Below, in pieces: positions 1 to 64,000 of a stretch of 64,000 bases of DNA. Below the pieces are notes generated by a model that ran no database searches, was not told the DNA's origin, and was given only the letters and a program-made list of their open reading frames with translations. Both the position numbers and the translations under genes were made by a program. This DNA comes from Mycobacterium sp. (GTDB taxonomy: Bacteria; Actinomycetota; Actinomycetes; Mycobacteriales; Mycobacteriaceae), in the NCBI RefSeq assembly GCF_025933915.1, contig NZ_JAICZA010000006.1, positions 1 to 64,000 on the forward strand, written 5' to 3'. Positions within the stretch are counted from its first letter, which is position 1, and every line of letters starts with the position of its first letter.

Positions 1-510
1 ACCGCGATGCTGGACGCGGTCGGCTCCGATCTGCGGGAGTTGGCGTCCGCCTGCTCTCAATTGGTCGCTGATACCGGCGGGGTGATCGACGCCGCCGCGG
101 TGCGCCGTTATCACAGCGGCAAGGCTGAGGTGAAGGGCTTTGACATCGCCGACAAGGCGGTGGTCGGCGACATCGAAGGAGCCGCCGAGGCGCTGCGGTG
201 GGCGATGATGCGGGGGGAGCCCCTGGTGGTGCTGGCGGACGCGCTGGCCGAGGCGATTCACACCATCGGCCGCGTCGGCCCGCTGTCGGGGGATCCCTAC
301 CGGCTGGCGTCCCAGCTGGGAATGCCACCCTGGCGGGTGCAGAAGGCCCAGAAACAGGCCCGGCATTGGTCGCGCGACACGGTCGCGACGGCGATGAAGG
401 TTGTGGCCGCGCTCAACGCGAACGTCAAGGGGGCGGTGGCGGACGCCGACTATGCCCTGGAATCCGCGGTCAGAAAGGTTGCCGAGCTAGCCGCCCAGCG
501 CAGCCGATGA
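1..510 (+). CDS. holA: DNA polymerase III delta subunit, C-terminal part (truncated by window start)
   Basis: Open frame from base 1; C-terminal HolA-like sequence ([23 protein letters not shown]); next to rpsT as in mycobacteria. Confidence 0.85.
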
Positions 511-525
511 CGTCGGCGGTAGGCC

Positions 526-786
526 TCAGAGCTTGTTGAGGGCCTGCGCCAGCGACGACTTCTTGTTGGCCGCCTGATTCTTGTGGATCACGCCCTTACT
601 GGCGGCCTTGTCCAGCTTGCGGTTGGTCGACACCAGCAACTCGGCGGCCTTGTCTTTGTCCCCGGCGCCGGCGGCCTCGCGGAACGCGCGGACAGCGGTG
701 CGCAGCGACGACTTCACCGACTTGTTGCGCAGGCGAGCGCGCTCGTTCGTCTTGTTGCGCTTCTGCTGCGACTTGATGTTGGCCAC
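526..786 (-). CDS. rpsT: 30S ribosomal protein S20
   Basis: [33 protein letters not shown], classic S20. Confidence 0.97.
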
Positions 787-930
787 GCTCGAGTTCCTTC
801 TTCGATCAGACGTTTGGTTGGGCGCCGGAAACCACCACAGCGATTGCCCAGGTTATCAGTGAGTTACGTTTTCTCCCAAAACGGGAACACGTGGGCTGCC
901 AGAACGTCAATTTGAGGCAGCATCTGCACA

Positions 931-2607
931 GTGAGTCTGACGAACCAGCTTGAGGAGACCACGCGGGGTTTTCGTGCTGCGCGCTCTGAGCGCATTTTCG
1001 GCGGATACAACACGTCCTCGGACGCCTACGAGATGGCCTTCGATGAGATGTTCGACGCCCAGGGCGCGGTTCGCGGCCCCTACAAGGGCATCTATGCCGA
1101 GCTCGCGCCGTCGGACGCCTCGGAGCTGAAAGCCCGCGCCGAAGCGCTCTCCCGCGCATTCCTCGATCAGGGCATCACCTTCTCGCTGTCGGGCCAGGAG
1201 CGGCCGTTTCCGCTGGACTTGGTGCCGAGGGTCATCTCCGCGGCCGAGTGGACCAAGCTGGAGCGCGGTATCACCCAGCGGGTCAAGGCGCTCGAGATGT
1301 ACCTCGATGACATCTACGGCGATCAGGAAATCCTCAACGACGGGGTGATCCCGCGCCGCTTGATCACCTCCTGCGAGCATTTTCACCGCCAGGCGATGGG
1401 CATCGTGCCGCCCAACGGCGTGCGGATCCACGTCGCCGGCATCGACTTGATTCGCGACGAAAAGGGCAATTTCCGGGTCCTCGAGGACAACCTGCGCTCG
1501 CCGTCGGGCGTCTCCTACGTGATGGAGAACCGGCGCACCATGGCGCGCGTCTTCCCGAACCTGTTCGCCACCCATCGCGTGCGCTCGGTGGACGATTACG
1601 CCGCCCACCTGCTGCGGGCGCTGCGCAGCTCCGCGGCCACCAACGAGGCCGACCCCACGGTGGTGGTGCTGACCCCGGGCGTCTACAACTCGGCGTATTT
1701 CGAGCATTCCCTGCTGGCCCGTCAGATGGGGGTCGAGCTGGTCGAAGGACGCGACCTGTTTTGCCGCGACAACCAGGTGTATATGCGCACCACCGAGGGG
1801 GAGCGCCAGGTCGACGTGATCTATCGGCGCATCGACGACGCCTTCCTGGACCCGCTGCAGTTCCGTGCCGACTCCGTGTTGGGGGTGGCGGGCTTGGTCA
1901 ACGCCGCTCGCGCCGGGAACGTCGTCATCTCCAGCGCGATCGGCAACGGCGTCGGCGACGACAAACTCGTCTACACCTACGTGCCCACCATGATCGAGTA
2001 CTACCTGGGCGAAAAGCCGCTGCTGGCCAACGTGGAGACGCTGCGCTGCTGGCTCGACGACGAACGCGAAGAGGTGCTCGACCGGATCGACGAGCTGGTC
2101 CTCAAGCCGGTCGAGGGATCCGGCGGCTACGGGATCGTGTTCGGTCCGGAGGCCTCCCAGAAGGAGTTGGCGGTCGCCGCCAAGAAGATTCGCGACGATC
2201 CGCGGAGCTGGATCGCCCAGCCGATGATGGAACTGTCGACCGTGCCGACGCAGGTCGGCAGCGCGCTGGCGCCCCGCTACGTCGACCTGCGCCCGTTCGC
2301 GGTCAACGACGGCAACGACGTGTGGGTGTTGCCCGGCGGGCTGACGCGGGTGGCGCTGGTCGAGGGGTCACGGGTGGTCAACTCCAGCCAGGGCGGTGGC
2401 TCGAAGGACACCTGGGTGTTGGCATCGCGGGCGTCGGCCGGCGACCATGAGCTCGAGGCGGCGGAGGTGGTGCGCTCGTTGCCGTCCTCCATGCCCGACC
2501 CCATGTTGGACGACTCGCCGCCGCTGACGCCGCAACAGCCGCAACCCACCGAACAGCCTCTCCGCGAGCAGCTCGAGCAACAGCAGCAGCGCAGGGTGGT
2601 GCGCTGA
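931..2607 (+). CDS. Circularly permuted type 2 ATP-grasp protein (Rv2411c-like)
   Basis: 558 aa; GTG start; EDNLRSPSGVSYVMENR and KPVEGSGGYGIVFGPEAS; followed by alpha-E and transglutaminase genes. Confidence 0.88.
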   Translation: MSLTNQLEETTRGFRAARSERIFGGYNTSSDAYEMAFDEMFDAQGAVRGPYKGIYAELAPSDASELKARAEALSRAFLDQGITFSLSGQERPFPLDLVPRVISAAEWTKLERGITQRVKALEMYLDDIYGDQEILNDGVIPRRLITSCEHFHRQAMGIVPPNGVRIHVAGIDLIRDEKGNFRVLEDNLRSPSGVSYVMENRRTMARVFPNLFATHRVRSVDDYAAHLLRALRSSAATNEADPTVVVLTPGVYNSAYFEHSLLARQMGVELVEGRDLFCRDNQVYMRTTEGERQVDVIYRRIDDAFLDPLQFRADSVLGVAGLVNAARAGNVVISSAIGNGVGDDKLVYTYVPTMIEYYLGEKPLLANVETLRCWLDDEREEVLDRIDELVLKPVEGSGGYGIVFGPEASQKELAVAAKKIRDDPRSWIAQPMMELSTVPTQVGSALAPRYVDLRPFAVNDGNDVWVLPGGLTRVALVEGSRVVNSSQGGGSKDTWVLASRASAGDHELEAAEVVRSLPSSMPDPMLDDSPPLTPQQPQPTEQPLREQLEQQQQRRVVR

Positions 2608-3584
2608 TGCTGGCGCGTAACGCCGAGGCGCTCTACTGGATCGGCCGCTACGTCGAGCGCGCCGACGACACCGCGCGAATTCTGGACGTGGCGCTGCACC
2701 AATTGCTCGAGGATTCCAGCGTCGACCCGGATCAGGCTTCGCGGCTGCTGCTGCGGGTGCTCGGCATCGACCCGCCGGACCATGACCTGGACGTGTGGTC
2801 GTTGACCGATTTGGTGGCCTATAGCACCAACGCCCAGGGTGGGTGCTCGATCGTCGACGCCATCACCGCGGCACGGGAAAACGCGAAGTCGGCGCGGGAG
2901 GTGACGTCCAGCGAGATATGGGAGTGCCTCAACACCACCTACCACGCCCTGCCCGAACGCGAACGCGCCGCCAAACGACTTGGGCCACACGACTTCCTGT
3001 CGTTCGTCGAGCGGCGGGCGGCGATGTTCGCCGGCTTGGCCGACTCGACGCTGTCGCGCGACGACGGATATCGCTTCATGGTGTTGGGCCGGGCGATCGA
3101 GCGGGTCGACATGACCGTGCGGCTGTTGCTGTCGCGGGTCGGGGACAGCGCCTCGTCCCCGGCGTGGGTGACGCTGCTGCGCTCGGCGGGTGCGCACGAT
3201 ACCTACCTGCGCACCTACCGCGGTGTGCTCGATGCGGGCCGAGTGGTCGAGTTCATGCTGCTCGACCGGCTGTTTCCGCGTTCGGTGTTCTATTCGCTGC
3301 GGCTGGCCGAACACAACCTCGACGAACTGGTCCACACTCGGCAGAGCCGGATCGGGGCCACCGCGGAGGCCCAGCGGTTGCTCGGGCAGGCCCGCAGCGA
3401 ATTGGAGTTCGTCCAGCCCGGCGTGCTGCTGGAGACGTTGGAAAGCCGATTGGCGGGCCTGCAGCGCACCTGCCGCGATGTCGCAGAGGCCTTGGCGCTG
3501 CAGTACTTTCACGTCACGCCGTGGGTGGCGTGGTCGGATGCCGGCCGGCGCGCCCGACTGGTCAGCAGGAAAGAGAACGGCTGA
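2607..3584 (+). CDS. Alpha-E domain protein (Rv2410c-like)
   Basis: MLARNAEALYWIGRYVERADDTARILDV; overlaps neighbours as an operon. Confidence 0.88.
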   Translation: MLARNAEALYWIGRYVERADDTARILDVALHQLLEDSSVDPDQASRLLLRVLGIDPPDHDLDVWSLTDLVAYSTNAQGGCSIVDAITAARENAKSAREVTSSEIWECLNTTYHALPERERAAKRLGPHDFLSFVERRAAMFAGLADSTLSRDDGYRFMVLGRAIERVDMTVRLLLSRVGDSASSPAWVTLLRSAGAHDTYLRTYRGVLDAGRVVEFMLLDRLFPRSVFYSLRLAEHNLDELVHTRQSRIGATAEAQRLLGQARSELEFVQPGVLLETLESRLAGLQRTCRDVAEALALQYFHVTPWVAWSDAGRRARLVSRKENG

Positions 3585-4423
3585 TGTGGCGGCTGCGGGT
3601 GGTGCACACCACGGGGTACGCCTACCAGTCGCCGGTGACCGCCTCCTACAACGAAGCCCGGCTGACCCCGCGGTCGAACAACCGCCAGAACGTCATCCTC
3701 AACCGCGTCGAAACCATCCCGGCGACCCGGTCCTACCGCTACATCGACTATTGGGGCACCGCGGTGACGGCGTTCGACCTGCACGCGCCGCACACCGATC
3801 TCACGGTGATGTCCTCCTCGGTCGTCGAGACCGAGCGCGCCGAGCCGGTGGCCACCGAGGTGGGCTGGAGCGATCTGCGCTCGGATGCGGTGATCGACCG
3901 CTTCGACGACCTGCTCCGCCCCACGGAGCACACCCCGGCCAGCAAGCGGGTGGCGTCGGTGGGCAAGAAGCTCAGCAAAACCCACGGGCCGGCCGAAGCC
4001 GTTGTCGCCGCGTCCAATTGGGTGCGCGACGAGCTGGACTACCTTCCGGGAACCACCAGCGTGCACTCGTCCGGTCTGGACGCGCTCAAAGAGGGCAAGG
4101 GCGTCTGCCAGGACTTCGTGCACCTGTCGTTGATGTTGTTGCGCGGCATGGGGATTCCCGCGCACTACGTGTCGGGCTACGTGCATCCCAAACCTGACGC
4201 CGCCGTCGGGGACACCGTGGACGGGCGAAGTCACGCCTGGATCGAGGCATGGACGGGCGCGTGGTGGAGCTATGACCCCACGAACGACGCCGAGATCACC
4301 GAGCAGTACGTCGGCGTGGGGGCGGGCCGCGACTACGCCGACGTTTCCCCGTTGAAAGGCATCTACTCCGGAGAGGGCGCCACCGACCTGGACGTGACCG
4401 TGGAGGTCACCCGGCTCGCCTAG
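3584..4423 (+). CDS. Transglutaminase-like cysteine peptidase family protein (Rv2409c-like)
   Basis: MWRLRVVHTTGYAYQSPV..., core GKGVCQDFVHL...HAWIEAW; ATG overlaps the upstream TGA; the ORF track merges it into a longer frame. Confidence 0.88.
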   Translation: MWRLRVVHTTGYAYQSPVTASYNEARLTPRSNNRQNVILNRVETIPATRSYRYIDYWGTAVTAFDLHAPHTDLTVMSSSVVETERAEPVATEVGWSDLRSDAVIDRFDDLLRPTEHTPASKRVASVGKKLSKTHGPAEAVVAASNWVRDELDYLPGTTSVHSSGLDALKEGKGVCQDFVHLSLMLLRGMGIPAHYVSGYVHPKPDAAVGDTVDGRSHAWIEAWTGAWWSYDPTNDAEITEQYVGVGAGRDYADVSPLKGIYSGEGATDLDVTVEVTRLA

Positions 4424-4439
4424 CGGGTAATACCGTTGC

Positions 4440-5153
4440 GTGATGAACGATGCACCCGAGGGCGCGACTCGGCTCGACGCGAGCCACCCCGGCCGCGGCG
4501 GGCCGCCCCTGACGTCGCTTTCCCTGCTCTGCATCGGCCTGCTGTTCGGCGGGATCGCGATCGGAGTCGGGATGGGTGGCGTCATGCCGTTGCCGTACGG
4601 CCCGGCGAGTGCGGTGGCGGCGTACGTGCGTGCCCAGCCGGCGGCGGTGCGCGTCATCGCCGTCGCGACGTTCGCGTCGTCGGTCCCGTTGGCGATCTAC
4701 GCGGCGACGGCCGGCGCGCGGTTGAGGCAACTCGGAGCCAGCGCCGCGGCCGCCACGATCGCGCTCACCGGCGGCATTTTGGCCGCCGGGGCGCTCGCTC
4801 TCGCCGGATTGCTGGGTTGGACGATGTCGTGGCCGGAAGTCAATGCCGACACTGCGTTGGTCAGAGCGCTCTACCTGCTGGCCTTTCTCACCGGCGGCGC
4901 GGGCCACATCGTGGCGTTGGGCCTGCTGGTGGCCGCGATGGCGGCGCCCGGGGCCACCCGGGGAGTGCTACCCCGGCCGGTCGCCCGGATCGGCCTGGCG
5001 ACGGCCGTCCTCGCCGAATCGGCGGTGGCGGTGCTGATCCGGCCCGCGCTGGGTGTCATATTGCCGATCGCGCGGGTCTCGGTGTTGACCTGGTTGGTAG
5101 CGGCCGCTGTCTCTATAACCCGTGCGGCACAACGGGATTCGTCGGTCCGGTGA
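4440..5153 (+). CDS. Multi-pass membrane protein of unknown function
   Basis: 237 aa with several hydrophobic helices. Confidence 0.7.
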   Translation: MMNDAPEGATRLDASHPGRGGPPLTSLSLLCIGLLFGGIAIGVGMGGVMPLPYGPASAVAAYVRAQPAAVRVIAVATFASSVPLAIYAATAGARLRQLGASAAAATIALTGGILAAGALALAGLLGWTMSWPEVNADTALVRALYLLAFLTGGAGHIVALGLLVAAMAAPGATRGVLPRPVARIGLATAVLAESAVAVLIRPALGVILPIARVSVLTWLVAAAVSITRAAQRDSSVR

Positions 5154-5165
5154 GCGTCGGCAGTG

Positions 5166-6008
5166 TCAGGATTGTGCGTCCACCTGAATCCGGTGCAGGT
5201 CGTCGCCGAGCTCGATGCGTCCACCGAATTCTCCGGCCGCGAGCGCGCGCCACTGTTCTTCCTGGCCGGGCACGAGCGCCGGCACATAGTGCGTCATGAC
5301 CAGGGTGTCCACGCCCGCGCGGGCCGCGGTGGCGGCCGCCTCTTCCACCGACGAGTGGTAATCGCAGATGTCGACGAGCCGCTGCTGCGGGATGGTGGCG
5401 ACGATGTCCTTGCGGATCACGGTGTGCACCAGTGCGCCGGCACCGGCCGCCAGCTCGTCCAGGCTCGCGCACGGCACGGTGTCGCCGGCGAGCACCACCG
5501 ACGCCGCCTCGTATTCGATGCGGAATCCGATGGTCGGGGCCACCGGCCGGTGATCGGTGGGGGCCACCCGGATCGCGACGCCGTCGCGGTCCCATACGGG
5601 ACCCTCGGTGTATTCGCGGACCTCGACGGCCGGCGGCGCATTCAGGTCGGCGTGATGGGCGATCCGGTAGCCGATGTCGTGGTGGAATGCCTTCAGCGTC
5701 GCCTCCACCAGCTCGCCCGTGCCGGGCGGCCCGATGATGGCCAGCGGCGCGGGATCGGGGATGAAGGTGCTGATCCACCGCGTGATGAGGACGTCGCCGA
5801 GGTCGCCGACGTGATCGCTGTGCAGGTGGGTGAGCAGTAACGCCGACAATCCGGCCGCGCCCACCCCGACGGCCGCCGCGCGCTGGAGTACTCCACGCCC
5901 GCAGTCCACCAAAAACACCTGCCCGCCGGCCCGCACCAGGGTCGACGGCCCGGCGCGGTTCGGGTCGGGGATCGGACTTCCGGTGCCCAGCAGAGTGACC
6001 TCGATCAT
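5166..6008 (-). CDS. MBL-fold hydrolase, RNase Z-like (Rv2407-like)
   Basis: [22 protein letters not shown]...[14 protein letters not shown]; start trimmed to the MIEV methionine. Confidence 0.88.
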
Positions 6009-6175
6009 GGCCCCATCTTGCAGGCCCACTCGTGAACAGTGGCCCAATCGAGCGATTCGGCCGGTCTTCGGCGCTTGGACACGATCTGTTCGCAGGTTCT
6101 GTTGGTGGCTTTGCCGCCGCGCGACTTAGCCGTAGCCTGGTGTGAAGCGGATCACAAACTCGGCTGGAGGCCTTG

Positions 6176-6604
6176 ATGCGGATAGCGGACGTTTTGCGGA
6201 ACAAGGGCGCGGCGGTGGTGACCATCAACCCGGACGCGACGGTTCGTGAGTTGCTTGCGGGTCTGACCGAGCAGAACATCGGCGCCATGGTGGTGGTCGG
6301 CGCCGAGGGCGTCGTCGGCATCGTGTCGGAGCGCGACGTCGTACGCCAGCTGCACACCCATGGGGCCAGCGTGCTGTCCCGCCCGGTGGCCAAGATCATG
6401 ACCAGCATGCTGGCCACGTGCACGAAGACCGACGAGGTCGACGCCATCAGTGTCCTGATGACCAAGAACCGGGTGCGCCACGTGCCGGTGCTGGACGGGA
6501 AAAAGCTGATCGGCATCGTCAGCATCGGTGACGTGGTGAAGACCCGGATGGAAGAACTCGAAGCCGAGCAACAGCAGCTGCAGTCCTACATCACTCAGGG
6601 CTGA
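6176..6604 (+). CDS. CBS-domain protein (Rv2406c-like)
   Basis: Two CBS repeats: MVVVGAEGVVGIVSERDVVRQL and VPVLDGKKLIGIVSIGDVVK. Confidence 0.88.
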   Translation: MRIADVLRNKGAAVVTINPDATVRELLAGLTEQNIGAMVVVGAEGVVGIVSERDVVRQLHTHGASVLSRPVAKIMTSMLATCTKTDEVDAISVLMTKNRVRHVPVLDGKKLIGIVSIGDVVKTRMEELEAEQQQLQSYITQG

Positions 6605-6619
6605 CGGGCCCGGCGGAAA

Positions 6620-7222
6620 TCAGCGCCAGGAGTAGTCGGCGCGCAGCCGGGCCGCCACCACATCGAAGATCTCGCGATCCAGGATGGCGCCCTCGCGGCG
6701 AATGCCCTCTTCGGGCACGTCGAGCACGCGGTCCAGCCGGACCCAGCTGGATCTTCCCTCGTAATCCCAACTGCCAGAACCGATTCCAATCCACTCGGGA
6801 TCGGCGGCGTGGCGTTCCTGGCTGGAGACCATCAACCCCAGCAGGACGCCGCGGTCACGCCCGACGACCAGCACGGGGCGGTCCTTGCCCCGGCTGGGAT
6901 CGTCCTCGTAGACCACCCACGTCCAGACGATCTCGCCGGGATCGGCGCGGCCGTCCAAGCTCGGCGCGTACACCAGCCTGCGGGCCCGCTGCGCGGTGGG
7001 CAGGCTGCTGCTGGTCACCGGCCGTCCGGTGACCGTCGCGTCGGACGGTGGCGGCGCCGCGGCGGCGATGACGTTCGCGGTGATCCGCACGGCCTGCTGC
7101 AGCTCGCGCAGGACGGTCTGGGAATTCTGTACGTGCCGCGCCAGCCGCGGGGCCCCGTTGAACACCAGATTCTCGGCAAACCGCTGGAACGTCTTCCACT
7201 GCGATTTCCGGGCAGAGGCCAT
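6620..7222 (-). CDS. PemK/MazF-fold-like conserved protein (Rv2405-like)
   Basis: MASARKSQWKTFQRFAENLVFNG...DPGEIVWTWVVYEDDPSRGKDRPVLVVGRD; the 611-aa ORF in the track is a spurious upstream extension. Confidence 0.75.
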   Translation of the reverse strand: MASARKSQWKTFQRFAENLVFNGAPRLARHVQNSQTVLRELQQAVRITANVIAAAAPPPSDATVTGRPVTSSSLPTAQRARRLVYAPSLDGRADPGEIVWTWVVYEDDPSRGKDRPVLVVGRDRGVLLGLMVSSQERHAADPEWIGIGSGSWDYEGRSSWVRLDRVLDVPEEGIRREGAILDREIFDVVAARLRADYSWR

Positions 7223-7369
7223 GTTCGCAGCATAGACGCGAGCAACCGGGCGTGACTGTGTCCAAGTAGGTCTCCACGACCCTGCATAGATACGCTGGAC
7301 ATGCCCGCGAACCGCCAGTAAAACGGCCGCGCGGCGCCCCCCACGTTTGAAGTAGACCAGGAGATCCCC

Positions 7370-9226
7370 ATCAGCAGTTTCGCCGACAAGACCTTCACCG
7401 CGCCGGCGCAGATTCGGAACTTCTGCATCATCGCCCACATCGATCACGGCAAGTCGACGCTGGCCGACCGGATGCTGCAGCTCACCGGTGTCGTCGATGA
7501 GCGCTCGATGCGTGCCCAATACCTGGACCGGATGGACATCGAGCGCGAGCGCGGGATCACCATCAAGGCGCAGAACGTGCGGCTGCCGTGGAAAGTATCG
7601 GGGGACCAAGCCGCCGAAATGGACTATGTCCTGCATCTGATCGACACCCCGGGCCACGTCGACTTCACCTATGAGGTGTCGCGCGCGCTCGAGGCCTGCG
7701 AGGGCGCGGTGCTGCTGGTCGACGCCGCGCAGGGCATCGAGGCCCAGACCCTGGCCAACCTCTACCTGGCGCTGGACCGCGATCTGACGATCATCCCGGT
7801 GCTCAACAAGATCGACCTGCCGGCCGCCGACCCGGACCGCTACGCCGGTGAGCTCGCCCACATCATCGGCTGCGACCCGGACGATGTGCTGCGGGTGTCC
7901 GGCAAAACCGGTGCGGGAGTGGCGGAGCTGCTCGACGAGGTGGTGCGCCAGGTACCGCCCCCGCAGGGCAAGTCCGACGCGCCGCTGCGGGCGATGATCT
8001 TCGACTCGGTCTATGACATCTACCGCGGCGTGGTGACCTACGTCCGGGTCGTGGACGGAAAGATCACCCCGCGCGAGCGCATCGCGATGATGTCCACCGG
8101 CGCCACGCACGAACTGCTCGAGGTCGGCATCGTCTCGCCCGAACCGAAGGCCAGCGACGGCCTGGGTGTGGGCGAGGTCGGCTACCTGATCACCGGGGTC
8201 AAGGACGTCCGCCAGTCCAAGGTGGGTGACACCGTGACGACGGCCCGGCGCGGCGCCGCCGAAGCGCTGACCGGATACCGCGAACCCAAGCCGATGGTCT
8301 ACTCGGGTCTGTACCCCGTGGACGGTTCGGACTACCCGGACCTGCGCGACGCTTTGGACAGGCTGCAACTCAACGACGCGGCCCTGACTTACGAGCCGGA
8401 GACCTCGGTGGCGCTGGGCTTCGGATTCCGTTGTGGCTTCCTGGGTTTGCTGCACATGGAGATCACCCGTGAGCGCCTGGAGCGCGAATTCGACCTGGAT
8501 CTGATTTCGACCTCACCCAACGTGGTCTATCGCGTGATCAAAGAGGACGACACCGAAATCGTCGTGACCAACCCATCGGACTGGCCGGAGGGCAAGGTCC
8601 GCGCGGTGTACGAGCCGGTGGTGAAGACCACGATCATCGCGCCCAGCGAATTCATCGGCACCATCATGGAACTGTGCCAGTCGCGCCGCGGCGAGCTCGG
8701 GGGGATGGACTACCTGTCGCCCGAACGCGTCGAGCTGCGCTACACGATGCCGTTGGGCGAGATCATCTTCGACTTCTTCGACTCCCTGAAGTCACGCACC
8801 CGCGGCTACGCCAGCCTCGACTACGAGGAGGCCGGCGAGCAAGAGGCCCAGCTGGTCAAGGTCGACATCCTGTTGCAGGGCGAGGCGGTCGACGCGTTCA
8901 GCGCCATCGTGCACAAGGACGGTGCCTCCGCCTACGGCAACAAGATGACCACCAAGCTCAAAGAGCTGATCCCGCGCCAGCAGTTCGAGGTGCCGATCCA
9001 GGCGGCGATCGGATCGAAAATCATTGCGCGCGAGAACATCCGCGCCATCCGCAAGGACGTGCTGTCCAAGTGTTACGGGGGTGACATCACCCGCAAGCGC
9101 AAACTTCTGGAAAAGCAGAAGGAAGGCAAGAAGCGGATGAAGACCATCGGGCGGGTCGACGTGCCGCAGGAAGCGTTCGTCGCGGCGCTGTCCGCGGACG
9201 CGGCGGGGGACAAGGGCAAGAAGTAA
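7370..9226 (+). CDS. lepA: Elongation factor 4 (LepA); start tentatively at a non-canonical ATC
   Basis: [29 protein letters not shown]...GITIKAQNV; the G1 motif lies upstream of the first in-frame ATG (7472), so the true start must be upstream; AGGAG at 7359-7363. Confidence 0.9.
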
Positions 9227-9228
9227 CG

Positions 9229-9987
9229 ATGCGGATATTCAGAGCGGCGGCGATGCTCGCGGCGGCCGCCGCGGTGTTGACGGGCTGCGGCACGGTGGTG
9301 GGTGGCACGGCGAAACCGGCACCGAACCTGAAGCCACGGCCGCTCAGTGGTGCGACGGTCAGCAAGGTGCTTCTCGACGGCGTGACGCTCTCGCGGATGC
9401 TCGACCAGACCTTGGTCTCCCGCGATCCGGCCCAGGTCGGCGGTCCCGAGAAGCTCTTCCAGGTCAGGCGGTCGACGTCGCAGGCCGGTTGCCTGGGCGT
9501 GACGGCGATGCTGCAGAAGAGCGTGTACCGGTCTGCCCAAGTCAAAGACGTCGCGTCGGAGTCGTGGTGGAACAACGGCGAACCGGCCCAGGTGATCACC
9601 GTGATGGAGGGCATCGTCACGCTGCCGTCGGCCTCGGAAGCACAGGCACTGTTCGCGCAATTCTCCCAGCAGTGGCAACAGTGCAACGGCATGACGACGT
9701 CGGAACAGACCGGCCCGATCAGCACCACGAACGTCATCAGCGATGTGCGCGGCACCGCCACCACCGTCGCGGCGACCAAAACCGCGACCTCGGTGTTGCC
9801 CAACATGCCGCCCCTGCGGCCAACCCCGCAGGGGCGTGCCATCGGTATCCGGTCGAACTGCCTGGTCGAGGTCGAGGTGGTCTTCTTCGGCGGCCGGCGA
9901 TCCACCGACCCGGGATCAGCCGACATCAACACCAGCGCACTCGACATCGCGCACGCCATGATGGACAGGGTCAACGCCCTGAGCTGA
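9229..9987 (+). CDS. lppR: Lipoprotein with PknH-like sensor domain (LppR-like)
   Basis: Signal peptide with lipobox LTGC; location after lepA matches lppR. Confidence 0.75.
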   Translation: MRIFRAAAMLAAAAAVLTGCGTVVGGTAKPAPNLKPRPLSGATVSKVLLDGVTLSRMLDQTLVSRDPAQVGGPEKLFQVRRSTSQAGCLGVTAMLQKSVYRSAQVKDVASESWWNNGEPAQVITVMEGIVTLPSASEAQALFAQFSQQWQQCNGMTTSEQTGPISTTNVISDVRGTATTVAATKTATSVLPNMPPLRPTPQGRAIGIRSNCLVEVEVVFFGGRRSTDPGSADINTSALDIAHAMMDRVNALS

Positions 9988-10054
9988 CCGCGACGGCCTG
10001 ATGGCGGCGACCCGCTTCGCCCGGCTGCGCCGCACTTGCGATCGCCGCTGCAGG

Positions 10055-12103
10055 CTACATCGGCGCGTTGGCGGGCTGGAACATCCCGGAGCCGTCGGCT
10101 TCCTCCTCGGCCCGGATCACGTGTACCACCGCGTTGATCAGCGCCAGATGGGTGAATGCCTGCGGAAAGTTGCCCAGCTGCCGCCCGGTGCGCGGCTCGA
10201 TCTCCTCGGCGTAAAGGTGCAGCGGGCTGGCGAAGGACAGCAACCGCTCGCACAGGCGCTTGGCGCGCCGCACCTCCCCGATCTCGACCAGCGCCGACAC
10301 CAGCCAGAACGAGCAAATCGTGAAGGTGCCCTCCTCACCGGACAGCCCGTCGTCGGTCTCCTCGACCCGGTAGCGCAGCACCAGGCCTTCCTGGGTGAGT
10401 TCGTCGGCGATCGCCAGCACGGTGTTGCGCACCCGCGGGTCGTCCGGTGGCAGGAAACGCGTCAGCACCACCAACAGCAGCGAGGCGTCCAACGCGTCGC
10501 TGCCGTAGCGCTGGGTGAACACCCCGCGCGAATCCACGCCGTGTTGCAGGATGTCGGTCTTGATCTCCTCGGCGATCGCCCGCCACTGCTGGGCATAGCT
10601 CTTCTCGCCCTGCCGCTCGGCCAGCTTCGCCCCACGGTCGAGCGCCACCCAGCACATCACCTTCGACGACGTGAAGTGCTGCGGTTCCCCACGCACCTCC
10701 CAGATTCCGCGGTCTGGCTCACGCCAGTGCTTGATCGCCTCCTCAACCTGCTTCTTCAGCACCGGCCACAACGTCTCCGGGACTTGCTCACGCGACTTGG
10801 CGTGCAGGTAGAAGGAGTCGAGGATGGAGCCCCAGATGTCGTGCTGGACCTGGTCGAAGGCGCCGTTGCCGACTCGCACCGGCCGCGCCCGGTCATAGCC
10901 GGACAGGTGATGCAGCTCTTCTTCGACGAGACTGCGCTCGCCGCCCACGCCGTACATCACCTGCAGCGGGTGCCGCTCGTCGTGGTTGGCCCCCGAGACG
11001 TCGGCGATGAAGGCGAAGAAGTCGTCGGCCTCGCGATCCAGCCCGAGCGTGTAGAGACCCCACAACGCGAACGTGGAGTCGCGCACCCACGCGTAGCGGT
11101 AATCCCAGTTGCGTTCGCCCTGGGGGGTCTCCGGCAGCGACGTGGTGCTGGCGGCGAGCAGCGCGCCGGTGGGCGAGTAGGTCAAGCCCTTCAGCGTGAG
11201 GGCACTGCGCTGCAGGTACGCCCGCCACGGGTGGTCCGGGAAGTTACCGATGTTGATCCACTGCCGCCAGCATTCGGTGGTCTGCCACATCTTGTGGGCA
11301 GCTTCTTCGTAAGTCTGCGGCGCCGGGTGTTTGGTCCAGCTCAGGGCGACGAACACGTCGTCGCCCTCTTTCATCCGGGTACGTGCGCGCGCTTCCCGGC
11401 CTTCCAGCCCGATCCGCAAGTTGGTGGTGAGTCGCATCGTCGGGTGGGCGTCGGGTTGCTTGGCGGCGCGCGCGATGGCCTCACCGTAGGCGGTGGCGGA
11501 GTATTCCCAGGTGGCCCCGACCCGGTGGTAGTCGAACGCCGGCTCGCAGCTCATCATCAGTTCGACGGTGCCGCTGACGCAGCGCACGGTGCGCAGCAGG
11601 ATGTGCTCGGCATCCCAGTCCATCGGGGTGCGGCGATGCGTCCGCGACCGGCGGTCGAGGTCGTGCCAGGGGCCCATCACCAGGGCGTCACGCACGATCA
11701 GCCACCCGGTGTGGGTCTGCCAGGTGGTCTCCATGATGAGGCTGCCCGGCAGATACCGGCGGGCCGACGGCACCGAGACGCCGTAGGGGCCCAACCGGAA
11801 ATGGCCGGCGCTGCGGTCCAGGATCGCCCCGAACACGCTTGGCGAGTCCGGCCGCGGCACACACAGCCACTCCACCGACCCGGCCGGGGAGATCAGGCAG
11901 GTGTTTTCCCAGTCCGACAGGAACGCGTAATCGGCGATCGGCGGAAAGGGATTCCGCAGGGCCGCACTGGGGGCAAGGGGACCGGGTGTGCGCAGGTCGA
12001 TGGATGACGACATCGATGTCGCGGCCGCCGCTTGAAACGCTTCCTCGGGCATGGTCTCGACCGGTTGGGCCGGTTGATCGTCGGACTGAACATGCAGAAC
12101 CAT
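10055..12103 (-). CDS. GH15-family trehalase (Rv2402-like)
   Basis: PIADYAFLSDWENTCLISPAGSVEWLCVPRPDSPSVFGAILDRSAGHF...RYAWVRDSTFALWGLY; start chosen at MVLHVQSDDQ. Confidence 0.88.
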   Translation of the reverse strand: MVLHVQSDDQPAQPVETMPEEAFQAAAATSMSSSIDLRTPGPLAPSAALRNPFPPIADYAFLSDWENTCLISPAGSVEWLCVPRPDSPSVFGAILDRSAGHFRLGPYGVSVPSARRYLPGSLIMETTWQTHTGWLIVRDALVMGPWHDLDRRSRTHRRTPMDWDAEHILLRTVRCVSGTVELMMSCEPAFDYHRVGATWEYSATAYGEAIARAAKQPDAHPTMRLTTNLRIGLEGREARARTRMKEGDDVFVALSWTKHPAPQTYEEAAHKMWQTTECWRQWINIGNFPDHPWRAYLQRSALTLKGLTYSPTGALLAASTTSLPETPQGERNWDYRYAWVRDSTFALWGLYTLGLDREADDFFAFIADVSGANHDERHPLQVMYGVGGERSLVEEELHHLSGYDRARPVRVGNGAFDQVQHDIWGSILDSFYLHAKSREQVPETLWPVLKKQVEEAIKHWREPDRGIWEVRGEPQHFTSSKVMCWVALDRGAKLAERQGEKSYAQQWRAIAEEIKTDILQHGVDSRGVFTQRYGSDALDASLLLVVLTRFLPPDDPRVRNTVLAIADELTQEGLVLRYRVEETDDGLSGEEGTFTICSFWLVSALVEIGEVRRAKRLCERLLSFASPLHLYAEEIEPRTGRQLGNFPQAFTHLALINAVVHVIRAEEEADGSGMFQPANAPM

Positions 12104-12237
12104 CTGGACATCATCGACCGCGCGGCGGCCCTTCGTCCAACGTTTCGCCGAGGCGGCGTGCCGCGCACGCACCCGCGAGGCGCGCGCCGATCCTCACGCA
12201 TTGGTTTTCGGCGGCGGGGCCGAATAGGGTGAGCTCC

Positions 12238-12432
12238 GTGAACGCGTTCCTCAATTGGTGGGACGGCAACGAGCTGTGGCTTTCGGGGCTCCCATTCGTG
12301 CTGCAGGCCATGGTGGTGATGCCCATCGTGCTGGCGGTGGCCTACGGGACGGCGGCCCTGCTCGACAGCCTGCTCGGCAAGGGCATCGAGTTGATGCGTC
12401 GTACCCGCCGAGCCGCTGGGACACCCGGGTAA
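12238..12432 (+). CDS. Small membrane protein (64 aa)
   Basis: GTG start, MNAFLNWWDGNELWLSGLPFVLQAMVVMPIVLAVAYGTAALLDSLLGKGIELMRR; one or two hydrophobic segments. Confidence 0.65.
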   Translation: MNAFLNWWDGNELWLSGLPFVLQAMVVMPIVLAVAYGTAALLDSLLGKGIELMRRTRRAAGTPG

Positions 12433-12437
12433 CGCCT

Positions 12438-12527
12438 ATGCCTCGGTCGCACGTGACGCTCGTTCTTCTCATCTTGCTGGCGCTGGTGATCGGCACGTGG
12501 TTGGTCACCCATTTGATGCACCGGTAA
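12438..12527 (+). CDS. Possible 29-aa single-TM microprotein
   Basis: MPRSHVTLVLLILLALVIGTWLVTHLMHR, 5 bases after the upstream small membrane gene. Confidence 0.45.
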   Translation: MPRSHVTLVLLILLALVIGTWLVTHLMHR

Positions 12528-12769
12528 GGCGCCGGGCGCGTCTGCCCCGCCCCCGGCTGCGGTGGCGGCACCATCGATTCCTGTTAGGCTTCCCGCCATG
12601 CGTGTGGCATATGGCATTCCGGGGCGCTATGCCTTCGTGCACTGTTGTCGCTGACTCCCCAACCCGTGTGCGGTCTGGTTCTGGAGTTCTCGAATTCTCC
12701 TGAAGTTCTAGTTGCCTTTCCGCAGAGACGGGACCGAGATCCGATAAGTTCCGCACCGGAAGGCCATCA

Positions 12770-13801
12770 ATGGACATCAGGACCGCGTTGCACTGGCGGC
12801 CTGTTCTCGCCCTGGTTTCGATAGCCGGCATCCTCGCCGGGTGCGACGGCGGTGCCAGCGATGCGGTCGGTGGCGGTGGGCTGGCCAATGCGCATACCAG
12901 CATCACGCTCGTTGCCTACTCGGTCCCAGAACCCGGATGGAGCAAGGTAATTCCGGCGTTCAATGCCTCCGATGAAGGCAAGGACGTGCAGGTGGTGACT
13001 TCCTATGGGGCGTCCGGTGACCAATCCCGCGGTGTCGTCGACGGCAAGCCGGCCGACGTCGTGAACTTCTCCGTCGAACCCGACATCGCTCGATTGGTCA
13101 AGGCCGGCAAGGTTTCCAAGGACTGGAACACCGACGCCACCAAGGGGATCCCGTTCGGCTCGGTGGTCACGCTGATGGTGCGCAAGGGAAATCCGAAAAA
13201 CATCAGGGATTGGGATGACCTGCTACGCCCCGGCATTGAGGTCGTCACGCCGAGCCCGTTGAGTTCGGGGTCGGCCAAGTGGAATCTGCTCGCGCCGTAC
13301 GCCGCCAAGAGCGACGGGGGCGCCAACAGCGCGGCCGGTGTGGATTTCATCAAGAAGCTGGTGACCGAGCACGTCAAACTCCGTCCCGGATCGGGGCGCG
13401 AAGCCACCGACGTCTTCGTCCAGGGCAGCGGTGACGTGCTCATCAGCTACGAGAACGAGGCCATCGCCATCGAGCGGGCGGGCAAGGCGGTCGAACACGT
13501 CAACTTGGCGCAGACCTTCAAAATCGATAATCCGGTCGCGGTCGTCAACACCAGTCCCCACCTGGAGGCCGCCGTCGCCTTCAAGAACTTCCAGTACACG
13601 GCCGCGGCCCAAAAAGTCTGGGCGCAAGCCGGTTTCCGGCCGGTCGACCCGTCGGTCGCCGCGGATTTCCGAACCCAGTATCCGGTGCCGACGAAACTGT
13701 GGACCATCGCCGACCTCGGCGGCTGGAGCACCGCGGATCCGCAGCTGTTCGACAAGAACACCGGCAGCATCACCAAGATCTACACGCAGGCCACCGGATG
13801 A
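12770..13801 (+). CDS. subI: Sulfate ABC transporter, substrate-binding lipoprotein
   Basis: Lipobox LAGC; sulfate-binding protein sequence; first gene of the cys transport operon. Confidence 0.9.
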   Translation: MDIRTALHWRPVLALVSIAGILAGCDGGASDAVGGGGLANAHTSITLVAYSVPEPGWSKVIPAFNASDEGKDVQVVTSYGASGDQSRGVVDGKPADVVNFSVEPDIARLVKAGKVSKDWNTDATKGIPFGSVVTLMVRKGNPKNIRDWDDLLRPGIEVVTPSPLSSGSAKWNLLAPYAAKSDGGANSAAGVDFIKKLVTEHVKLRPGSGREATDVFVQGSGDVLISYENEAIAIERAGKAVEHVNLAQTFKIDNPVAVVNTSPHLEAAVAFKNFQYTAAAQKVWAQAGFRPVDPSVAADFRTQYPVPTKLWTIADLGGWSTADPQLFDKNTGSITKIYTQATG

Positions 13802-14670
13802 CGGCCATCACGCCGGACCCGCTGGCAATCCGGCCCGAGCTCAGCGGTGACACCGGGCACGGGCCGCTGCCCGGGCACGGCCGTGGCCACGCCGCCCTGC
13901 GGGTCGGTGTGGCCACCGTGTGGCTGTCGGTGATCGTGTTGCTGCCGCTGACGGCGATCGCCTGGCAGTCCGCGGGCGGTGGCTGGCACGCGTTCTGGCT
14001 CGCGGTCACGTCGAACGCCGCGGTGGAGTCGTTCCGGGTGACCCTGACGATCTCAGCCGGTGTGACTGTGCTCAACCTGATTCTTGGCCTGGTGATCGCG
14101 TGGGTCCTGGTGCGCGACGACTTCGTCGGGAAGCGACTCGTCGACGCGATCATCGATCTACCGTTCGCGCTGCCGACCATCGTCGCCAGCCTGGTCATGC
14201 TGGCTCTGTACGGCAACAACAGCCCGGTGGGTCTTCACCTGCAGCACACCGCTTGGGGTGTCGCGGTGGCGTTGGCCTTCGTCACGTTGCCTTTCGTGGT
14301 CCGCGCGGTCCAGCCGGTGCTGCTGGAATTGGACCGCGACGTCGAGGAGGCGGCAGCGTCGCTGGGTGCCAGCGGTCCGAAGGTCTTCACCTCCGTGGTG
14401 CTGCCCGCGCTGCTGCCCGCGTTGTTGTCCGGTGCGGGACTGGCGTTTTCACGCGCGATCGGCGAGTTCGGGTCGGTGGTGCTGATCGGTGGCGCCGTGC
14501 CCGGCAAGACCGAAGTGTCGTCGCAGTGGATACGGACCTTGATCGAGAACGACGACCGCACCGGCGCCGCCGCAATTTCCATTGTGCTGTTGGCGATTTC
14601 GTTCGTGGTCCTGCTCATCTTGCGGATCGTGGGTGGGCGGGCGGCCAAACGTCAGGAGCTGGCCGCATGA
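13798..14670 (+). CDS. cysT: Sulfate ABC transporter permease
   Basis: Permease motif EEAAASLGASGPKVFTSVVLPALLPA; ATG overlaps the subI stop. Confidence 0.92.
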   Translation: MTAITPDPLAIRPELSGDTGHGPLPGHGRGHAALRVGVATVWLSVIVLLPLTAIAWQSAGGGWHAFWLAVTSNAAVESFRVTLTISAGVTVLNLILGLVIAWVLVRDDFVGKRLVDAIIDLPFALPTIVASLVMLALYGNNSPVGLHLQHTAWGVAVALAFVTLPFVVRAVQPVLLELDRDVEEAAASLGASGPKVFTSVVLPALLPALLSGAGLAFSRAIGEFGSVVLIGGAVPGKTEVSSQWIRTLIENDDRTGAAAISIVLLAISFVVLLILRIVGGRAAKRQELAA

Positions 14671-15485
14671 CGTCGTCGGTGGGAGTCCGCTATTCGCTGC
14701 GATTCATCGCGCTCGGATACATCTTCGTGTTGTTGGTCGTGCCGGTGACGTTGATCCTGTGGCGGACGTTTCGGCCCGGGTTCGGCCAGTTCTACGCCTG
14801 GGTGAGCACCCCCGCGGCGATATCGGCGCTGAACTTGACGCTGCTGGTGGTGGCCATCGTGGTCCCCCTCAACGTGGTGTTCGGTATTCCCACGGCACTG
14901 GTGCTCGCGCGCAACAGGTTTCGCGGTAAGGGGCTGCTCCAAGCGATCATCGATCTGCCGTTCGCGGTCTCGCCCGTCATCGTGGGCGTGGCGTTGGTCG
15001 TGTTGTGGGGCTCGGGCGGTGCGCTGGGGTTCGTCGAAAAAGACCTCGGGCTCAAGGTCATCTTCGGCCTGCCGGGCATCGTACTCGCCAGCATCTTCGT
15101 CACCCTGCCGTTCGTCGTGCGTGAAGTGGAGCCGGTGCTGCATGAGCTGGGAACCGACCAGGAGGAGGCGGCGGCAACGCTGGGTTCGGGTTGGTGGCAG
15201 ACGTTTTGGCGGATCACGCTGCCGTCCATCCGGTGGGGCCTGACCTACGGCATCGTGTTGACCATCGCACGTACGCTGGGGGAATACGGTGCGGTGCTCG
15301 TGGTGTCGTCGAACCTGCCGGGGAAGTCGCAAACACTGACATTGCTTGTTTCAGACCGATACAACCGCGGTGTCGAGTACGGCGCCTACGCGCTGTCGAC
15401 CTTGCTGATGGGGGTTGCGGTGCTGGTGCTGATTTTCCAGGTGGTTCTCGACGCCCGCCGCGCACGAGCGGCGAGACAGACCTGA
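14667..15485 (+). CDS. cysW: Sulfate ABC transporter permease
   Basis: [30 protein letters not shown] overlap with cysT. Confidence 0.92.
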
Positions 15486-15498
15486 CGAGGAGGATGAC

Positions 15499-16587
15499 GT
15501 GACGGACGCCGGTACCGGCCGGGGCGACCTCGCCATCATCGTGCGCGACGCGTACAAGCACTACGGTGATTTCGTCGCACTGGACCACGTGGACTTCGTC
15601 GTGCCCACCGGGTCGCTGACGGCGTTGTTGGGTCCCAGCGGTTCGGGCAAATCGACCCTGCTGCGTGCCATCGCCGGCCTCGACCAACCCGACAGCGGAA
15701 CCGTCACGATCTACGGTCGCGACGTGACGCGGGTGCCCCCGCAGCGCCGCGGCATCGGGTTCGTCTTTCAGCACTACGCGGCGTTCAAGCACTTGACCGT
15801 CCGCGACAATGTCGCCTACGGGCTCAAGGTCCGCAAGCGGCCCAAAGCCGAGATCAAAGCCAAGGTCGACAACCTGCTTGAAGTGGTGGGACTGAGCGGT
15901 TTTCAGGGTCGCTATCCCAATCAGCTGTCCGGTGGTCAACGACAGCGGATGGCGCTGGCGCGAGCGCTGGCGGTCGACCCGCAGGTGCTACTGCTCGATG
16001 AGCCGTTCGGTGCGCTGGACGCCAAGGTGCGTGAGGATCTGCGGGCATGGTTGCGGCGCCTGCACGACGAGGTGCACGTGACCACGGTGCTGGTCACCCA
16101 CGATCAGGCCGAGGCGTTGGATGTGGCCGACCGGATCGCGGTGCTGAACCACGGGCGTATCGAGCAGATCGGATCCCCGACCGACGTCTATGACGCCCCG
16201 GCGAACGCGTTCGTGATGTCGTTCCTCGGCGCGGTATCGACGCTGAACGGCGCCCTGGTGCGACCGCACGACATCCGGGTGGGTCGCAACCCCGACATGG
16301 CGATCGCCGGCGGTGACGGCACCGCGGAGTCCGTCGGGGTGGTCAGGGCCACGGTCGACCGGGTGGTAGCGCTGGGTTTCGAGGTGCGGGTCGAGTTGAC
16401 CAGCGCCGCCACCGGCGGCTTCTTCACCGCGCAGATCACCCGGGGCGACGCCGAGGCACTGGCATTACGCGACGGTGACACCGTCTACGTGCGTGCCACC
16501 AGGGTTCCACCGATCGCCCCCGATGCGACGGATCCCGGTCGCGGCGGCGAGGCAGACCAGGATGAGAGCGCGCTGACGTCGGCGTGA
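15499..16587 (+). CDS. cysA: Sulfate ABC transporter ATP-binding protein
   Basis: Walker [10 protein letters not shown], signature [18 protein letters not shown] start. Confidence 0.94.
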
Positions 16588-16615
16588 CGGTCGGTTCTCT
16601 ATCGCGCGCCGGGTG

Positions 16616-17359
16616 TCACGAGGCGTGCAGCCCGCACTCCGTCTTGGAAAGCCCCTGCCAGCGTCCACTGCGCGGGTCGGCGCCCGCCAGGGGCTTGGCC
16701 GTGCACGGGGCGCAACCGATCGACGAATAGCCTTCGTAGATAAGCGGATTGACCAGCACACTGTGCTCTTCGATGTAGTTCTGCACATCCTCGTCGGTCC
16801 ACGCCACCATCGGGTTGACCTTGACCAGCTTGAACCCCTCGTCGAAGCCGACCACCGGGGCGTTGGCGCGCGCGGCGGTTTCACCCCGGCGCAGCCCGGT
16901 CACCCACGCCGAGTATCCGCGCAGCGCCCTGCCCAGCGGTGCGACCTTACGCAGCCGGCAGCATTCACCGGGATCACGCGCGAAGAGGTCTTTGCCCAGC
17001 AGTTTGTCCTGCTCGGCGACGGTCTGCTCGGGAGTGACGTTGAGCACCCGGATGTCGTAAACGGACTCGATCGCATCCCGCGTACCGAGGGTCTCCGCGA
17101 AGTGGTAGCCGGTGTCCAAGAACACCACCGGGACGCCCGGGCGCACCTTGGCGGCCATATCGATCAACACGGCCTCCTGCATGCTGGAGGCCACCACGTA
17201 GTTGCAGGTGGCCCAACCGCGCGGCCCGTTGATCCCGCCGAACGTCTCGTCGGTCCAACGCAATACGTCGCTGGCGCTGGCGCCGCCGAGCTCGGCCGCG
17301 CCACGAGCGGCAAGCTCACGCAGTTCGGCTTCTGAAAATTTAGTTGTTGCTTCGCTCAT
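16616..17359 (-). CDS. cysH: Phosphoadenylyl/adenylyl sulfate reductase
   Basis: FLDTGYHFAETL, CCRLRKVAPLGRAL, C-terminal KTECGLH. Confidence 0.93.
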   Translation of the reverse strand: MSEATTKFSEAELRELAARGAAELGGASASDVLRWTDETFGGINGPRGWATCNYVVASSMQEAVLIDMAAKVRPGVPVVFLDTGYHFAETLGTRDAIESVYDIRVLNVTPEQTVAEQDKLLGKDLFARDPGECCRLRKVAPLGRALRGYSAWVTGLRRGETAARANAPVVGFDEGFKLVKVNPMVAWTDEDVQNYIEEHSVLVNPLIYEGYSSIGCAPCTAKPLAGADPRSGRWQGLSKTECGLHAS

Positions 17360-19023
17360 CGCAAATCGTCCTCGTCCGCCCTCATGGCCCACTGTGCGAA
17401 ACGTTCACCCTCGCCGCGATATTTCAGGAAGTTGCGGGCGAGCCGCTCGATGTAGTCGGTGAGTTCGTCGCTGGTGACCTTGTGCTGACGCAGTTTCCGG
17501 CCGAAGCCGCTGTCTTGGCCCAAGCTGCCGCCCAGGTGTACCTGGAAACCCTCGACCGAGCCGCCTGCTCCGTCGTCGACCATCTGGCCTTTCAAGCCGA
17601 TATCGGCGACCTGGATACGTGCACACGAATTGGGGCAACCGTTGATGTTGACGGTGATCGGAACATCGAGCTGCAGGTTGATATCCGCGAGCCGACTTTC
17701 CAGCTCGGGCACCAAACTCTGCGCCTTGACCCGTGTTTCGGCGAATGACAACTTGCAGAACTCGATCCCCGTGCACGCCATCACATTCCGGCGCCAGTGC
17801 GACGGCTTTGACTGCAGGCCGAGCGCCTCCAGACCGGCGATCAGCTCGTCGAGCTTGTCGTCGGGTACGTCGAGAATCACCAGCTTCTGGTAGGGGGTCA
17901 ACCGGATCCGGTCCGAGCCGACTCGCTCGGCGAGGTCGGCCACCGCGGTGAGGATGGTGCCCGACACCCGACCCGCGATCGAGGCGACGCCCACCGCGTT
18001 GAGCCCGTTCTTGAGCCGCTGCACACCGACGTGGTCGATCGGATGCGTGGCCGGCTCGGGCGCCGGGCCGTCGATCAGCGGCCGCTTGAGGTACTCGGTT
18101 TCGAGAACTTCGCGGAACTTGGCTACGCCCCAGTCCTTGATCAGGAACTTCAGCCGCGCCTTGGAGCGCAGCCGTCGGTAACCGTAGTCGCGGAAGATCG
18201 AGGTCGCCGCGTGCCACACCTCGGGCACCTCCTCGAGCGGCACCCAGGCGCCGAGCCGTTGGGCCAGCATCGGGTTGGTCGAAAGTCCGCCACCCACCCA
18301 CAGGTCCAGCCCGGGACCATGCTCGGGGTGGTTGACGCCGATGAACGCGATGTCGTTGACCTCGTGCACCACATCTTGCAGACCCGAGATGGCCGTCTTG
18401 TACTTACGCGGCAGGTCGGCGAAGTCGGGCTGGCCGATGTAGCGGCGGGCGATCTCGTCGATCGCCCAGCTCGGGTCGAGCACCTCGTCGAGCGACTCAC
18501 CGGCCAGCGGTGAGCCCAGGATCACGCGGGGGCAGTCGCCGCACGCCTCGGCTGTCTGCAGTCCGACCTCGGCCAGCCGCCGCCAGATTTCGGGGACGTT
18601 CTCCACCTCGACCCAGTGGTACTGCACGTTTTCTCGGTCGGTGATGTCGGCCGTGTCGCGGGCGAATTCGGTGGAAATCTGGCCTACGGTGCGCAGCGCG
18701 GCCGCCGAGAGCGCACCGCCGTCGCAACGCACCCGCATCATGAAATATCTGGCTTCGAGCAACTCGGCATTGTCGTCGCCGGTGAAGCTGCCGTCGTAGC
18801 CCTGCTCACGTTGGGTGTACAGGCCCCACCAGCGGAAGCGGCCGCGCAGATCACTCTTGTCGATGCTGTCGAAGCCGTTCTTGGCGTAGACGGTCTCGAT
18901 GCGCTCGCGTACGTCCAGGGGGGCGCCGGCCTGCTTCATCTCTTCGTTCGGGTTCAGCGGCTCACGATTCCCCAGTGCCCATTGGCCCTCATTACGGGCC
19001 TTCGCGGGTCGGGCGGTGGTCAT
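17356..19023 (-). CDS. sirA: Ferredoxin-dependent sulfite reductase
   Basis: 555 aa; siroheme/Fe-S motifs ACTGIEFCKLSFAET and NGCPNSCARIQVADIG; adjacent to cysH. Confidence 0.93.
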   Translation of the reverse strand: MTTARPAKARNEGQWALGNREPLNPNEEMKQAGAPLDVRERIETVYAKNGFDSIDKSDLRGRFRWWGLYTQREQGYDGSFTGDDNAELLEARYFMMRVRCDGGALSAAALRTVGQISTEFARDTADITDRENVQYHWVEVENVPEIWRRLAEVGLQTAEACGDCPRVILGSPLAGESLDEVLDPSWAIDEIARRYIGQPDFADLPRKYKTAISGLQDVVHEVNDIAFIGVNHPEHGPGLDLWVGGGLSTNPMLAQRLGAWVPLEEVPEVWHAATSIFRDYGYRRLRSKARLKFLIKDWGVAKFREVLETEYLKRPLIDGPAPEPATHPIDHVGVQRLKNGLNAVGVASIAGRVSGTILTAVADLAERVGSDRIRLTPYQKLVILDVPDDKLDELIAGLEALGLQSKPSHWRRNVMACTGIEFCKLSFAETRVKAQSLVPELESRLADINLQLDVPITVNINGCPNSCARIQVADIGLKGQMVDDGAGGSVEGFQVHLGGSLGQDSGFGRKLRQHKVTSDELTDYIERLARNFLKYRGEGERFAQWAMRADEDDLR

Positions 19024-19360
19024 CGGAAGTTCTCCTTAAAAAGATCGCCAGCGCGGCCAGCACAGTTCACCGGTACTTTTGGGCGGCACGGAACCGTCAG
19101 CCAGCTGGAGACACAGTGGGGCTGGGTCTACCAAGTCAAGGCAGACAGATACAGCTGCAAACGCGCTTGAGATCGATGTGCCGTCGCGCCACGAGCACAA
19201 CGTGCGGGCCGGGCCGGTCGACAGTCACGTCACCATTGTGCCACGGATGCTGACCGGCCACGCGAGCAGGTCAAATCTGGGCTCACGATGATTAAAAGTC
19301 CCGGACAAACGGGGGTGGGCGGCTCCTGCACATGCGGGTGGGACCATTCCCGGACACCGA

Positions 19361-19396
19361 CCGCGTGGCAACGACGAGCCGCATGGCAACGACGAG
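19361..19396. repeat. Two tandem 18-bp units CCGC(G/A)TGGCAACGACGAG
   Basis: 17/18 identical units read directly. Confidence 0.85.
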
Positions 19397-19535
19397 CGTG
19401 TACTCAGCGCGAAAAAATGGCCCCGGAATTTCGCAGCGAATGCACGCTCGGCGCACAGGTACCTGGCGCCAGGGCTCGTCGGCGCGGGCCGGATCGGCGG
19501 CCTCGGGGCCCCTGTCGGCCGTGGGATCATTTGGC

Positions 19536-20708
19536 ATGGCCATTCGCGAGGAGACGGTCGATCTGCCCGACATGCGGGTGATCGCCGGGCAGCCGTTTGG
19601 CATCTATGTGCACGTGCCGTTTTGCGTAACACGTTGCGGGTATTGCGATTTCAACACCTACACCCCGGCTGAGCTGGGGGGCGTCAATCCCGACGCCTGG
19701 CTGAGCGCGCTGGGGACGGAGCTGAAACTCGCGTCCACGCGGCTGCAAGCGCCGCCGGTGAACACCATGTTCGTCGGCGGTGGGACGCCCTCGCTGCTCG
19801 GCGGCGCCCGCCTGGTGAGGCTGCTGGACATGGTGCGCGAGCACTTTCCGCTGGCAGCAGATGCCGAGATCACCACCGAGGCCAACCCCGAGTCGGCCTG
19901 GCCCGACCTCTTCGACGCCATCCGAGCGGCCGGCTACACCCGGGTGTCACTGGGGATGCAATCGGTGGCACCACGGGTGTTGGGTGTCCTCGACCGCATT
20001 CACACACCGAACCGATCGGCTGCCGCCGCCCGCGAGGCGCTGGCCGCGGGATTCGAGCACGTCAGCCTGGATCTGATCTATGGAACGCCAGGGGAGTCCG
20101 ACGACGATCTGCTGCGGTCGGTCGACACGGCCATCGCCACCGGCGTCGATCACGTCTCCGCCTATGCGCTGGTGGTCGAGGAAGGCACCGCCCTGGCGCG
20201 GCGAGTGCGGCGCGGTGAACTGGCCGCTCCCGACGACGACGTGCTGGCGCACCGCTATGAATTGGTCGACGCGCGACTCTCCGAGGCCGGCATGTCCTGG
20301 TACGAGGTTTCCAACTGGTCGCGCCCGGGTGGTGAATGCCGGCACAACCTCGGCTATTGGGACGGCGGACAGTGGTGGGGCGCGGGACCGGGTGCGCACG
20401 GGTACGTCGGCACCACCCGTTGGTGGAATGTCAAGCACCCCAACGCATATGCCGAGCGGCTGTCCGCGGCCGCGCTGCCGGTGGCGGGATTCGAGCGGCT
20501 CGGCGCCGAGACGTCACACACCGAAGACGTGCTGTTGAAAGTCCGTCTGCGCCAAGGGCTTCCGGTTGCCCTGTTGAGTTCCGAAGAGCGTGACCGCGCC
20601 GAGGGCGTCGTCGCCGACGGGTTGTTGGTAGCGGCCGGTGACAGGCTCGTCCTCACCCCGCGCGGACGGCTGCTGGCCGATGCCGTCGTGCGGACGCTCT
20701 TGGGGTAG
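19536..20708 (+). CDS. hemN: Radical SAM coproporphyrinogen III oxidase-like / HemW-like protein
   Basis: GIYVHVPFCVTRCGYCDFNTY radical-SAM CxxxCxxC motif. Confidence 0.92.
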   Translation: MAIREETVDLPDMRVIAGQPFGIYVHVPFCVTRCGYCDFNTYTPAELGGVNPDAWLSALGTELKLASTRLQAPPVNTMFVGGGTPSLLGGARLVRLLDMVREHFPLAADAEITTEANPESAWPDLFDAIRAAGYTRVSLGMQSVAPRVLGVLDRIHTPNRSAAAAREALAAGFEHVSLDLIYGTPGESDDDLLRSVDTAIATGVDHVSAYALVVEEGTALARRVRRGELAAPDDDVLAHRYELVDARLSEAGMSWYEVSNWSRPGGECRHNLGYWDGGQWWGAGPGAHGYVGTTRWWNVKHPNAYAERLSAAALPVAGFERLGAETSHTEDVLLKVRLRQGLPVALLSSEERDRAEGVVADGLLVAAGDRLVLTPRGRLLADAVVRTLLG

Positions 20709-20725
20709 CGGCCCGGTCCGCGCGA

Positions 20726-21961
20726 TCAGAGCCCGAACAGATGCCGGACGATACGGGCGATCTCGATATAGAGCGGGATTCCGACGGTGACGTTGTAGGA
20801 GAACGTCAGACCCAGTGAGGCGGCCAGCGGCAACGTCGGGCTCGCCTCGGGAATCGCCAGGCGTTGGACCGCTGGGACGGCGATGTAGGACGCCGCGCCG
20901 CACAGGACCGCGAAGAGAACGTAGGTCCCCGGCTTGAAGTCGGCGTGGGTCAAGGCGGCGTAGCAGCAGGCGACGAAAATACCTAGTGTCGCAAAGACAT
21001 TCGGCGCCACCAGGCCGAAGACGATGAATCCGGGGCCCGCCGAGCGGAGATCCTTCAACTTGCGTGACGCCGTCATCCCCATTTCGAGCAGGAACAAACA
21101 CAGCACACCCTGGAACGCCATCACGAAGAACTTGTCGTCGTCCGCGACGACCTTCTGACCCTGCAGCCCACTGACGAGTCCGATGATGATCCCGCCCATC
21201 AGCAAGACAAGCCCGGGGTTGAGGAAGACTTCCTGCAACAGCTCGCGGGAGAAAATCGGCATCCGCTTGGCCTTCGGACCAGGCGGGCTCTCGTCGGGCT
21301 GCCAATGTTGCAGCTTTTCCATCGACAATTCGAGCTCTTGCTCGATGGCCCGCTCTTCTTGGCTCTCGAGGCTCTGGCCGCGCGGGGGGCGTGCGGCGGT
21401 GCCGGGACCGACACCGACCCTGACCGGTGGGGTGTAGCCGGACTCGTCGGGCATGTAGCCCGCGGAGTCCAGCCCTCGATGGCGCAGTCGGGCAACGAAA
21501 TACAGCGCCACCAAGCAGCCCGGAATCTCCATCACCGCCAGCATCACCGGCATATACGCGTCGAACGCGATATTCACAGCGGCCAGAACGGCAACGCAGG
21601 TGGCGAAAGTCCCCGCCGAGTCCGACCCGTAGTAGCCGGCGACGGTCGCCATGTCGACCTTGCGCAGCGATTTCAGCCGGCTGAGCCCCAGGTAGGCCAG
21701 GCTTCCGATGAAGAAGTTCAGCACGAAGCCCAGCACCATGAATCCGACGATCGTCCCGACGCTGTTGGCGCTGACCTGGGCGAGCTCTTCTCCGCCGTGC
21801 CAGCCGATGGCCAGCAGCAGGTACATGGTCAACCCCTGATAGATCACGTAGGGGAATTCGAACCTCACCTTCAGGATGGGGATCAGAAACCCGAAGTAGA
21901 AGAACAGCAGAAGCGGCTTGAAGAGGTTGTGGGTGAAGTTGTGCCAGAACTCTTGCAGCAT
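20726..21961 (-). CDS. SbtA-like sodium-dependent bicarbonate permease family (Rv2387-like)
   Basis: MLQEFWHNFTHNLFKPLLLFFYFGFLIPILKVRFEFPYVIYQGLTMYLLLAIGWHGGEELA; about 10 TM segments. Confidence 0.8.
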   Translation of the reverse strand: MLQEFWHNFTHNLFKPLLLFFYFGFLIPILKVRFEFPYVIYQGLTMYLLLAIGWHGGEELAQVSANSVGTIVGFMVLGFVLNFFIGSLAYLGLSRLKSLRKVDMATVAGYYGSDSAGTFATCVAVLAAVNIAFDAYMPVMLAVMEIPGCLVALYFVARLRHRGLDSAGYMPDESGYTPPVRVGVGPGTAARPPRGQSLESQEERAIEQELELSMEKLQHWQPDESPPGPKAKRMPIFSRELLQEVFLNPGLVLLMGGIIIGLVSGLQGQKVVADDDKFFVMAFQGVLCLFLLEMGMTASRKLKDLRSAGPGFIVFGLVAPNVFATLGIFVACCYAALTHADFKPGTYVLFAVLCGAASYIAVPAVQRLAIPEASPTLPLAASLGLTFSYNVTVGIPLYIEIARIVRHLFGL

Positions 21962-22619
21962 CGATGCCTCCGTTGTTTGGGCCCGTGATCTACGGGGAGC
22001 ACCGTCCGCAAAGCGGAGCAACCACGAAACATCCCGACGATCGTCAAGAACGTAACGCCGCGCCTGTCGCCCTGCCACTCGGAAGCCAAGTCGCAACACC
22101 CGGCGTACCGGACTGTCCCACGGCGGGGAAAGGGCAGGTCAAAGCGATTTCGGTGGAACGGAATCCGTCCTTTGAAGGCCACGCGGATGGGGTGGGTTCG
22201 ATGTGAATGTGCTGTACGTTTACTGTGCAGTCAATAGCGGATCGACGCGTACCAGCTAAGCGGGCCCGACCCCGGCTCCCTTTTTCCGGTGGGTCACCGA
22301 CCCGCCAGGTAATCCAGCGGCTCCAGGGGCGGGCGGCGGTGCTAGGACGAAGTGTCGCGGCAAGAGGCCGTTTGTTGTGCAACCACGACGTAAACGGTTG
22401 GGAAACGTTTCGAGTGGCGAGCCTCACAGACGCCGGGGTGCCGCTCGCCCGCGGAAGCCGGCGGCGCACGGCCTAGCTGCGCGAACGGGACGGCCGGGCC
22501 GATGGTGTCGATGTGTTCCGACGAGTGGCCCCAGATCGGATCGGGCATTAACTCCGAGGGAGTTTTGGCTGAATGCACGAATCGGGGACAACTCGATGGG
22601 ATCGGTTGCGCACAGCTAC

Positions 22620-23997
<1,378 letters not shown>

Positions 23998-24164
23998 CCG
24001 CCTGATCGCTTGCCGGCGCTTTGTCCGGCCGGCCCTCTATTCGCCTGGTCACAATTCGGCCGTAGGGACCTTCGGCCCTGTTTTGCGACGCCTGTGGCGT
24101 GGCATCTTTATGTAACCGCGTGACACAGACACATTGCGCGTTGCTGGCCGCCAGGGAGGGTTTC

Positions 24165-25181
24165 GTGTCCAAGGATCTGACTAATCTGCAGCTACTGCAG
24201 GAACTCGAGCCGGTGGTCGAGCGCCTGCTCAACCGCCACCTCTCGATGTTCAAGGAATGGAATCCGCACGATTACGTGCCCTGGTCGGACGGCAAAAACT
24301 TCTACGCACTGGACGGCCAGGATTGGGAGCCCGGGCAGACCCAGTTGCCCGACGTCGCGCAGGTGGCGATGGTCCAGAACCTGCTGACGGAGGACAATTT
24401 GCCGTCCTATCATCGCGAGATCGCGATGAACTTCAGCATGGACGGTCCGTGGGGGCAGTGGGTGAATCGGTGGACCTCGGAGGAGGCCCGACACAGCACC
24501 GCGTTGCGCGATTACCTCGTCGTCACCCGCACCGTCGATCCGGTGGAGTTGGAAAAGCTACGGCTCGAGCAAATGACCAGGGGCTTTAGCCCCGGCCAGA
24601 ATCAGCAGGGCGAGATGTTTGCTGAGGGTCTGTTCGACTCGGTCATGTACGTCTCGTTCCAGGAATTGGCGACCCGTGTCTCGCACCGCAACACCGGCAA
24701 AGTCAGTAACGACTCCATCGCCGAGCAGTTGATGGCCAGGGTGTCGCACGACGAGAACCTGCACATGATCTTTTATCGGGATGTCAGCGCCGCGGGTCTG
24801 GACATTGCACCCAATCAAGCGATGAAGTCGGTGCATCGCATTCTGCGCAATTTCAAGATGCCGGGATTCACGGTGCCCGAGTTTCGGCGTAAGGCGGTCA
24901 TCATTGCCGTCGGCGGTGTCTATGACCCGCGCATTCATCTCGACGAAGTGGTCATGCCGGTATTGAAGAAGTGGCGCATCTTTGAACGCGAAGACATTAC
25001 CGGCGAGGCCGCCCGGATGCGCGACGACCTCGCGCTACTGGTCAAGGAACTCCAGGACGCCTCCGAAAAATTCGACGAATCCAAGCAGCGCTACCTCGAA
25101 CGCGAGGCGCGTAGGACCGAGAAGATCACCGCCAGCAAAGTGCTTCAAACGAAGGGGACGCTGACCTTGAGCGGGCACTGA
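24165..25181 (+). CDS. Acyl-ACP desaturase (DesA1-like)
   Basis: ELEPVVERLLNRHLSMFKEWNPHDYVPWSDGKNFYALDGQDW, EEARHSTALRDYL, SHDENLHMIFYRD. Confidence 0.9.
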   Translation: MSKDLTNLQLLQELEPVVERLLNRHLSMFKEWNPHDYVPWSDGKNFYALDGQDWEPGQTQLPDVAQVAMVQNLLTEDNLPSYHREIAMNFSMDGPWGQWVNRWTSEEARHSTALRDYLVVTRTVDPVELEKLRLEQMTRGFSPGQNQQGEMFAEGLFDSVMYVSFQELATRVSHRNTGKVSNDSIAEQLMARVSHDENLHMIFYRDVSAAGLDIAPNQAMKSVHRILRNFKMPGFTVPEFRRKAVIIAVGGVYDPRIHLDEVVMPVLKKWRIFEREDITGEAARMRDDLALLVKELQDASEKFDESKQRYLEREARRTEKITASKVLQTKGTLTLSGH

Positions 25182-25185
25182 GTAT

Positions 25186-25193
25186 GGTTATGC
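25186..25193. repeat. Left copy of 8-bp target-site duplication GGTTATGC
   Basis: Identical to 31820-31827, directly abutting the terminal inverted repeats. Confidence 0.9.
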
Positions 25194-25440
25194 GGCTCTT
25201 CGCAAATGAGAGTGCACTGGTAGTCGGCGTAGGTCCGCGGTCGGGGGTCGTGTCGTTTCGATGAGGCGGCTTGGTGGGTTGAGCATTCGGGTTCCTACAC
25301 TCGCCCACCAACGCGTCGGGTGACCCGTATCTGGGCGTCCGCCGTGTGGTGCAGTTGACACGTCGTGCGCCCGATGGAATTGGGGGTAACTCTGATTGAT
25401 GGCAGCGGGAGGAGAGCAAACAGTCGGCAGCCGTCGACGT
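25194..25440 (+). mobile_element. Truncated left end of a second ISL3-family element
   Basis: Aligns with the leader of the intact IS (IR, then GTGTCGT..TGAGGCGG..GGTGGGT..TCCTAC..GGTGACCC, GACACG..TGCGC.CGAT.GA.TTGGG); no intact transposase follows. The right limit is approximate. Confidence 0.7.
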
Positions 25441-25561
25441 TGACATGATCCGAAGTGAAGTGGGGCAAACCGCTGCGGGCGCTAGTTGCATCCATTAGGT
25501 GCTGTCGGTGGACGCAGGTGTGCCGCGCCACAACGACTTCAGCTGTTGGGTCAGCGTTGGC

Positions 25562-26800
25562 TTAGCAGGTGGAGTTGAATGCGATCGGCAGGGTGGTGGG
25601 TCCTCCCAGCGCTGAGACTGGTTTCCATGGGGCTGGACCGGTGCGCCGGGCGTTGGGCATGCGCTGTGTCATGACCGCTAGGGCTTGGGTCAATTCGAGG
25701 CGCGCGAGATTGGCTCCGAGGCAGTAGTGCACGCCGCTGCCGAATGTCTGGATCGGTGGGGCGCCCCGGCGCCTGAGGTCGAGGCGGTCGGGGTCGGCGC
25801 AGACGGCGGGATCCCGGTTGGCTGCACCGGTATTGACGACAACGATCGTGCCGGCGGCGATTTTCACGCCCGCGAGTTCGACATCCTCAACGGCCGTGCG
25901 CAACGTGACGAACGTCATCGGCGAATGGCGGATGAGCTCCTCAACGGCATCGGTCGCCAGCTCTGGATGCCGGCCCAGCAGCGCCCACTGGTCGGGGTGA
26001 TCGCACAGGACGTGTACGGCCGCACTCAATTGGAGGCGGGTGGTGTCGGTGCCCGCTAACAACAGGCCAGCGACAAGCATGCGCAGTTCGTCGCCGCTAA
26101 GGCGGTCGCCGTCGTCTTCGGCGCGGATCAACTCGGAGATCAGGTCGTCGGTCAAGCCACGGCGACGATGCGCAACCATGTCGTCGATGTAGGCGTCCAG
26201 GGCGTCCCAAGCGGTCAGGATGTCCGGCGTGGCCTTGGCCGCATCCCAGCTGAAGGCCTTCAAGATGTCATCGGTCCAGTCGGAGAACAGTTCCCAGTCT
26301 TCCGGTGGCGCGCCGAGTAGCGAGCAGATCACCGGAATCGGGTATTGGCGGGCGATGTCGGTGACCACGTCGCAATGCCCGCGGGCGCTGACGCTGTCCA
26401 CCAGGCCGGTGATGACGTCGACGATCGTCGTACGTAGCCGGGCCGTCGCCTTGGGTGTGAAGGCCCTACTTACCAGCCGGCGCAGCCGGTGGTGGTCGTC
26501 GCCGTCGAGGCTGATGATGTTGGCGGCGACGCGGTCCCATAACGGGCCCGAGGTGATGCCTTGGGCGGCAAGGAACATCCCTTGCGGTACCCGGAAGCGG
26601 GAGTCGCGCAGCACCGTGTGCACGAGCTCGTAGGTCAGCAGCTCAGGGCCGTATGGGCCGATTGCAATCGGCGCCTTCGTGCGGGCGGCGCTGATGATGG
26701 CGTGCGCGTCGTCGGGGTGCTGAGCATGTTGGTAATCGATCGTGGGCAGCCCGGCATCGAAGACACTCGGGCAGCTCGATCCATCAACGGTCACGGTCAT
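25562..26800 (-). CDS. Cytochrome P450 (transposon cargo)
   Basis: I-helix LLAGTDTTR, ExxR region, heme loop FGSGVHYCLGANLARLE; start at MTVTVDG. Confidence 0.9.
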   Translation of the reverse strand: MTVTVDGSSCPSVFDAGLPTIDYQHAQHPDDAHAIISAARTKAPIAIGPYGPELLTYELVHTVLRDSRFRVPQGMFLAAQGITSGPLWDRVAANIISLDGDDHHRLRRLVSRAFTPKATARLRTTIVDVITGLVDSVSARGHCDVVTDIARQYPIPVICSLLGAPPEDWELFSDWTDDILKAFSWDAAKATPDILTAWDALDAYIDDMVAHRRRGLTDDLISELIRAEDDGDRLSGDELRMLVAGLLLAGTDTTRLQLSAAVHVLCDHPDQWALLGRHPELATDAVEELIRHSPMTFVTLRTAVEDVELAGVKIAAGTIVVVNTGAANRDPAVCADPDRLDLRRRGAPPIQTFGSGVHYCLGANLARLELTQALAVMTQRMPNARRTGPAPWKPVSALGGPTTLPIAFNSTC

Positions 26801-27050
26801 GGGTGGTCCTCCTCGGTCGGGTGGCCTGAATTTCACTGACTCGACCGTGGCGTTTTTGCAGCGTCAGATCATCGGGGAGAACTCGTAACTGAACGGGGCG
26901 GGCGGGGTCGGCACGCGTCGCCTGGTGTTTTTGCCCAGCATTGCCGCGCTGGCGGCGGCACGCTGTGTTCACCGAATCGACTGCTCAGTGCCGTTGGGAT
27001 ACGGGATTTCCCTGATGTTTGCGGCTCGTTGCCCCGAGATGCTGGCTAGC

Positions 27051-30000
27051 ATGACCGAAACTGATCCACGCGCGGCGATGCCGCCGGTGAACTGGAGTGA
27101 GTTGGGCGTGGGCGAGCTGCCAACCGGGACGGTGACGCTGCTGCTCGCCGATATCGAGGGCTCGACGGGGTTGTGGGACACCCAAGCGGAGGCGATGACG
27201 GCCGCCATCGAACGCCTGGACCGCACGCTGGCCGAGCTGCTCGCCGTGCACGGCGGGGTGCGGCCGGTTGAGCAGGGTGAGGGCGACAGCTTCGTGGTCG
27301 CGTTCGCCCGAGCGACCGAGGCCACGGCGTGCGCCTTGGAGTTGCAGCGGGCGCCGCTGGCTCCGATCCGGTTGCGCATCGGCGTGCACACCGGCGAGGT
27401 GCAATTGCGCGACGAGAGCAACTATGTCGGGCCGACCATCAATCGGACGGCGCGGCTGCGCGACCTGGCCCACGGCGGCCAGACGGTGCTCTCGGGTACC
27501 ACCGAGGATTTGGTCGTCGATGCGCTTCCGCCTAACGCATGGCTGACCGATCTCGGCCGCCACGAACTGCGCGGTGTTGCCCGTCCCGAACGGGTGGCGC
27601 AGCTGTGTCACCCCGACATCCGCAACGAGTTTCCGCCGCTACGGGCGCCCAAACCCGTTGCCGCGGAACGGTTGCCGACGCAGCTCACGAGCTTCATCGG
27701 CCGCAACGCGCAGATCAACGATGTGCGTCAGATTCTCGCGGCGAATCGGTTGGTGACCTTGACCGGGGCGGGCGGCGTGGGTAAGACCCGGCTGGCCATC
27801 CAGGTCGCCGGGCAGCTAGCCACCGAGTTTGGCGACGGCGCATGGTATGTCGAGCTTGCCCCGATTACCGATCCCAACCTGGTGGCGGTCGCGATGGCAA
27901 ACGCCCTCGGCCAGGCGGATCAGCCGGGTCGGTCCAGCACCGACACGCTCACGCGGGCCGTGGGCGAGCGTCGCATGTTGGTGGTGCTGGACAACTGTGA
28001 GCACGTGTTGGAGGCGGTTGCGGCGCTGACCAGCTCGCTGCTGCGCGCCTGCCCGGAACTAACGCTGTTGGCGACCAGTCGTGAGCCGATCGGGGTGGCC
28101 GGCGAGGTGACCTGGCAGGTGCCGTCGCTGTCGTTGGACGACGAGGCCATCGAGCTGTTCGTCGACCGGGCGCGCCTGGTGCGACCCGCTTTCACGGTCA
28201 GCGGCGAAGAGATTGACGCGGTGCGGGAGATCTGCCGTCGCCTCGATGGCATCCCGCTGGCCATCGAACTGGCCGCGGCCCGAGTGCGGGCGTTGTCGCT
28301 ACAGGAGATCGTCGGCAGCCTGCACGACCGCTTCCGCCTGTTGACCGGTGGCGGGCGCACCGCCGTGCGCCGCCAGCAAACGTTGCGGGCCTCGGTCGAC
28401 TGGTCGCACGCATTGCTGGCCGAGCCCGAGCGGGTGTTGTTTCGCCGGCTCGCGGTGTTCCTGGGTGGATTCGACCTCGCGGCAGCCCGCGCCGTCGCCG
28501 CCGACACCGAGGTCGAGCGCTACCAGGTGCTCGATCAGCTCACGCTGCTGGTGGACAAATCGCTCGTGGTGGCCGAAGACCGACACGGTCGGACGCGCTA
28601 CCGGCTGCTGGAGACGGTGCGCCAGTACGCTCTGGAAAAGCTCGGCGAATCCGGCGAGGCCGACGACGTGCGTACCCGGCACCGCGACCACTACACCTCC
28701 CTGGGCGCCCTGCTCGGCACCCCAGGGCAAGCTGGCCGCGAGGCGCGTATCGAGCAGGCCGAAGCCGAGATCGACAACTTGCGTGCCGCGTTCGCGTGGA
28801 GTCGCGAAAACTCCGACATCGAGCTCGCATTGCAGCTCGTGTCGTCGCTGCAGCCGCTGTGGCTAGGGCGGGGCCGCATCCAGGAAGGGCTGGGCTGGTT
28901 CGACGCCGTCCTCAGCGACGACACCGCGCACGGCATCGAGGTCGCGGCCGGGGTACGGGCGCGGGCGCTGGCCGACAAGGCCGCGCTCGCCACCCAGGTC
29001 GTCGCCGTCGACCTCGATCAGGCCGAAGAAGCCCTGGCGATCGCGCGGGAGATTGGCGACTCGGCCCTGGTGGCCCGGGCGCTGACCGCCTGCGGAGGTA
29101 TCGCCGTCTTCAACACCGAGGTGGCCGCCCGCTACCTCGCTGAGGCAAGCGAACTGGCCCGGGGCCTCGGCGACCGAGGGATGTTGAGCGAGATCCTCGG
29201 CTTTCAGGCGTACGCCGCGTTCATCGCGGGTGACCCGATCGCGGCGCGCGCGGCCGGTGAAGAGGGGCGCGACCTCGCCGACGCGATCGGTGACCGGCCG
29301 GCCGCGTTTCGCTGTCGCTGGTCCCTCGGTTTGGCACTATGGATCCAGGGCGAGCTGGCCGGGGCCCTCGCGCAGTTGCGGGAGGCGGCTGCCGACGCTG
29401 AGACCAATCACGACGTGGTCGGCAGGGCGGCCATGCTGTTCTGCCAGGGCCAGGCGTTGGCGTACCAGGGTGACACGACGGCGGCCCGAGCCGCGGCCGC
29501 CGCGGCGATCGTCGCCGCCGCCGATATTGGGGGGTTCCTCGAGGGCTTTACCTACGCGGCGTTGGCTGTCGCGACTCTGGCGGCGGGGGACGTAGCAGCC
29601 GCGTCCGATGCGAGCGAGGCGGCCTCGCAGCGGATGAGTGCCGAGCTGGGGGTAGTGAATGTCAACCCGATAGCGCAGGTTGCGCTGGCGCGGGGTGATC
29701 TGATCGCGGCGCGCCGCTGGGCCGACGATGCCGTCTCGATGATGCGGGGCTGGCATCTAGCGGTGGCGCTGACGACGCGTGCGCGCGTTGCGATCGCACG
29801 AGGTGAGCCGGAACTGGCCGAACGTGACGCCCACGACGCACTCTCCTGCGCAGCCGGCGTCGAGGCACACCTGGGCATTCCGGATGCCCTGGAGTGCCTG
29901 GGTGCGCTGGCCGGCGCTGCCGAGAGCCACCGCGAAGCGGCACGGCTGTTCGGCGCAGCGGACGCCCTCCGGCAACGCATGGGCGCCGTCCGGTTCAAGA

Positions 30001-30359
30001 TCTATGACGCCGAGCACGACGCCGCGGTCGCCACGCTTCGTAATGCATTGGGCGAAGCCGACTTCGAGTCCGCATGGGCCGAGGGTGCAGAACTGTCCGC
30101 CGACGAAGCGATCGCCTACGCCCAGCGTGGCCGCGGCGAACGCAAACGCCCGTCCACCGGCTGGGCCTCGCTCACCCCCGCCGAACTCGACGTCGTCAAG
30201 CTCATCAGTGAGGGCTTGGGAAACAAGGACATCGCCACAAGGCTTTTCATCTCACCACGCACCGTCGAAACCCACCTCACCCACGTCTACACCAAGCTCG
30301 GCCTGGCCTCGCGCCTCCAACTTGCCCAAGAGGCAGCGCGTCAAATCGGCTATTCATGA
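27051..30359 (+). CDS. Class III cyclase domain + NB-ARC/AAA-like ATPase + C-terminal LuxR HTH regulator (Rv0386/Rv1358/Rv2488c-like)
   Basis: TVTLLLADIEGSTGLW; P-loop TGAGGVGKTRLA; C-terminal LTPAELDVVKLISEGLGNKDIATRLFISPRTVETHLTHVYTKLGL. Confidence 0.88.
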   Translation: MTETDPRAAMPPVNWSELGVGELPTGTVTLLLADIEGSTGLWDTQAEAMTAAIERLDRTLAELLAVHGGVRPVEQGEGDSFVVAFARATEATACALELQRAPLAPIRLRIGVHTGEVQLRDESNYVGPTINRTARLRDLAHGGQTVLSGTTEDLVVDALPPNAWLTDLGRHELRGVARPERVAQLCHPDIRNEFPPLRAPKPVAAERLPTQLTSFIGRNAQINDVRQILAANRLVTLTGAGGVGKTRLAIQVAGQLATEFGDGAWYVELAPITDPNLVAVAMANALGQADQPGRSSTDTLTRAVGERRMLVVLDNCEHVLEAVAALTSSLLRACPELTLLATSREPIGVAGEVTWQVPSLSLDDEAIELFVDRARLVRPAFTVSGEEIDAVREICRRLDGIPLAIELAAARVRALSLQEIVGSLHDRFRLLTGGGRTAVRRQQTLRASVDWSHALLAEPERVLFRRLAVFLGGFDLAAARAVAADTEVERYQVLDQLTLLVDKSLVVAEDRHGRTRYRLLETVRQYALEKLGESGEADDVRTRHRDHYTSLGALLGTPGQAGREARIEQAEAEIDNLRAAFAWSRENSDIELALQLVSSLQPLWLGRGRIQEGLGWFDAVLSDDTAHGIEVAAGVRARALADKAALATQVVAVDLDQAEEALAIAREIGDSALVARALTACGGIAVFNTEVAARYLAEASELARGLGDRGMLSEILGFQAYAAFIAGDPIAARAAGEEGRDLADAIGDRPAAFRCRWSLGLALWIQGELAGALAQLREAAADAETNHDVVGRAAMLFCQGQALAYQGDTTAARAAAAAAIVAAADIGGFLEGFTYAALAVATLAAGDVAAASDASEAASQRMSAELGVVNVNPIAQVALARGDLIAARRWADDAVSMMRGWHLAVALTTRARVAIARGEPELAERDAHDALSCAAGVEAHLGIPDALECLGALAGAAESHREAARLFGAADALRQRMGAVRFKIYDAEHDAAVATLRNALGEADFESAWAEGAELSADEAIAYAQRGRGERKRPSTGWASLTPAELDVVKLISEGLGNKDIATRLFISPRTVETHLTHVYTKLGLASRLQLAQEAARQIGYS

Positions 30360-31819
30360 ACGAGAGTTCAGTTGCCGGCAGATTTCCGCGTGACCGTCTC
30401 GTGTCGTCGGGCTGAGGCGGGGTGTCGGTGGGTGACGATGCAGGCTCCTACGCGCTGTTTCACGAACACCTGCGAGGTGACCCTTGCCTGAGGCTACTGC
30501 GTGCCCGCCGTCTGTTGTTGCCGACACGATCATGCGCACGATCGAGTTGGGTGTGACGATTACCGACGCCGCCGTCGACGAGAAGACCACAACGATCTTC
30601 TGTGCACCGGTATCGCGCGATCCCCGCTGCCCGGCCTGTGGTCGGCAGGGTCGCTACCGCGACACCGTCACTCGACCGTTGACCGATCTGCCGGTCGCTG
30701 GCTGTCCGCTGGTGCTACAAGTAGCCGTGCCCCGCTACCGCTGCGTGACCCCCGAGTGTGGGCGTGCGGTGTTCAATCAGGATCTTGGGAAGCTGGCCGC
30801 TCCGCGGGCGTCCACGACACGGCGCTGTGCCCGGTATGTGTTGCGGCGGTTGATGATCGACCGCACCACCATTGCGGCGATCGCCGCCGAACTCGGTGTC
30901 TCCTGGCACACTGTCAGCTCGATCGCGATGCGTGCGACCGCCGACCTCGTGGCCGCGGCAGGGCCGGATCGGTTGACCGGGGTGCGAGTGATCGGCGTCG
31001 ATGAGCACCGCTGGGCACCCCGACGCATCGGCCCGGCCGGGTTTGTCACACTGATCATCGATCTGACCCCTGTTCATGCTCAGGCAGGCCCAGCACGGCT
31101 GCTTGACCTGGTGCCCGGCCGTTCAGCGACGGCACTGGCGGACTGGCTGGCCGCTCAACCCGCCGATTTTTCCCGAGCCGTGGAGGTCATCGCGATGGAC
31201 GGGTTCGCCGGATACAAGACCGCCGCCACTGCAGTCATCCCGGACGCGGTCACCGTGATGGACCCGTTCCACGTTGTCGCACTGGCCGGCGCCAAGCTCG
31301 ACATGTGCCGCCAACGCATCAAACAGCAGACCCTGGGCCGGCGTGGCCACACCGGTGATCCGCTCTACCGGATTCGGCGCATCGGCCGCACCCGCCTCCA
31401 GCTGCTCTCGACACGCCAGTACAACCGCCTGAGCAGCGTTCTCGACACCGACGAGCACGTTGCGGTCAAGGTTGCCTGGTTGATCTACCAGAAGATCATC
31501 GCCGCCTACGCCGACCCAAACCGGCGCCGCGGCAAGAAAACAATGACCACGCTGATCAGCTCGATCCGACGCGGGGTGCCTGCCGGACTGGAGGAGATCG
31601 CCCAACTCGGCCGTACCCTATGGCGCCGCCGCGATGACATCCTGGCGTTCTTCGACCACCACGCCTCCAACGGACCGACCGAAGCCATCAACGGACGCCT
31701 GGAAGCACTACGCCGCAACGCCCTCGGGTTCCGCAACCTTACCCACTACCGATGGCGCTCACTACTGCACAGCGGTGCACTCCACTCACTCGTGAATGCA
31801 CTCTGAATTACGAAGAGCC
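30348..31819 (+). mobile_element. Intact ISL3-family insertion sequence
   Basis: Imperfect inner left IR GGCTATTCATGAACGAGAGTTCA at 30348-30370, intact transposase, right IR at 31797-31819. Confidence 0.82.
30484..31806 (+). CDS. ISL3-family transposase (440 aa)
   Basis: Zn-finger CPACGRQGRYRDTVTR..CVTPECGR, DDE-type GVDEHRW / MDPFHVV / NGPTEAINGRLE. Confidence 0.93.
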   Translation: MPEATACPPSVVADTIMRTIELGVTITDAAVDEKTTTIFCAPVSRDPRCPACGRQGRYRDTVTRPLTDLPVAGCPLVLQVAVPRYRCVTPECGRAVFNQDLGKLAAPRASTTRRCARYVLRRLMIDRTTIAAIAAELGVSWHTVSSIAMRATADLVAAAGPDRLTGVRVIGVDEHRWAPRRIGPAGFVTLIIDLTPVHAQAGPARLLDLVPGRSATALADWLAAQPADFSRAVEVIAMDGFAGYKTAATAVIPDAVTVMDPFHVVALAGAKLDMCRQRIKQQTLGRRGHTGDPLYRIRRIGRTRLQLLSTRQYNRLSSVLDTDEHVAVKVAWLIYQKIIAAYADPNRRRGKKTMTTLISSIRRGVPAGLEEIAQLGRTLWRRRDDILAFFDHHASNGPTEAINGRLEALRRNALGFRNLTHYRWRSLLHSGALHSLVNAL

Positions 31820-31827
31820 GGTTATGC
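31820..31827. repeat. Right copy of 8-bp target-site duplication GGTTATGC
   Basis: Identical to 25186-25193. Confidence 0.9.
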
Positions 31828-31971
31828 GCCGACCAGGACGGCAGCTAACCCGCTACGTCGACCTAATTCTCAATGTCTACTAAACGGTTGGCAGCGAATA
31901 TCCGTCATTCTCCTGTTTTTTCACGGTGCGGCGCTTAGCATCTGTCCCAACTTCAACGGGATGGAGTATTC

Positions 31972-32091
31972 GTGTCTGGTCTTAAATCGAAAGTCACTGT
32001 TGCCGTAGTCCTTGCCTTCGCAACTTTCACTGTGTCGGGATGTCTGGCGACTGTTGAATGCACATCGCCGATCACCTGCGTGCCGTCGTAG
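31972..32091 (+). CDS. 39-aa putative micro-lipoprotein
   Basis: GTG start, GGAG 5 nt upstream; MSGLKSKVTVAVVLAFATFTVSGCLATVECTSPITCVPS with lipobox TVSGC. Confidence 0.55.
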   Translation: MSGLKSKVTVAVVLAFATFTVSGCLATVECTSPITCVPS

Positions 32092-32164
32092 CACTGCCGA
32101 CACGTCTTAGCTTGCGCGCTCACGGCGCGGGGCGGCCGAGGACAATCCCGAAAGCCACCGCCGC

Positions 32165-33079
32165 TCACGCCGACGAGCTCGACTCGAGGTAGTCCGCCAA
32201 GATGCGGCTCACCAGCGACTCGATATTGGATTCGATCGACGACGCGAGCGTGGCGGTGACCGTAGCGACCGCTTGAGTCCGGAAGCGCACCAGCATGGTG
32301 ATCAGCTCGGCGATCTCGGCGTCGGCCGGCAGCGGCTCGCCGGGCTTGATGCGGTCCAGTACGTGTTCGGCGCCCGCGCGCACCAACATCTCGCTGATCT
32401 TGTCGATCTCGGGGACGATCTGCTCGTGCAGGTCGATGAGCTTGCCGAATTCGACGCCATAGCCGCGGATCTCGTTGAACGCCTCGATCAGTTTCGGGCG
32501 GGTGATGGTGGCGCGGGGCCCGTCAAGCCGGATCACCTGTAGCGCCACCAGGCGCTCGAACGCTTGCGCGTCGCCGACGAGTCGCTGGGCGTCGGCCAGC
32601 GGCATGGTTTCGGGCTTCTCGGTGGTCCACGGCCCCGCGATGGCGGTTTCGAGGCCCAGCACGTCGCCGAGGTTCTTGCCTTCTTCCCACGCGCTCAACA
32701 TTTCTCGTACGTGCGCGATGGTGTAGCCGCGGTCGAGCATCGAGGTGATCAGCCGCAACCGGGTCAGGTGGGTGTCGTTGAACAGCGCGATCCGCCCGAC
32801 GCGCAGGGGCGGAGGCAGCAGCCCGCGGTCGCGGTAGACGCGGATGTTGCGAGTGGTGGTGCCCGCCAACCGCGCCAGGTCGTCGATTCGGTACTCACCG
32901 GAGTTCGCGGCGCCGTGCGGGTGACGGACCGCCGCGTCGAAAAGCTGTGACACCGCGCCCTCGATGAGTTGGCGGTATTCGCGCGATTGACGCCGCACGC
33001 GTTTGGGTGCGCGCCGCACGTTGTGCAGCACGCTGGCGATGGTGCCCGGCTCGGGACGCGACGCATGCTCGGTTGCCAT
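32165..33079 (-). CDS. MerR-family transcriptional regulator
   Basis: YRIDDLARLAGTTTRNIRVYRDRGLLPPPLRVGRIALFNDTHLTRLRLI. Confidence 0.9.
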   Translation of the reverse strand: MATEHASRPEPGTIASVLHNVRRAPKRVRRQSREYRQLIEGAVSQLFDAAVRHPHGAANSGEYRIDDLARLAGTTTRNIRVYRDRGLLPPPLRVGRIALFNDTHLTRLRLITSMLDRGYTIAHVREMLSAWEEGKNLGDVLGLETAIAGPWTTEKPETMPLADAQRLVGDAQAFERLVALQVIRLDGPRATITRPKLIEAFNEIRGYGVEFGKLIDLHEQIVPEIDKISEMLVRAGAEHVLDRIKPGEPLPADAEIAELITMLVRFRTQAVATVTATLASSIESNIESLVSRILADYLESSSSA

Positions 33080-33091
33080 CAGTGCGGCATC

Positions 33092-34591
33092 TCAGGCGGG
33101 CCGGGTGGCGTGCGTCCGGGCGCGACGCGCCACCGCCTGATAGTCCTCGTACCGGAAATCCCTCATCTGGCGAAGATACTGCGTGGCGAAGCCCGGATAC
33201 ATCGAGCCGTTGAATCCGTCCTTGGTGAGGTACCAGCTGCGGCAACCCGACATCCAGGTCGTCTTGGTGAGTCGGCGTTGAAGGTCCTCGTTGTGGAGAC
33301 GTTGGACCTCTTCGCGCACATCGAGATAGCGCAGATCGTCATCGAGGATGGTTTTGATACCGCGTACCGCGTAGTCCAACTGGCCCTCGATGTAGACCAG
33401 CAGCGAGTTGTGCCCGGGCCCGGAGTTGGGGCCGGTCATGACAAACAAATTCGGGTACCCGTGCACGTTGATGCTCTTGTAAGCCTGTGCGCCGCCATCC
33501 CATTCGGCGGCCAGCGAGCGCCCGCCGAGTCCGGTGACCGGAAACGGCGGACCGGTCAGATGCACGTCGTAACCGGTCGCGAACACGATGCAATCGAGAT
33601 GATGCTCGATGCCGTCACTGGTGCGAATGCCGGCCGGGCTCAACGTGGCGATCGGCCAGTCGATGAGCTTGCAGTTGTCGCGTTGCAGCGCCGGGTAATA
33701 GTCGCTGGAGACCAGCATGCGCTTGCACCCCGGCCTGAAGTCGGGTGTCAGCTGGCGCCGCAGCCACGGATCCTTCACCTGAGCGCGCAGGTGCGCCCGC
33801 CCAAGCCGGGCGACCACCGACGTCAGCGGCGTGTCCCACACCAGTGCGGTGGCGCTGGCTTCGTGGCCCCAATAGAGCGCCTGGCGCGCAAGCTGTTGGG
33901 TGGCGGGGACTTTGGCGAACAAGGATTGCACGGCCGGCGGGGTGGCGACGTCCAAGCGCGGCAGCACCCAGCACGGTGTGCGCTGGAACACCTTGACGAA
34001 CTCGGCCCGCTTGACCAGCTCGGGGATGATCTGGATCGCGCTGGCGCCGGTGCCGATGACCGCGACTCGCTTGCCCGCGAAGTCGTAGTCGTGATCCCAG
34101 CGGGCGCTGTGGATCTTGTGCCCGCGGTAGCTGTCCAGGCCTCGGATGTCGGGGAAGCTGACATCGGAGAGCGGACCGGAAGCCAACACCACGCTGCGGG
34201 CGCGGAATTTCTTGCGGTTCTTGGTGGTCGCGGTCCATACGCCGGTCTCCTCGTCGAAGGTCAAGTCCTTGACCTCGTAGCCGAACTTGATGCGGCCGCG
34301 GATGCCGAACCTGTCCGCCATGTCCTCGAGGTGGCGATAGATTTCCGGGGCGGGGGAGTAGGTTCGCGACCAGGTTGGGTTCTTCACGAACGAGTACGAG
34401 TACAGCAGCGACGGGACGTCACAGCTGGCACCGGGATACGTTGTGTCGCGCCAGGTTCCGCCGACCCGGTCGGAGCGCTCCAACATCACGATGTCGTCGA
34501 CTCCGGCTTCGGCCAATCGGGTCGCCGCGCCCAATCCAGTGAAGCCGGCCCCGACGATGAGCGCCGCGTGGACGCGGTTGTTGTTCGCCAT
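33092..34591 (-). CDS. Flavin-containing / Baeyer-Villiger-type monooxygenase
   Basis: GAGFTGLGAATRL, VIGTGASAIQIIPEL, FATGYDVH. Confidence 0.9.
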   Translation of the reverse strand: MANNNRVHAALIVGAGFTGLGAATRLAEAGVDDIVMLERSDRVGGTWRDTTYPGASCDVPSLLYSYSFVKNPTWSRTYSPAPEIYRHLEDMADRFGIRGRIKFGYEVKDLTFDEETGVWTATTKNRKKFRARSVVLASGPLSDVSFPDIRGLDSYRGHKIHSARWDHDYDFAGKRVAVIGTGASAIQIIPELVKRAEFVKVFQRTPCWVLPRLDVATPPAVQSLFAKVPATQQLARQALYWGHEASATALVWDTPLTSVVARLGRAHLRAQVKDPWLRRQLTPDFRPGCKRMLVSSDYYPALQRDNCKLIDWPIATLSPAGIRTSDGIEHHLDCIVFATGYDVHLTGPPFPVTGLGGRSLAAEWDGGAQAYKSINVHGYPNLFVMTGPNSGPGHNSLLVYIEGQLDYAVRGIKTILDDDLRYLDVREEVQRLHNEDLQRRLTKTTWMSGCRSWYLTKDGFNGSMYPGFATQYLRQMRDFRYEDYQAVARRARTHATRPA

Positions 34592-34593
34592 TC

Positions 34594-35514
34594 TCACGCC
34601 GCCGGCTCGTGGGTGAGTTCCCCAACCCATGTCGGTACCGACGGAAGCAGGGGCCGCGGATATCGGTCGGAAAGCCACACCATCGAATTCGCCAGCAGGT
34701 GGTAGGGATGGCGTGGATTCGTGACCACTCCGGCGTAGCGCCTCAGGAACCGATACGTCGGTACCCGCCTGGTGCGTTCGCCGCGATCACCAAGCTCTTT
34801 GAAGCGTTTCACAGCCCGGTAAAGCCGCTCGGGCTCCATACCCATGGCGGTGATCTCGTTGCGGATCCTGTTGATCAACGGTGCACCCATGATCGCACCG
34901 ATGATGAGACCCGGAGTGGCATTGTGACCGACGAAGTCGATCAGCAACCGCCGGATCTTCGCATGTCCGATCATGTCGAGAACTTCGAAATCGATGACCA
35001 GATGCCGTGATTCGTCATTGTTGATCTTCTCGAAGACACGGTGACAAACAGGGTCGTGCACCTCGTCGAGGAGAAATTTCAACAGGGCGCCGTCCAATGC
35101 GACTTCGAGCATCGGAATGACGGTGCCGAGCAGAGACAGCGGCATATCGTCGGCCCAGCGGTCCAGCCAGTCGATCGCCAATCGGATGTTCACGTTCGGC
35201 TCGGGAATCTCACCGTCCTCGAGCATGCCCCAGCGCTTCATCAGCGCCAGTTCGGCATTGGCGTGGCGCTGCTCCTCGGCGTGGAAGTAGCGGTAGATCT
35301 CGGCGATGGTCGGTGTGGGTGCCTTCTTCACCAGCGCCGCGAAGCCCCTGGCACCGATGTTCTCGATCCAGCACAGGTCGGCCATGAACGCCTTGAGCTG
35401 CGGCCGCTGTTCATCACTGATTGTTTCGGCGCCGGGTGCGTCCCAGTCGATATCGGCGAGTGCCCACTGCCGGTCTTTGATTTTGGCGAGCATGGCTTCC
35501 ATGTCGATGGCCAC
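34594..35514 (-). CDS. Ferritin-like diiron protein
   Basis: ExxH-type iron ligands YRYFHAEEQRHANAE and NNDESRHLVIDFEVL; start at GTG (VAIDMEAM). Confidence 0.7.
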   Translation of the reverse strand: MAIDMEAMLAKIKDRQWALADIDWDAPGAETISDEQRPQLKAFMADLCWIENIGARGFAALVKKAPTPTIAEIYRYFHAEEQRHANAELALMKRWGMLEDGEIPEPNVNIRLAIDWLDRWADDMPLSLLGTVIPMLEVALDGALLKFLLDEVHDPVCHRVFEKINNDESRHLVIDFEVLDMIGHAKIRRLLIDFVGHNATPGLIIGAIMGAPLINRIRNEITAMGMEPERLYRAVKRFKELGDRGERTRRVPTYRFLRRYAGVVTNPRHPYHLLANSMVWLSDRYPRPLLPSVPTWVGELTHEPAA

Positions 35515-35540
35515 CGGGAGCTCCTTTGCGTTCGGTTTCT

Positions 35541-36383
35541 TCAGGGCAGGTTGATGCGGGAGATTAGGCCGGCCGCGCGCGTATAGGTTTGCGGGGCCAG
35601 GCGTTTGACGTTCCAGCCGATCTTGGCGTCGAACTGCGGCATGCAGTACAGCTCGCCGCGGTCGTGTGTGTCCAAACAGATTCGCGCGACTTTGTCGGGC
35701 GAGAGTCCGGTCCAGCGCATCAATTTGGCGGCAAGCTCGTTGGATTGCTCGCTGATGCGGCCGGACTCGAGAATGTTGGTCTTGACGAAGGTCGGACACA
35801 GCACGGTGACCCGCACCGCCGTGCCGGCCAGTTCGGCGGCCAGGGTCTCCGACAGCGACAGCACACCGGCCTTGCTGACGTTGTAGGCGGCCATTCCCGG
35901 AGCGGCGCCGAATGCCGCCGCGGAGGCCACGTTGATAATGCCGCGGGGCGTCCGGGACGGCTCGGCGTCGCGCAGGATCGGGGTGAACACATGGCAGCCG
36001 TGGATGGGACCCCACAGGTTGATCCCGAGGGTCCACACCCAATCGTCCAGCGGCGCATCGCCGATGGCGGCACCGCCCGCGCCGACGCCGGCGTTGTTGA
36101 TCACCAACGTCGGTGGCGCCGCGAACCAGGCCTGCGACTGTTCGGCCAGCGCCTGCATGTCGTCGAATCGCGATACGTCGCAACGGATTGCCGTGGCCTT
36201 GCCGCCGTGCTCGGTGATCACATTGGCCGTCTGTTGGGCCGCGGTCTGGTCGATATCACTGCACACGACCGCGCCACCGCGACGGCCGAGTTCGACGGCA
36301 AAGGCGGCGCCGATACCGCTTCCGGCGCCGGTGACCACCGCGGAGGCGCCCCGGCTGATTTTGGGCTTGTTGAGTCCGAACAT
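35541..36383 (-). CDS. Short-chain dehydrogenase/reductase
   Basis: VVTGAGSGIGAAFAVEL, NNAGVG, YNVSKAG. Confidence 0.9.
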   Translation of the reverse strand: MFGLNKPKISRGASAVVTGAGSGIGAAFAVELGRRGGAVVCSDIDQTAAQQTANVITEHGGKATAIRCDVSRFDDMQALAEQSQAWFAAPPTLVINNAGVGAGGAAIGDAPLDDWVWTLGINLWGPIHGCHVFTPILRDAEPSRTPRGIINVASAAAFGAAPGMAAYNVSKAGVLSLSETLAAELAGTAVRVTVLCPTFVKTNILESGRISEQSNELAAKLMRWTGLSPDKVARICLDTHDRGELYCMPQFDAKIGWNVKRLAPQTYTRAAGLISRINLP

Positions 36384-36385
36384 TG

Positions 36386-37504
36386 TCAGCGGGCCTCCTC
36401 GGCCGGGGTGCGGGCGTCCTGCAGGGCGTGGGCGATGAAGCGCGCGACGTAGGCCATGGCCTTGGCGGCCTCGGGTGTCATGCGTGGCAACGCCTGGAAG
36501 ACGTGCACCTGGTGCGGCCAGATTTGCAGTTCGCATCGGCCCCCGGCGGTTTGGATGTCGTCGGCGAGTTGGTGCGCATCCCCTTGCAGCATCTCGGCGC
36601 CGCCGGCTTGGATCAGGGTGGGCGGAAGCGCGGGACCGCCGGCCACGTCGAGCGTCAGCCGCTGGTGGGTGAGCTCGACGCCGCTGTGGTAGAGGCTGAC
36701 CAACCGGACCGCGTTGGCCGCCCGGGTGGCCGGGTCGGGGCGCATCCGTTCACGCGCGAGCGACAGCGCGAACGTGAGGTCGTACAGGGGAGAGAACAAC
36801 ACTTGTGCGGCGGGGTGATTGGCGGCGATTTCGGGTTGCAGCAGCAGGTCGACGGACAAATGACCGCCCGCCGAATCGCCGGCGATCACGATCTGGTTCG
36901 GCGGTACGCCGCAGGTGTTCACCAGCCAGTCCCAACCCGCGCGAACATCGTCGGCCGCGGTGGGGAAGCGGTGACGCGGGGCCAGTCGGTAGTCCACGGA
37001 GAACACCGGCAGGCCGGTCAAGGACGACAGCCAGGATGTCAACCGCCGGTGCGTCTTTGGCGAACACACGGCGTAGCCGCTGCCGTGCACGTAATAGATG
37101 GCTTCGGTGACGGTCGACGAGCGAGCTCGCTCGCGAGAAGAGCCGGCGCCCATCGGGTTAGTGACGGTCGACGAGCGAGCTCGCTCGCGAGAAGAGCCGG
37201 CGCCCATCGGGTTAGTGACGGTCGACGAGCGCTCGGTTTCGCTGGTAGGCGTTCGCGGCCCGTACACCCATTCGCCCTTGACGCGGCGGCCGTCGGGCAA
37301 CGTGGTGTCGACCGGGTCGACGCGAGCGCCCGCGAGCGAGGGGCCGAACGTCCCCATGATCCCGGCGATGATCTGGCGCGACAGCCACAGTCCCCAGGCC
37401 CGTTCGGGCGGAATCACGCTGGTGATCGGCCGCAGGGTGTACGTACTTACCGTTGCCGCGCCGCGGGATCGCAACGAGCCACGAGCCGGAACGCCGTCCG
37501 TCAT
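36386..37504 (-). CDS. Alpha/beta hydrolase (HSL-type esterase/lipase)
   Basis: VHGSGYAVCSPKTHRRL, IAGDSAGGHLSVDLLL; contains an in-frame repeat. Confidence 0.85.
   Translation of the reverse strand: MTDGVPARGSLRSRGAATVSTYTLRPITSVIPPERAWGLWLSRQIIAGIMGTFGPSLAGARVDPVDTTLPDGRRVKGEWVYGPRTPTSETERSSTVTNPMGAGSSRERARSSTVTNPMGAGSSRERARSSTVTEAIYYVHGSGYAVCSPKTHRRLTSWLSSLTGLPVFSVDYRLAPRHRFPTAADDVRAGWDWLVNTCGVPPNQIVIAGDSAGGHLSVDLLLQPEIAANHPAAQVLFSPLYDLTFALSLARERMRPDPATRAANAVRLVSLYHSGVELTHQRLTLDVAGGPALPPTLIQAGGAEMLQGDAHQLADDIQTAGGRCELQIWPHQVHVFQALPRMTPEAAKAMAYVARFIAHALQDARTPAEEAR
37107..37231. repeat. 54-bp minisatellite, 2.3 copies, inside the hydrolase CDS
   Basis: Units at 37107-37160 and 37161-37214 identical; third partial 37215-37231; each holds palindrome CGAGCGAGCTCGCTCG. 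Confidence 0.95.
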
Positions 37505-37806
37505 GCAATGCAGTCAATACTAAATGGTGACATTAGTCAATGGCAGTTTTGCGTGATCTCAGCATAATAGGTCGTACGGCTGGCGCGGACATCGAATGAT
37601 TGTGACCATTGGTTCGATCCGCGGCCCCGTATCGGACGGGGCAGGCGTAGCGCTGAGTCATGTGAGACGATGATCGGCAATGAACATTTGCATTTCTGAG
37701 AATGGATATATCTGCCATGCGCGTCGTGGGCGCAGCGTGAAATGACAGCGGCGGTGGACATCTCGCGGCCGTTGAAAATGGTGGGCTTTCCCGGCGGGCG
37801 AGTGCC

Positions 37807-39426
37807 ATGAGATTACTGCCGGAGCTCACCCCATGGAATCAGTGGTTTTGGACGTCCGGCCAGGACGGCACTCTGCGCATCCAGCGCTGCAGTGAGTGTG
37901 AGACGTACGTACACCCTCCGGTGCCGATTTGTCCCTCGTGCCGGGCGACAACGGCCGAGCCCGAGGCGGTTTCGGGCCGGGCGACGGTGGTGGGCTATAC
38001 GGTCAACGAGCATCCGTGGCTTCCCGGATTCGAGCCGCCCTACGTCATCGCAGTGGTGGCACTCGACGAGTGCGCCGAGGTGCGCCTGACCACCAACATC
38101 GTCGACTGCCCTCCCGAAGACGTGCACATCGGCCAGCGAGTCGCCGTGCGGTTCGAAAACGTTGACGACGTGTGGATCCCACTGTTCGAACCCACAGGCG
38201 GTACAGACGAGCGAGACCTGGTCGGTCCGCCCGTCTCTCCCTCGCCCCGGCGGCCGGTGACGGCGGAGCGATTTGAACATGGATCCGTGATATCTGGGAT
38301 CGGCCGGTCGCCCACCGGCCGCCGCCTGATGGTCGATCCGTTGTCGCTGACGGTGGACGCCTGCTTGGCCGCGGTCGCTGACGCGGGCTTGGAACTTGCT
38401 GACATTGACGGTCTTTCCACATACCCGGGACCCGTGGGCATGGGCATGAGTGAAGGCGGGGTCGGGGCCGTCGAGGAGGCGCTGCGCATACACCCGACAT
38501 GGATCAACGGCGGCATGGATTTACCCGGTCAGGGCGGCGCGATCATTGCCGCGATGATGGCTGTGGCCGCCGGCCTTTGCAGACACGTCCTCTGCTTCCG
38601 GACGGTGTGGGAATCGACCTTCGCCGCGCTCCGGCTACCCGGGGGCGGCGGACGAGTGACAGGTCCCCAGCAATGGTCATTGCCGTTTGGTGCAGCATCC
38701 GCGGCCAACTGGATTGGCGTCAACGCTAACCAGTATCTGCACCGATACGGTGCCGACCGAGAGCTTTTCGGCATGATCGCCGTGAACGCGCGGCGCAATG
38801 CGGCGCTCAACCCGCTGGCCATCTACCGCGATCCGATGACGATGGCCGACTACTTCGCCGCGCGGGCCATCACCTCACCATTCGGCTTGTACGACTGCGA
38901 CGTTCCCTGCGACGGTTCGATCGCGGTCATTGTGTCCGATGCGTCAGTCGCCGATGACCTGCCACGACCGGCAGTGCGCTGCAACGCCGTCGGAACACAA
39001 GTCGCCGAACGCATCTCCTGGGATCAAGGCACCCTGACCCACGAGCCCCAGGTGATCGGCCAGGCCGCGCATTTGTGGAGTAGGACTGATCTGCAATCCA
39101 AGGACATCGACCTGGCTCTGTTGTACGACGGCTTTACGTTCAACTGCGTGTCGTGGCTCGAGGCCCTGGGTTTCTGTGGCTTCGGCGAGGCCCAGGGATG
39201 GCTGGATGGTGGTAGGCGCATTGCGCTGGACGGCGAGCTCCCGCTGAACACGCACGGTGGCCAGTTGTCCGAGGGGCGCCTGCACGGATTCGGTTTCCTC
39301 TACGAGGCGGTGCTGCAATTGCGCCACCAGGCCGGCAGCCGTCAGGTCAAAGACGCACGCACCGCCGTCGTCAGTACGGGTGGGGGAGTTCCGTCTGGTG
39401 TCATGCTGTTGCACCGTGCGACCTGA
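37807..39426 (+). CDS. DUF35 (Zn-ribbon/OB-fold) fused to thiolase/lipid-transfer protein
   Basis: N-terminus CSECETYVHPPVPICPSC; C-terminal thiolase-like ISGIGRSPTGRR...NTHGGQLSEGRLHGFGFLYEAVLQLR. Confidence 0.85.
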   Translation: MRLLPELTPWNQWFWTSGQDGTLRIQRCSECETYVHPPVPICPSCRATTAEPEAVSGRATVVGYTVNEHPWLPGFEPPYVIAVVALDECAEVRLTTNIVDCPPEDVHIGQRVAVRFENVDDVWIPLFEPTGGTDERDLVGPPVSPSPRRPVTAERFEHGSVISGIGRSPTGRRLMVDPLSLTVDACLAAVADAGLELADIDGLSTYPGPVGMGMSEGGVGAVEEALRIHPTWINGGMDLPGQGGAIIAAMMAVAAGLCRHVLCFRTVWESTFAALRLPGGGGRVTGPQQWSLPFGAASAANWIGVNANQYLHRYGADRELFGMIAVNARRNAALNPLAIYRDPMTMADYFAARAITSPFGLYDCDVPCDGSIAVIVSDASVADDLPRPAVRCNAVGTQVAERISWDQGTLTHEPQVIGQAAHLWSRTDLQSKDIDLALLYDGFTFNCVSWLEALGFCGFGEAQGWLDGGRRIALDGELPLNTHGGQLSEGRLHGFGFLYEAVLQLRHQAGSRQVKDARTAVVSTGGGVPSGVMLLHRAT

Positions 39427-39436
39427 CGGCGCGTCA

Positions 39437-40600
39437 CTAGTCGAAGGCGATGACGCCGCGGATGTTCTTGCCGGCGCGAAGGTCTTTCATGGCCTCGTTG
39501 ATGTCGTCGAGTTTGTATTTCTGCGTGACCAACTCATCGAGCTTGATTAGACCCGCCTCGTACATCGCCAATAGTTTCGGCATGGCCTCGCGCGGGTTCA
39601 GCTCGCCGTAGAGCACACCCTTGAACGTCTTGCATGAACTGACCATGTCAGTGAGGACCATCGGCACCATCAGGTCGGTGATCTTCGGCATCCCAGTCAG
39701 CACACAGGTTCCGCCCTTGCGCAACAACATCATCGCGGTCAATATCATGTCCGCGGGCACGACCCCGGGTGTGAGAACAACCCGGTCGGCCATCACCCCC
39801 CAGGTCATCTCCTTGACCAGTTCCAGCGTGGCACCGATGTCGGCGGCGGTATGGGTGGCGCCGAACGTCGGTGCGATCTCGCGTTTGAACTCGTTGGGGT
39901 CCACGGCGATGATGTGCTTGGCGCCGGCGACTTTCGCGCCTTGCACGGCGTTCATGCCGATTCCGCCGACACCGACCACGACGACGGTATCGCCGGCTTG
40001 GGTGCCTGCCGCAACCGATCCCGACCCGAATCCCGTTGTCACACCGCAGGACACCAGGGAGGCAGCCTCTAGGGGGATCCAGTCGTGGACTTTGACGAGT
40101 GAGCGCTCGGAGGCCACCACGTATTCGGAGAAGGTGCCGACCTGCATCATCGCCATGAGGTCTTCGTCGCCGAGGTGGCGACGGCATGTGCCGTCGGTGG
40201 TCATCGCCTTGCTGTAGATGTCGGCGCCCACGTCGCACAGGTAGGTGTAGCCGCTGGCGCACCATCGGCAGTTGCCGCAGGCGGGAAGAAACGAAATGGC
40301 CACGTGGTCACCGGGCTTCAGTGATGTCACCCCGGGTCCGATCGCTTCGACGACACCGGAGCCCTCGTGGCCTCCGAGCATGGGAAACCATTCGGGCACC
40401 GGAAGCCCGGAGGCCCTCATCATCTCTTCCATATCCGCGGTCGGCACGCTGTCGCCGGTATAGAAGTGCTCGTCGGAGTGGCAGATGCCCGCATAGGCCA
40501 TCTTGACCAGCACTTCGCCCGCGTGCGGCGGATCGAGCTCCACTTCGGTGACTTCCCAATCCACACCGACACCACGCAACACCGCTGCTTTGGACCTCAT
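39437..40600 (-). CDS. NDMA-dependent (mycofactocin-associated) Zn alcohol dehydrogenase
   Basis: MRSKAAVLRGVGVDWEVTEVELDPP, GHEGSGVVEAIGPGV, VVVGVGGIGMNAVQGAKVAGA. Confidence 0.87.
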   Translation of the reverse strand: MRSKAAVLRGVGVDWEVTEVELDPPHAGEVLVKMAYAGICHSDEHFYTGDSVPTADMEEMMRASGLPVPEWFPMLGGHEGSGVVEAIGPGVTSLKPGDHVAISFLPACGNCRWCASGYTYLCDVGADIYSKAMTTDGTCRRHLGDEDLMAMMQVGTFSEYVVASERSLVKVHDWIPLEAASLVSCGVTTGFGSGSVAAGTQAGDTVVVVGVGGIGMNAVQGAKVAGAKHIIAVDPNEFKREIAPTFGATHTAADIGATLELVKEMTWGVMADRVVLTPGVVPADMILTAMMLLRKGGTCVLTGMPKITDLMVPMVLTDMVSSCKTFKGVLYGELNPREAMPKLLAMYEAGLIKLDELVTQKYKLDDINEAMKDLRAGKNIRGVIAFD

Positions 40601-40628
40601 CGCTTCTCTTTCGTTGGGCCGGCTCCGG

Positions 40629-42101
40629 TCAGGAGGCCGGCCAGCCGACAGTCTTCGTCTCGGTGAAGATCTCGAGTCCCTCGATGCCGCATTGCCGACC
40701 GATGCCGGACTGCTTGTAACCGCCGAATGGTGCGTCCGCGCCGTACCAGAGGCCGCCGTTGATGCCGAGGGTACCGGTTCTGATCCGGCTCGCCACGGAC
40801 TTGGCGCGCTCGAGGTCGTTGGCGAACACCACACCCGACAGGCCGTAGATCGATTCGTTGGCGATGCGCACGGCGTCGTCGTCGCCGTCGAACCCGATGA
40901 CCGACAGAACGGGGCCGAAGATCTCCTCCTGGGCGATGGTCATCTTGTTGTCGACGTTGGCGAACACGGTCGGCTCGACAAAATAGCCCTTCGGGAGATG
41001 TTTGGGCACCCCGCCGCCGGTGACCAGCCGGGCGCCTTCCTGCTTGCCCTTCTCGATGTATCCCAGGACGCGGTCGTGCTGCTTCTTGGAAACCACGGGC
41101 CCCTGGAGCACCGAGGGATCGGTGGGATCGCCGTATTTGTTCTTTTCCATGGCGGCCTTGACGATCTCGACGGCTTCGTCGTAACGCGAGTTCGGCACCA
41201 GCAGGCGGGTGGGCATCGCGCAGCCCTGCCCGGCGTGCATGCAGATGAACGCGCTACCGCCAACCGCGGCGCCGATGTCACCGTCTTCGTCCAACACGAG
41301 GTACACGGATTTGCCGCCGAGCTCGAGGAAGGTGGGTTTGAGGGTATCGGCAGCGTCAGCCATGATGCGCCGGCCGACGGCCGTCGAGCCGGTGAACGCC
41401 ACCATGTCGACGAGCGGAGACGTCGAAATCACTTCGCCGACAAGGTGGTCAGAAGAGGGGACGATGTTGATGACCCCGGGCGGGATGTCGGTCTGCTCGG
41501 CGATGATGCGGCCGATCCTGGTGGCGTTCCACGGTGTGTCCGGGGCGGGCTTGAGCACGCAGGTGTTGCCCATCGCCAGGATGGGGCCGATCTTGTTGAG
41601 GATGATCTCGAAAGGGAAGTTCCACGGCGTGATGACGCCGACGACGCCGATCGGCTCTTTCCAGACCTCGCGGCTGGTGAGGCTGCCCATGCCGAACGCA
41701 TCCTTGTCGGGAAGCGAACGCTTCCAGGCGAATTCGCCGATCATATCGGCGGGCCAGGTCAGGGCTTCGTTGAGGGGCACGTCGAGCTGCGGTCCGTAGG
41801 TGGATAGCACCGGGCAACCCACCTCGGCGACGAGCTCGGTGCGCAGGTCCTCCCGTTCGGCTTCGAGCGCCGCCTGTAGTTGCCGCAGTCCGGCGGCACG
41901 CGCCTCGCCGCTGCGCGACCACTCGGTGTTGTCGAACGTGCGCCGCGCCGCGGCGATGGCGCGTCCCATGTCGGCGCGGGTCGCGTCGGTTGTGGCGCCG
42001 AGGACCTCTTCGGTCGCGGGGTTGATGTTGTCGAACTGCCGTCCGGTCTCGGACTCGACGAGCTTGCCGTCGATGAGCATTCGCGATTCGTGGTTCACCA
42101 T
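40629..42101 (-). CDS. Aldehyde dehydrogenase
   Basis: TPWNFPFEIILNKIGPILAMGNTCVLKPAPDTP, FLELGGKSVYLVLDE, GQGCAMPTRLLV. Confidence 0.93.
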   Translation of the reverse strand: MVNHESRMLIDGKLVESETGRQFDNINPATEEVLGATTDATRADMGRAIAAARRTFDNTEWSRSGEARAAGLRQLQAALEAEREDLRTELVAEVGCPVLSTYGPQLDVPLNEALTWPADMIGEFAWKRSLPDKDAFGMGSLTSREVWKEPIGVVGVITPWNFPFEIILNKIGPILAMGNTCVLKPAPDTPWNATRIGRIIAEQTDIPPGVINIVPSSDHLVGEVISTSPLVDMVAFTGSTAVGRRIMADAADTLKPTFLELGGKSVYLVLDEDGDIGAAVGGSAFICMHAGQGCAMPTRLLVPNSRYDEAVEIVKAAMEKNKYGDPTDPSVLQGPVVSKKQHDRVLGYIEKGKQEGARLVTGGGVPKHLPKGYFVEPTVFANVDNKMTIAQEEIFGPVLSVIGFDGDDDAVRIANESIYGLSGVVFANDLERAKSVASRIRTGTLGINGGLWYGADAPFGGYKQSGIGRQCGIEGLEIFTETKTVGWPAS

Positions 42102-42889
42102 TGCCGGAGTTCCTTCACTGCGTCGGAGGCACGCGGGGCGAGCGTTAGGGATGGGATGAAACTGCTATTGCCGCAACGGATGACGGAATGGACGACTTCG
42201 GTCAGATGCTCGGCGTCAACCAAACCGCCCAGCATGTACTTGTTCTCCATCCAGTACTTGATGGCCGCTTCGAGAGCGTCGGGATCCCAGCTCTTGTTGA
42301 ATTCGGTCTGCGCGTCACCGGTGCCGCCGAGGCTGTCGCCCACGGCGAGACGGGTGAAACCGATCTCGGGATGTTCGATGCGCCAAGCCTCGACGAGCTT
42401 GTCCAACGCACCCTTGGTGACCGCGTAGGACCCGAGCAGGGGCCACGGGGTCGTGTAGGACGCGCTCAGTGACGACAGGTATACGGCCGAACCCGCCGCC
42501 GCGGCCAGGTGTGGCGCGGCGGCCGCGGTGACCAGCGCGGCGCCGGTGACGTTGGTGGCGAACAACTGCGCCCATTGTTCGGCGGTCACCTCGCGCAGTG
42601 GCGCCAGCACGCCCATGCCGGTCGTGTACACCAGGGCGTCGAGACCGCCGAGCGCGCCGGCCACCTCGGACATCGCCTTGCGGCAACTGTCCGTCACAGT
42701 GACGTCGCAGGCGACGGCTATTGCGCCGTTGCCCGCTTCCTTGGCCGCGTCGACCAACCGGTCGTATCGGCGCGCCAGCAGCGCGACATGCGCACCGCGC
42801 CGAGCGAGCCCGGTGCCGATGCACCGGCCGAGGCCCGCGGAGGCGCCGACGACCGCGACCCGCAGCGGTAGCTGTCCCTTGTCAGACAT
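42095..42889 (-). CDS. Short-chain dehydrogenase/reductase
   Basis: VAVVGASAGLGRCIGTGLARRGA; start at MSDKGQL. Confidence 0.87.
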   Translation of the reverse strand: MSDKGQLPLRVAVVGASAGLGRCIGTGLARRGAHVALLARRYDRLVDAAKEAGNGAIAVACDVTVTDSCRKAMSEVAGALGGLDALVYTTGMGVLAPLREVTAEQWAQLFATNVTGAALVTAAAAPHLAAAAGSAVYLSSLSASYTTPWPLLGSYAVTKGALDKLVEAWRIEHPEIGFTRLAVGDSLGGTGDAQTEFNKSWDPDALEAAIKYWMENKYMLGGLVDAEHLTEVVHSVIRCGNSSFIPSLTLAPRASDAVKELRQW

Positions 42890-42891
42890 TG

Positions 42892-44172
42892 TCAGACATC
42901 GAGTTTGGCGCTGACGGAGGCGAGTGTTGCGCCCGTGGTACGTTCGAACCGGCCGTGGTCGAAGCTGCGGATCTCGACGTCGTGGGCACCGACATCGGCG
43001 CGCAGGGCGCCCACCGTGCATTGGTCGCGGGTGCGGTGTTCGAACGGGTCGAACGAATACCACCGACAAGCATTCTCATACGTGATCTTGTTGATCTCGT
43101 CGTCGGGCAGCCCGGCCATGACGAGGCCGAGTTCCTCGGCCGCCGCGGGCCATGACGAGTCGGAGTGCGGATAGTCGCACTCCCAGGCGATGTTGTCGAT
43201 GCCGACGTCGTGGCGCAGCTTGATGCCGATCGGATCGGCGATGAAGCAGGTCAGGAAGCGCTCCCGGAAGACCTCACTGGGCAGTCTGTCACCGAAGTCC
43301 TGGCCGGTCCACAAATGATGCATTTCGTACGTGCGGTCGAGCCGGTCAACGAAATAGGGGATCCACCCGGTACCGCCCTCCGAGAGCGCGAACCGCACGT
43401 CGGGGAATTCCTTGATGACGCGCGACCACAGCAGGTCTGCTGCCGCCGAGCAGACATTCATCGGCTGCAGTGTGATCATCACGTCGATCGGGGCGTTGTC
43501 GGCGGTCATCGTGATCTTGCCCGACGATCCCAAGTGGACCGAGAGCACCGTGTCGGTGTCCGACAGCGCCCGCCACATCGGATCCCAGTACTCGTCGTGG
43601 TAGCTCGGGAAGCCGAGGGTGGCGGGGTTCTCGGTGAAGGTCACCGAGTGGCAACCCTTCTCGGCATTGCGGTGGATCTCCTTGGCGCACAACTCCGGAT
43701 CCCACAGCACAGGTAATCCCATGGGCAGGAAGCGTCCGGGATAGGACCCACACCACTCGTCGATGTGCCAGTCGTTGTACGCCTGGGTGACGGCGAGCGC
43801 GAGATCCTTATCGGGGTGCGTGGCGAACAGCCGGCCGGCGAAGCCGGGGAAGGACGGGAAGCACATCGACCCGAGCACACCGCCCGCGTCCATGTCCTTG
43901 ATTCGCTCGTGGATGTCGTAGCACCCCGGGCGCATCTCGTCGAAGGCAGTGGGTTCGATCCCGTACTCCTCGCGCGGGCGCCCCGCCACGGCGTTGAGGC
44001 CGATGTTGGGAATGATCGCGCCGTTGAACGTCCAGACCTCCGAGCCATCGGATTGCCGGATCACCCGAGGCGTCTCGCCGGCGTACTTGTGCGCGACCCG
44101 GCCCTCGAACAAGTTCGGCGGCTCCACCAGATGGTCGTCGACGCTCACCAAGATCATGTCTTCGGGCTGCAT
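42892..44172 (-). CDS. Amidohydrolase-family metal-dependent hydrolase
   Basis: MILVSVDDHLVEPPNLFEGR...WECDYPHSDSSWP. Confidence 0.88.
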   Translation of the reverse strand: MQPEDMILVSVDDHLVEPPNLFEGRVAHKYAGETPRVIRQSDGSEVWTFNGAIIPNIGLNAVAGRPREEYGIEPTAFDEMRPGCYDIHERIKDMDAGGVLGSMCFPSFPGFAGRLFATHPDKDLALAVTQAYNDWHIDEWCGSYPGRFLPMGLPVLWDPELCAKEIHRNAEKGCHSVTFTENPATLGFPSYHDEYWDPMWRALSDTDTVLSVHLGSSGKITMTADNAPIDVMITLQPMNVCSAAADLLWSRVIKEFPDVRFALSEGGTGWIPYFVDRLDRTYEMHHLWTGQDFGDRLPSEVFRERFLTCFIADPIGIKLRHDVGIDNIAWECDYPHSDSSWPAAAEELGLVMAGLPDDEINKITYENACRWYSFDPFEHRTRDQCTVGALRADVGAHDVEIRSFDHGRFERTTGATLASVSAKLDV

Positions 44173-44290
44173 GGGTCTCCTTGCGCACAGGTTGAGAGCG
44201 AGGCTATCAGGTCGTAGAGGAACTATATTCAATTACGGAAATGTACATTTTCACGACGGCGGCATTCGGCCAGGGCATGGGTCAGGATGA

Positions 44291-44923
44291 TCACCGCCGC
44301 AATATTTTTCGGGGCTCGACGGCGAAGGAAAGCAGCAGCCGGTCGAGGACCTTGGCGGCTCTACGGCGCGCCTTGGTGGGATTTGCGGCATGCGCAACCA
44401 GCAGCGAGGCCTCCTCGAGCGCCGCGACGAGCATGTGCGTCAGCTCCCCGACGGGTTGGTCGTCGATGATGCCCGCCGCGATCGCTTCGCGGACCACCTC
44501 GTTGATGAGGGCGATGCTGTTGCCCTCCTGAATTTCGCGCAGGGTCTGCCAACCCAGCACCACCGGTCCGTCCACGAGTATCACCCTCTGAACGGCGGGC
44601 TCGGTTGCCGCTTCGAGAAATCCGTGCAGACCGCTCCGGAGCCGTTCCCATGGGTCCGTGCCGGGTGGAGGAGCGGCGATGGACCGCAGCGTCAGGTCGT
44701 TCTCGACGTCTTCGAACACGGCGCGAAACAGCTCGGCCTTGTCCTTGAAGTGGTGGTAGAAGGCCCCGCGCGTGCCGACGCCCGACTTCGCCACGAGGTC
44801 ACCGATGCTCGTATTGAAGAACCCGTGTTCCACGAACAGTTCGCGGCCCGCCTCGATCAAGTCGCGACGGGTCTGCTCGCCACGCGCGCGTCGATCGTCG
44901 TCGGCTCCACCGCGCTGCGCCAT
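44291..44923 (-). CDS. TetR-family transcriptional regulator
   Basis: RRDLIEAGRELFVEHGFFNTSIGDLVAKSGVGTRGAFYHHFKDKAELFRAVF. Confidence 0.93.
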   Translation of the reverse strand: MAQRGGADDDRRARGEQTRRDLIEAGRELFVEHGFFNTSIGDLVAKSGVGTRGAFYHHFKDKAELFRAVFEDVENDLTLRSIAAPPPGTDPWERLRSGLHGFLEAATEPAVQRVILVDGPVVLGWQTLREIQEGNSIALINEVVREAIAAGIIDDQPVGELTHMLVAALEEASLLVAHAANPTKARRRAAKVLDRLLLSFAVEPRKILRR

Positions 44924-45042
44924 GCCGACGATCGTAGCAACATTCAGGCTGCATGTTGAGTGCCGGTCAGCGCTGGCCGCTCCGCACGACATCGCGCAAC
45001 GGCAGGAGCCCGGCCTCAACCTCCATCCTGTATGTTGCCGCT

Positions 45043-46185
45043 ATGGCAGACGAGGTTCGCGCATACGGTTCGGTCGCTCCCCTGAAAGTCGGCTTGCTCA
45101 ACGACTATCCGACCTCCGGCGACACCGACAACGACACCTTCGCCGCGCTGCGGCTGGTGATGGACGAAGCCTATGACTCCGGGTCGCTGGACCGGCCGAT
45201 CGAACTCGTCACACGCAATGCGGTGGGCTTGCCCAACGGTACCTACCTCGCGGTCGAACGGGCCTTCGACGAGCTGGTCGCGGAGGGTTGCCTGGCGATT
45301 TTCGGGCCGTGGGTATCGGACAACGTGGTGCCGCTGCGTCCCCACGTCGAGGCCACCGCGCGGGTTCCGATCGTCACCCTGTCGGGGTCCGAGGGAGCGC
45401 TTGGCGAGTGGTGCTTCGCGTTGAACAACGGCTCGATGCCGGAGGAGCCGGTGATGCTTGCCGCGGTGATGATCGGCGATGGTCGGTCGCGCATCGCCAT
45501 TGCCTACGAGTCGTCGCTCATCGGCAAGGAGTATCTCGCCTTCGCTCAAAGAGCCTACGATGCGGCGGGTTTGAAAGTCGTTACGACCGTGGCGATTCCG
45601 CAGGTCGAGGCCGACAAGTCCAAGGCGGTCACCGCGTTGCGCGCGTCGGAACCCGACGCGCTGGTGCACGTCGGGTTCGGGCATGGATTGTGGGGTTTCA
45701 CGGATGCGCTGCTGGCCGCGGGCTGGGATCCGCCGCGGTACACGACGACGGCCTTCGAAATGGCACACATCAGCGCGGAGTGGATGCGGCACCTGTCCGG
45801 CTGGATCGGGCTGGACAGCTACGACGAGCGCAACACTGTCGGACAGGCCTTCCTCGACCGCTTCGAGGCGCGATACGGTCGCCGGCCGCGACACTCGATG
45901 CCGGGCCTGTCGCACGACGCCGCCACCGTGATCGTGCGTGGCCTCGCCGCGGCGCGCCCGCTGACCGGCGAGGGTGTGAAGAACGGGATGGAGCAGGTGA
46001 AGCTCGTCCCGTCGGCCAGCGGGGCACCGGGGACGTTCCTGAGGTTTGGCCGGTTCATCCGACAGGGCTGGATGGGATCCGACTATCTCGTGGCCCGGCG
46101 GGTGCTGCCCGACGGCAGCGCACACGTTTTTCATGCGGCACCCAGCGACCACATCGCCCGCGCGGTCGCTTCCACGTCAAGCTAG
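45043..46185 (+). CDS. Periplasmic-binding-protein-like (Peripla_BP_6 / LivJ-type) protein without obvious signal peptide
   Basis: LKVGLLNDYPTSGDTDNDTFAALRLVMDEA...GLPNGTYLAVERAFDELVAEGCLAIFGPWVSD. Confidence 0.8.
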   Translation: MADEVRAYGSVAPLKVGLLNDYPTSGDTDNDTFAALRLVMDEAYDSGSLDRPIELVTRNAVGLPNGTYLAVERAFDELVAEGCLAIFGPWVSDNVVPLRPHVEATARVPIVTLSGSEGALGEWCFALNNGSMPEEPVMLAAVMIGDGRSRIAIAYESSLIGKEYLAFAQRAYDAAGLKVVTTVAIPQVEADKSKAVTALRASEPDALVHVGFGHGLWGFTDALLAAGWDPPRYTTTAFEMAHISAEWMRHLSGWIGLDSYDERNTVGQAFLDRFEARYGRRPRHSMPGLSHDAATVIVRGLAAARPLTGEGVKNGMEQVKLVPSASGAPGTFLRFGRFIRQGWMGSDYLVARRVLPDGSAHVFHAAPSDHIARAVASTSS

Positions 46186-47250
46186 TTGGATCGCGCCGAA
46201 CACCGGTGCCGTCACGATGCCGGGTGGTTGGGCAAGCACGTAGGGGATGGCGCGAACCGCGCCCATCGCGATCATCAGATGGCCAGGCATGGCGTGCTGG
46301 CCCGAAGGCGCCACGCCATCGAACCCCACGTCGAGCTGGAGTTCAAAGCTTGGCTCACCTTTGATGACCGCGCGGATCAGCGGCGCCTTCTCGCCGGGCG
46401 CCAGCGGTGCCATACCCCACTGGGGAAGGTCGCGGGTGAGCACCCATTCCTCGTGAATGGCCAGCAACGGGCGGCCCGACCAGTGCCCGATCCACGAGAA
46501 CCGCTGCCCGACAACCGTTCCCGCCTCGATCGTGCCGGCGGGGACCTCGATGTCGTGCGGCAGCGTGGTGGCGTCGACCTCCACATCGATGTGCGTCAGG
46601 GTGATTCCCAGGACGTCAGCCGTGGCGTTGAGGGCCTGGCGGTAGGCCATGTCGAGCTTCTTGATGATCGGGGAGTCAATGCTGACATCTTCCGGCGGTC
46701 TGCCCATCCCCATGAGGTCGACGAGCATTGGCCGACTGTCCACGGCTGAAACGTCGGTGGCTTCGTAGAGATCGATGCGGTCGATGGTCTTGCTCAGCCC
46801 CGTCACGGTCGCGACGAGTCGTTCGAACATGAAACCCGGGTTTTCGCCCGCCGCGTGGAAGCGTGACCCGCCCTGCCGGCATGCCCTCGCGAACGCCGAC
46901 TCGGTCTCTTCGCCATAGGTGGGTAGGTGGTTGTAGGACGTCGTGGTGATGACGGTGCTGCCCGCCGCGAGCAGGCGGCAGATGTCCGCGGCGTTCGTCT
47001 CGACGGCGTGGGCCTTGCTGGCCGCGTGCACAACGACATCGGCGCCCAGGGCGATGATCGCGTCCTTGTCCGTGGTCGCGATCACGCCCGTCGTCGGTGG
47101 TAACCCGCAGAGCGCACCCGCGTCGAGACCGGCCTTCGCCGGGTCGTACACCAGCACGCCGACCAGCTGATAACGCGGATTCTCAATGAGCTCCTGCAGT
47201 GCGGCCCGACCGACGGCGCCGGTCGCCCATTGCACGACGCGAATAACCAA
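46177..47250 (-). CDS. DapB-like NAD(P)H-dependent oxidoreductase (paralog 1)
   Basis: RVVQWATGAVGRAALQELIENPRYQLVGVLVYDPAKAGLDAG. Confidence 0.82.
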   Translation of the reverse strand: MVIRVVQWATGAVGRAALQELIENPRYQLVGVLVYDPAKAGLDAGALCGLPPTTGVIATTDKDAIIALGADVVVHAASKAHAVETNAADICRLLAAGSTVITTTSYNHLPTYGEETESAFARACRQGGSRFHAAGENPGFMFERLVATVTGLSKTIDRIDLYEATDVSAVDSRPMLVDLMGMGRPPEDVSIDSPIIKKLDMAYRQALNATADVLGITLTHIDVEVDATTLPHDIEVPAGTIEAGTVVGQRFSWIGHWSGRPLLAIHEEWVLTRDLPQWGMAPLAPGEKAPLIRAVIKGEPSFELQLDVGFDGVAPSGQHAMPGHLMIAMGAVRAIPYVLAQPPGIVTAPVFGAIQLA

Positions 47251-47301
47251 TCGAATGCTCCAGGTTGCGCTTTCGGATTTTCCTGAGTGTCTGGTTGGTT
47301 C

Positions 47302-47320
47302 AACCTACATCATGTAGGTT
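47302..47320. promoter_or_regulatory. Perfect 19-bp palindrome AACCTACATCATGTAGGTT with extra half-site at 47334-47342
   Basis: Read directly; lies between divergent genes 46177-47250 and 47367-48605. Confidence 0.85.
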
Positions 47321-47366
47321 TGCAACCGACAAGGTGTAGGTTGACTGGCCGTACGGGAGGTGGCAC

Positions 47367-48605
47367 GTGGCGGAGCCTGCGGTTGCCGACGACATCGAGC
47401 AGCGCATCCGCGATGCGCAGGAGAAGTTCAACGCCGGAATGGGCGCCGACGGCGACGCGACCCCCTACCCGCTACTGCGCGAGTTGCGCCGGAAGGCGGC
47501 CGTTCATCCGGGCTGGCCGGAGATGGGCGTTCCCGAGGGCGGACCCGACGGCACGAAGACGTTCACGGCGTACTCGTTCGACGCGGTCAAAGCCGTCTTC
47601 ACCGACAACATCACGTTCAGCACCCGGATCTACGAGGACATGGTGCGGCCCCTGCAAGGCCCAACGATCCTGGAAATGCAGGAACCCGAACACGCGACGT
47701 ACCGCAGGTTGCACGAATTCGCTTTCGCCAGGTCCTCGATGAAACGCTGGGACACCGAACTCGTTGGGCCCCTCGTGGACCGCACGATCGCGAAGTTCCG
47801 CGACAACAAGCGCGCCGACTTGGTCAATGCGGTGTTCATGCCGATCCCCGTCCGGATCATCGCCGCCCTTCTCGGGCTGCCCGAATCCGATATCGGTGAG
47901 TTTCACCGGCTGGCCATCGACCTGCTGGGCTTTCGTGCCGACATGGAAACGGCGATGAAAGCCTCGGCGGAGATGAAGGAGTACTTCGTCGGCGTCCTTG
48001 CCGACCGGCGCAAGTCGCCGAAGGACGACATGGTGACCATCCTGTCCCAGGCCGAAATCGACGGCGTCAAAATGTCCGATGAACAAATCTACGGATTCAT
48101 GCGCAACCTCCTGCCGGCGGGAGCGGAGACCACGTCGCGGTCGACGGCCAGCCTCGCACTGGGTCTGTTGACCCACACCGACCAGCTCGATGCGGTGCGC
48201 GCCGATCGCAGCCTGTTGCCGCAGGCGATCGAGGAGGGCATCCGGTGGGAAACGCCGCTGCTCAACTTCATCCGCGAGGTCACCGCCGACATCGACTTCT
48301 TCGGGCTCCATATCCCGAAGGGTTCGACGATGATGGTCAACCTCGGCAGCGCCAACCATGACGAGACGCGATGGGAGGACGCCGAGTCCTTCGACATCTT
48401 CCGAGAGCGCAAGCCGCACATCGGGTTCGGCCACGGTGCGCACGTGTGCCTGGGAATGCACCTGGCGCGGTTGGAGAGCACCAAGATCTTCGACGCGCTA
48501 CTCGACGAACTCCCGGCTCTGCGGCTCGACCCCGACGCCCCGCCGCCCTACGTGACCGGCACCATGTTTCGTTCGCCACCGCGCCTCGATGTGGTGTGGG
48601 ATTGA
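47367..48605 (+). CDS. Cytochrome P450
   Basis: AGAETTSRS, heme loop FGHGAHVCLGMHLARLE. Confidence 0.93.
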   Translation: MAEPAVADDIEQRIRDAQEKFNAGMGADGDATPYPLLRELRRKAAVHPGWPEMGVPEGGPDGTKTFTAYSFDAVKAVFTDNITFSTRIYEDMVRPLQGPTILEMQEPEHATYRRLHEFAFARSSMKRWDTELVGPLVDRTIAKFRDNKRADLVNAVFMPIPVRIIAALLGLPESDIGEFHRLAIDLLGFRADMETAMKASAEMKEYFVGVLADRRKSPKDDMVTILSQAEIDGVKMSDEQIYGFMRNLLPAGAETTSRSTASLALGLLTHTDQLDAVRADRSLLPQAIEEGIRWETPLLNFIREVTADIDFFGLHIPKGSTMMVNLGSANHDETRWEDAESFDIFRERKPHIGFGHGAHVCLGMHLARLESTKIFDALLDELPALRLDPDAPPPYVTGTMFRSPPRLDVVWD

Positions 48606-48620
48606 AGGAGATCGCCTGAC

Positions 48621-49685
48621 ATGACCCGCGTGATCCAGTGGGCTACCGGGGTGACCGGAACGATGTCGTTGCGGCACGTCTTGAGCCGGCCGGACCTGGA
48701 ACTGGTCGGCGTGCGGGTCTACGACGCGGTAAAAGCCGGGATCGACGCGGGCACGCTGTGCGGGGTCTCCGAAGCAGGAGTGCTGGCGTCCGCCGATCGC
48801 GACACCATCATCGGTACGGACGCCGACGTGGTGCTCTACATGGGAAAAGTGGAGACCGACACGCCGGGTTGCTTCGCCGATGTCTGTGATCTGTTGGCCT
48901 CGGGTAAAAACGTGGTGGCCACCGGCAGTCGGTTTGTTCATCCCCGCTCGCTGCACGAATCGCTGGCAGACGGAATCGAAAAAGCTTGCCGCACCGGCGG
49001 TTCGTCGTTCCTGGGGCTGGGCCTGTATCCGGGCTTCGTCGGCGAGTCGCTCGCGCCGATCCTGTCCCGGCTGACCGAGCGCACCGACCGGATCAGTGTG
49101 CGGGAGGTGCTGAACTACTCGACCTACGCAAGCCGCGACCTGATCTTCAATGCGATGGGCTTCGGTCATGCGCCGGATGATCCCACCCCGTTGCTGACCA
49201 ACACCGACTATGCCGCGAGCGCATGGATCGGCAGCGCGACGATTCTTGCGCAGGCGCTCGGACTCCATATCCGGTCCGTCGAGGGGTTCCGCGAGGTCGT
49301 GACGACGCCGAGGGCGCTGACGGTGGCCGCCGGGGAGATTCCGGCAGGGACCGTGGGCGCCATGCGCTTCGGCGTCGTGGTCGACTGCGGCGAGACCACA
49401 CTCGCCGTCGAACACCTGACCCGGATGGCCGACGACCTGGCCCCCGATTGGCCGACGGAGATCGGTTATGCGGTGACCTTGGAGGGCAAGCCCACCGTGA
49501 CCGTTCAACTGGTGATCGGCTCCCACGGGGAGGATCACGCCGAACAGGGCTGTCTGGCCACCGCGATGCACGCCATCAACGCCATCCCGGCCGTGATCGC
49601 GGCTGAGCCGGGGCTCTACGACTTGTCGACGATTACGCCGTTCGTCGCGCACTGGACTGAGCGCGGCGCCGTGCCCACGACGTAG
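48621..49685 (+). CDS. DapB-like NAD(P)H-dependent oxidoreductase (paralog 2)
   Basis: RVIQWATGVTGTMSLRHVLSRPDLELVGVRVYDAVKAGIDAG. Confidence 0.83.
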   Translation: MTRVIQWATGVTGTMSLRHVLSRPDLELVGVRVYDAVKAGIDAGTLCGVSEAGVLASADRDTIIGTDADVVLYMGKVETDTPGCFADVCDLLASGKNVVATGSRFVHPRSLHESLADGIEKACRTGGSSFLGLGLYPGFVGESLAPILSRLTERTDRISVREVLNYSTYASRDLIFNAMGFGHAPDDPTPLLTNTDYAASAWIGSATILAQALGLHIRSVEGFREVVTTPRALTVAAGEIPAGTVGAMRFGVVVDCGETTLAVEHLTRMADDLAPDWPTEIGYAVTLEGKPTVTVQLVIGSHGEDHAEQGCLATAMHAINAIPAVIAAEPGLYDLSTITPFVAHWTERGAVPTT

Positions 49686-49728
49686 GCGCTTACCCCTACA
49701 TCCGCCGCGACCCCGCGAGGAGAGTTGA

Positions 49729-50727
49729 GTGGTCAAACCTATTGATTTCCAGGTCCTTCGCGAGTCACCGTCCCTGGCCCACTACCGGCGCGAATGGGTC
49801 CCGAGTCTCGGCATGGGACTGTCGGGAATCTGGCTCGGCGCAGTCGTCGCCGACGCATCCGGTCAGAACTACTGGGGGGTGCGGGGATGCGACGACTTTC
49901 TCACCGGAATGACTCACGTCGTGTCCCCGGTGTGCGGATTCCGATCACTGCCGAAAGACCTTGGCATCGACGCACCCCACCTATACCCCGAGTACTCGAC
50001 GCTCGACTGGTTTGAACCGCTGCAATACGTCGATGACGGCAAGATTGTGAAGCTGTCGTATCCGAGCGGACGAATCGAGCGCGACACCAACGAGTTTCAC
50101 TGGTATGACGCCAGCAATCGATGGGAGATCCACGGACGGACCGTCAGCGACATCGTCCTCACGCACGTGCCCACGCAGGACGGTATCGACGACGATGTTT
50201 ACTACCGTCACGAGTTGATGTACGCCACCGGCACGGTCGATGGTGTCGAGGTGTCCGGCTACGCACACCAGGACTTCGCGTATGGGCCGCCGCAAAAGGT
50301 GTACACCGAACTCCCCATCGCCCGTCATCTGCAAGGCATGTGGGTGTCCTGGCTGCATGAGTTCGACGATGGGCAGCTGGGTGGCGGCAGCTTCTGGCAG
50401 GGCCGCGAAGGTGTCGATTTCGGTCCGGGCTATCAGCTCAAAGACGGTGTCACCACGGTATATAAGGACATCGCCGCGGAGCCGACATTCAACCAGGCCG
50501 GAAGGATGACCGCGCTCGACGCGACCATCGGCGCCGATTCTTACACCTTCACCTTCGAATCCAGCGGGAGCCCGCTGCACGTCTTCGGTTCCGTGACACG
50601 CACCTCGTCGGGGATGCGGCCGGCGCGAAGCTGGTGCTGGGTCGAATACACCGGAAACATGCTGACACCGGAGCTGCTCGACGCGGCCACCGCGATGTTC
50701 GCGCTGGCTCGCGGGCTCGACCGGTGA
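49729..50727 (+). CDS. Conserved protein of unknown function (possibly AttH/CrtC-like lipocalin fold)
   Basis: 332 aa, W/Y/G-rich beta-type sequence; fold assignment is a guess. Confidence 0.55.
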   Translation: MVKPIDFQVLRESPSLAHYRREWVPSLGMGLSGIWLGAVVADASGQNYWGVRGCDDFLTGMTHVVSPVCGFRSLPKDLGIDAPHLYPEYSTLDWFEPLQYVDDGKIVKLSYPSGRIERDTNEFHWYDASNRWEIHGRTVSDIVLTHVPTQDGIDDDVYYRHELMYATGTVDGVEVSGYAHQDFAYGPPQKVYTELPIARHLQGMWVSWLHEFDDGQLGGGSFWQGREGVDFGPGYQLKDGVTTVYKDIAAEPTFNQAGRMTALDATIGADSYTFTFESSGSPLHVFGSVTRTSSGMRPARSWCWVEYTGNMLTPELLDAATAMFALARGLDR

Positions 50728-50733
50728 TGTGGG

Positions 50734-51537
50734 TCAGATGAAGTCCGAACCTCCGTCGACGTTGACGGTGGCCCCCGTCACGTAGCCGTTTCGCCGTGAA
50801 GCCAGATATGCGGTGATGGACGCGATCTCTTCGGGCATCCCGGCACGACCGACGTCGCAGGGATGGCCGTAGGTCTTCTCGACCCAGGTCATCACATGTT
50901 TCGGATCCGATGAGTCGAGTCCGTCGGCGTCGAGCACATCCCGCAAGATCTCGGTGAAACTGGCCGTCACGATGGTACCGGGGCAGACGCAGTTGACCAG
51001 GATTCCCTCGGCGCCAAGGCTTTTAGATAGGTTCTTGGTGAAGCTCGCCAGCGCCGATTTGCTGGCCGTGTAGGCGACAAGGCGCGAGCTCTGGCGCTGG
51101 ATCGAGTGCGCCGAGAATGTGACGATGCGCGCCCAATCGGCCGCTCGCAGCATCGGCAGGGCGGCCCGCACCGAGCGCACGGCGGAGAGCGTGCCGAGAT
51201 CGAATGCAGCGTGCCAGTCGTCGTCGTCGAGATCTTCGAACGCGCCCGCGTTCGGACCGACGGTGTGCACCAGGACGTTCAGGCTATCCCAGGCATGACC
51301 AATGGACGCGAACGCGGATGTGATGGACTCGGCATCGAACATGTCGACGCTAATCGTCAGCACTTCGGGAGCGCCCGCACTGCGGATTCTCTTCGCGGCC
51401 GAGTCCAATCCAGCCTGGCCGCGCGCCATGATCGCCACTGAAGCGCCCTCGGCGCCGAGACTCTCGGCGATGGCGAGCCCCATCCCCTTGCTGCCTCCGG
51501 TGACGACCGCCGTTGCGCCGTCGAAACCCAGGTCCAT
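50734..51537 (-). CDS. Short-chain dehydrogenase/reductase
   Basis: AVVTGGSKGMGLAIAESLGAEGA, YTASKSALASFTKNLSK. Confidence 0.9.
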   Translation of the reverse strand: MDLGFDGATAVVTGGSKGMGLAIAESLGAEGASVAIMARGQAGLDSAAKRIRSAGAPEVLTISVDMFDAESITSAFASIGHAWDSLNVLVHTVGPNAGAFEDLDDDDWHAAFDLGTLSAVRSVRAALPMLRAADWARIVTFSAHSIQRQSSRLVAYTASKSALASFTKNLSKSLGAEGILVNCVCPGTIVTASFTEILRDVLDADGLDSSDPKHVMTWVEKTYGHPCDVGRAGMPEEIASITAYLASRRNGYVTGATVNVDGGSDFI

Positions 51538-51552
51538 CGGGTAGTCCTTCCT

Positions 51553-52332
51553 TTACCGGCTGCCACTGAATGTGGGCTGGCCCTTGATGATCCGGGGAGC
51601 CAGGTGAACGATCTCGCTGACCACGGTGGGGTTGGCGTGCGACATGGCGATGAGGGAAAGCATCGCGTTGGCCACGTCCTCGACGGTGGACATATCGTCC
51701 GGAATCTGGCCACCGCGCGCCCAGGCACGGTATAGATCAGCCAACAGGTCGCGATCGGCCCCACGCAGGATTTCGGTGTCGCAAGTGGGGCCGACGCTGA
51801 CGCGGATCACGGCGAGCTCGGGATGTTCGGCCCGCCAGGAGCGCAGGATCTCGTCCAGCGCGGCCTTGCTCGCATGGTAGGCCGCCACACCCGCGCGGGG
51901 GCGGCCTACATCATGGCTCGACGCGATGAGGACCGTGGCGTTGTCGGCCAGGTGGGGGAGGGCCGTCCGCAGTACGTGGGAGGCACCTACGGCGTTGACG
52001 GCATACGCGTGCAGCCAGGTCTCCACATCGGTCTCTTCGATCAGCGCGAACGGCACCACCGCACTGGTGAATACCACGGCGTCGAGCTTCCCAAAGTTGC
52101 CGGCAACGTCGCCGATGACCGATTCGATGGCGCGCGGATCGGACACGTCGAGCTCGTGTGCCGATCCGCCGAGCCGATCGGCCAGTTCTGACAGGCGGTC
52201 TATTCGCCGTGCGGCGAGCGCCACCGCCGCCCCCCGGGAGTGGGCCGCAAGGGCCAACGCCTGTCCGATGCCCGAAGATGCCCCGATGATCAGCATTCGT
52301 GTCCCCGCGATGCTGGAGTGGCGGTCGCTCAT
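51553..52332 (-). CDS. Short-chain dehydrogenase/reductase
   Basis: LIIGASSGIGQALALAAHSRGA, YHASKAALDEILRSW. Confidence 0.9.
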   Translation of the reverse strand: MSDRHSSIAGTRMLIIGASSGIGQALALAAHSRGAAVALAARRIDRLSELADRLGGSAHELDVSDPRAIESVIGDVAGNFGKLDAVVFTSAVVPFALIEETDVETWLHAYAVNAVGASHVLRTALPHLADNATVLIASSHDVGRPRAGVAAYHASKAALDEILRSWRAEHPELAVIRVSVGPTCDTEILRGADRDLLADLYRAWARGGQIPDDMSTVEDVANAMLSLIAMSHANPTVVSEIVHLAPRIIKGQPTFSGSR

Positions 52333-52506
52333 ACTCTGTTTCCTTTAGGTGATTTCATGACTGACGACTGGCCGCGTCAAGGATTGGCGACCGGCCTGTG
52401 TGGTGGACCGAACTCCGCAGTGTCGTGCGGGCATCGTTCACCTCCTCGCCTAAGTCCCCGCCGCTGTCGGTGGCAGAGGCACGCTCAACGCCGACCCCAA
52501 TTCTCG

Positions 52507-52532
52507 CATATGAGAATTAATATTCTCATATG
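52507..52532. promoter_or_regulatory. Palindrome CATATGAGAAT-TAAT-ATTCTCATATG
   Basis: Perfect 11-bp arms; in a divergent intergenic region. Confidence 0.9.
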
Positions 52533-52606
52533 CATGGATCAACGCCGCTGACCCACGAAGTATGACCAAACTGGGCAGAAGACTTGTTTGCGATTTGCGA
52601 TAACGC

Positions 52607-52630
52607 ATACTCTCGACGAGTCGAGAGTAT
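52607..52630. promoter_or_regulatory. Palindrome ATACTCTCGAC-GA-GTCGAGAGTAT
   Basis: Perfect 11-bp arms, 28 bases before the P450 start. Confidence 0.88.
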
Positions 52631-52658
52631 TTCTCGGCGGGTAAGGAAGGACGACCGC

Positions 52659-53855
52659 GTGACGCAAACCGTGAGCGCCGACCCGTACTACGACCCGTTC
52701 GACTTCGAGATCGACGACGACCCGTATCCGGTGTGGAAGCGGATGCGGGATGCGACGCCCCTCTACCACAACGAAAAATTTGGATTCTATGCGCTGAGCC
52801 GATACGAGGACGTCGCGCGCGAGCTCACCAATTGGAATGACTACCGGTCGGGCAAAGGCACCATCATCGAAGTCATCCTCAATAGGGTCGAAGTGCCACC
52901 GGGCGTAATCCTCTTTGAAGACCCTCCGATCCACGATGCCCATCGCCGGCTGTTGTCGGGAGTGTTTACGCCGCGCCGCATGGCAGCGGTCGAGCCGCTT
53001 GCCAGGGAGTTCTGTCGGCGCGCACTCGAGCCCCTCTCGGGGGCGGACACATTCGACTTCATCGCCGACCTGGGTGCCTGGATGCCGATGCGCACGATCG
53101 GCTACCTGCTGGGGATTCCCGAAGACCGTCAGGTTGCCATCCGCCAGAGCACCGACCGGCTCCTCGAACTCGATGACGGCGGACCGGGTGACGTCGCTGC
53201 AGACATGCTCACCCAAAGCGGCTCGATGCTCGAAGAGTTCATCGACTGGCGTTATGAGCATCCTTCTGACGACCTGATGACCGAATTGGTCAACACCGAG
53301 GCCGAAGAACCGGATGGTTCTCGGCGGCGACTGACTCGTCAGGAGGTACTGACCTACACCGGCACCGTTGTGGGCGCGGGTAACGAAACCACGACCCGAT
53401 TGATCGGATTCGCCGGGGCGCTGTTGTCCGACCATCCGGAACAGCGCCGGGAGCTGGCGGCCGATTTCAGCCTCATACCCGGCGCGGTCGAAGAGATTCT
53501 GCGTTATGAAGCGCCGTCACCGGTGCAGGCCCGCTACGTCGCCCGCGACGCGGAGCACTACGGGCAACAGGTTCCGGAAGGGTCGGTGATGTTGTTGCTC
53601 AACGGTTCGGCCAACCGCGACGAGCGTCAGTTTCCCGACGCGGACAGGTTCGACATCCATCGGAAGGCGGCCCATCTGTCCTTCGGGCAGGGCATCCATT
53701 TCTGTCTCGGTGCCGCGCTTGCACGGGTGCAGGCGCGGGTCGCGCTCGAGGAGGTGCTGTCGCGGTGGCCGGACTGGGAGGTCGACTATGACAAGGCAAA
53801 GCGCGCGCACACCACCAGCGTCCGGGGCTGGGCCACCCTTCCAGCCAGGCTATGA
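52659..53855 (+). CDS. Cytochrome P450
   Basis: GAGNETTTRL, LSFGQGIHFCLGAALARVQ; GTG start. Confidence 0.92.
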   Translation: MTQTVSADPYYDPFDFEIDDDPYPVWKRMRDATPLYHNEKFGFYALSRYEDVARELTNWNDYRSGKGTIIEVILNRVEVPPGVILFEDPPIHDAHRRLLSGVFTPRRMAAVEPLAREFCRRALEPLSGADTFDFIADLGAWMPMRTIGYLLGIPEDRQVAIRQSTDRLLELDDGGPGDVAADMLTQSGSMLEEFIDWRYEHPSDDLMTELVNTEAEEPDGSRRRLTRQEVLTYTGTVVGAGNETTTRLIGFAGALLSDHPEQRRELAADFSLIPGAVEEILRYEAPSPVQARYVARDAEHYGQQVPEGSVMLLLNGSANRDERQFPDADRFDIHRKAAHLSFGQGIHFCLGAALARVQARVALEEVLSRWPDWEVDYDKAKRAHTTSVRGWATLPARL

Positions 53856-53856
53856 C

Positions 53857-54921
53857 ATGACGAATACCGTTGACTCCAAGACTGATTCGGCCCCCATAGA
53901 GCCCGTGGATACGAGCGGGTCACCGTTGCTGGCCAGGGTCGGGTGGGGGCTCTTCATCGTCGCCTACCTGGCCTTCGCAGTCGTAACCGTCGCGACCGTT
54001 CAAACGGGCACTCACGGGGATCCCCGCACCACCAACACCACCCCGGGCCCGGCGCCATATCCGCCGTTCCTCGGGTTCGATAACTGGCCGTTGGTAGTCG
54101 CCGTCAGTTCCATCCCGCTGGCGATCGGTTTGATCGGAACGTTGGTGTGGCTCTCGGTACGACAGCGCAGGGTGCATTGGGCGGTGGTGATCGCGTTCGC
54201 CGGCTTGATCACCGGCGCGCTGGATCCATTGGCCAACTGGGCGACGTTCGCCATCTTCGACCCGCGCATGCTGCACTTCCCGCGGTCATGGCCCTATATG
54301 AACATCTCGCCGAACCTCGAGCCCGCATTGTCGTTCCTCGGTGGTTACGCGGCCTATTACCTGCTCAATGGGCTGGGAATCCTGCACCTGCACGACCGCT
54401 TCTTGGAGCCGATAGTCCGGCGCACCGGTTGGCTTGCGCGCCATCGGCTTGCGGCGGTTCTCCTCGGTGCGTTCCTCATCGCGATACCGGTCAATACGCT
54501 CGTCCAGTTGACTTGGTTGAGGTTCGGTATCTTCTACTACTCTGAGGCGGTGGGCCCCACGCTGCGGATCGGCCACATCCATTTCCCGCTCATCATGGCG
54601 GTCTACGACTCGTTCATCTTCGCGATGGTCGCCGTCATGTGTGTCCGCGACCAGGGGGGCGAGCTGGTGCTGATCAACCGGATCGCCCGTCGGGTTCCGG
54701 CGCGACCGGGCCGCAGCAAGGTCACGCTGACACGCCAGCTCCTCGTTTCGGTTTCGGTGGGCCTCGTATCGTTCGGGGTACCGCTGGCGGTCTTGTCCGG
54801 GCTACGGGCCGCGGGGTTGTCCGCACCCGCTTATGAGCAGAACCCGTATCCGAATGTCAAGGTGTATGACCCCTATGGGCATCTCGAGGAATCGGGCAAG
54901 CCGGGACCCTTCTACAAATGA
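53857..54921 (+). CDS. AveC-like (spirocyclase AveC family) multi-pass membrane protein
   Basis: Many TM helices, GALDPLANWATFAIFDPRMLHFPRSWPYMNISPNLEP; next to a P450. Family call from memory. Confidence 0.65.
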   Translation: MTNTVDSKTDSAPIEPVDTSGSPLLARVGWGLFIVAYLAFAVVTVATVQTGTHGDPRTTNTTPGPAPYPPFLGFDNWPLVVAVSSIPLAIGLIGTLVWLSVRQRRVHWAVVIAFAGLITGALDPLANWATFAIFDPRMLHFPRSWPYMNISPNLEPALSFLGGYAAYYLLNGLGILHLHDRFLEPIVRRTGWLARHRLAAVLLGAFLIAIPVNTLVQLTWLRFGIFYYSEAVGPTLRIGHIHFPLIMAVYDSFIFAMVAVMCVRDQGGELVLINRIARRVPARPGRSKVTLTRQLLVSVSVGLVSFGVPLAVLSGLRAAGLSAPAYEQNPYPNVKVYDPYGHLEESGKPGPFYK

Positions 54922-54990
54922 GTCGGATCCGAAGGGGCCTCCACCAGCGTGTCGGACCGCTAATCGCATTTTCGTCGACCGGAGGGAGCG

Positions 54991-56097
54991 GTGATGACTG
55001 ACAACGGCTTAGGCCGCTATCGTGTCGTCCACATCGGGACGGGGCTCACAGGAAGAGAAGCGTTGCGGGCAACGATTCTCGACCCGGCACTGGATCTCGT
55101 CGGCGTAAAGGTTTCGACGCCGGGCAAGGTCGGAACTGATGCGGGCCTGCTGTGTGGTGTCGAGGGCGTGGGAGTGACGGCAACAGCAGACATGGCGGAA
55201 ATCATTGCGCTAAAGCCTGATTGCGTGTCCTACTGCGCAACCGCGGTCCGCCGGGAGGAAGACGCAATCGCGGATATTGCCGCGCTGCTGGAGTCGGGGA
55301 TCAACGTCGTTACGATTTCGACGATCCCGATGGTGTACCCGGACGCCGCGCCGCATCACTGGCGTGCAGTGCTCGACTCGGCCACCAAAAAGGGCCATTC
55401 GACGTTCTACGCGACCGGTAGTGAGCCCGGCTTCATCAGCCTCAATCTTCCGACCGCCCTTCTCTCCGGCGCGGGTAGGGTGACCTCGTACCGGATGGAT
55501 GAATACGCGGTCGACTTGGACAAGGCCTATCCCATTTGGGATGTGCTGCATGAGTCGATGGGTTTCGGCAAGCCGGACGGCCACGTCCCGGTCCGCATAG
55601 CCTCGGGCAAGGTGAATCATGACTGGGAGACGGTCGTGCGCTATATCGCGGGCCTGCTCGGCATCGACCTCGACGGTGTAGAGCTCGACTGGGAGACATT
55701 GCTGGCCCCGGTCGATCTACCAACGGCCCTCGGCGTGGTGCCGGCGGGCACGATTTGTGGGCACCGCTGGCAGTTGGCCGGGGTGGTCGACGACCGAAAA
55801 GTGGTGGCGGTGCAATACTTCGCGACCGTGAGTTCCACCCCGTGGCCCGAACATTGGCCCAAGCCTTCGCGCGAGGGACAGGGCGGCATGGTTTTTCGTG
55901 TCGAAGGAAACCCCAGCATGAGCCTGGAACTGTACCTCGAACAGTCGAAGGAAAATCACGTGAATCCGGGAATCACGGCCACCGCGATGGCCGCGGTGAA
56001 TGCCATTCCCCGCGTGGTGGCCGCAGCGCCGGGCGTCATCGAAATGCCGCTGGCCGGGCCTGAAATCGTTAGTCGACTCTCCCGCACCGGACGTTGA
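54991..56097 (+). CDS. DapB-like NAD(P)H-dependent oxidoreductase (paralog 3)
   Basis: RVVHIGTGLTGREALRATILDPALDLVGVKVSTPGKVGTDAG. Confidence 0.82.
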   Translation: MMTDNGLGRYRVVHIGTGLTGREALRATILDPALDLVGVKVSTPGKVGTDAGLLCGVEGVGVTATADMAEIIALKPDCVSYCATAVRREEDAIADIAALLESGINVVTISTIPMVYPDAAPHHWRAVLDSATKKGHSTFYATGSEPGFISLNLPTALLSGAGRVTSYRMDEYAVDLDKAYPIWDVLHESMGFGKPDGHVPVRIASGKVNHDWETVVRYIAGLLGIDLDGVELDWETLLAPVDLPTALGVVPAGTICGHRWQLAGVVDDRKVVAVQYFATVSSTPWPEHWPKPSREGQGGMVFRVEGNPSMSLELYLEQSKENHVNPGITATAMAAVNAIPRVVAAAPGVIEMPLAGPEIVSRLSRTGR

Positions 56098-56840
56098 CCC
56101 TATTCGCGCAGTTACACGGCGGGCTGCATTATGGCTCCTGCTGGGATGCGGTCACCGCGGAGCTGGCGCGGCGAGGCCATCGCGTGGTCGCACCGGATCT
56201 CCCGGTCGATGACGACTTGGCGGGAGTGCTGAAGTGGGCACAAGTCGCGATCGACGCGATTGAGCGAAAAGTTGACGGCGCTTCCGAGGATGTTGTCGTC
56301 GCCGCACATTCGATCTCGGGGCTGTGCGCACCCGTCATCGCCACCGTGTACCAGGTGCGCCACATGGTGTTCGTCGGGGGGCTTCTGCCCGTCCCGGGCC
56401 AGTCGTTCGTCGAACACCTCGGCGGCAACCCCGACGCGATCACATTTCCGGAGCCGCGAGAGCAGGGTGCCGGACCGTTCGGCCTCACCTGGGAGTCGGT
56501 GCGGGCAGGTTTCTACCATGACTGCCCGGAAGCGTTGGCACGTCTTGCATTCGACGAACTGAGATACCAATCATTCACCGTGTTCACCGAGCGCTGCCCG
56601 ATCGACCGCTGGCCCGATACGCCGTCGACATACGTGCTGATGCGGGACGACCGCGCGGTAGGGGAGTCGTGGGCTCGGCGCAATGCGGCCGGCAGGATCG
56701 GGGCACGGGTCGTCGAATTGGACGGCGGGCACTCACCCTTCTTTTCCCGCCCGGCCGAATTGAGTGTGGTGCTGCTAAGCCTGGGCGACTCCGACATCGA
56801 CGGGAATTGCGGCGGCAGTGACAAATTTCGACTCATCTGA
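56094..56840 (+). CDS. Alpha/beta hydrolase
   Basis: LHGGLHYGSCWDAVTAELARRGHRVVAPDLP, AHSISGL; TTG start overlapping the previous stop. Confidence 0.78.
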   Translation: MTLFAQLHGGLHYGSCWDAVTAELARRGHRVVAPDLPVDDDLAGVLKWAQVAIDAIERKVDGASEDVVVAAHSISGLCAPVIATVYQVRHMVFVGGLLPVPGQSFVEHLGGNPDAITFPEPREQGAGPFGLTWESVRAGFYHDCPEALARLAFDELRYQSFTVFTERCPIDRWPDTPSTYVLMRDDRAVGESWARRNAAGRIGARVVELDGGHSPFFSRPAELSVVLLSLGDSDIDGNCGGSDKFRLI

Positions 56841-57596
56841 AGCGAGCCATGCGACGGCATTGGCGACATCCTCCGGCATCGTCACCGCGTTGGGCAGGAG
56901 TTGCTTGCTGAAACCGTATTGAGGATGCGAGTAGGACTCCGCCGCCTGCTGCATCGCTTCGATCATCCGGCCGCTCCCCATCGGTGTCGCCACCGACCCG
57001 GGATGAAGGCTGTTCACCCGGATGTCGTAGCGCCCGAGCTCCACCGCGAAGGATCGCGCGAGTCCCGTCACGCCGTGCTTGCTTGCCGTATAGGCAACCA
57101 TGAACGGCTCCATCTTCACCCCCGCCACCGATCCGATGAGAATGATCGACCCGCCGCGCCCACCAGCGATGATGTGCTTGGCGCCGGCCATCACCGTGTT
57201 CCATGTCCCGACCAGATTCACATTGACTGTGTCCTGAAAATCGTTGGGGGATACCTGATCCCAAGGCGCCGGACAACAAATCCCTGCGTTTGCGACGATC
57301 ACGTCGAGCCGGCCCAGTTCGGCGACTCCCACGTCGACGGCCGCGCACAGGCCGTCGTGATCGCGGGTGTCGACGATCGCGGTGACGGCGCGCCTGCCGT
57401 TCGCCACGACGAGGTCGGCGGTTTTCGACAGATCGTTGGGGGTGGCGGAATCGTATGGGACGCTTGGCGGTAACGGGCCGGCAACATCCACGAGGATGGT
57501 GTCTGCGCCGTCGGCGCTGAGCCTGACCGCGTGAGCGCGGCCCTGGCCGCGGGCGGCCCCGGTGATGAGTACGACCTTGCCGGTCATGTCTGGCAC
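56775..57596 (-). CDS. Mycofactocin-coupled-type SDR
   Basis: GKVVLITGAARGQGRAHAVRLSADGADTILVDVAGPLP, DTRDHDGLCAAVDVGVAELGRLDVIVANAGI. Confidence 0.85.
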   Translation of the reverse strand: MPDMTGKVVLITGAARGQGRAHAVRLSADGADTILVDVAGPLPPSVPYDSATPNDLSKTADLVVANGRRAVTAIVDTRDHDGLCAAVDVGVAELGRLDVIVANAGICCPAPWDQVSPNDFQDTVNVNLVGTWNTVMAGAKHIIAGGRGGSIILIGSVAGVKMEPFMVAYTASKHGVTGLARSFAVELGRYDIRVNSLHPGSVATPMGSGRMIEAMQQAAESYSHPQYGFSKQLLPNAVTMPEDVANAVAWLASDESKFVTAAAIPVDVGVAQA

Positions 57597-57625
57597 ACCG
57601 GTACGCTACACCAACGCGCCAGCTC

Positions 57626-57666
57626 GTGAGAATAGTATTTACCTTAGTATGAGAATGAGTATTCTA
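57626..57666. promoter_or_regulatory. Two TGAGAAT-type operator-like sites
   Basis: TGAGAATAGTATTT (57627-57640) and TGAGAATGAGTATTCTA (57650-57666) in a divergent intergenic region. Confidence 0.65.
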
Positions 57667-57698
57667 CCGGGTGGTACGCAACCGGAAGGGAATGGTTC

Positions 57699-58481
57699 AT
57701 GGGTGTGCTCGACGGACAGACCGCGTTCATCCTGGGAGCATCGGCCGGAATCGCCCAGGCCAGCGCCAGGCTCCTGGCTGCGGACGGCGCCACGCTGTAT
57801 CTGCTCGGCAGATCGAGCGAGCGCCTCGACGCAACCTGCGAAGGAATCCTTGCTGTGGCTCCGAAGACCGAAATCGTGCTGCAGAAGGGAGATCCGGAGG
57901 ACGAACCCACCGTCGCGGCGGCGGCGCAGGCGGCCTATGCCGTCAAGGGGCGACTGGACATCGTCGTTGGCACTGTGGCCTCCGGGGGCACCGGCCCGCT
58001 TATCGAACAGGATCTCGACACCTTCACCAACTTTGTGATGGGAAATCTCCGGTCGAACTTCCTGGCGTTGCGCTACTCCGCGCCGCTCATGACGAACGGT
58101 GGGTCGATCGTGTTTATCTCGTCGACCTCTTCAAAGATTCCGATGGAGGGCCTGGGGCACTATTCGGCGGGCAAGGCCGCGCTCGAGATGATGATTCGGG
58201 TCGCAGCATCCGAGCTGGGCCCAAAGGGAATCCGCGTCAACGCCGTCCGTCCGGGCTTGACCGAGGCGGCCACGACCCAGGGCTACATACACCTGGACGA
58301 GTTGACCAGGAGTTTTCTTGAGCGCGTTCCGTTGGGGCGGCTCGGGGTGTCCGACGACATCGCTCCCGGCGTCCGGTACCTGGCGGGCCCCGAGTCGAGC
58401 TGGATCACCGGGCAGAGCTTCGCGATCGACGGCGGCAACGAGGTCAGGGGCGCGCCCCGTGGCCCGATGTTCACCGTCTAG
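57699..58481 (+). CDS. Short-chain dehydrogenase/reductase
   Basis: AFILGASAGIAQASARLLAADGA, YSAGKAALEMMIRVAASELGPKGIRVNAVRPG. Confidence 0.88.
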   Translation: MGVLDGQTAFILGASAGIAQASARLLAADGATLYLLGRSSERLDATCEGILAVAPKTEIVLQKGDPEDEPTVAAAAQAAYAVKGRLDIVVGTVASGGTGPLIEQDLDTFTNFVMGNLRSNFLALRYSAPLMTNGGSIVFISSTSSKIPMEGLGHYSAGKAALEMMIRVAASELGPKGIRVNAVRPGLTEAATTQGYIHLDELTRSFLERVPLGRLGVSDDIAPGVRYLAGPESSWITGQSFAIDGGNEVRGAPRGPMFTV

Positions 58482-59563
58482 CCGAAATCCAACGCGTTGT
58501 GTGGCGCGGTGATCGGCAGGTCCAGTGAGGTCGCGATGCCCGGGGCTGCGTCGATGACGTACGGGATGGCGTTGACCACGCGCATGGCCGTCGCCTCGAT
58601 GGCGTTGTCATTCGCCGAAGCTGCGGTGTCCTCGGTGCCGAAGCGAAGATCGCATTGGATCTGTGGTTCGCCCTCGATGACGATGCGGTAGGTGCCGTTC
58701 GGCGCGGACGCCCACTCCGGTGCCAGGTCTTGAGCCATCCGGTTGATGTGTTCGATGGTGATCATCGGATGGCCGTCAACGACCCCGGTGGTTTCGGCCC
58801 GCACCGCCCCACAGGTGCCCGCGGGAATCAGCCCGCATGCCACGTGCAAGTCCCTGGGCGTGGCTACGCGTTCGTAGCTTTCGGTGATCTCGTCGAGCTC
58901 GACACCGAGGGCGCGCGCCACCAGACCGATCGGTGGTCCCCAGGCGAATTGCTGTGCGCCTTCGAGCTCCAGCAGCGGCGTGAAGTCCAGCGGCCGGCCA
59001 AAGCCCATCGCGTCGAACATCAGGTATTCGTTCGGGTAAGCCGAGTAGTCGAAGATCTCCTGGGCGCGGACCGAGCGGATGGTGTTGGACAAGGTCGACA
59101 GTATGACGGCGAACTGGTCGCCGGCGAATCCCGGTTCGATACCCGAGGTGTATATGGTGACACCGCCCGTCAGTGCCGCGGCCCGCACCTGGTCGGCCAT
59201 CTCGGGAATCCACCTGTCGGGAAACATCATTCCCGGCGTGTTGGTGGTGACCACATTGATGCCGGCTTTCAGAAACAGGACGTAGTCGCGAACCGCGGCC
59301 GCATCCATCTCCTCGCAAGCGGCCGCATACACGACGCAGTCGGGCTTGAGCCTGATGATGTCATCGAGATCGGACGTGGTGGTCACGCCGATGGGGCCAA
59401 GCCCGACGACCTCGCCCGCGTCTCGGCCAGCCTTCTCAGGGCTGTGCACCCATACACCGACCAGATCGAGGTGAGCGCGGCGGTTGATCGCGCGCAACGC
59501 GATGCTGCCCACGCCGCCTGTCGATATGACTGCTACGCGTAAAATCTTCTCTGCCAACGTCAT
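58478..59563 (-). CDS. DapB-like NAD(P)H-dependent oxidoreductase (paralog 4)
   Basis: RVAVISTGGVGSIALRAINRRAHLDLVGVWVHSPEKAGRDAGEVVGL. Confidence 0.82.
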   Translation of the reverse strand: MTLAEKILRVAVISTGGVGSIALRAINRRAHLDLVGVWVHSPEKAGRDAGEVVGLGPIGVTTTSDLDDIIRLKPDCVVYAAACEEMDAAAVRDYVLFLKAGINVVTTNTPGMMFPDRWIPEMADQVRAAALTGGVTIYTSGIEPGFAGDQFAVILSTLSNTIRSVRAQEIFDYSAYPNEYLMFDAMGFGRPLDFTPLLELEGAQQFAWGPPIGLVARALGVELDEITESYERVATPRDLHVACGLIPAGTCGAVRAETTGVVDGHPMITIEHINRMAQDLAPEWASAPNGTYRIVIEGEPQIQCDLRFGTEDTAASANDNAIEATAMRVVNAIPYVIDAAPGIATSLDLPITAPHNALDFG

Positions 59564-59589
59564 CACTCCTTCACCGGGGCGCTCTTTGG

Positions 59590-60378
59590 TTACAGATCGG
59601 GGATGGGAAGCGATGAATTCGGGCCCTGCAGACCCCCGTCGACGATGAAGGTCGAATTGGTTGCGTAACAATCGCGGGTGGACAGATACAACGCCAGGCG
59701 GCCGAGGTCTGCGACGTCGCCGATACGATGCAGCGGCGTCAGCTCCTTCAGTTTTTCCTCGGAGCCTGGCATCAGGTCGAAGCTCGACTGAAGCCCAGTC
59801 GTCATAAACGCGCCCAGGGCGATGGCATTAACGCGGATCTTAGGTGCGAGTTCCTGCGCCATGGCTCTCGTCAGTGCTTCTAGCCCGCCCTTGGCCACGG
59901 AGTAGGGCAATAATCCGCGGATTCCAAATCGACCGGCGCCGGAGGAAATGTTGACGATGGAGCCCCGGCCCACCTTCAGCATATGGGGCACGGCGAGTTG
60001 GCTCATGACGAACGCGGAAGTGACGCAGTAGTCGAACGTCTGCCGAAGGTCGTCGTCGGTCAGGTTCAGAAATGGGCCGTAGGTGGCGAAACCAACGTTG
60101 TTGACCAGGATGTCGATCCGGCCGAACTCATCAACAGCGGTCTGTACCACACGCTCGCTGTCGGAGCGTTTGAGCGCGTCGGCGGTGATCGCTAGGCCAT
60201 GACCGCCCGCCTCTTCGATCTCCTTGACCGTTTGTTCCACCTCAGACGATGTCCGTGCCGTACCGACTACCGTGGCACCCGCTTCCGCGAGCACCTTGGC
60301 GATGCCTTCGCCGACGCCGCGCCCGGCGCCGGTGACTATCGCCACCTGACCGTCTAGCTTGAACTGTTCGAGTGCCAC
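59590..60378 (-). CDS. Short-chain dehydrogenase/reductase
   Basis: VAIVTGAGRGVGEGIAKVLAEAGATVVGTARTSSEVE, YSVAKGGLEALTRAMAQEL; GTG start. Confidence 0.9.
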   Translation of the reverse strand: MALEQFKLDGQVAIVTGAGRGVGEGIAKVLAEAGATVVGTARTSSEVEQTVKEIEEAGGHGLAITADALKRSDSERVVQTAVDEFGRIDILVNNVGFATYGPFLNLTDDDLRQTFDYCVTSAFVMSQLAVPHMLKVGRGSIVNISSGAGRFGIRGLLPYSVAKGGLEALTRAMAQELAPKIRVNAIALGAFMTTGLQSSFDLMPGSEEKLKELTPLHRIGDVADLGRLALYLSTRDCYATNSTFIVDGGLQGPNSSLPIPDL

Positions 60379-60487
60379 GAAGCGCCTCTCTGCGCAGTAT
60401 TTGGTTATCGAGCGCGAATCTACCGTAATGAGAATCAATGTTTTCAGATATCGGAAATCAATCTTTAGGCATCGTAGAGTCATTCGC

Positions 60488-60922
60488 ATGCCGCAGCCAC
60501 TGTTGCACCATGTCGTCTTCGCTATCGGCCTAGAGCGGCTCGACCGCGCTGCGGATTACCTGAGTGCTCTGGGATTTCAGTTCCAAGCTTTCGAGCTGGA
60601 ACACCTTGGCTTGCAGATCCGCCTCGACTGGGACCGTGGTTTCGAGCTCATCGCCCCCACCGCGGCCGCACCAACGGACGCGGGCACCGCGGCGGATTTC
60701 CTGTCCCGCAACGGGGATGGCTTGTTCTCTGTCGTCGTGCGTACGGCGGATTGTGTTGCAAGCGAACACATTGCCGCGCGATACGGTGCCAAATCCGACT
60801 TCCGGCAGCGGCATGAAGGCGACGGGTTCGAGTTGACGGAAGTCAAGCTGGAGCCACTGTTCGGCATCCCTTTGACGCTGATGAGCACAAACATGGCCGA
60901 TGGGCAACCGCTCACCCCTTAG
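60488..60922 (+). CDS. Glyoxalase/VOC-like protein
   Basis: LLHHVVFAIGLERLDRAADYLSALGFQFQAFELEHLGLQIRLDW; 145 codons. Confidence 0.65.
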   Translation: MPQPLLHHVVFAIGLERLDRAADYLSALGFQFQAFELEHLGLQIRLDWDRGFELIAPTAAAPTDAGTAADFLSRNGDGLFSVVVRTADCVASEHIAARYGAKSDFRQRHEGDGFELTEVKLEPLFGIPLTLMSTNMADGQPLTP

Positions 60923-62532
60923 CGGCGCGCCATGAGTTCGCTGAGCTGCTGCGCCAGCTCCGACTTCTTGACCTTTCCGGTCGCGGTGAACGGCAGGTCC
61001 TGTTTTGCGGTGACCCAGACGAATTTCGGCACCTTATACGCCGACAGCCTCGCACGCAGCTGCGCGCGCAAGGATTCGCCGTCAAGCACCGATTCGCCGC
61101 GCGGGACTACCGCCGCCGCGACCACCGTCCCGTGCTCGTCGCTCTCGGCGCCGACCACGTACGCCTCGAGCACGCCGTCGCAGTCGACCAGCGCCTGCTC
61201 GACCTCGCTGGGTGTGACGTTGGTGCCGCCACCCGTCTTGATCAGATCGCCCAACCGACCGGTGAACCTGATCCAGCCGTCGTCGTACGCGATGCCGCAG
61301 TCGCCCGTGCGGTAGTAGCCGTCAGCGGTGAACACCTCCTCGCGCTCACGCTTGTGCAGGCGTTGCATCAACGAGTACCCGCGAACCCAGATTTCGCCCG
61401 GTGTGCCCACGGGCACCGGCTGCCCCGTGTCAGGGTCGACCAACAGATGGTGCAGCCCTTCGATTGGCAGACCGCCGGTTTCGGACCGATCGGGCGGCTG
61501 CGGCAGATACGGGTCGACCCCAATGTGATTGCCACACAGCTCCGTCATTCCCAGGCCACTAGAGCCCGTGGGCCGACGCTGGGGTGGCACCATCGCGGGC
61601 ATGCTGGTGCGTTGCACCGAGCTCAGGTCGCGTGCGGGAAACTCGGGATGCTCGGCTAGCGTCTTGCCCTGCTGCGGCCAGCCCAGCGTGATCGTCGCGC
61701 GGTGGCGCTCCATGAGTTCTAGTGCCTCGGCAGCATCGAACGCGGGTTGGGTGACCAGTGTCGCGCCGTGGTGGATCACCGCGAGTAGTCCTGTGATCAG
61801 TCCTCCCACCCAGAAGAAGGGCATGGCGGTGAACATCACGTCATCGTGGGTGACGCCGTACATGAACGTGAGATTGTAGGTATGCCGTACGAGTGTGCCC
61901 TGGCTGTGCACGGGCCCCTTTGGGTCGCCGGTACTGCCTGAGGTGTAAATGATGGTCACGTCATCGGCTGGTGTCACACACAATTCCACGTCGACCAGGA
62001 AGTCGGCGTCGTCGGCCGACATCTCGCCATCACCGTCGATCGCTGTCAACCACGGCTGATCGGATGGTCCCCACACCGCAACGGTCCGCAGGAACGGCGC
62101 TTTTCGTACCACGATGCGGCCGGGCTCGCGCTGATCGGCCAGCCCTGGCAGCGCTTCCTGCAGTCGGTCCACAAAGTCGTGGTTGCGAAACCGCGACGAC
62201 GCCAGGATCGCGCGCAGGTCAGCATGGCGTGCGGTCCAGGCGAGTTCGGACGCCTTGTAGAACGTATTGAGCGGCACAGCGACTGCGCCGATGCGTGTGG
62301 CGGCAAACCAGGTCAAGGCCCAGTCGACGCTATTCGGCATCAAGATCCCGACGTGGTCCCCCTTGCCTATCCCCTCGGACAACAGGGCGACCGCCAGCGC
62401 AGCTGAACGGCGATCAAGGTCGCGATAGGTCAATTCCCGCCCGCCCACGATGAGGAACGGCTTGTCCCCGAAACGTGCCGCGCAGGACCTCACCAGAGCA
62501 GGAATCGTAGGCAAGATATTCGGGAAGGGCAT
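60919..62532 (-). CDS. AMP-dependent acyl-CoA synthetase/ligase
   Basis: DVTIIYTSGSTGDPKGPVHSQGT, YYRTGDCGIAYDDGWIRFTGRLGDLIKTGG; start at MPFPNILPT. Confidence 0.92.
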   Translation of the reverse strand: MPFPNILPTIPALVRSCAARFGDKPFLIVGGRELTYRDLDRRSAALAVALLSEGIGKGDHVGILMPNSVDWALTWFAATRIGAVAVPLNTFYKASELAWTARHADLRAILASSRFRNHDFVDRLQEALPGLADQREPGRIVVRKAPFLRTVAVWGPSDQPWLTAIDGDGEMSADDADFLVDVELCVTPADDVTIIYTSGSTGDPKGPVHSQGTLVRHTYNLTFMYGVTHDDVMFTAMPFFWVGGLITGLLAVIHHGATLVTQPAFDAAEALELMERHRATITLGWPQQGKTLAEHPEFPARDLSSVQRTSMPAMVPPQRRPTGSSGLGMTELCGNHIGVDPYLPQPPDRSETGGLPIEGLHHLLVDPDTGQPVPVGTPGEIWVRGYSLMQRLHKREREEVFTADGYYRTGDCGIAYDDGWIRFTGRLGDLIKTGGGTNVTPSEVEQALVDCDGVLEAYVVGAESDEHGTVVAAAVVPRGESVLDGESLRAQLRARLSAYKVPKFVWVTAKQDLPFTATGKVKKSELAQQLSELMARR

Positions 62533-62607
62533 GAGCGCAGGATAGTAGGCTTTGCACAAAACGAGAACAGAGGTTCTCATTCGCCGCTGTCGGCCTACAA
62601 TTCCGCC

Positions 62608-63177
62608 ATGGCCACAGAAGCGGGACGTGGGGCCACTGTCGATCGTTTGGACCGGGTGGAATCGGGCCTCGCGATCAGTCAGTTGCCCAGTAGATACGCG
62701 ATGGCCCTCGACGCTCGCGATCTCAATGGGCTGGTGGCGTTGTTCGTCGACGATGTCGACGCCGGCGCGGAGGGGCGCGGCAGGGATGCGTTGAAGCGTT
62801 GGTACGACCGGGTGCTTCGGCGCTTCTACCGCAGCATCCATTTGATCTGCGGCCACCATTTCGACTTCGTCGACGCTGACCACGCGACCGGATCTGTGTA
62901 CTGCCGCGCCGAACACGAGGACGGCGACGGGTGGTTTGTGATCACGATGCGTTACGACGACGTCTACGAGCGTCGCAACGGCCAGTGGTGCTTCGTCAAG
63001 CGACGGGAGCATCCTTGGTACTCGGTCGATGTGACGGAGCGGCCGGGTCCGGAGTTCATGCGCTGGCCGACCGACGTTCGGTTACGTGCGGCCATGCCCC
63101 AGCGCATGCCGACGTGGCGGGCCTTCTGGGCCGACGGAGATCCCGCGCTGCCCGAGCGGCTCTCGGCGCGCCCATAG
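62608..63177 (+). CDS. SnoaL/NTF2-like family protein
   Basis: RYAMALDARDLNGLVALFVDDV...YDDVYERRNGQWCFVKRREHPWYSVD. Confidence 0.8.
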   Translation: MATEAGRGATVDRLDRVESGLAISQLPSRYAMALDARDLNGLVALFVDDVDAGAEGRGRDALKRWYDRVLRRFYRSIHLICGHHFDFVDADHATGSVYCRAEHEDGDGWFVITMRYDDVYERRNGQWCFVKRREHPWYSVDVTERPGPEFMRWPTDVRLRAAMPQRMPTWRAFWADGDPALPERLSARP

Positions 63178-63311
63178 CATCCGGCGCTGGTTGCCTCACG
63201 CGCCGACGCGGTTTACAAATCCGTCCGAAACTGACATTCTCACATAATGCAATCGTGCGTTTTCGCCGTTGCTAACCTGTCGGTGCGCTCGCACCCGTAC
63301 CACTGAGATCA

Positions 63312-64000
63312 ATGGAGGCCGTCATTTCCGACGACAAAGTGCTCAGCGGCGTCCGCGTGCTGGAGGTTGCGGCGTGGACCTTCGTGCCGTCGGCCGGCGC
63401 TGTCCTGGCCGAGTGGGGCGCCGAGGTCATCAAGGTCGAGCCCCGCGAGGGCGGCGATCCGCAGCGGGGCCTCGTCACGATGGGCATCGTGGACGAGGGC
63501 GGTGGCACGGTCAACTACATGATCGAGATTCCGAATCGGGGGAAGAAGTCGATTGGCGTCGATTTGAGCACTCCCGGCGGTCAGGACGTCATCCGTAGGC
63601 TCGCCGCCACGTGCGACGTGTTCCTCACCAGCTACCTGCCGACTCGCCGCAAGAAGATGGGCATCGACGTCGACGACATCAGGGCCGCGAATCCCAACAT
63701 CGTGTACGTGCGTGGGTCAGGCCACGGTCCGAAGGGTCCCGATTCGGACAAGCCCGGCTACGACGGCGTCTCCTACTGGGCGCGCGGCGGCATCGCCGCC
63801 ATGCTCACCGAAGACGGCGACGAGCTGGTGCGGTCGCGGCCGGCCTTCGGAGATCTACTCGGGGGCATGGCGATCGCCGGCGGGATCGCGGCCGCTCTGT
63901 ACAAAAAGGCGACCACCGGACAGGGGTCGGTTGTGGACGTCTCCCTGCTCGGGCTGGCGGCGTGGAACCTCAGCCCCGACGTCGCCGTGAGCCAGATCCA
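63312..64000 (+). CDS. CaiB/BaiF-type CoA-transferase, N-terminal part (runs off window)
   Basis: LSGVRVLEVAAWTFVPSAGAVLAEWGAEVIKVEPREGGDPQRG...NRGKKSIGVDLSTPGG; open to window end, absent from the ORF track. Confidence 0.9.
   Translation, partial: MEAVISDDKVLSGVRVLEVAAWTFVPSAGAVLAEWGAEVIKVEPREGGDPQRGLVTMGIVDEGGGTVNYMIEIPNRGKKSIGVDLSTPGGQDVIRRLAATCDVFLTSYLPTRRKKMGIDVDDIRAANPNIVYVRGSGHGPKGPDSDKPGYDGVSYWARGGIAAMLTEDGDELVRSRPAFGDLLGGMAIAGGIAAALYKKATTGQGSVVDVSLLGLAAWNLSPDVAVSQI

Follow-up and report, generated by a model that had tools for sequence, protein, structure and literature searches.

At positions 25186-31827 of a 64,000-nucleotide stretch of the genome of Mycobacterium sp. (assembly GCF_025933915.1, contig NZ_JAICZA010000006.1; the whole stretch is referred to as the window), two ISL3-type termini lie 6.6 kb apart and enclose a cytochrome P450 gene and a large, divergently transcribed regulator gene. 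The locus raises the question of whether this block is a transposon that moves as a whole, or a resident gene pair beside which an insertion sequence (IS) happens to have landed. The 6,626-bp unit spans 25194-31819. Its outer left terminal inverted repeat (IRL), GGCTCTTCGCAAATGAGAGTGCA (25194-25216, forward strand), is identical at 20 of 23 positions to the right terminal inverted repeat (IRR), GGCTCTTCGTAATTCAGAGTGCA (31797-31819, reverse strand), which in turn differs very little from that of standalone mycobacterial ISL3 elements. Both ends are directly abutted by an 8-bp target-site duplication, GGTTATGC (25186-25193 and 31820-31827). The initial annotation had placed the ends, the 20/23 match and the perfect 8-bp repeat exactly so. 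The termini are of the ISL3 family type (GGCTCTTCG...AGAGTGCA), identical in kind to those of the standalone relatives, and the pattern common to both ends recurs neither elsewhere in the window at up to three mismatches nor in 100 dinucleotide shuffles. The unit is present once in its own genome, where the other matches are relatives of its cargo genes at 68-73%.

A 248-genome sample of the genus contained one further occurrence, in Mycobacterium sp. E796 (contig NZ_LZKK01000154.1; G050:C154:6824-13451). This second copy is 97.0% identical overall, lies at a different locus and is flanked on both sides by a different 8-bp duplication, CGTTTGTT, so that the duplication expected of the ISL3 family accompanies both copies. 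Recurrence of the entire 6.6 kb with its own duplication bears out the earlier proposal that the outer ends moved as a unit, and supplies the relocated copy that had been suggested as a check. With the outer left end as the sole query against 396 genomes, full-length matches (1-287) were obtained in the window's genome and in E796 only; in searches that covered up to 396 genomes of the genus, these two copies, one in each species, were the total. When 56 named loci and additional standalone loci were scanned for other long inverted-repeat pairs, E796 alone had a matching 8-bp duplication. Two other candidates, L119 (3.4 kb) and L123 (2.8 and 5.1 kb), were ruled out by mismatched ends and duplications. 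The gene preceding the E796 copy is, as we read its sequence, phosphotransferase-like, and the copy lies inside a repeat (L051:13452-13669) that recurs across the genus and that we take from its sequence to be REP13E12-like. On that reading, the E796 site is one mobile-type sequence inserted within another.

Sites without the unit were found for both loci. When the flanks of the window's copy are joined, solely to display uninterrupted sites, they match two related genomes, G130 (88%) and G046 (82%), without interruption, and the junction in each holds one diverged copy of the duplication with a GTTATG core. In G130, the counterparts of 22586-25193 and 31859-37123 are only 30 bp apart, at 91% and 94% identity; G046 also retains the right flank. 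A diverged version of the empty site that the initial annotation had reconstructed is thus present in two related species, and the sequence to either side of it is syntenic. At the E796 locus, the right flank in joined form aligns at 96% with a second repeat of E796 itself (G050:C142); the alignment runs through the junction, where (A)TTTGTT occurs once, and related repeats match across the junction in many other genomes. A salicylate synthase gene (TIGR03494, 643 bits) lies at 22645-23997, two genes before the insertion in the window; the mycobactin siderophore pathway uses salicylate synthase. The cargo sits between one pair of ISL3 ends and has moved with them, at two loci, with two duplications and with uninterrupted counterparts, which is the definition of an ISL3-type passenger transposon. 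The 6,626-bp unit is a real and recently mobile member of this family.

The internal organization of the unit is composite. The P450 gene (25562-26800, reverse strand; Pfam PF00067) is intact, encodes 412 aa and carries the heme-ligand motif FGSGVHYCLG; its best matches among solved P450 structures are biosynthetic hydroxylases (4z5p at the top, with 225 bits). The regulator (27051-30359, forward strand) is an intact, STAND-type protein of 1102 aa combining cyclase, NB-ARC and LuxR domains (Pfam PF00211, PF00931, PF00196), although its mechanical open reading frame opens earlier, at 26925. It is adjacent to the P450 gene, is divergently transcribed and probably controls it; a promoter scan of the intergenic region found nothing. 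The transposase gene (30484-31806, forward strand), intact in the window, encodes a 440-aa protein of the ISL3 DDE type (NCBIfam NF033550, 326 bits against a cutoff of 180; Pfam PF01610, 178 bits). It belongs to a complete ISL3 insertion sequence of 1,472 bp (30348-31819, forward strand), equal in size to its standalone relatives. The ~1.3-1.7 kb without cargo that are usual for a simple ISL3 IS thus describe this inner element and not the outer 6,626-bp unit with its two cargo genes. The inner IRL (30348-30370, forward strand) is mutated at conserved position 5, which is C in 19 of the 19 standalone relatives listed and A here. Judged by its sequence, the inner left end survives in a slightly decayed state, and we infer from a few substitutions only that it has lost its function. 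The outer ends carry a matching duplication in both copies and the inner left end in neither: GTCAAATC precedes the inner left end in both, and has no match to the sequence beyond the right end in either.

At its outer left, the unit has an orphan ISL3 left end of ~197 bp (25194-25390, forward strand), which is of another origin and retains remnants of the initial ~15-20 codons of a transposase open reading frame. Aligned with 30348-30557 it is 66% identical (score 108; best of 200 shuffles, 39), as compared with 71% over its full 197 bp to other mycobacterial ISL3 left ends and 79% over 133 bp to L113/L084. By these alignments, the right part of the unit is a complete IS with a second, internal left end that the initial annotation had missed, and the outer left end is an orphan from a different ISL3 lineage. 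The P450 and its divergent regulator are hence cargo of an ISL3-type transposon, as had been proposed, but the carrier is not one IS that has grown; it is a complete IS together with an orphan left end. Between the orphan end and the cargo lies a 180-bp segment (25391-25570) with no detectable similarity to the ISL3 elements tested, to which neither DNA comparison nor translated comparison with the transposase gave an assignment.

The P450-regulator pair is also found, in divergent orientation, as syntenic chromosome at 75-79% in several mycobacteria, with conserved neighbors. The initial annotation had counted such synteny against mobility. It is literally present, but does not contradict the mobility of this copy, because the chromosomal pair is the ordinary source of the cargo. 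In the window's genome, E796, G130, G046, G096 and G017, the right-hand neighbor of the pair was located alone, without the pair adjacent to it. The closest homologues of the pair, in G096 and G017 (85%), extend from ~25571 to 30343, so that homology is lost within the final codons of each gene. At its C terminus the P450 has FNSTC where its homologues have FDAGH, the last ~5 codons being different, and the regulator ends in RQIGYS as against RHA, with its stop codon inside the inner IRL. The heme-ligand motif and the LuxR domain are undamaged. In G096 and G017 the homologous pair lies in a 5.3-kb block (L176:13215-18528 and L177:6464-11774, respectively) that is 98.6% identical between the two species and has no common flanks in the regions compared; one of its borders adjoins an apparent IS3-type transposase remnant. 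The pair may also move by another route.

Comparison of the two copies of the unit bears on its transfer and use. Outside one tract they differ by ~1% (P450 0.97%, IS 1.02%, orphan end 0.5%), whereas other genes common to both genomes are 76-84% identical (17-24% divergence; desaturase 84%). This disparity shows that the unit crossed species: it was exchanged recently between these two or acquired by both from a third. Changes in the P450 (4 nonsynonymous against 8 synonymous, p = 0.003) and in the regulator before the tract (5 against 11, p = 0.0005) are biased towards synonymous sites, while those in the transposase (6 against 6, p = 0.08) have no significant bias and the E796 transposase is frameshifted by a GG inserted in a run of G, possibly a sequencing error. 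Small as these numbers are, they suggest that the cargo is in use by its hosts. Within the regulator tract at 28161-29760, divergence between the window and E796 (L051) is 2-20% per 200 bp. In the two most divergent bins, G096 sides with the window's copy at 43 sites against 18, and so it is probably the E796 copy that acquired foreign regulator DNA; a search for a closer donor gave none. The tract is an instance of recombination within the cargo of a mobile element.

Taken together, the locus is very probably a functional-looking ISL3 passenger transposon, in which one transposase and an outer pair of left and right ends captured the gene pair and moved it between species. In this model, the single DDE transposase would act on the outer left end (25194) together with the right end (31819), and the whole block would be inserted with an 8-bp duplication. 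To build such a unit, a chromosomal P450-regulator pair would have received a complete ISL3 IS at the 3′ terminus of its regulator gene, at a time when the far side of the P450 was occupied by the left end of another ISL3 relative, itself partly deleted; either event, arrival of the left end or of the IS, may have come first. Transposition would then have employed the distant left end in place of the inner one belonging to the IS, and the latter has become mutated in the time after that. A more tentative extension, plausible without being favored, is that in this hybrid of the ends of two ISL3 lineages the decay of the inner end binds the transposase to the cargo, such that a selectable P450-regulator module and its mobilizing enzyme can spread only together among mycobacteria.

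Other explanations fare less well. One is that the inner 1.47-kb IS inserted beside a resident pair and that the 8-bp repeat and the outer left end are coincidental; in its favor, this IS is a full element that includes a left end, and the pair is syntenic chromosome in other mycobacteria. Yet the related species whose site is uninterrupted do not have the pair there, the inner ends lack a duplication in both copies, and the whole 6.6 kb recurs elsewhere with a duplication of its own. The E796 copy and the uninterrupted sites refute coincidental insertion beside resident genes, which retains virtually no probability. A classical compound transposon, in which the pair lay between two full ISL3 copies and deletion later cut the left one to 197 bp, would explain why the left end keeps remains of a transposase start, as a truncated IS copy does. 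However, the left end, at only 66% identity to the inner one, is closer (71-79%) to other lineages, so these ends did not arise by duplication of a single IS, and the short left end is already in place in both known copies. What flanks the cargo is one complete IS and a ~197-bp orphan end, rather than two complete copies, and an origin of the compound kind is unlikely.

It is far less probable still that the unit was moved passively by larger elements (plasmid, phage or homologous recombination) and that its ISL3 ends no longer act. Transfer between species requires a vehicle besides the transposase, the frameshift in the E796 transposase would fit with passive carriage, and the regulator tract at 28.16-29.76 kb bears witness to recombination with divergent DNA. 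Against this, two different and precise 8-bp duplications abut the ISL3 ends, which requires transposition at least once per site, and the plasmid, phage and viral-contig records searched lacked the unit and gave only distantly related ISL3 transposases and P450s. On the passenger transposon reading, two loci with filled as well as uninterrupted sites illustrate how, in nature, an insertion sequence becomes a cargo transposon by way of a borrowed end and one complete IS, with capture boundaries within the last codons of both cargo genes. A P450 that moves with its adjacent regulator between mycobacterial species by transposition also bears on the diversification of the large P450 sets of mycobacteria.

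Among the nearest relatives of the unit are standalone mycobacterial elements of 1.3-1.75 kb with the same ends and perfect 8-bp duplications (e.g., AGCAAACG, TGATTAGG and CGTTTCCA). Examples such as L057 (G059), L054 (G229) and L112 resemble the unit in their ends, transposase (77-84% at the DNA level) and 8-bp duplications, but are ~1.47 kb long and devoid of cargo. Longer copies of 1,615 and 1,755 bp, as compared with 1,475 bp, occur in L114, L115, L116 and L055, from records titled M. nebraskense, M. gordonae and M. scrofulaceum; these contain tandem ~140-bp copies within the transposase gene. Circular transposition intermediates have been reported for some ISL3 members (PMC3812183).

The view of the initial annotation that ISL3 elements normally carry a transposase only overlooks the cargo-bearing ISPpu12, DEH and Tn7546. 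The open-access papers searched yielded no mycobacterial ISL3 element with P450 cargo, which does not prove that none exists. Tn7546 of Staphylococcus hominis, a 3.8-kb element whose repeats begin GGGTCTTCGGA, combines an ISL3-family transposase with merA and merR and generates an 8-bp duplication (PMC9782665). Like the unit, it places one ISL3-family transposase and an enzyme gene with its regulator between inverted repeats. It differs in size and in conferring mercury resistance, whereas the 6.6-kb unit carries a P450, a STAND-type regulator and a second, internal ISL3 left end. In DEH of Pseudomonas sp. PP3, the ISL3 family likewise mobilizes dehI, which encodes a catabolic enzyme, along with its dedicated regulator dehRI (PMC12060670). 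There, two almost identical complete copies of ISPpu12 flank the cargo, whereas the unit has a complete IS on the right only, its left side consisting of a ~197-bp orphan end from another lineage. ISPpu12 itself, an ISL3-family element of 3,372 bp, holds passengers inside its ISL3 ends as the unit does, but these are lspA, czcD and a cueR-like regulator (PMC4447125). Passenger transposons of the ISL3 family are thus already known, and it is the construction and cargo of the present unit that are unusual.
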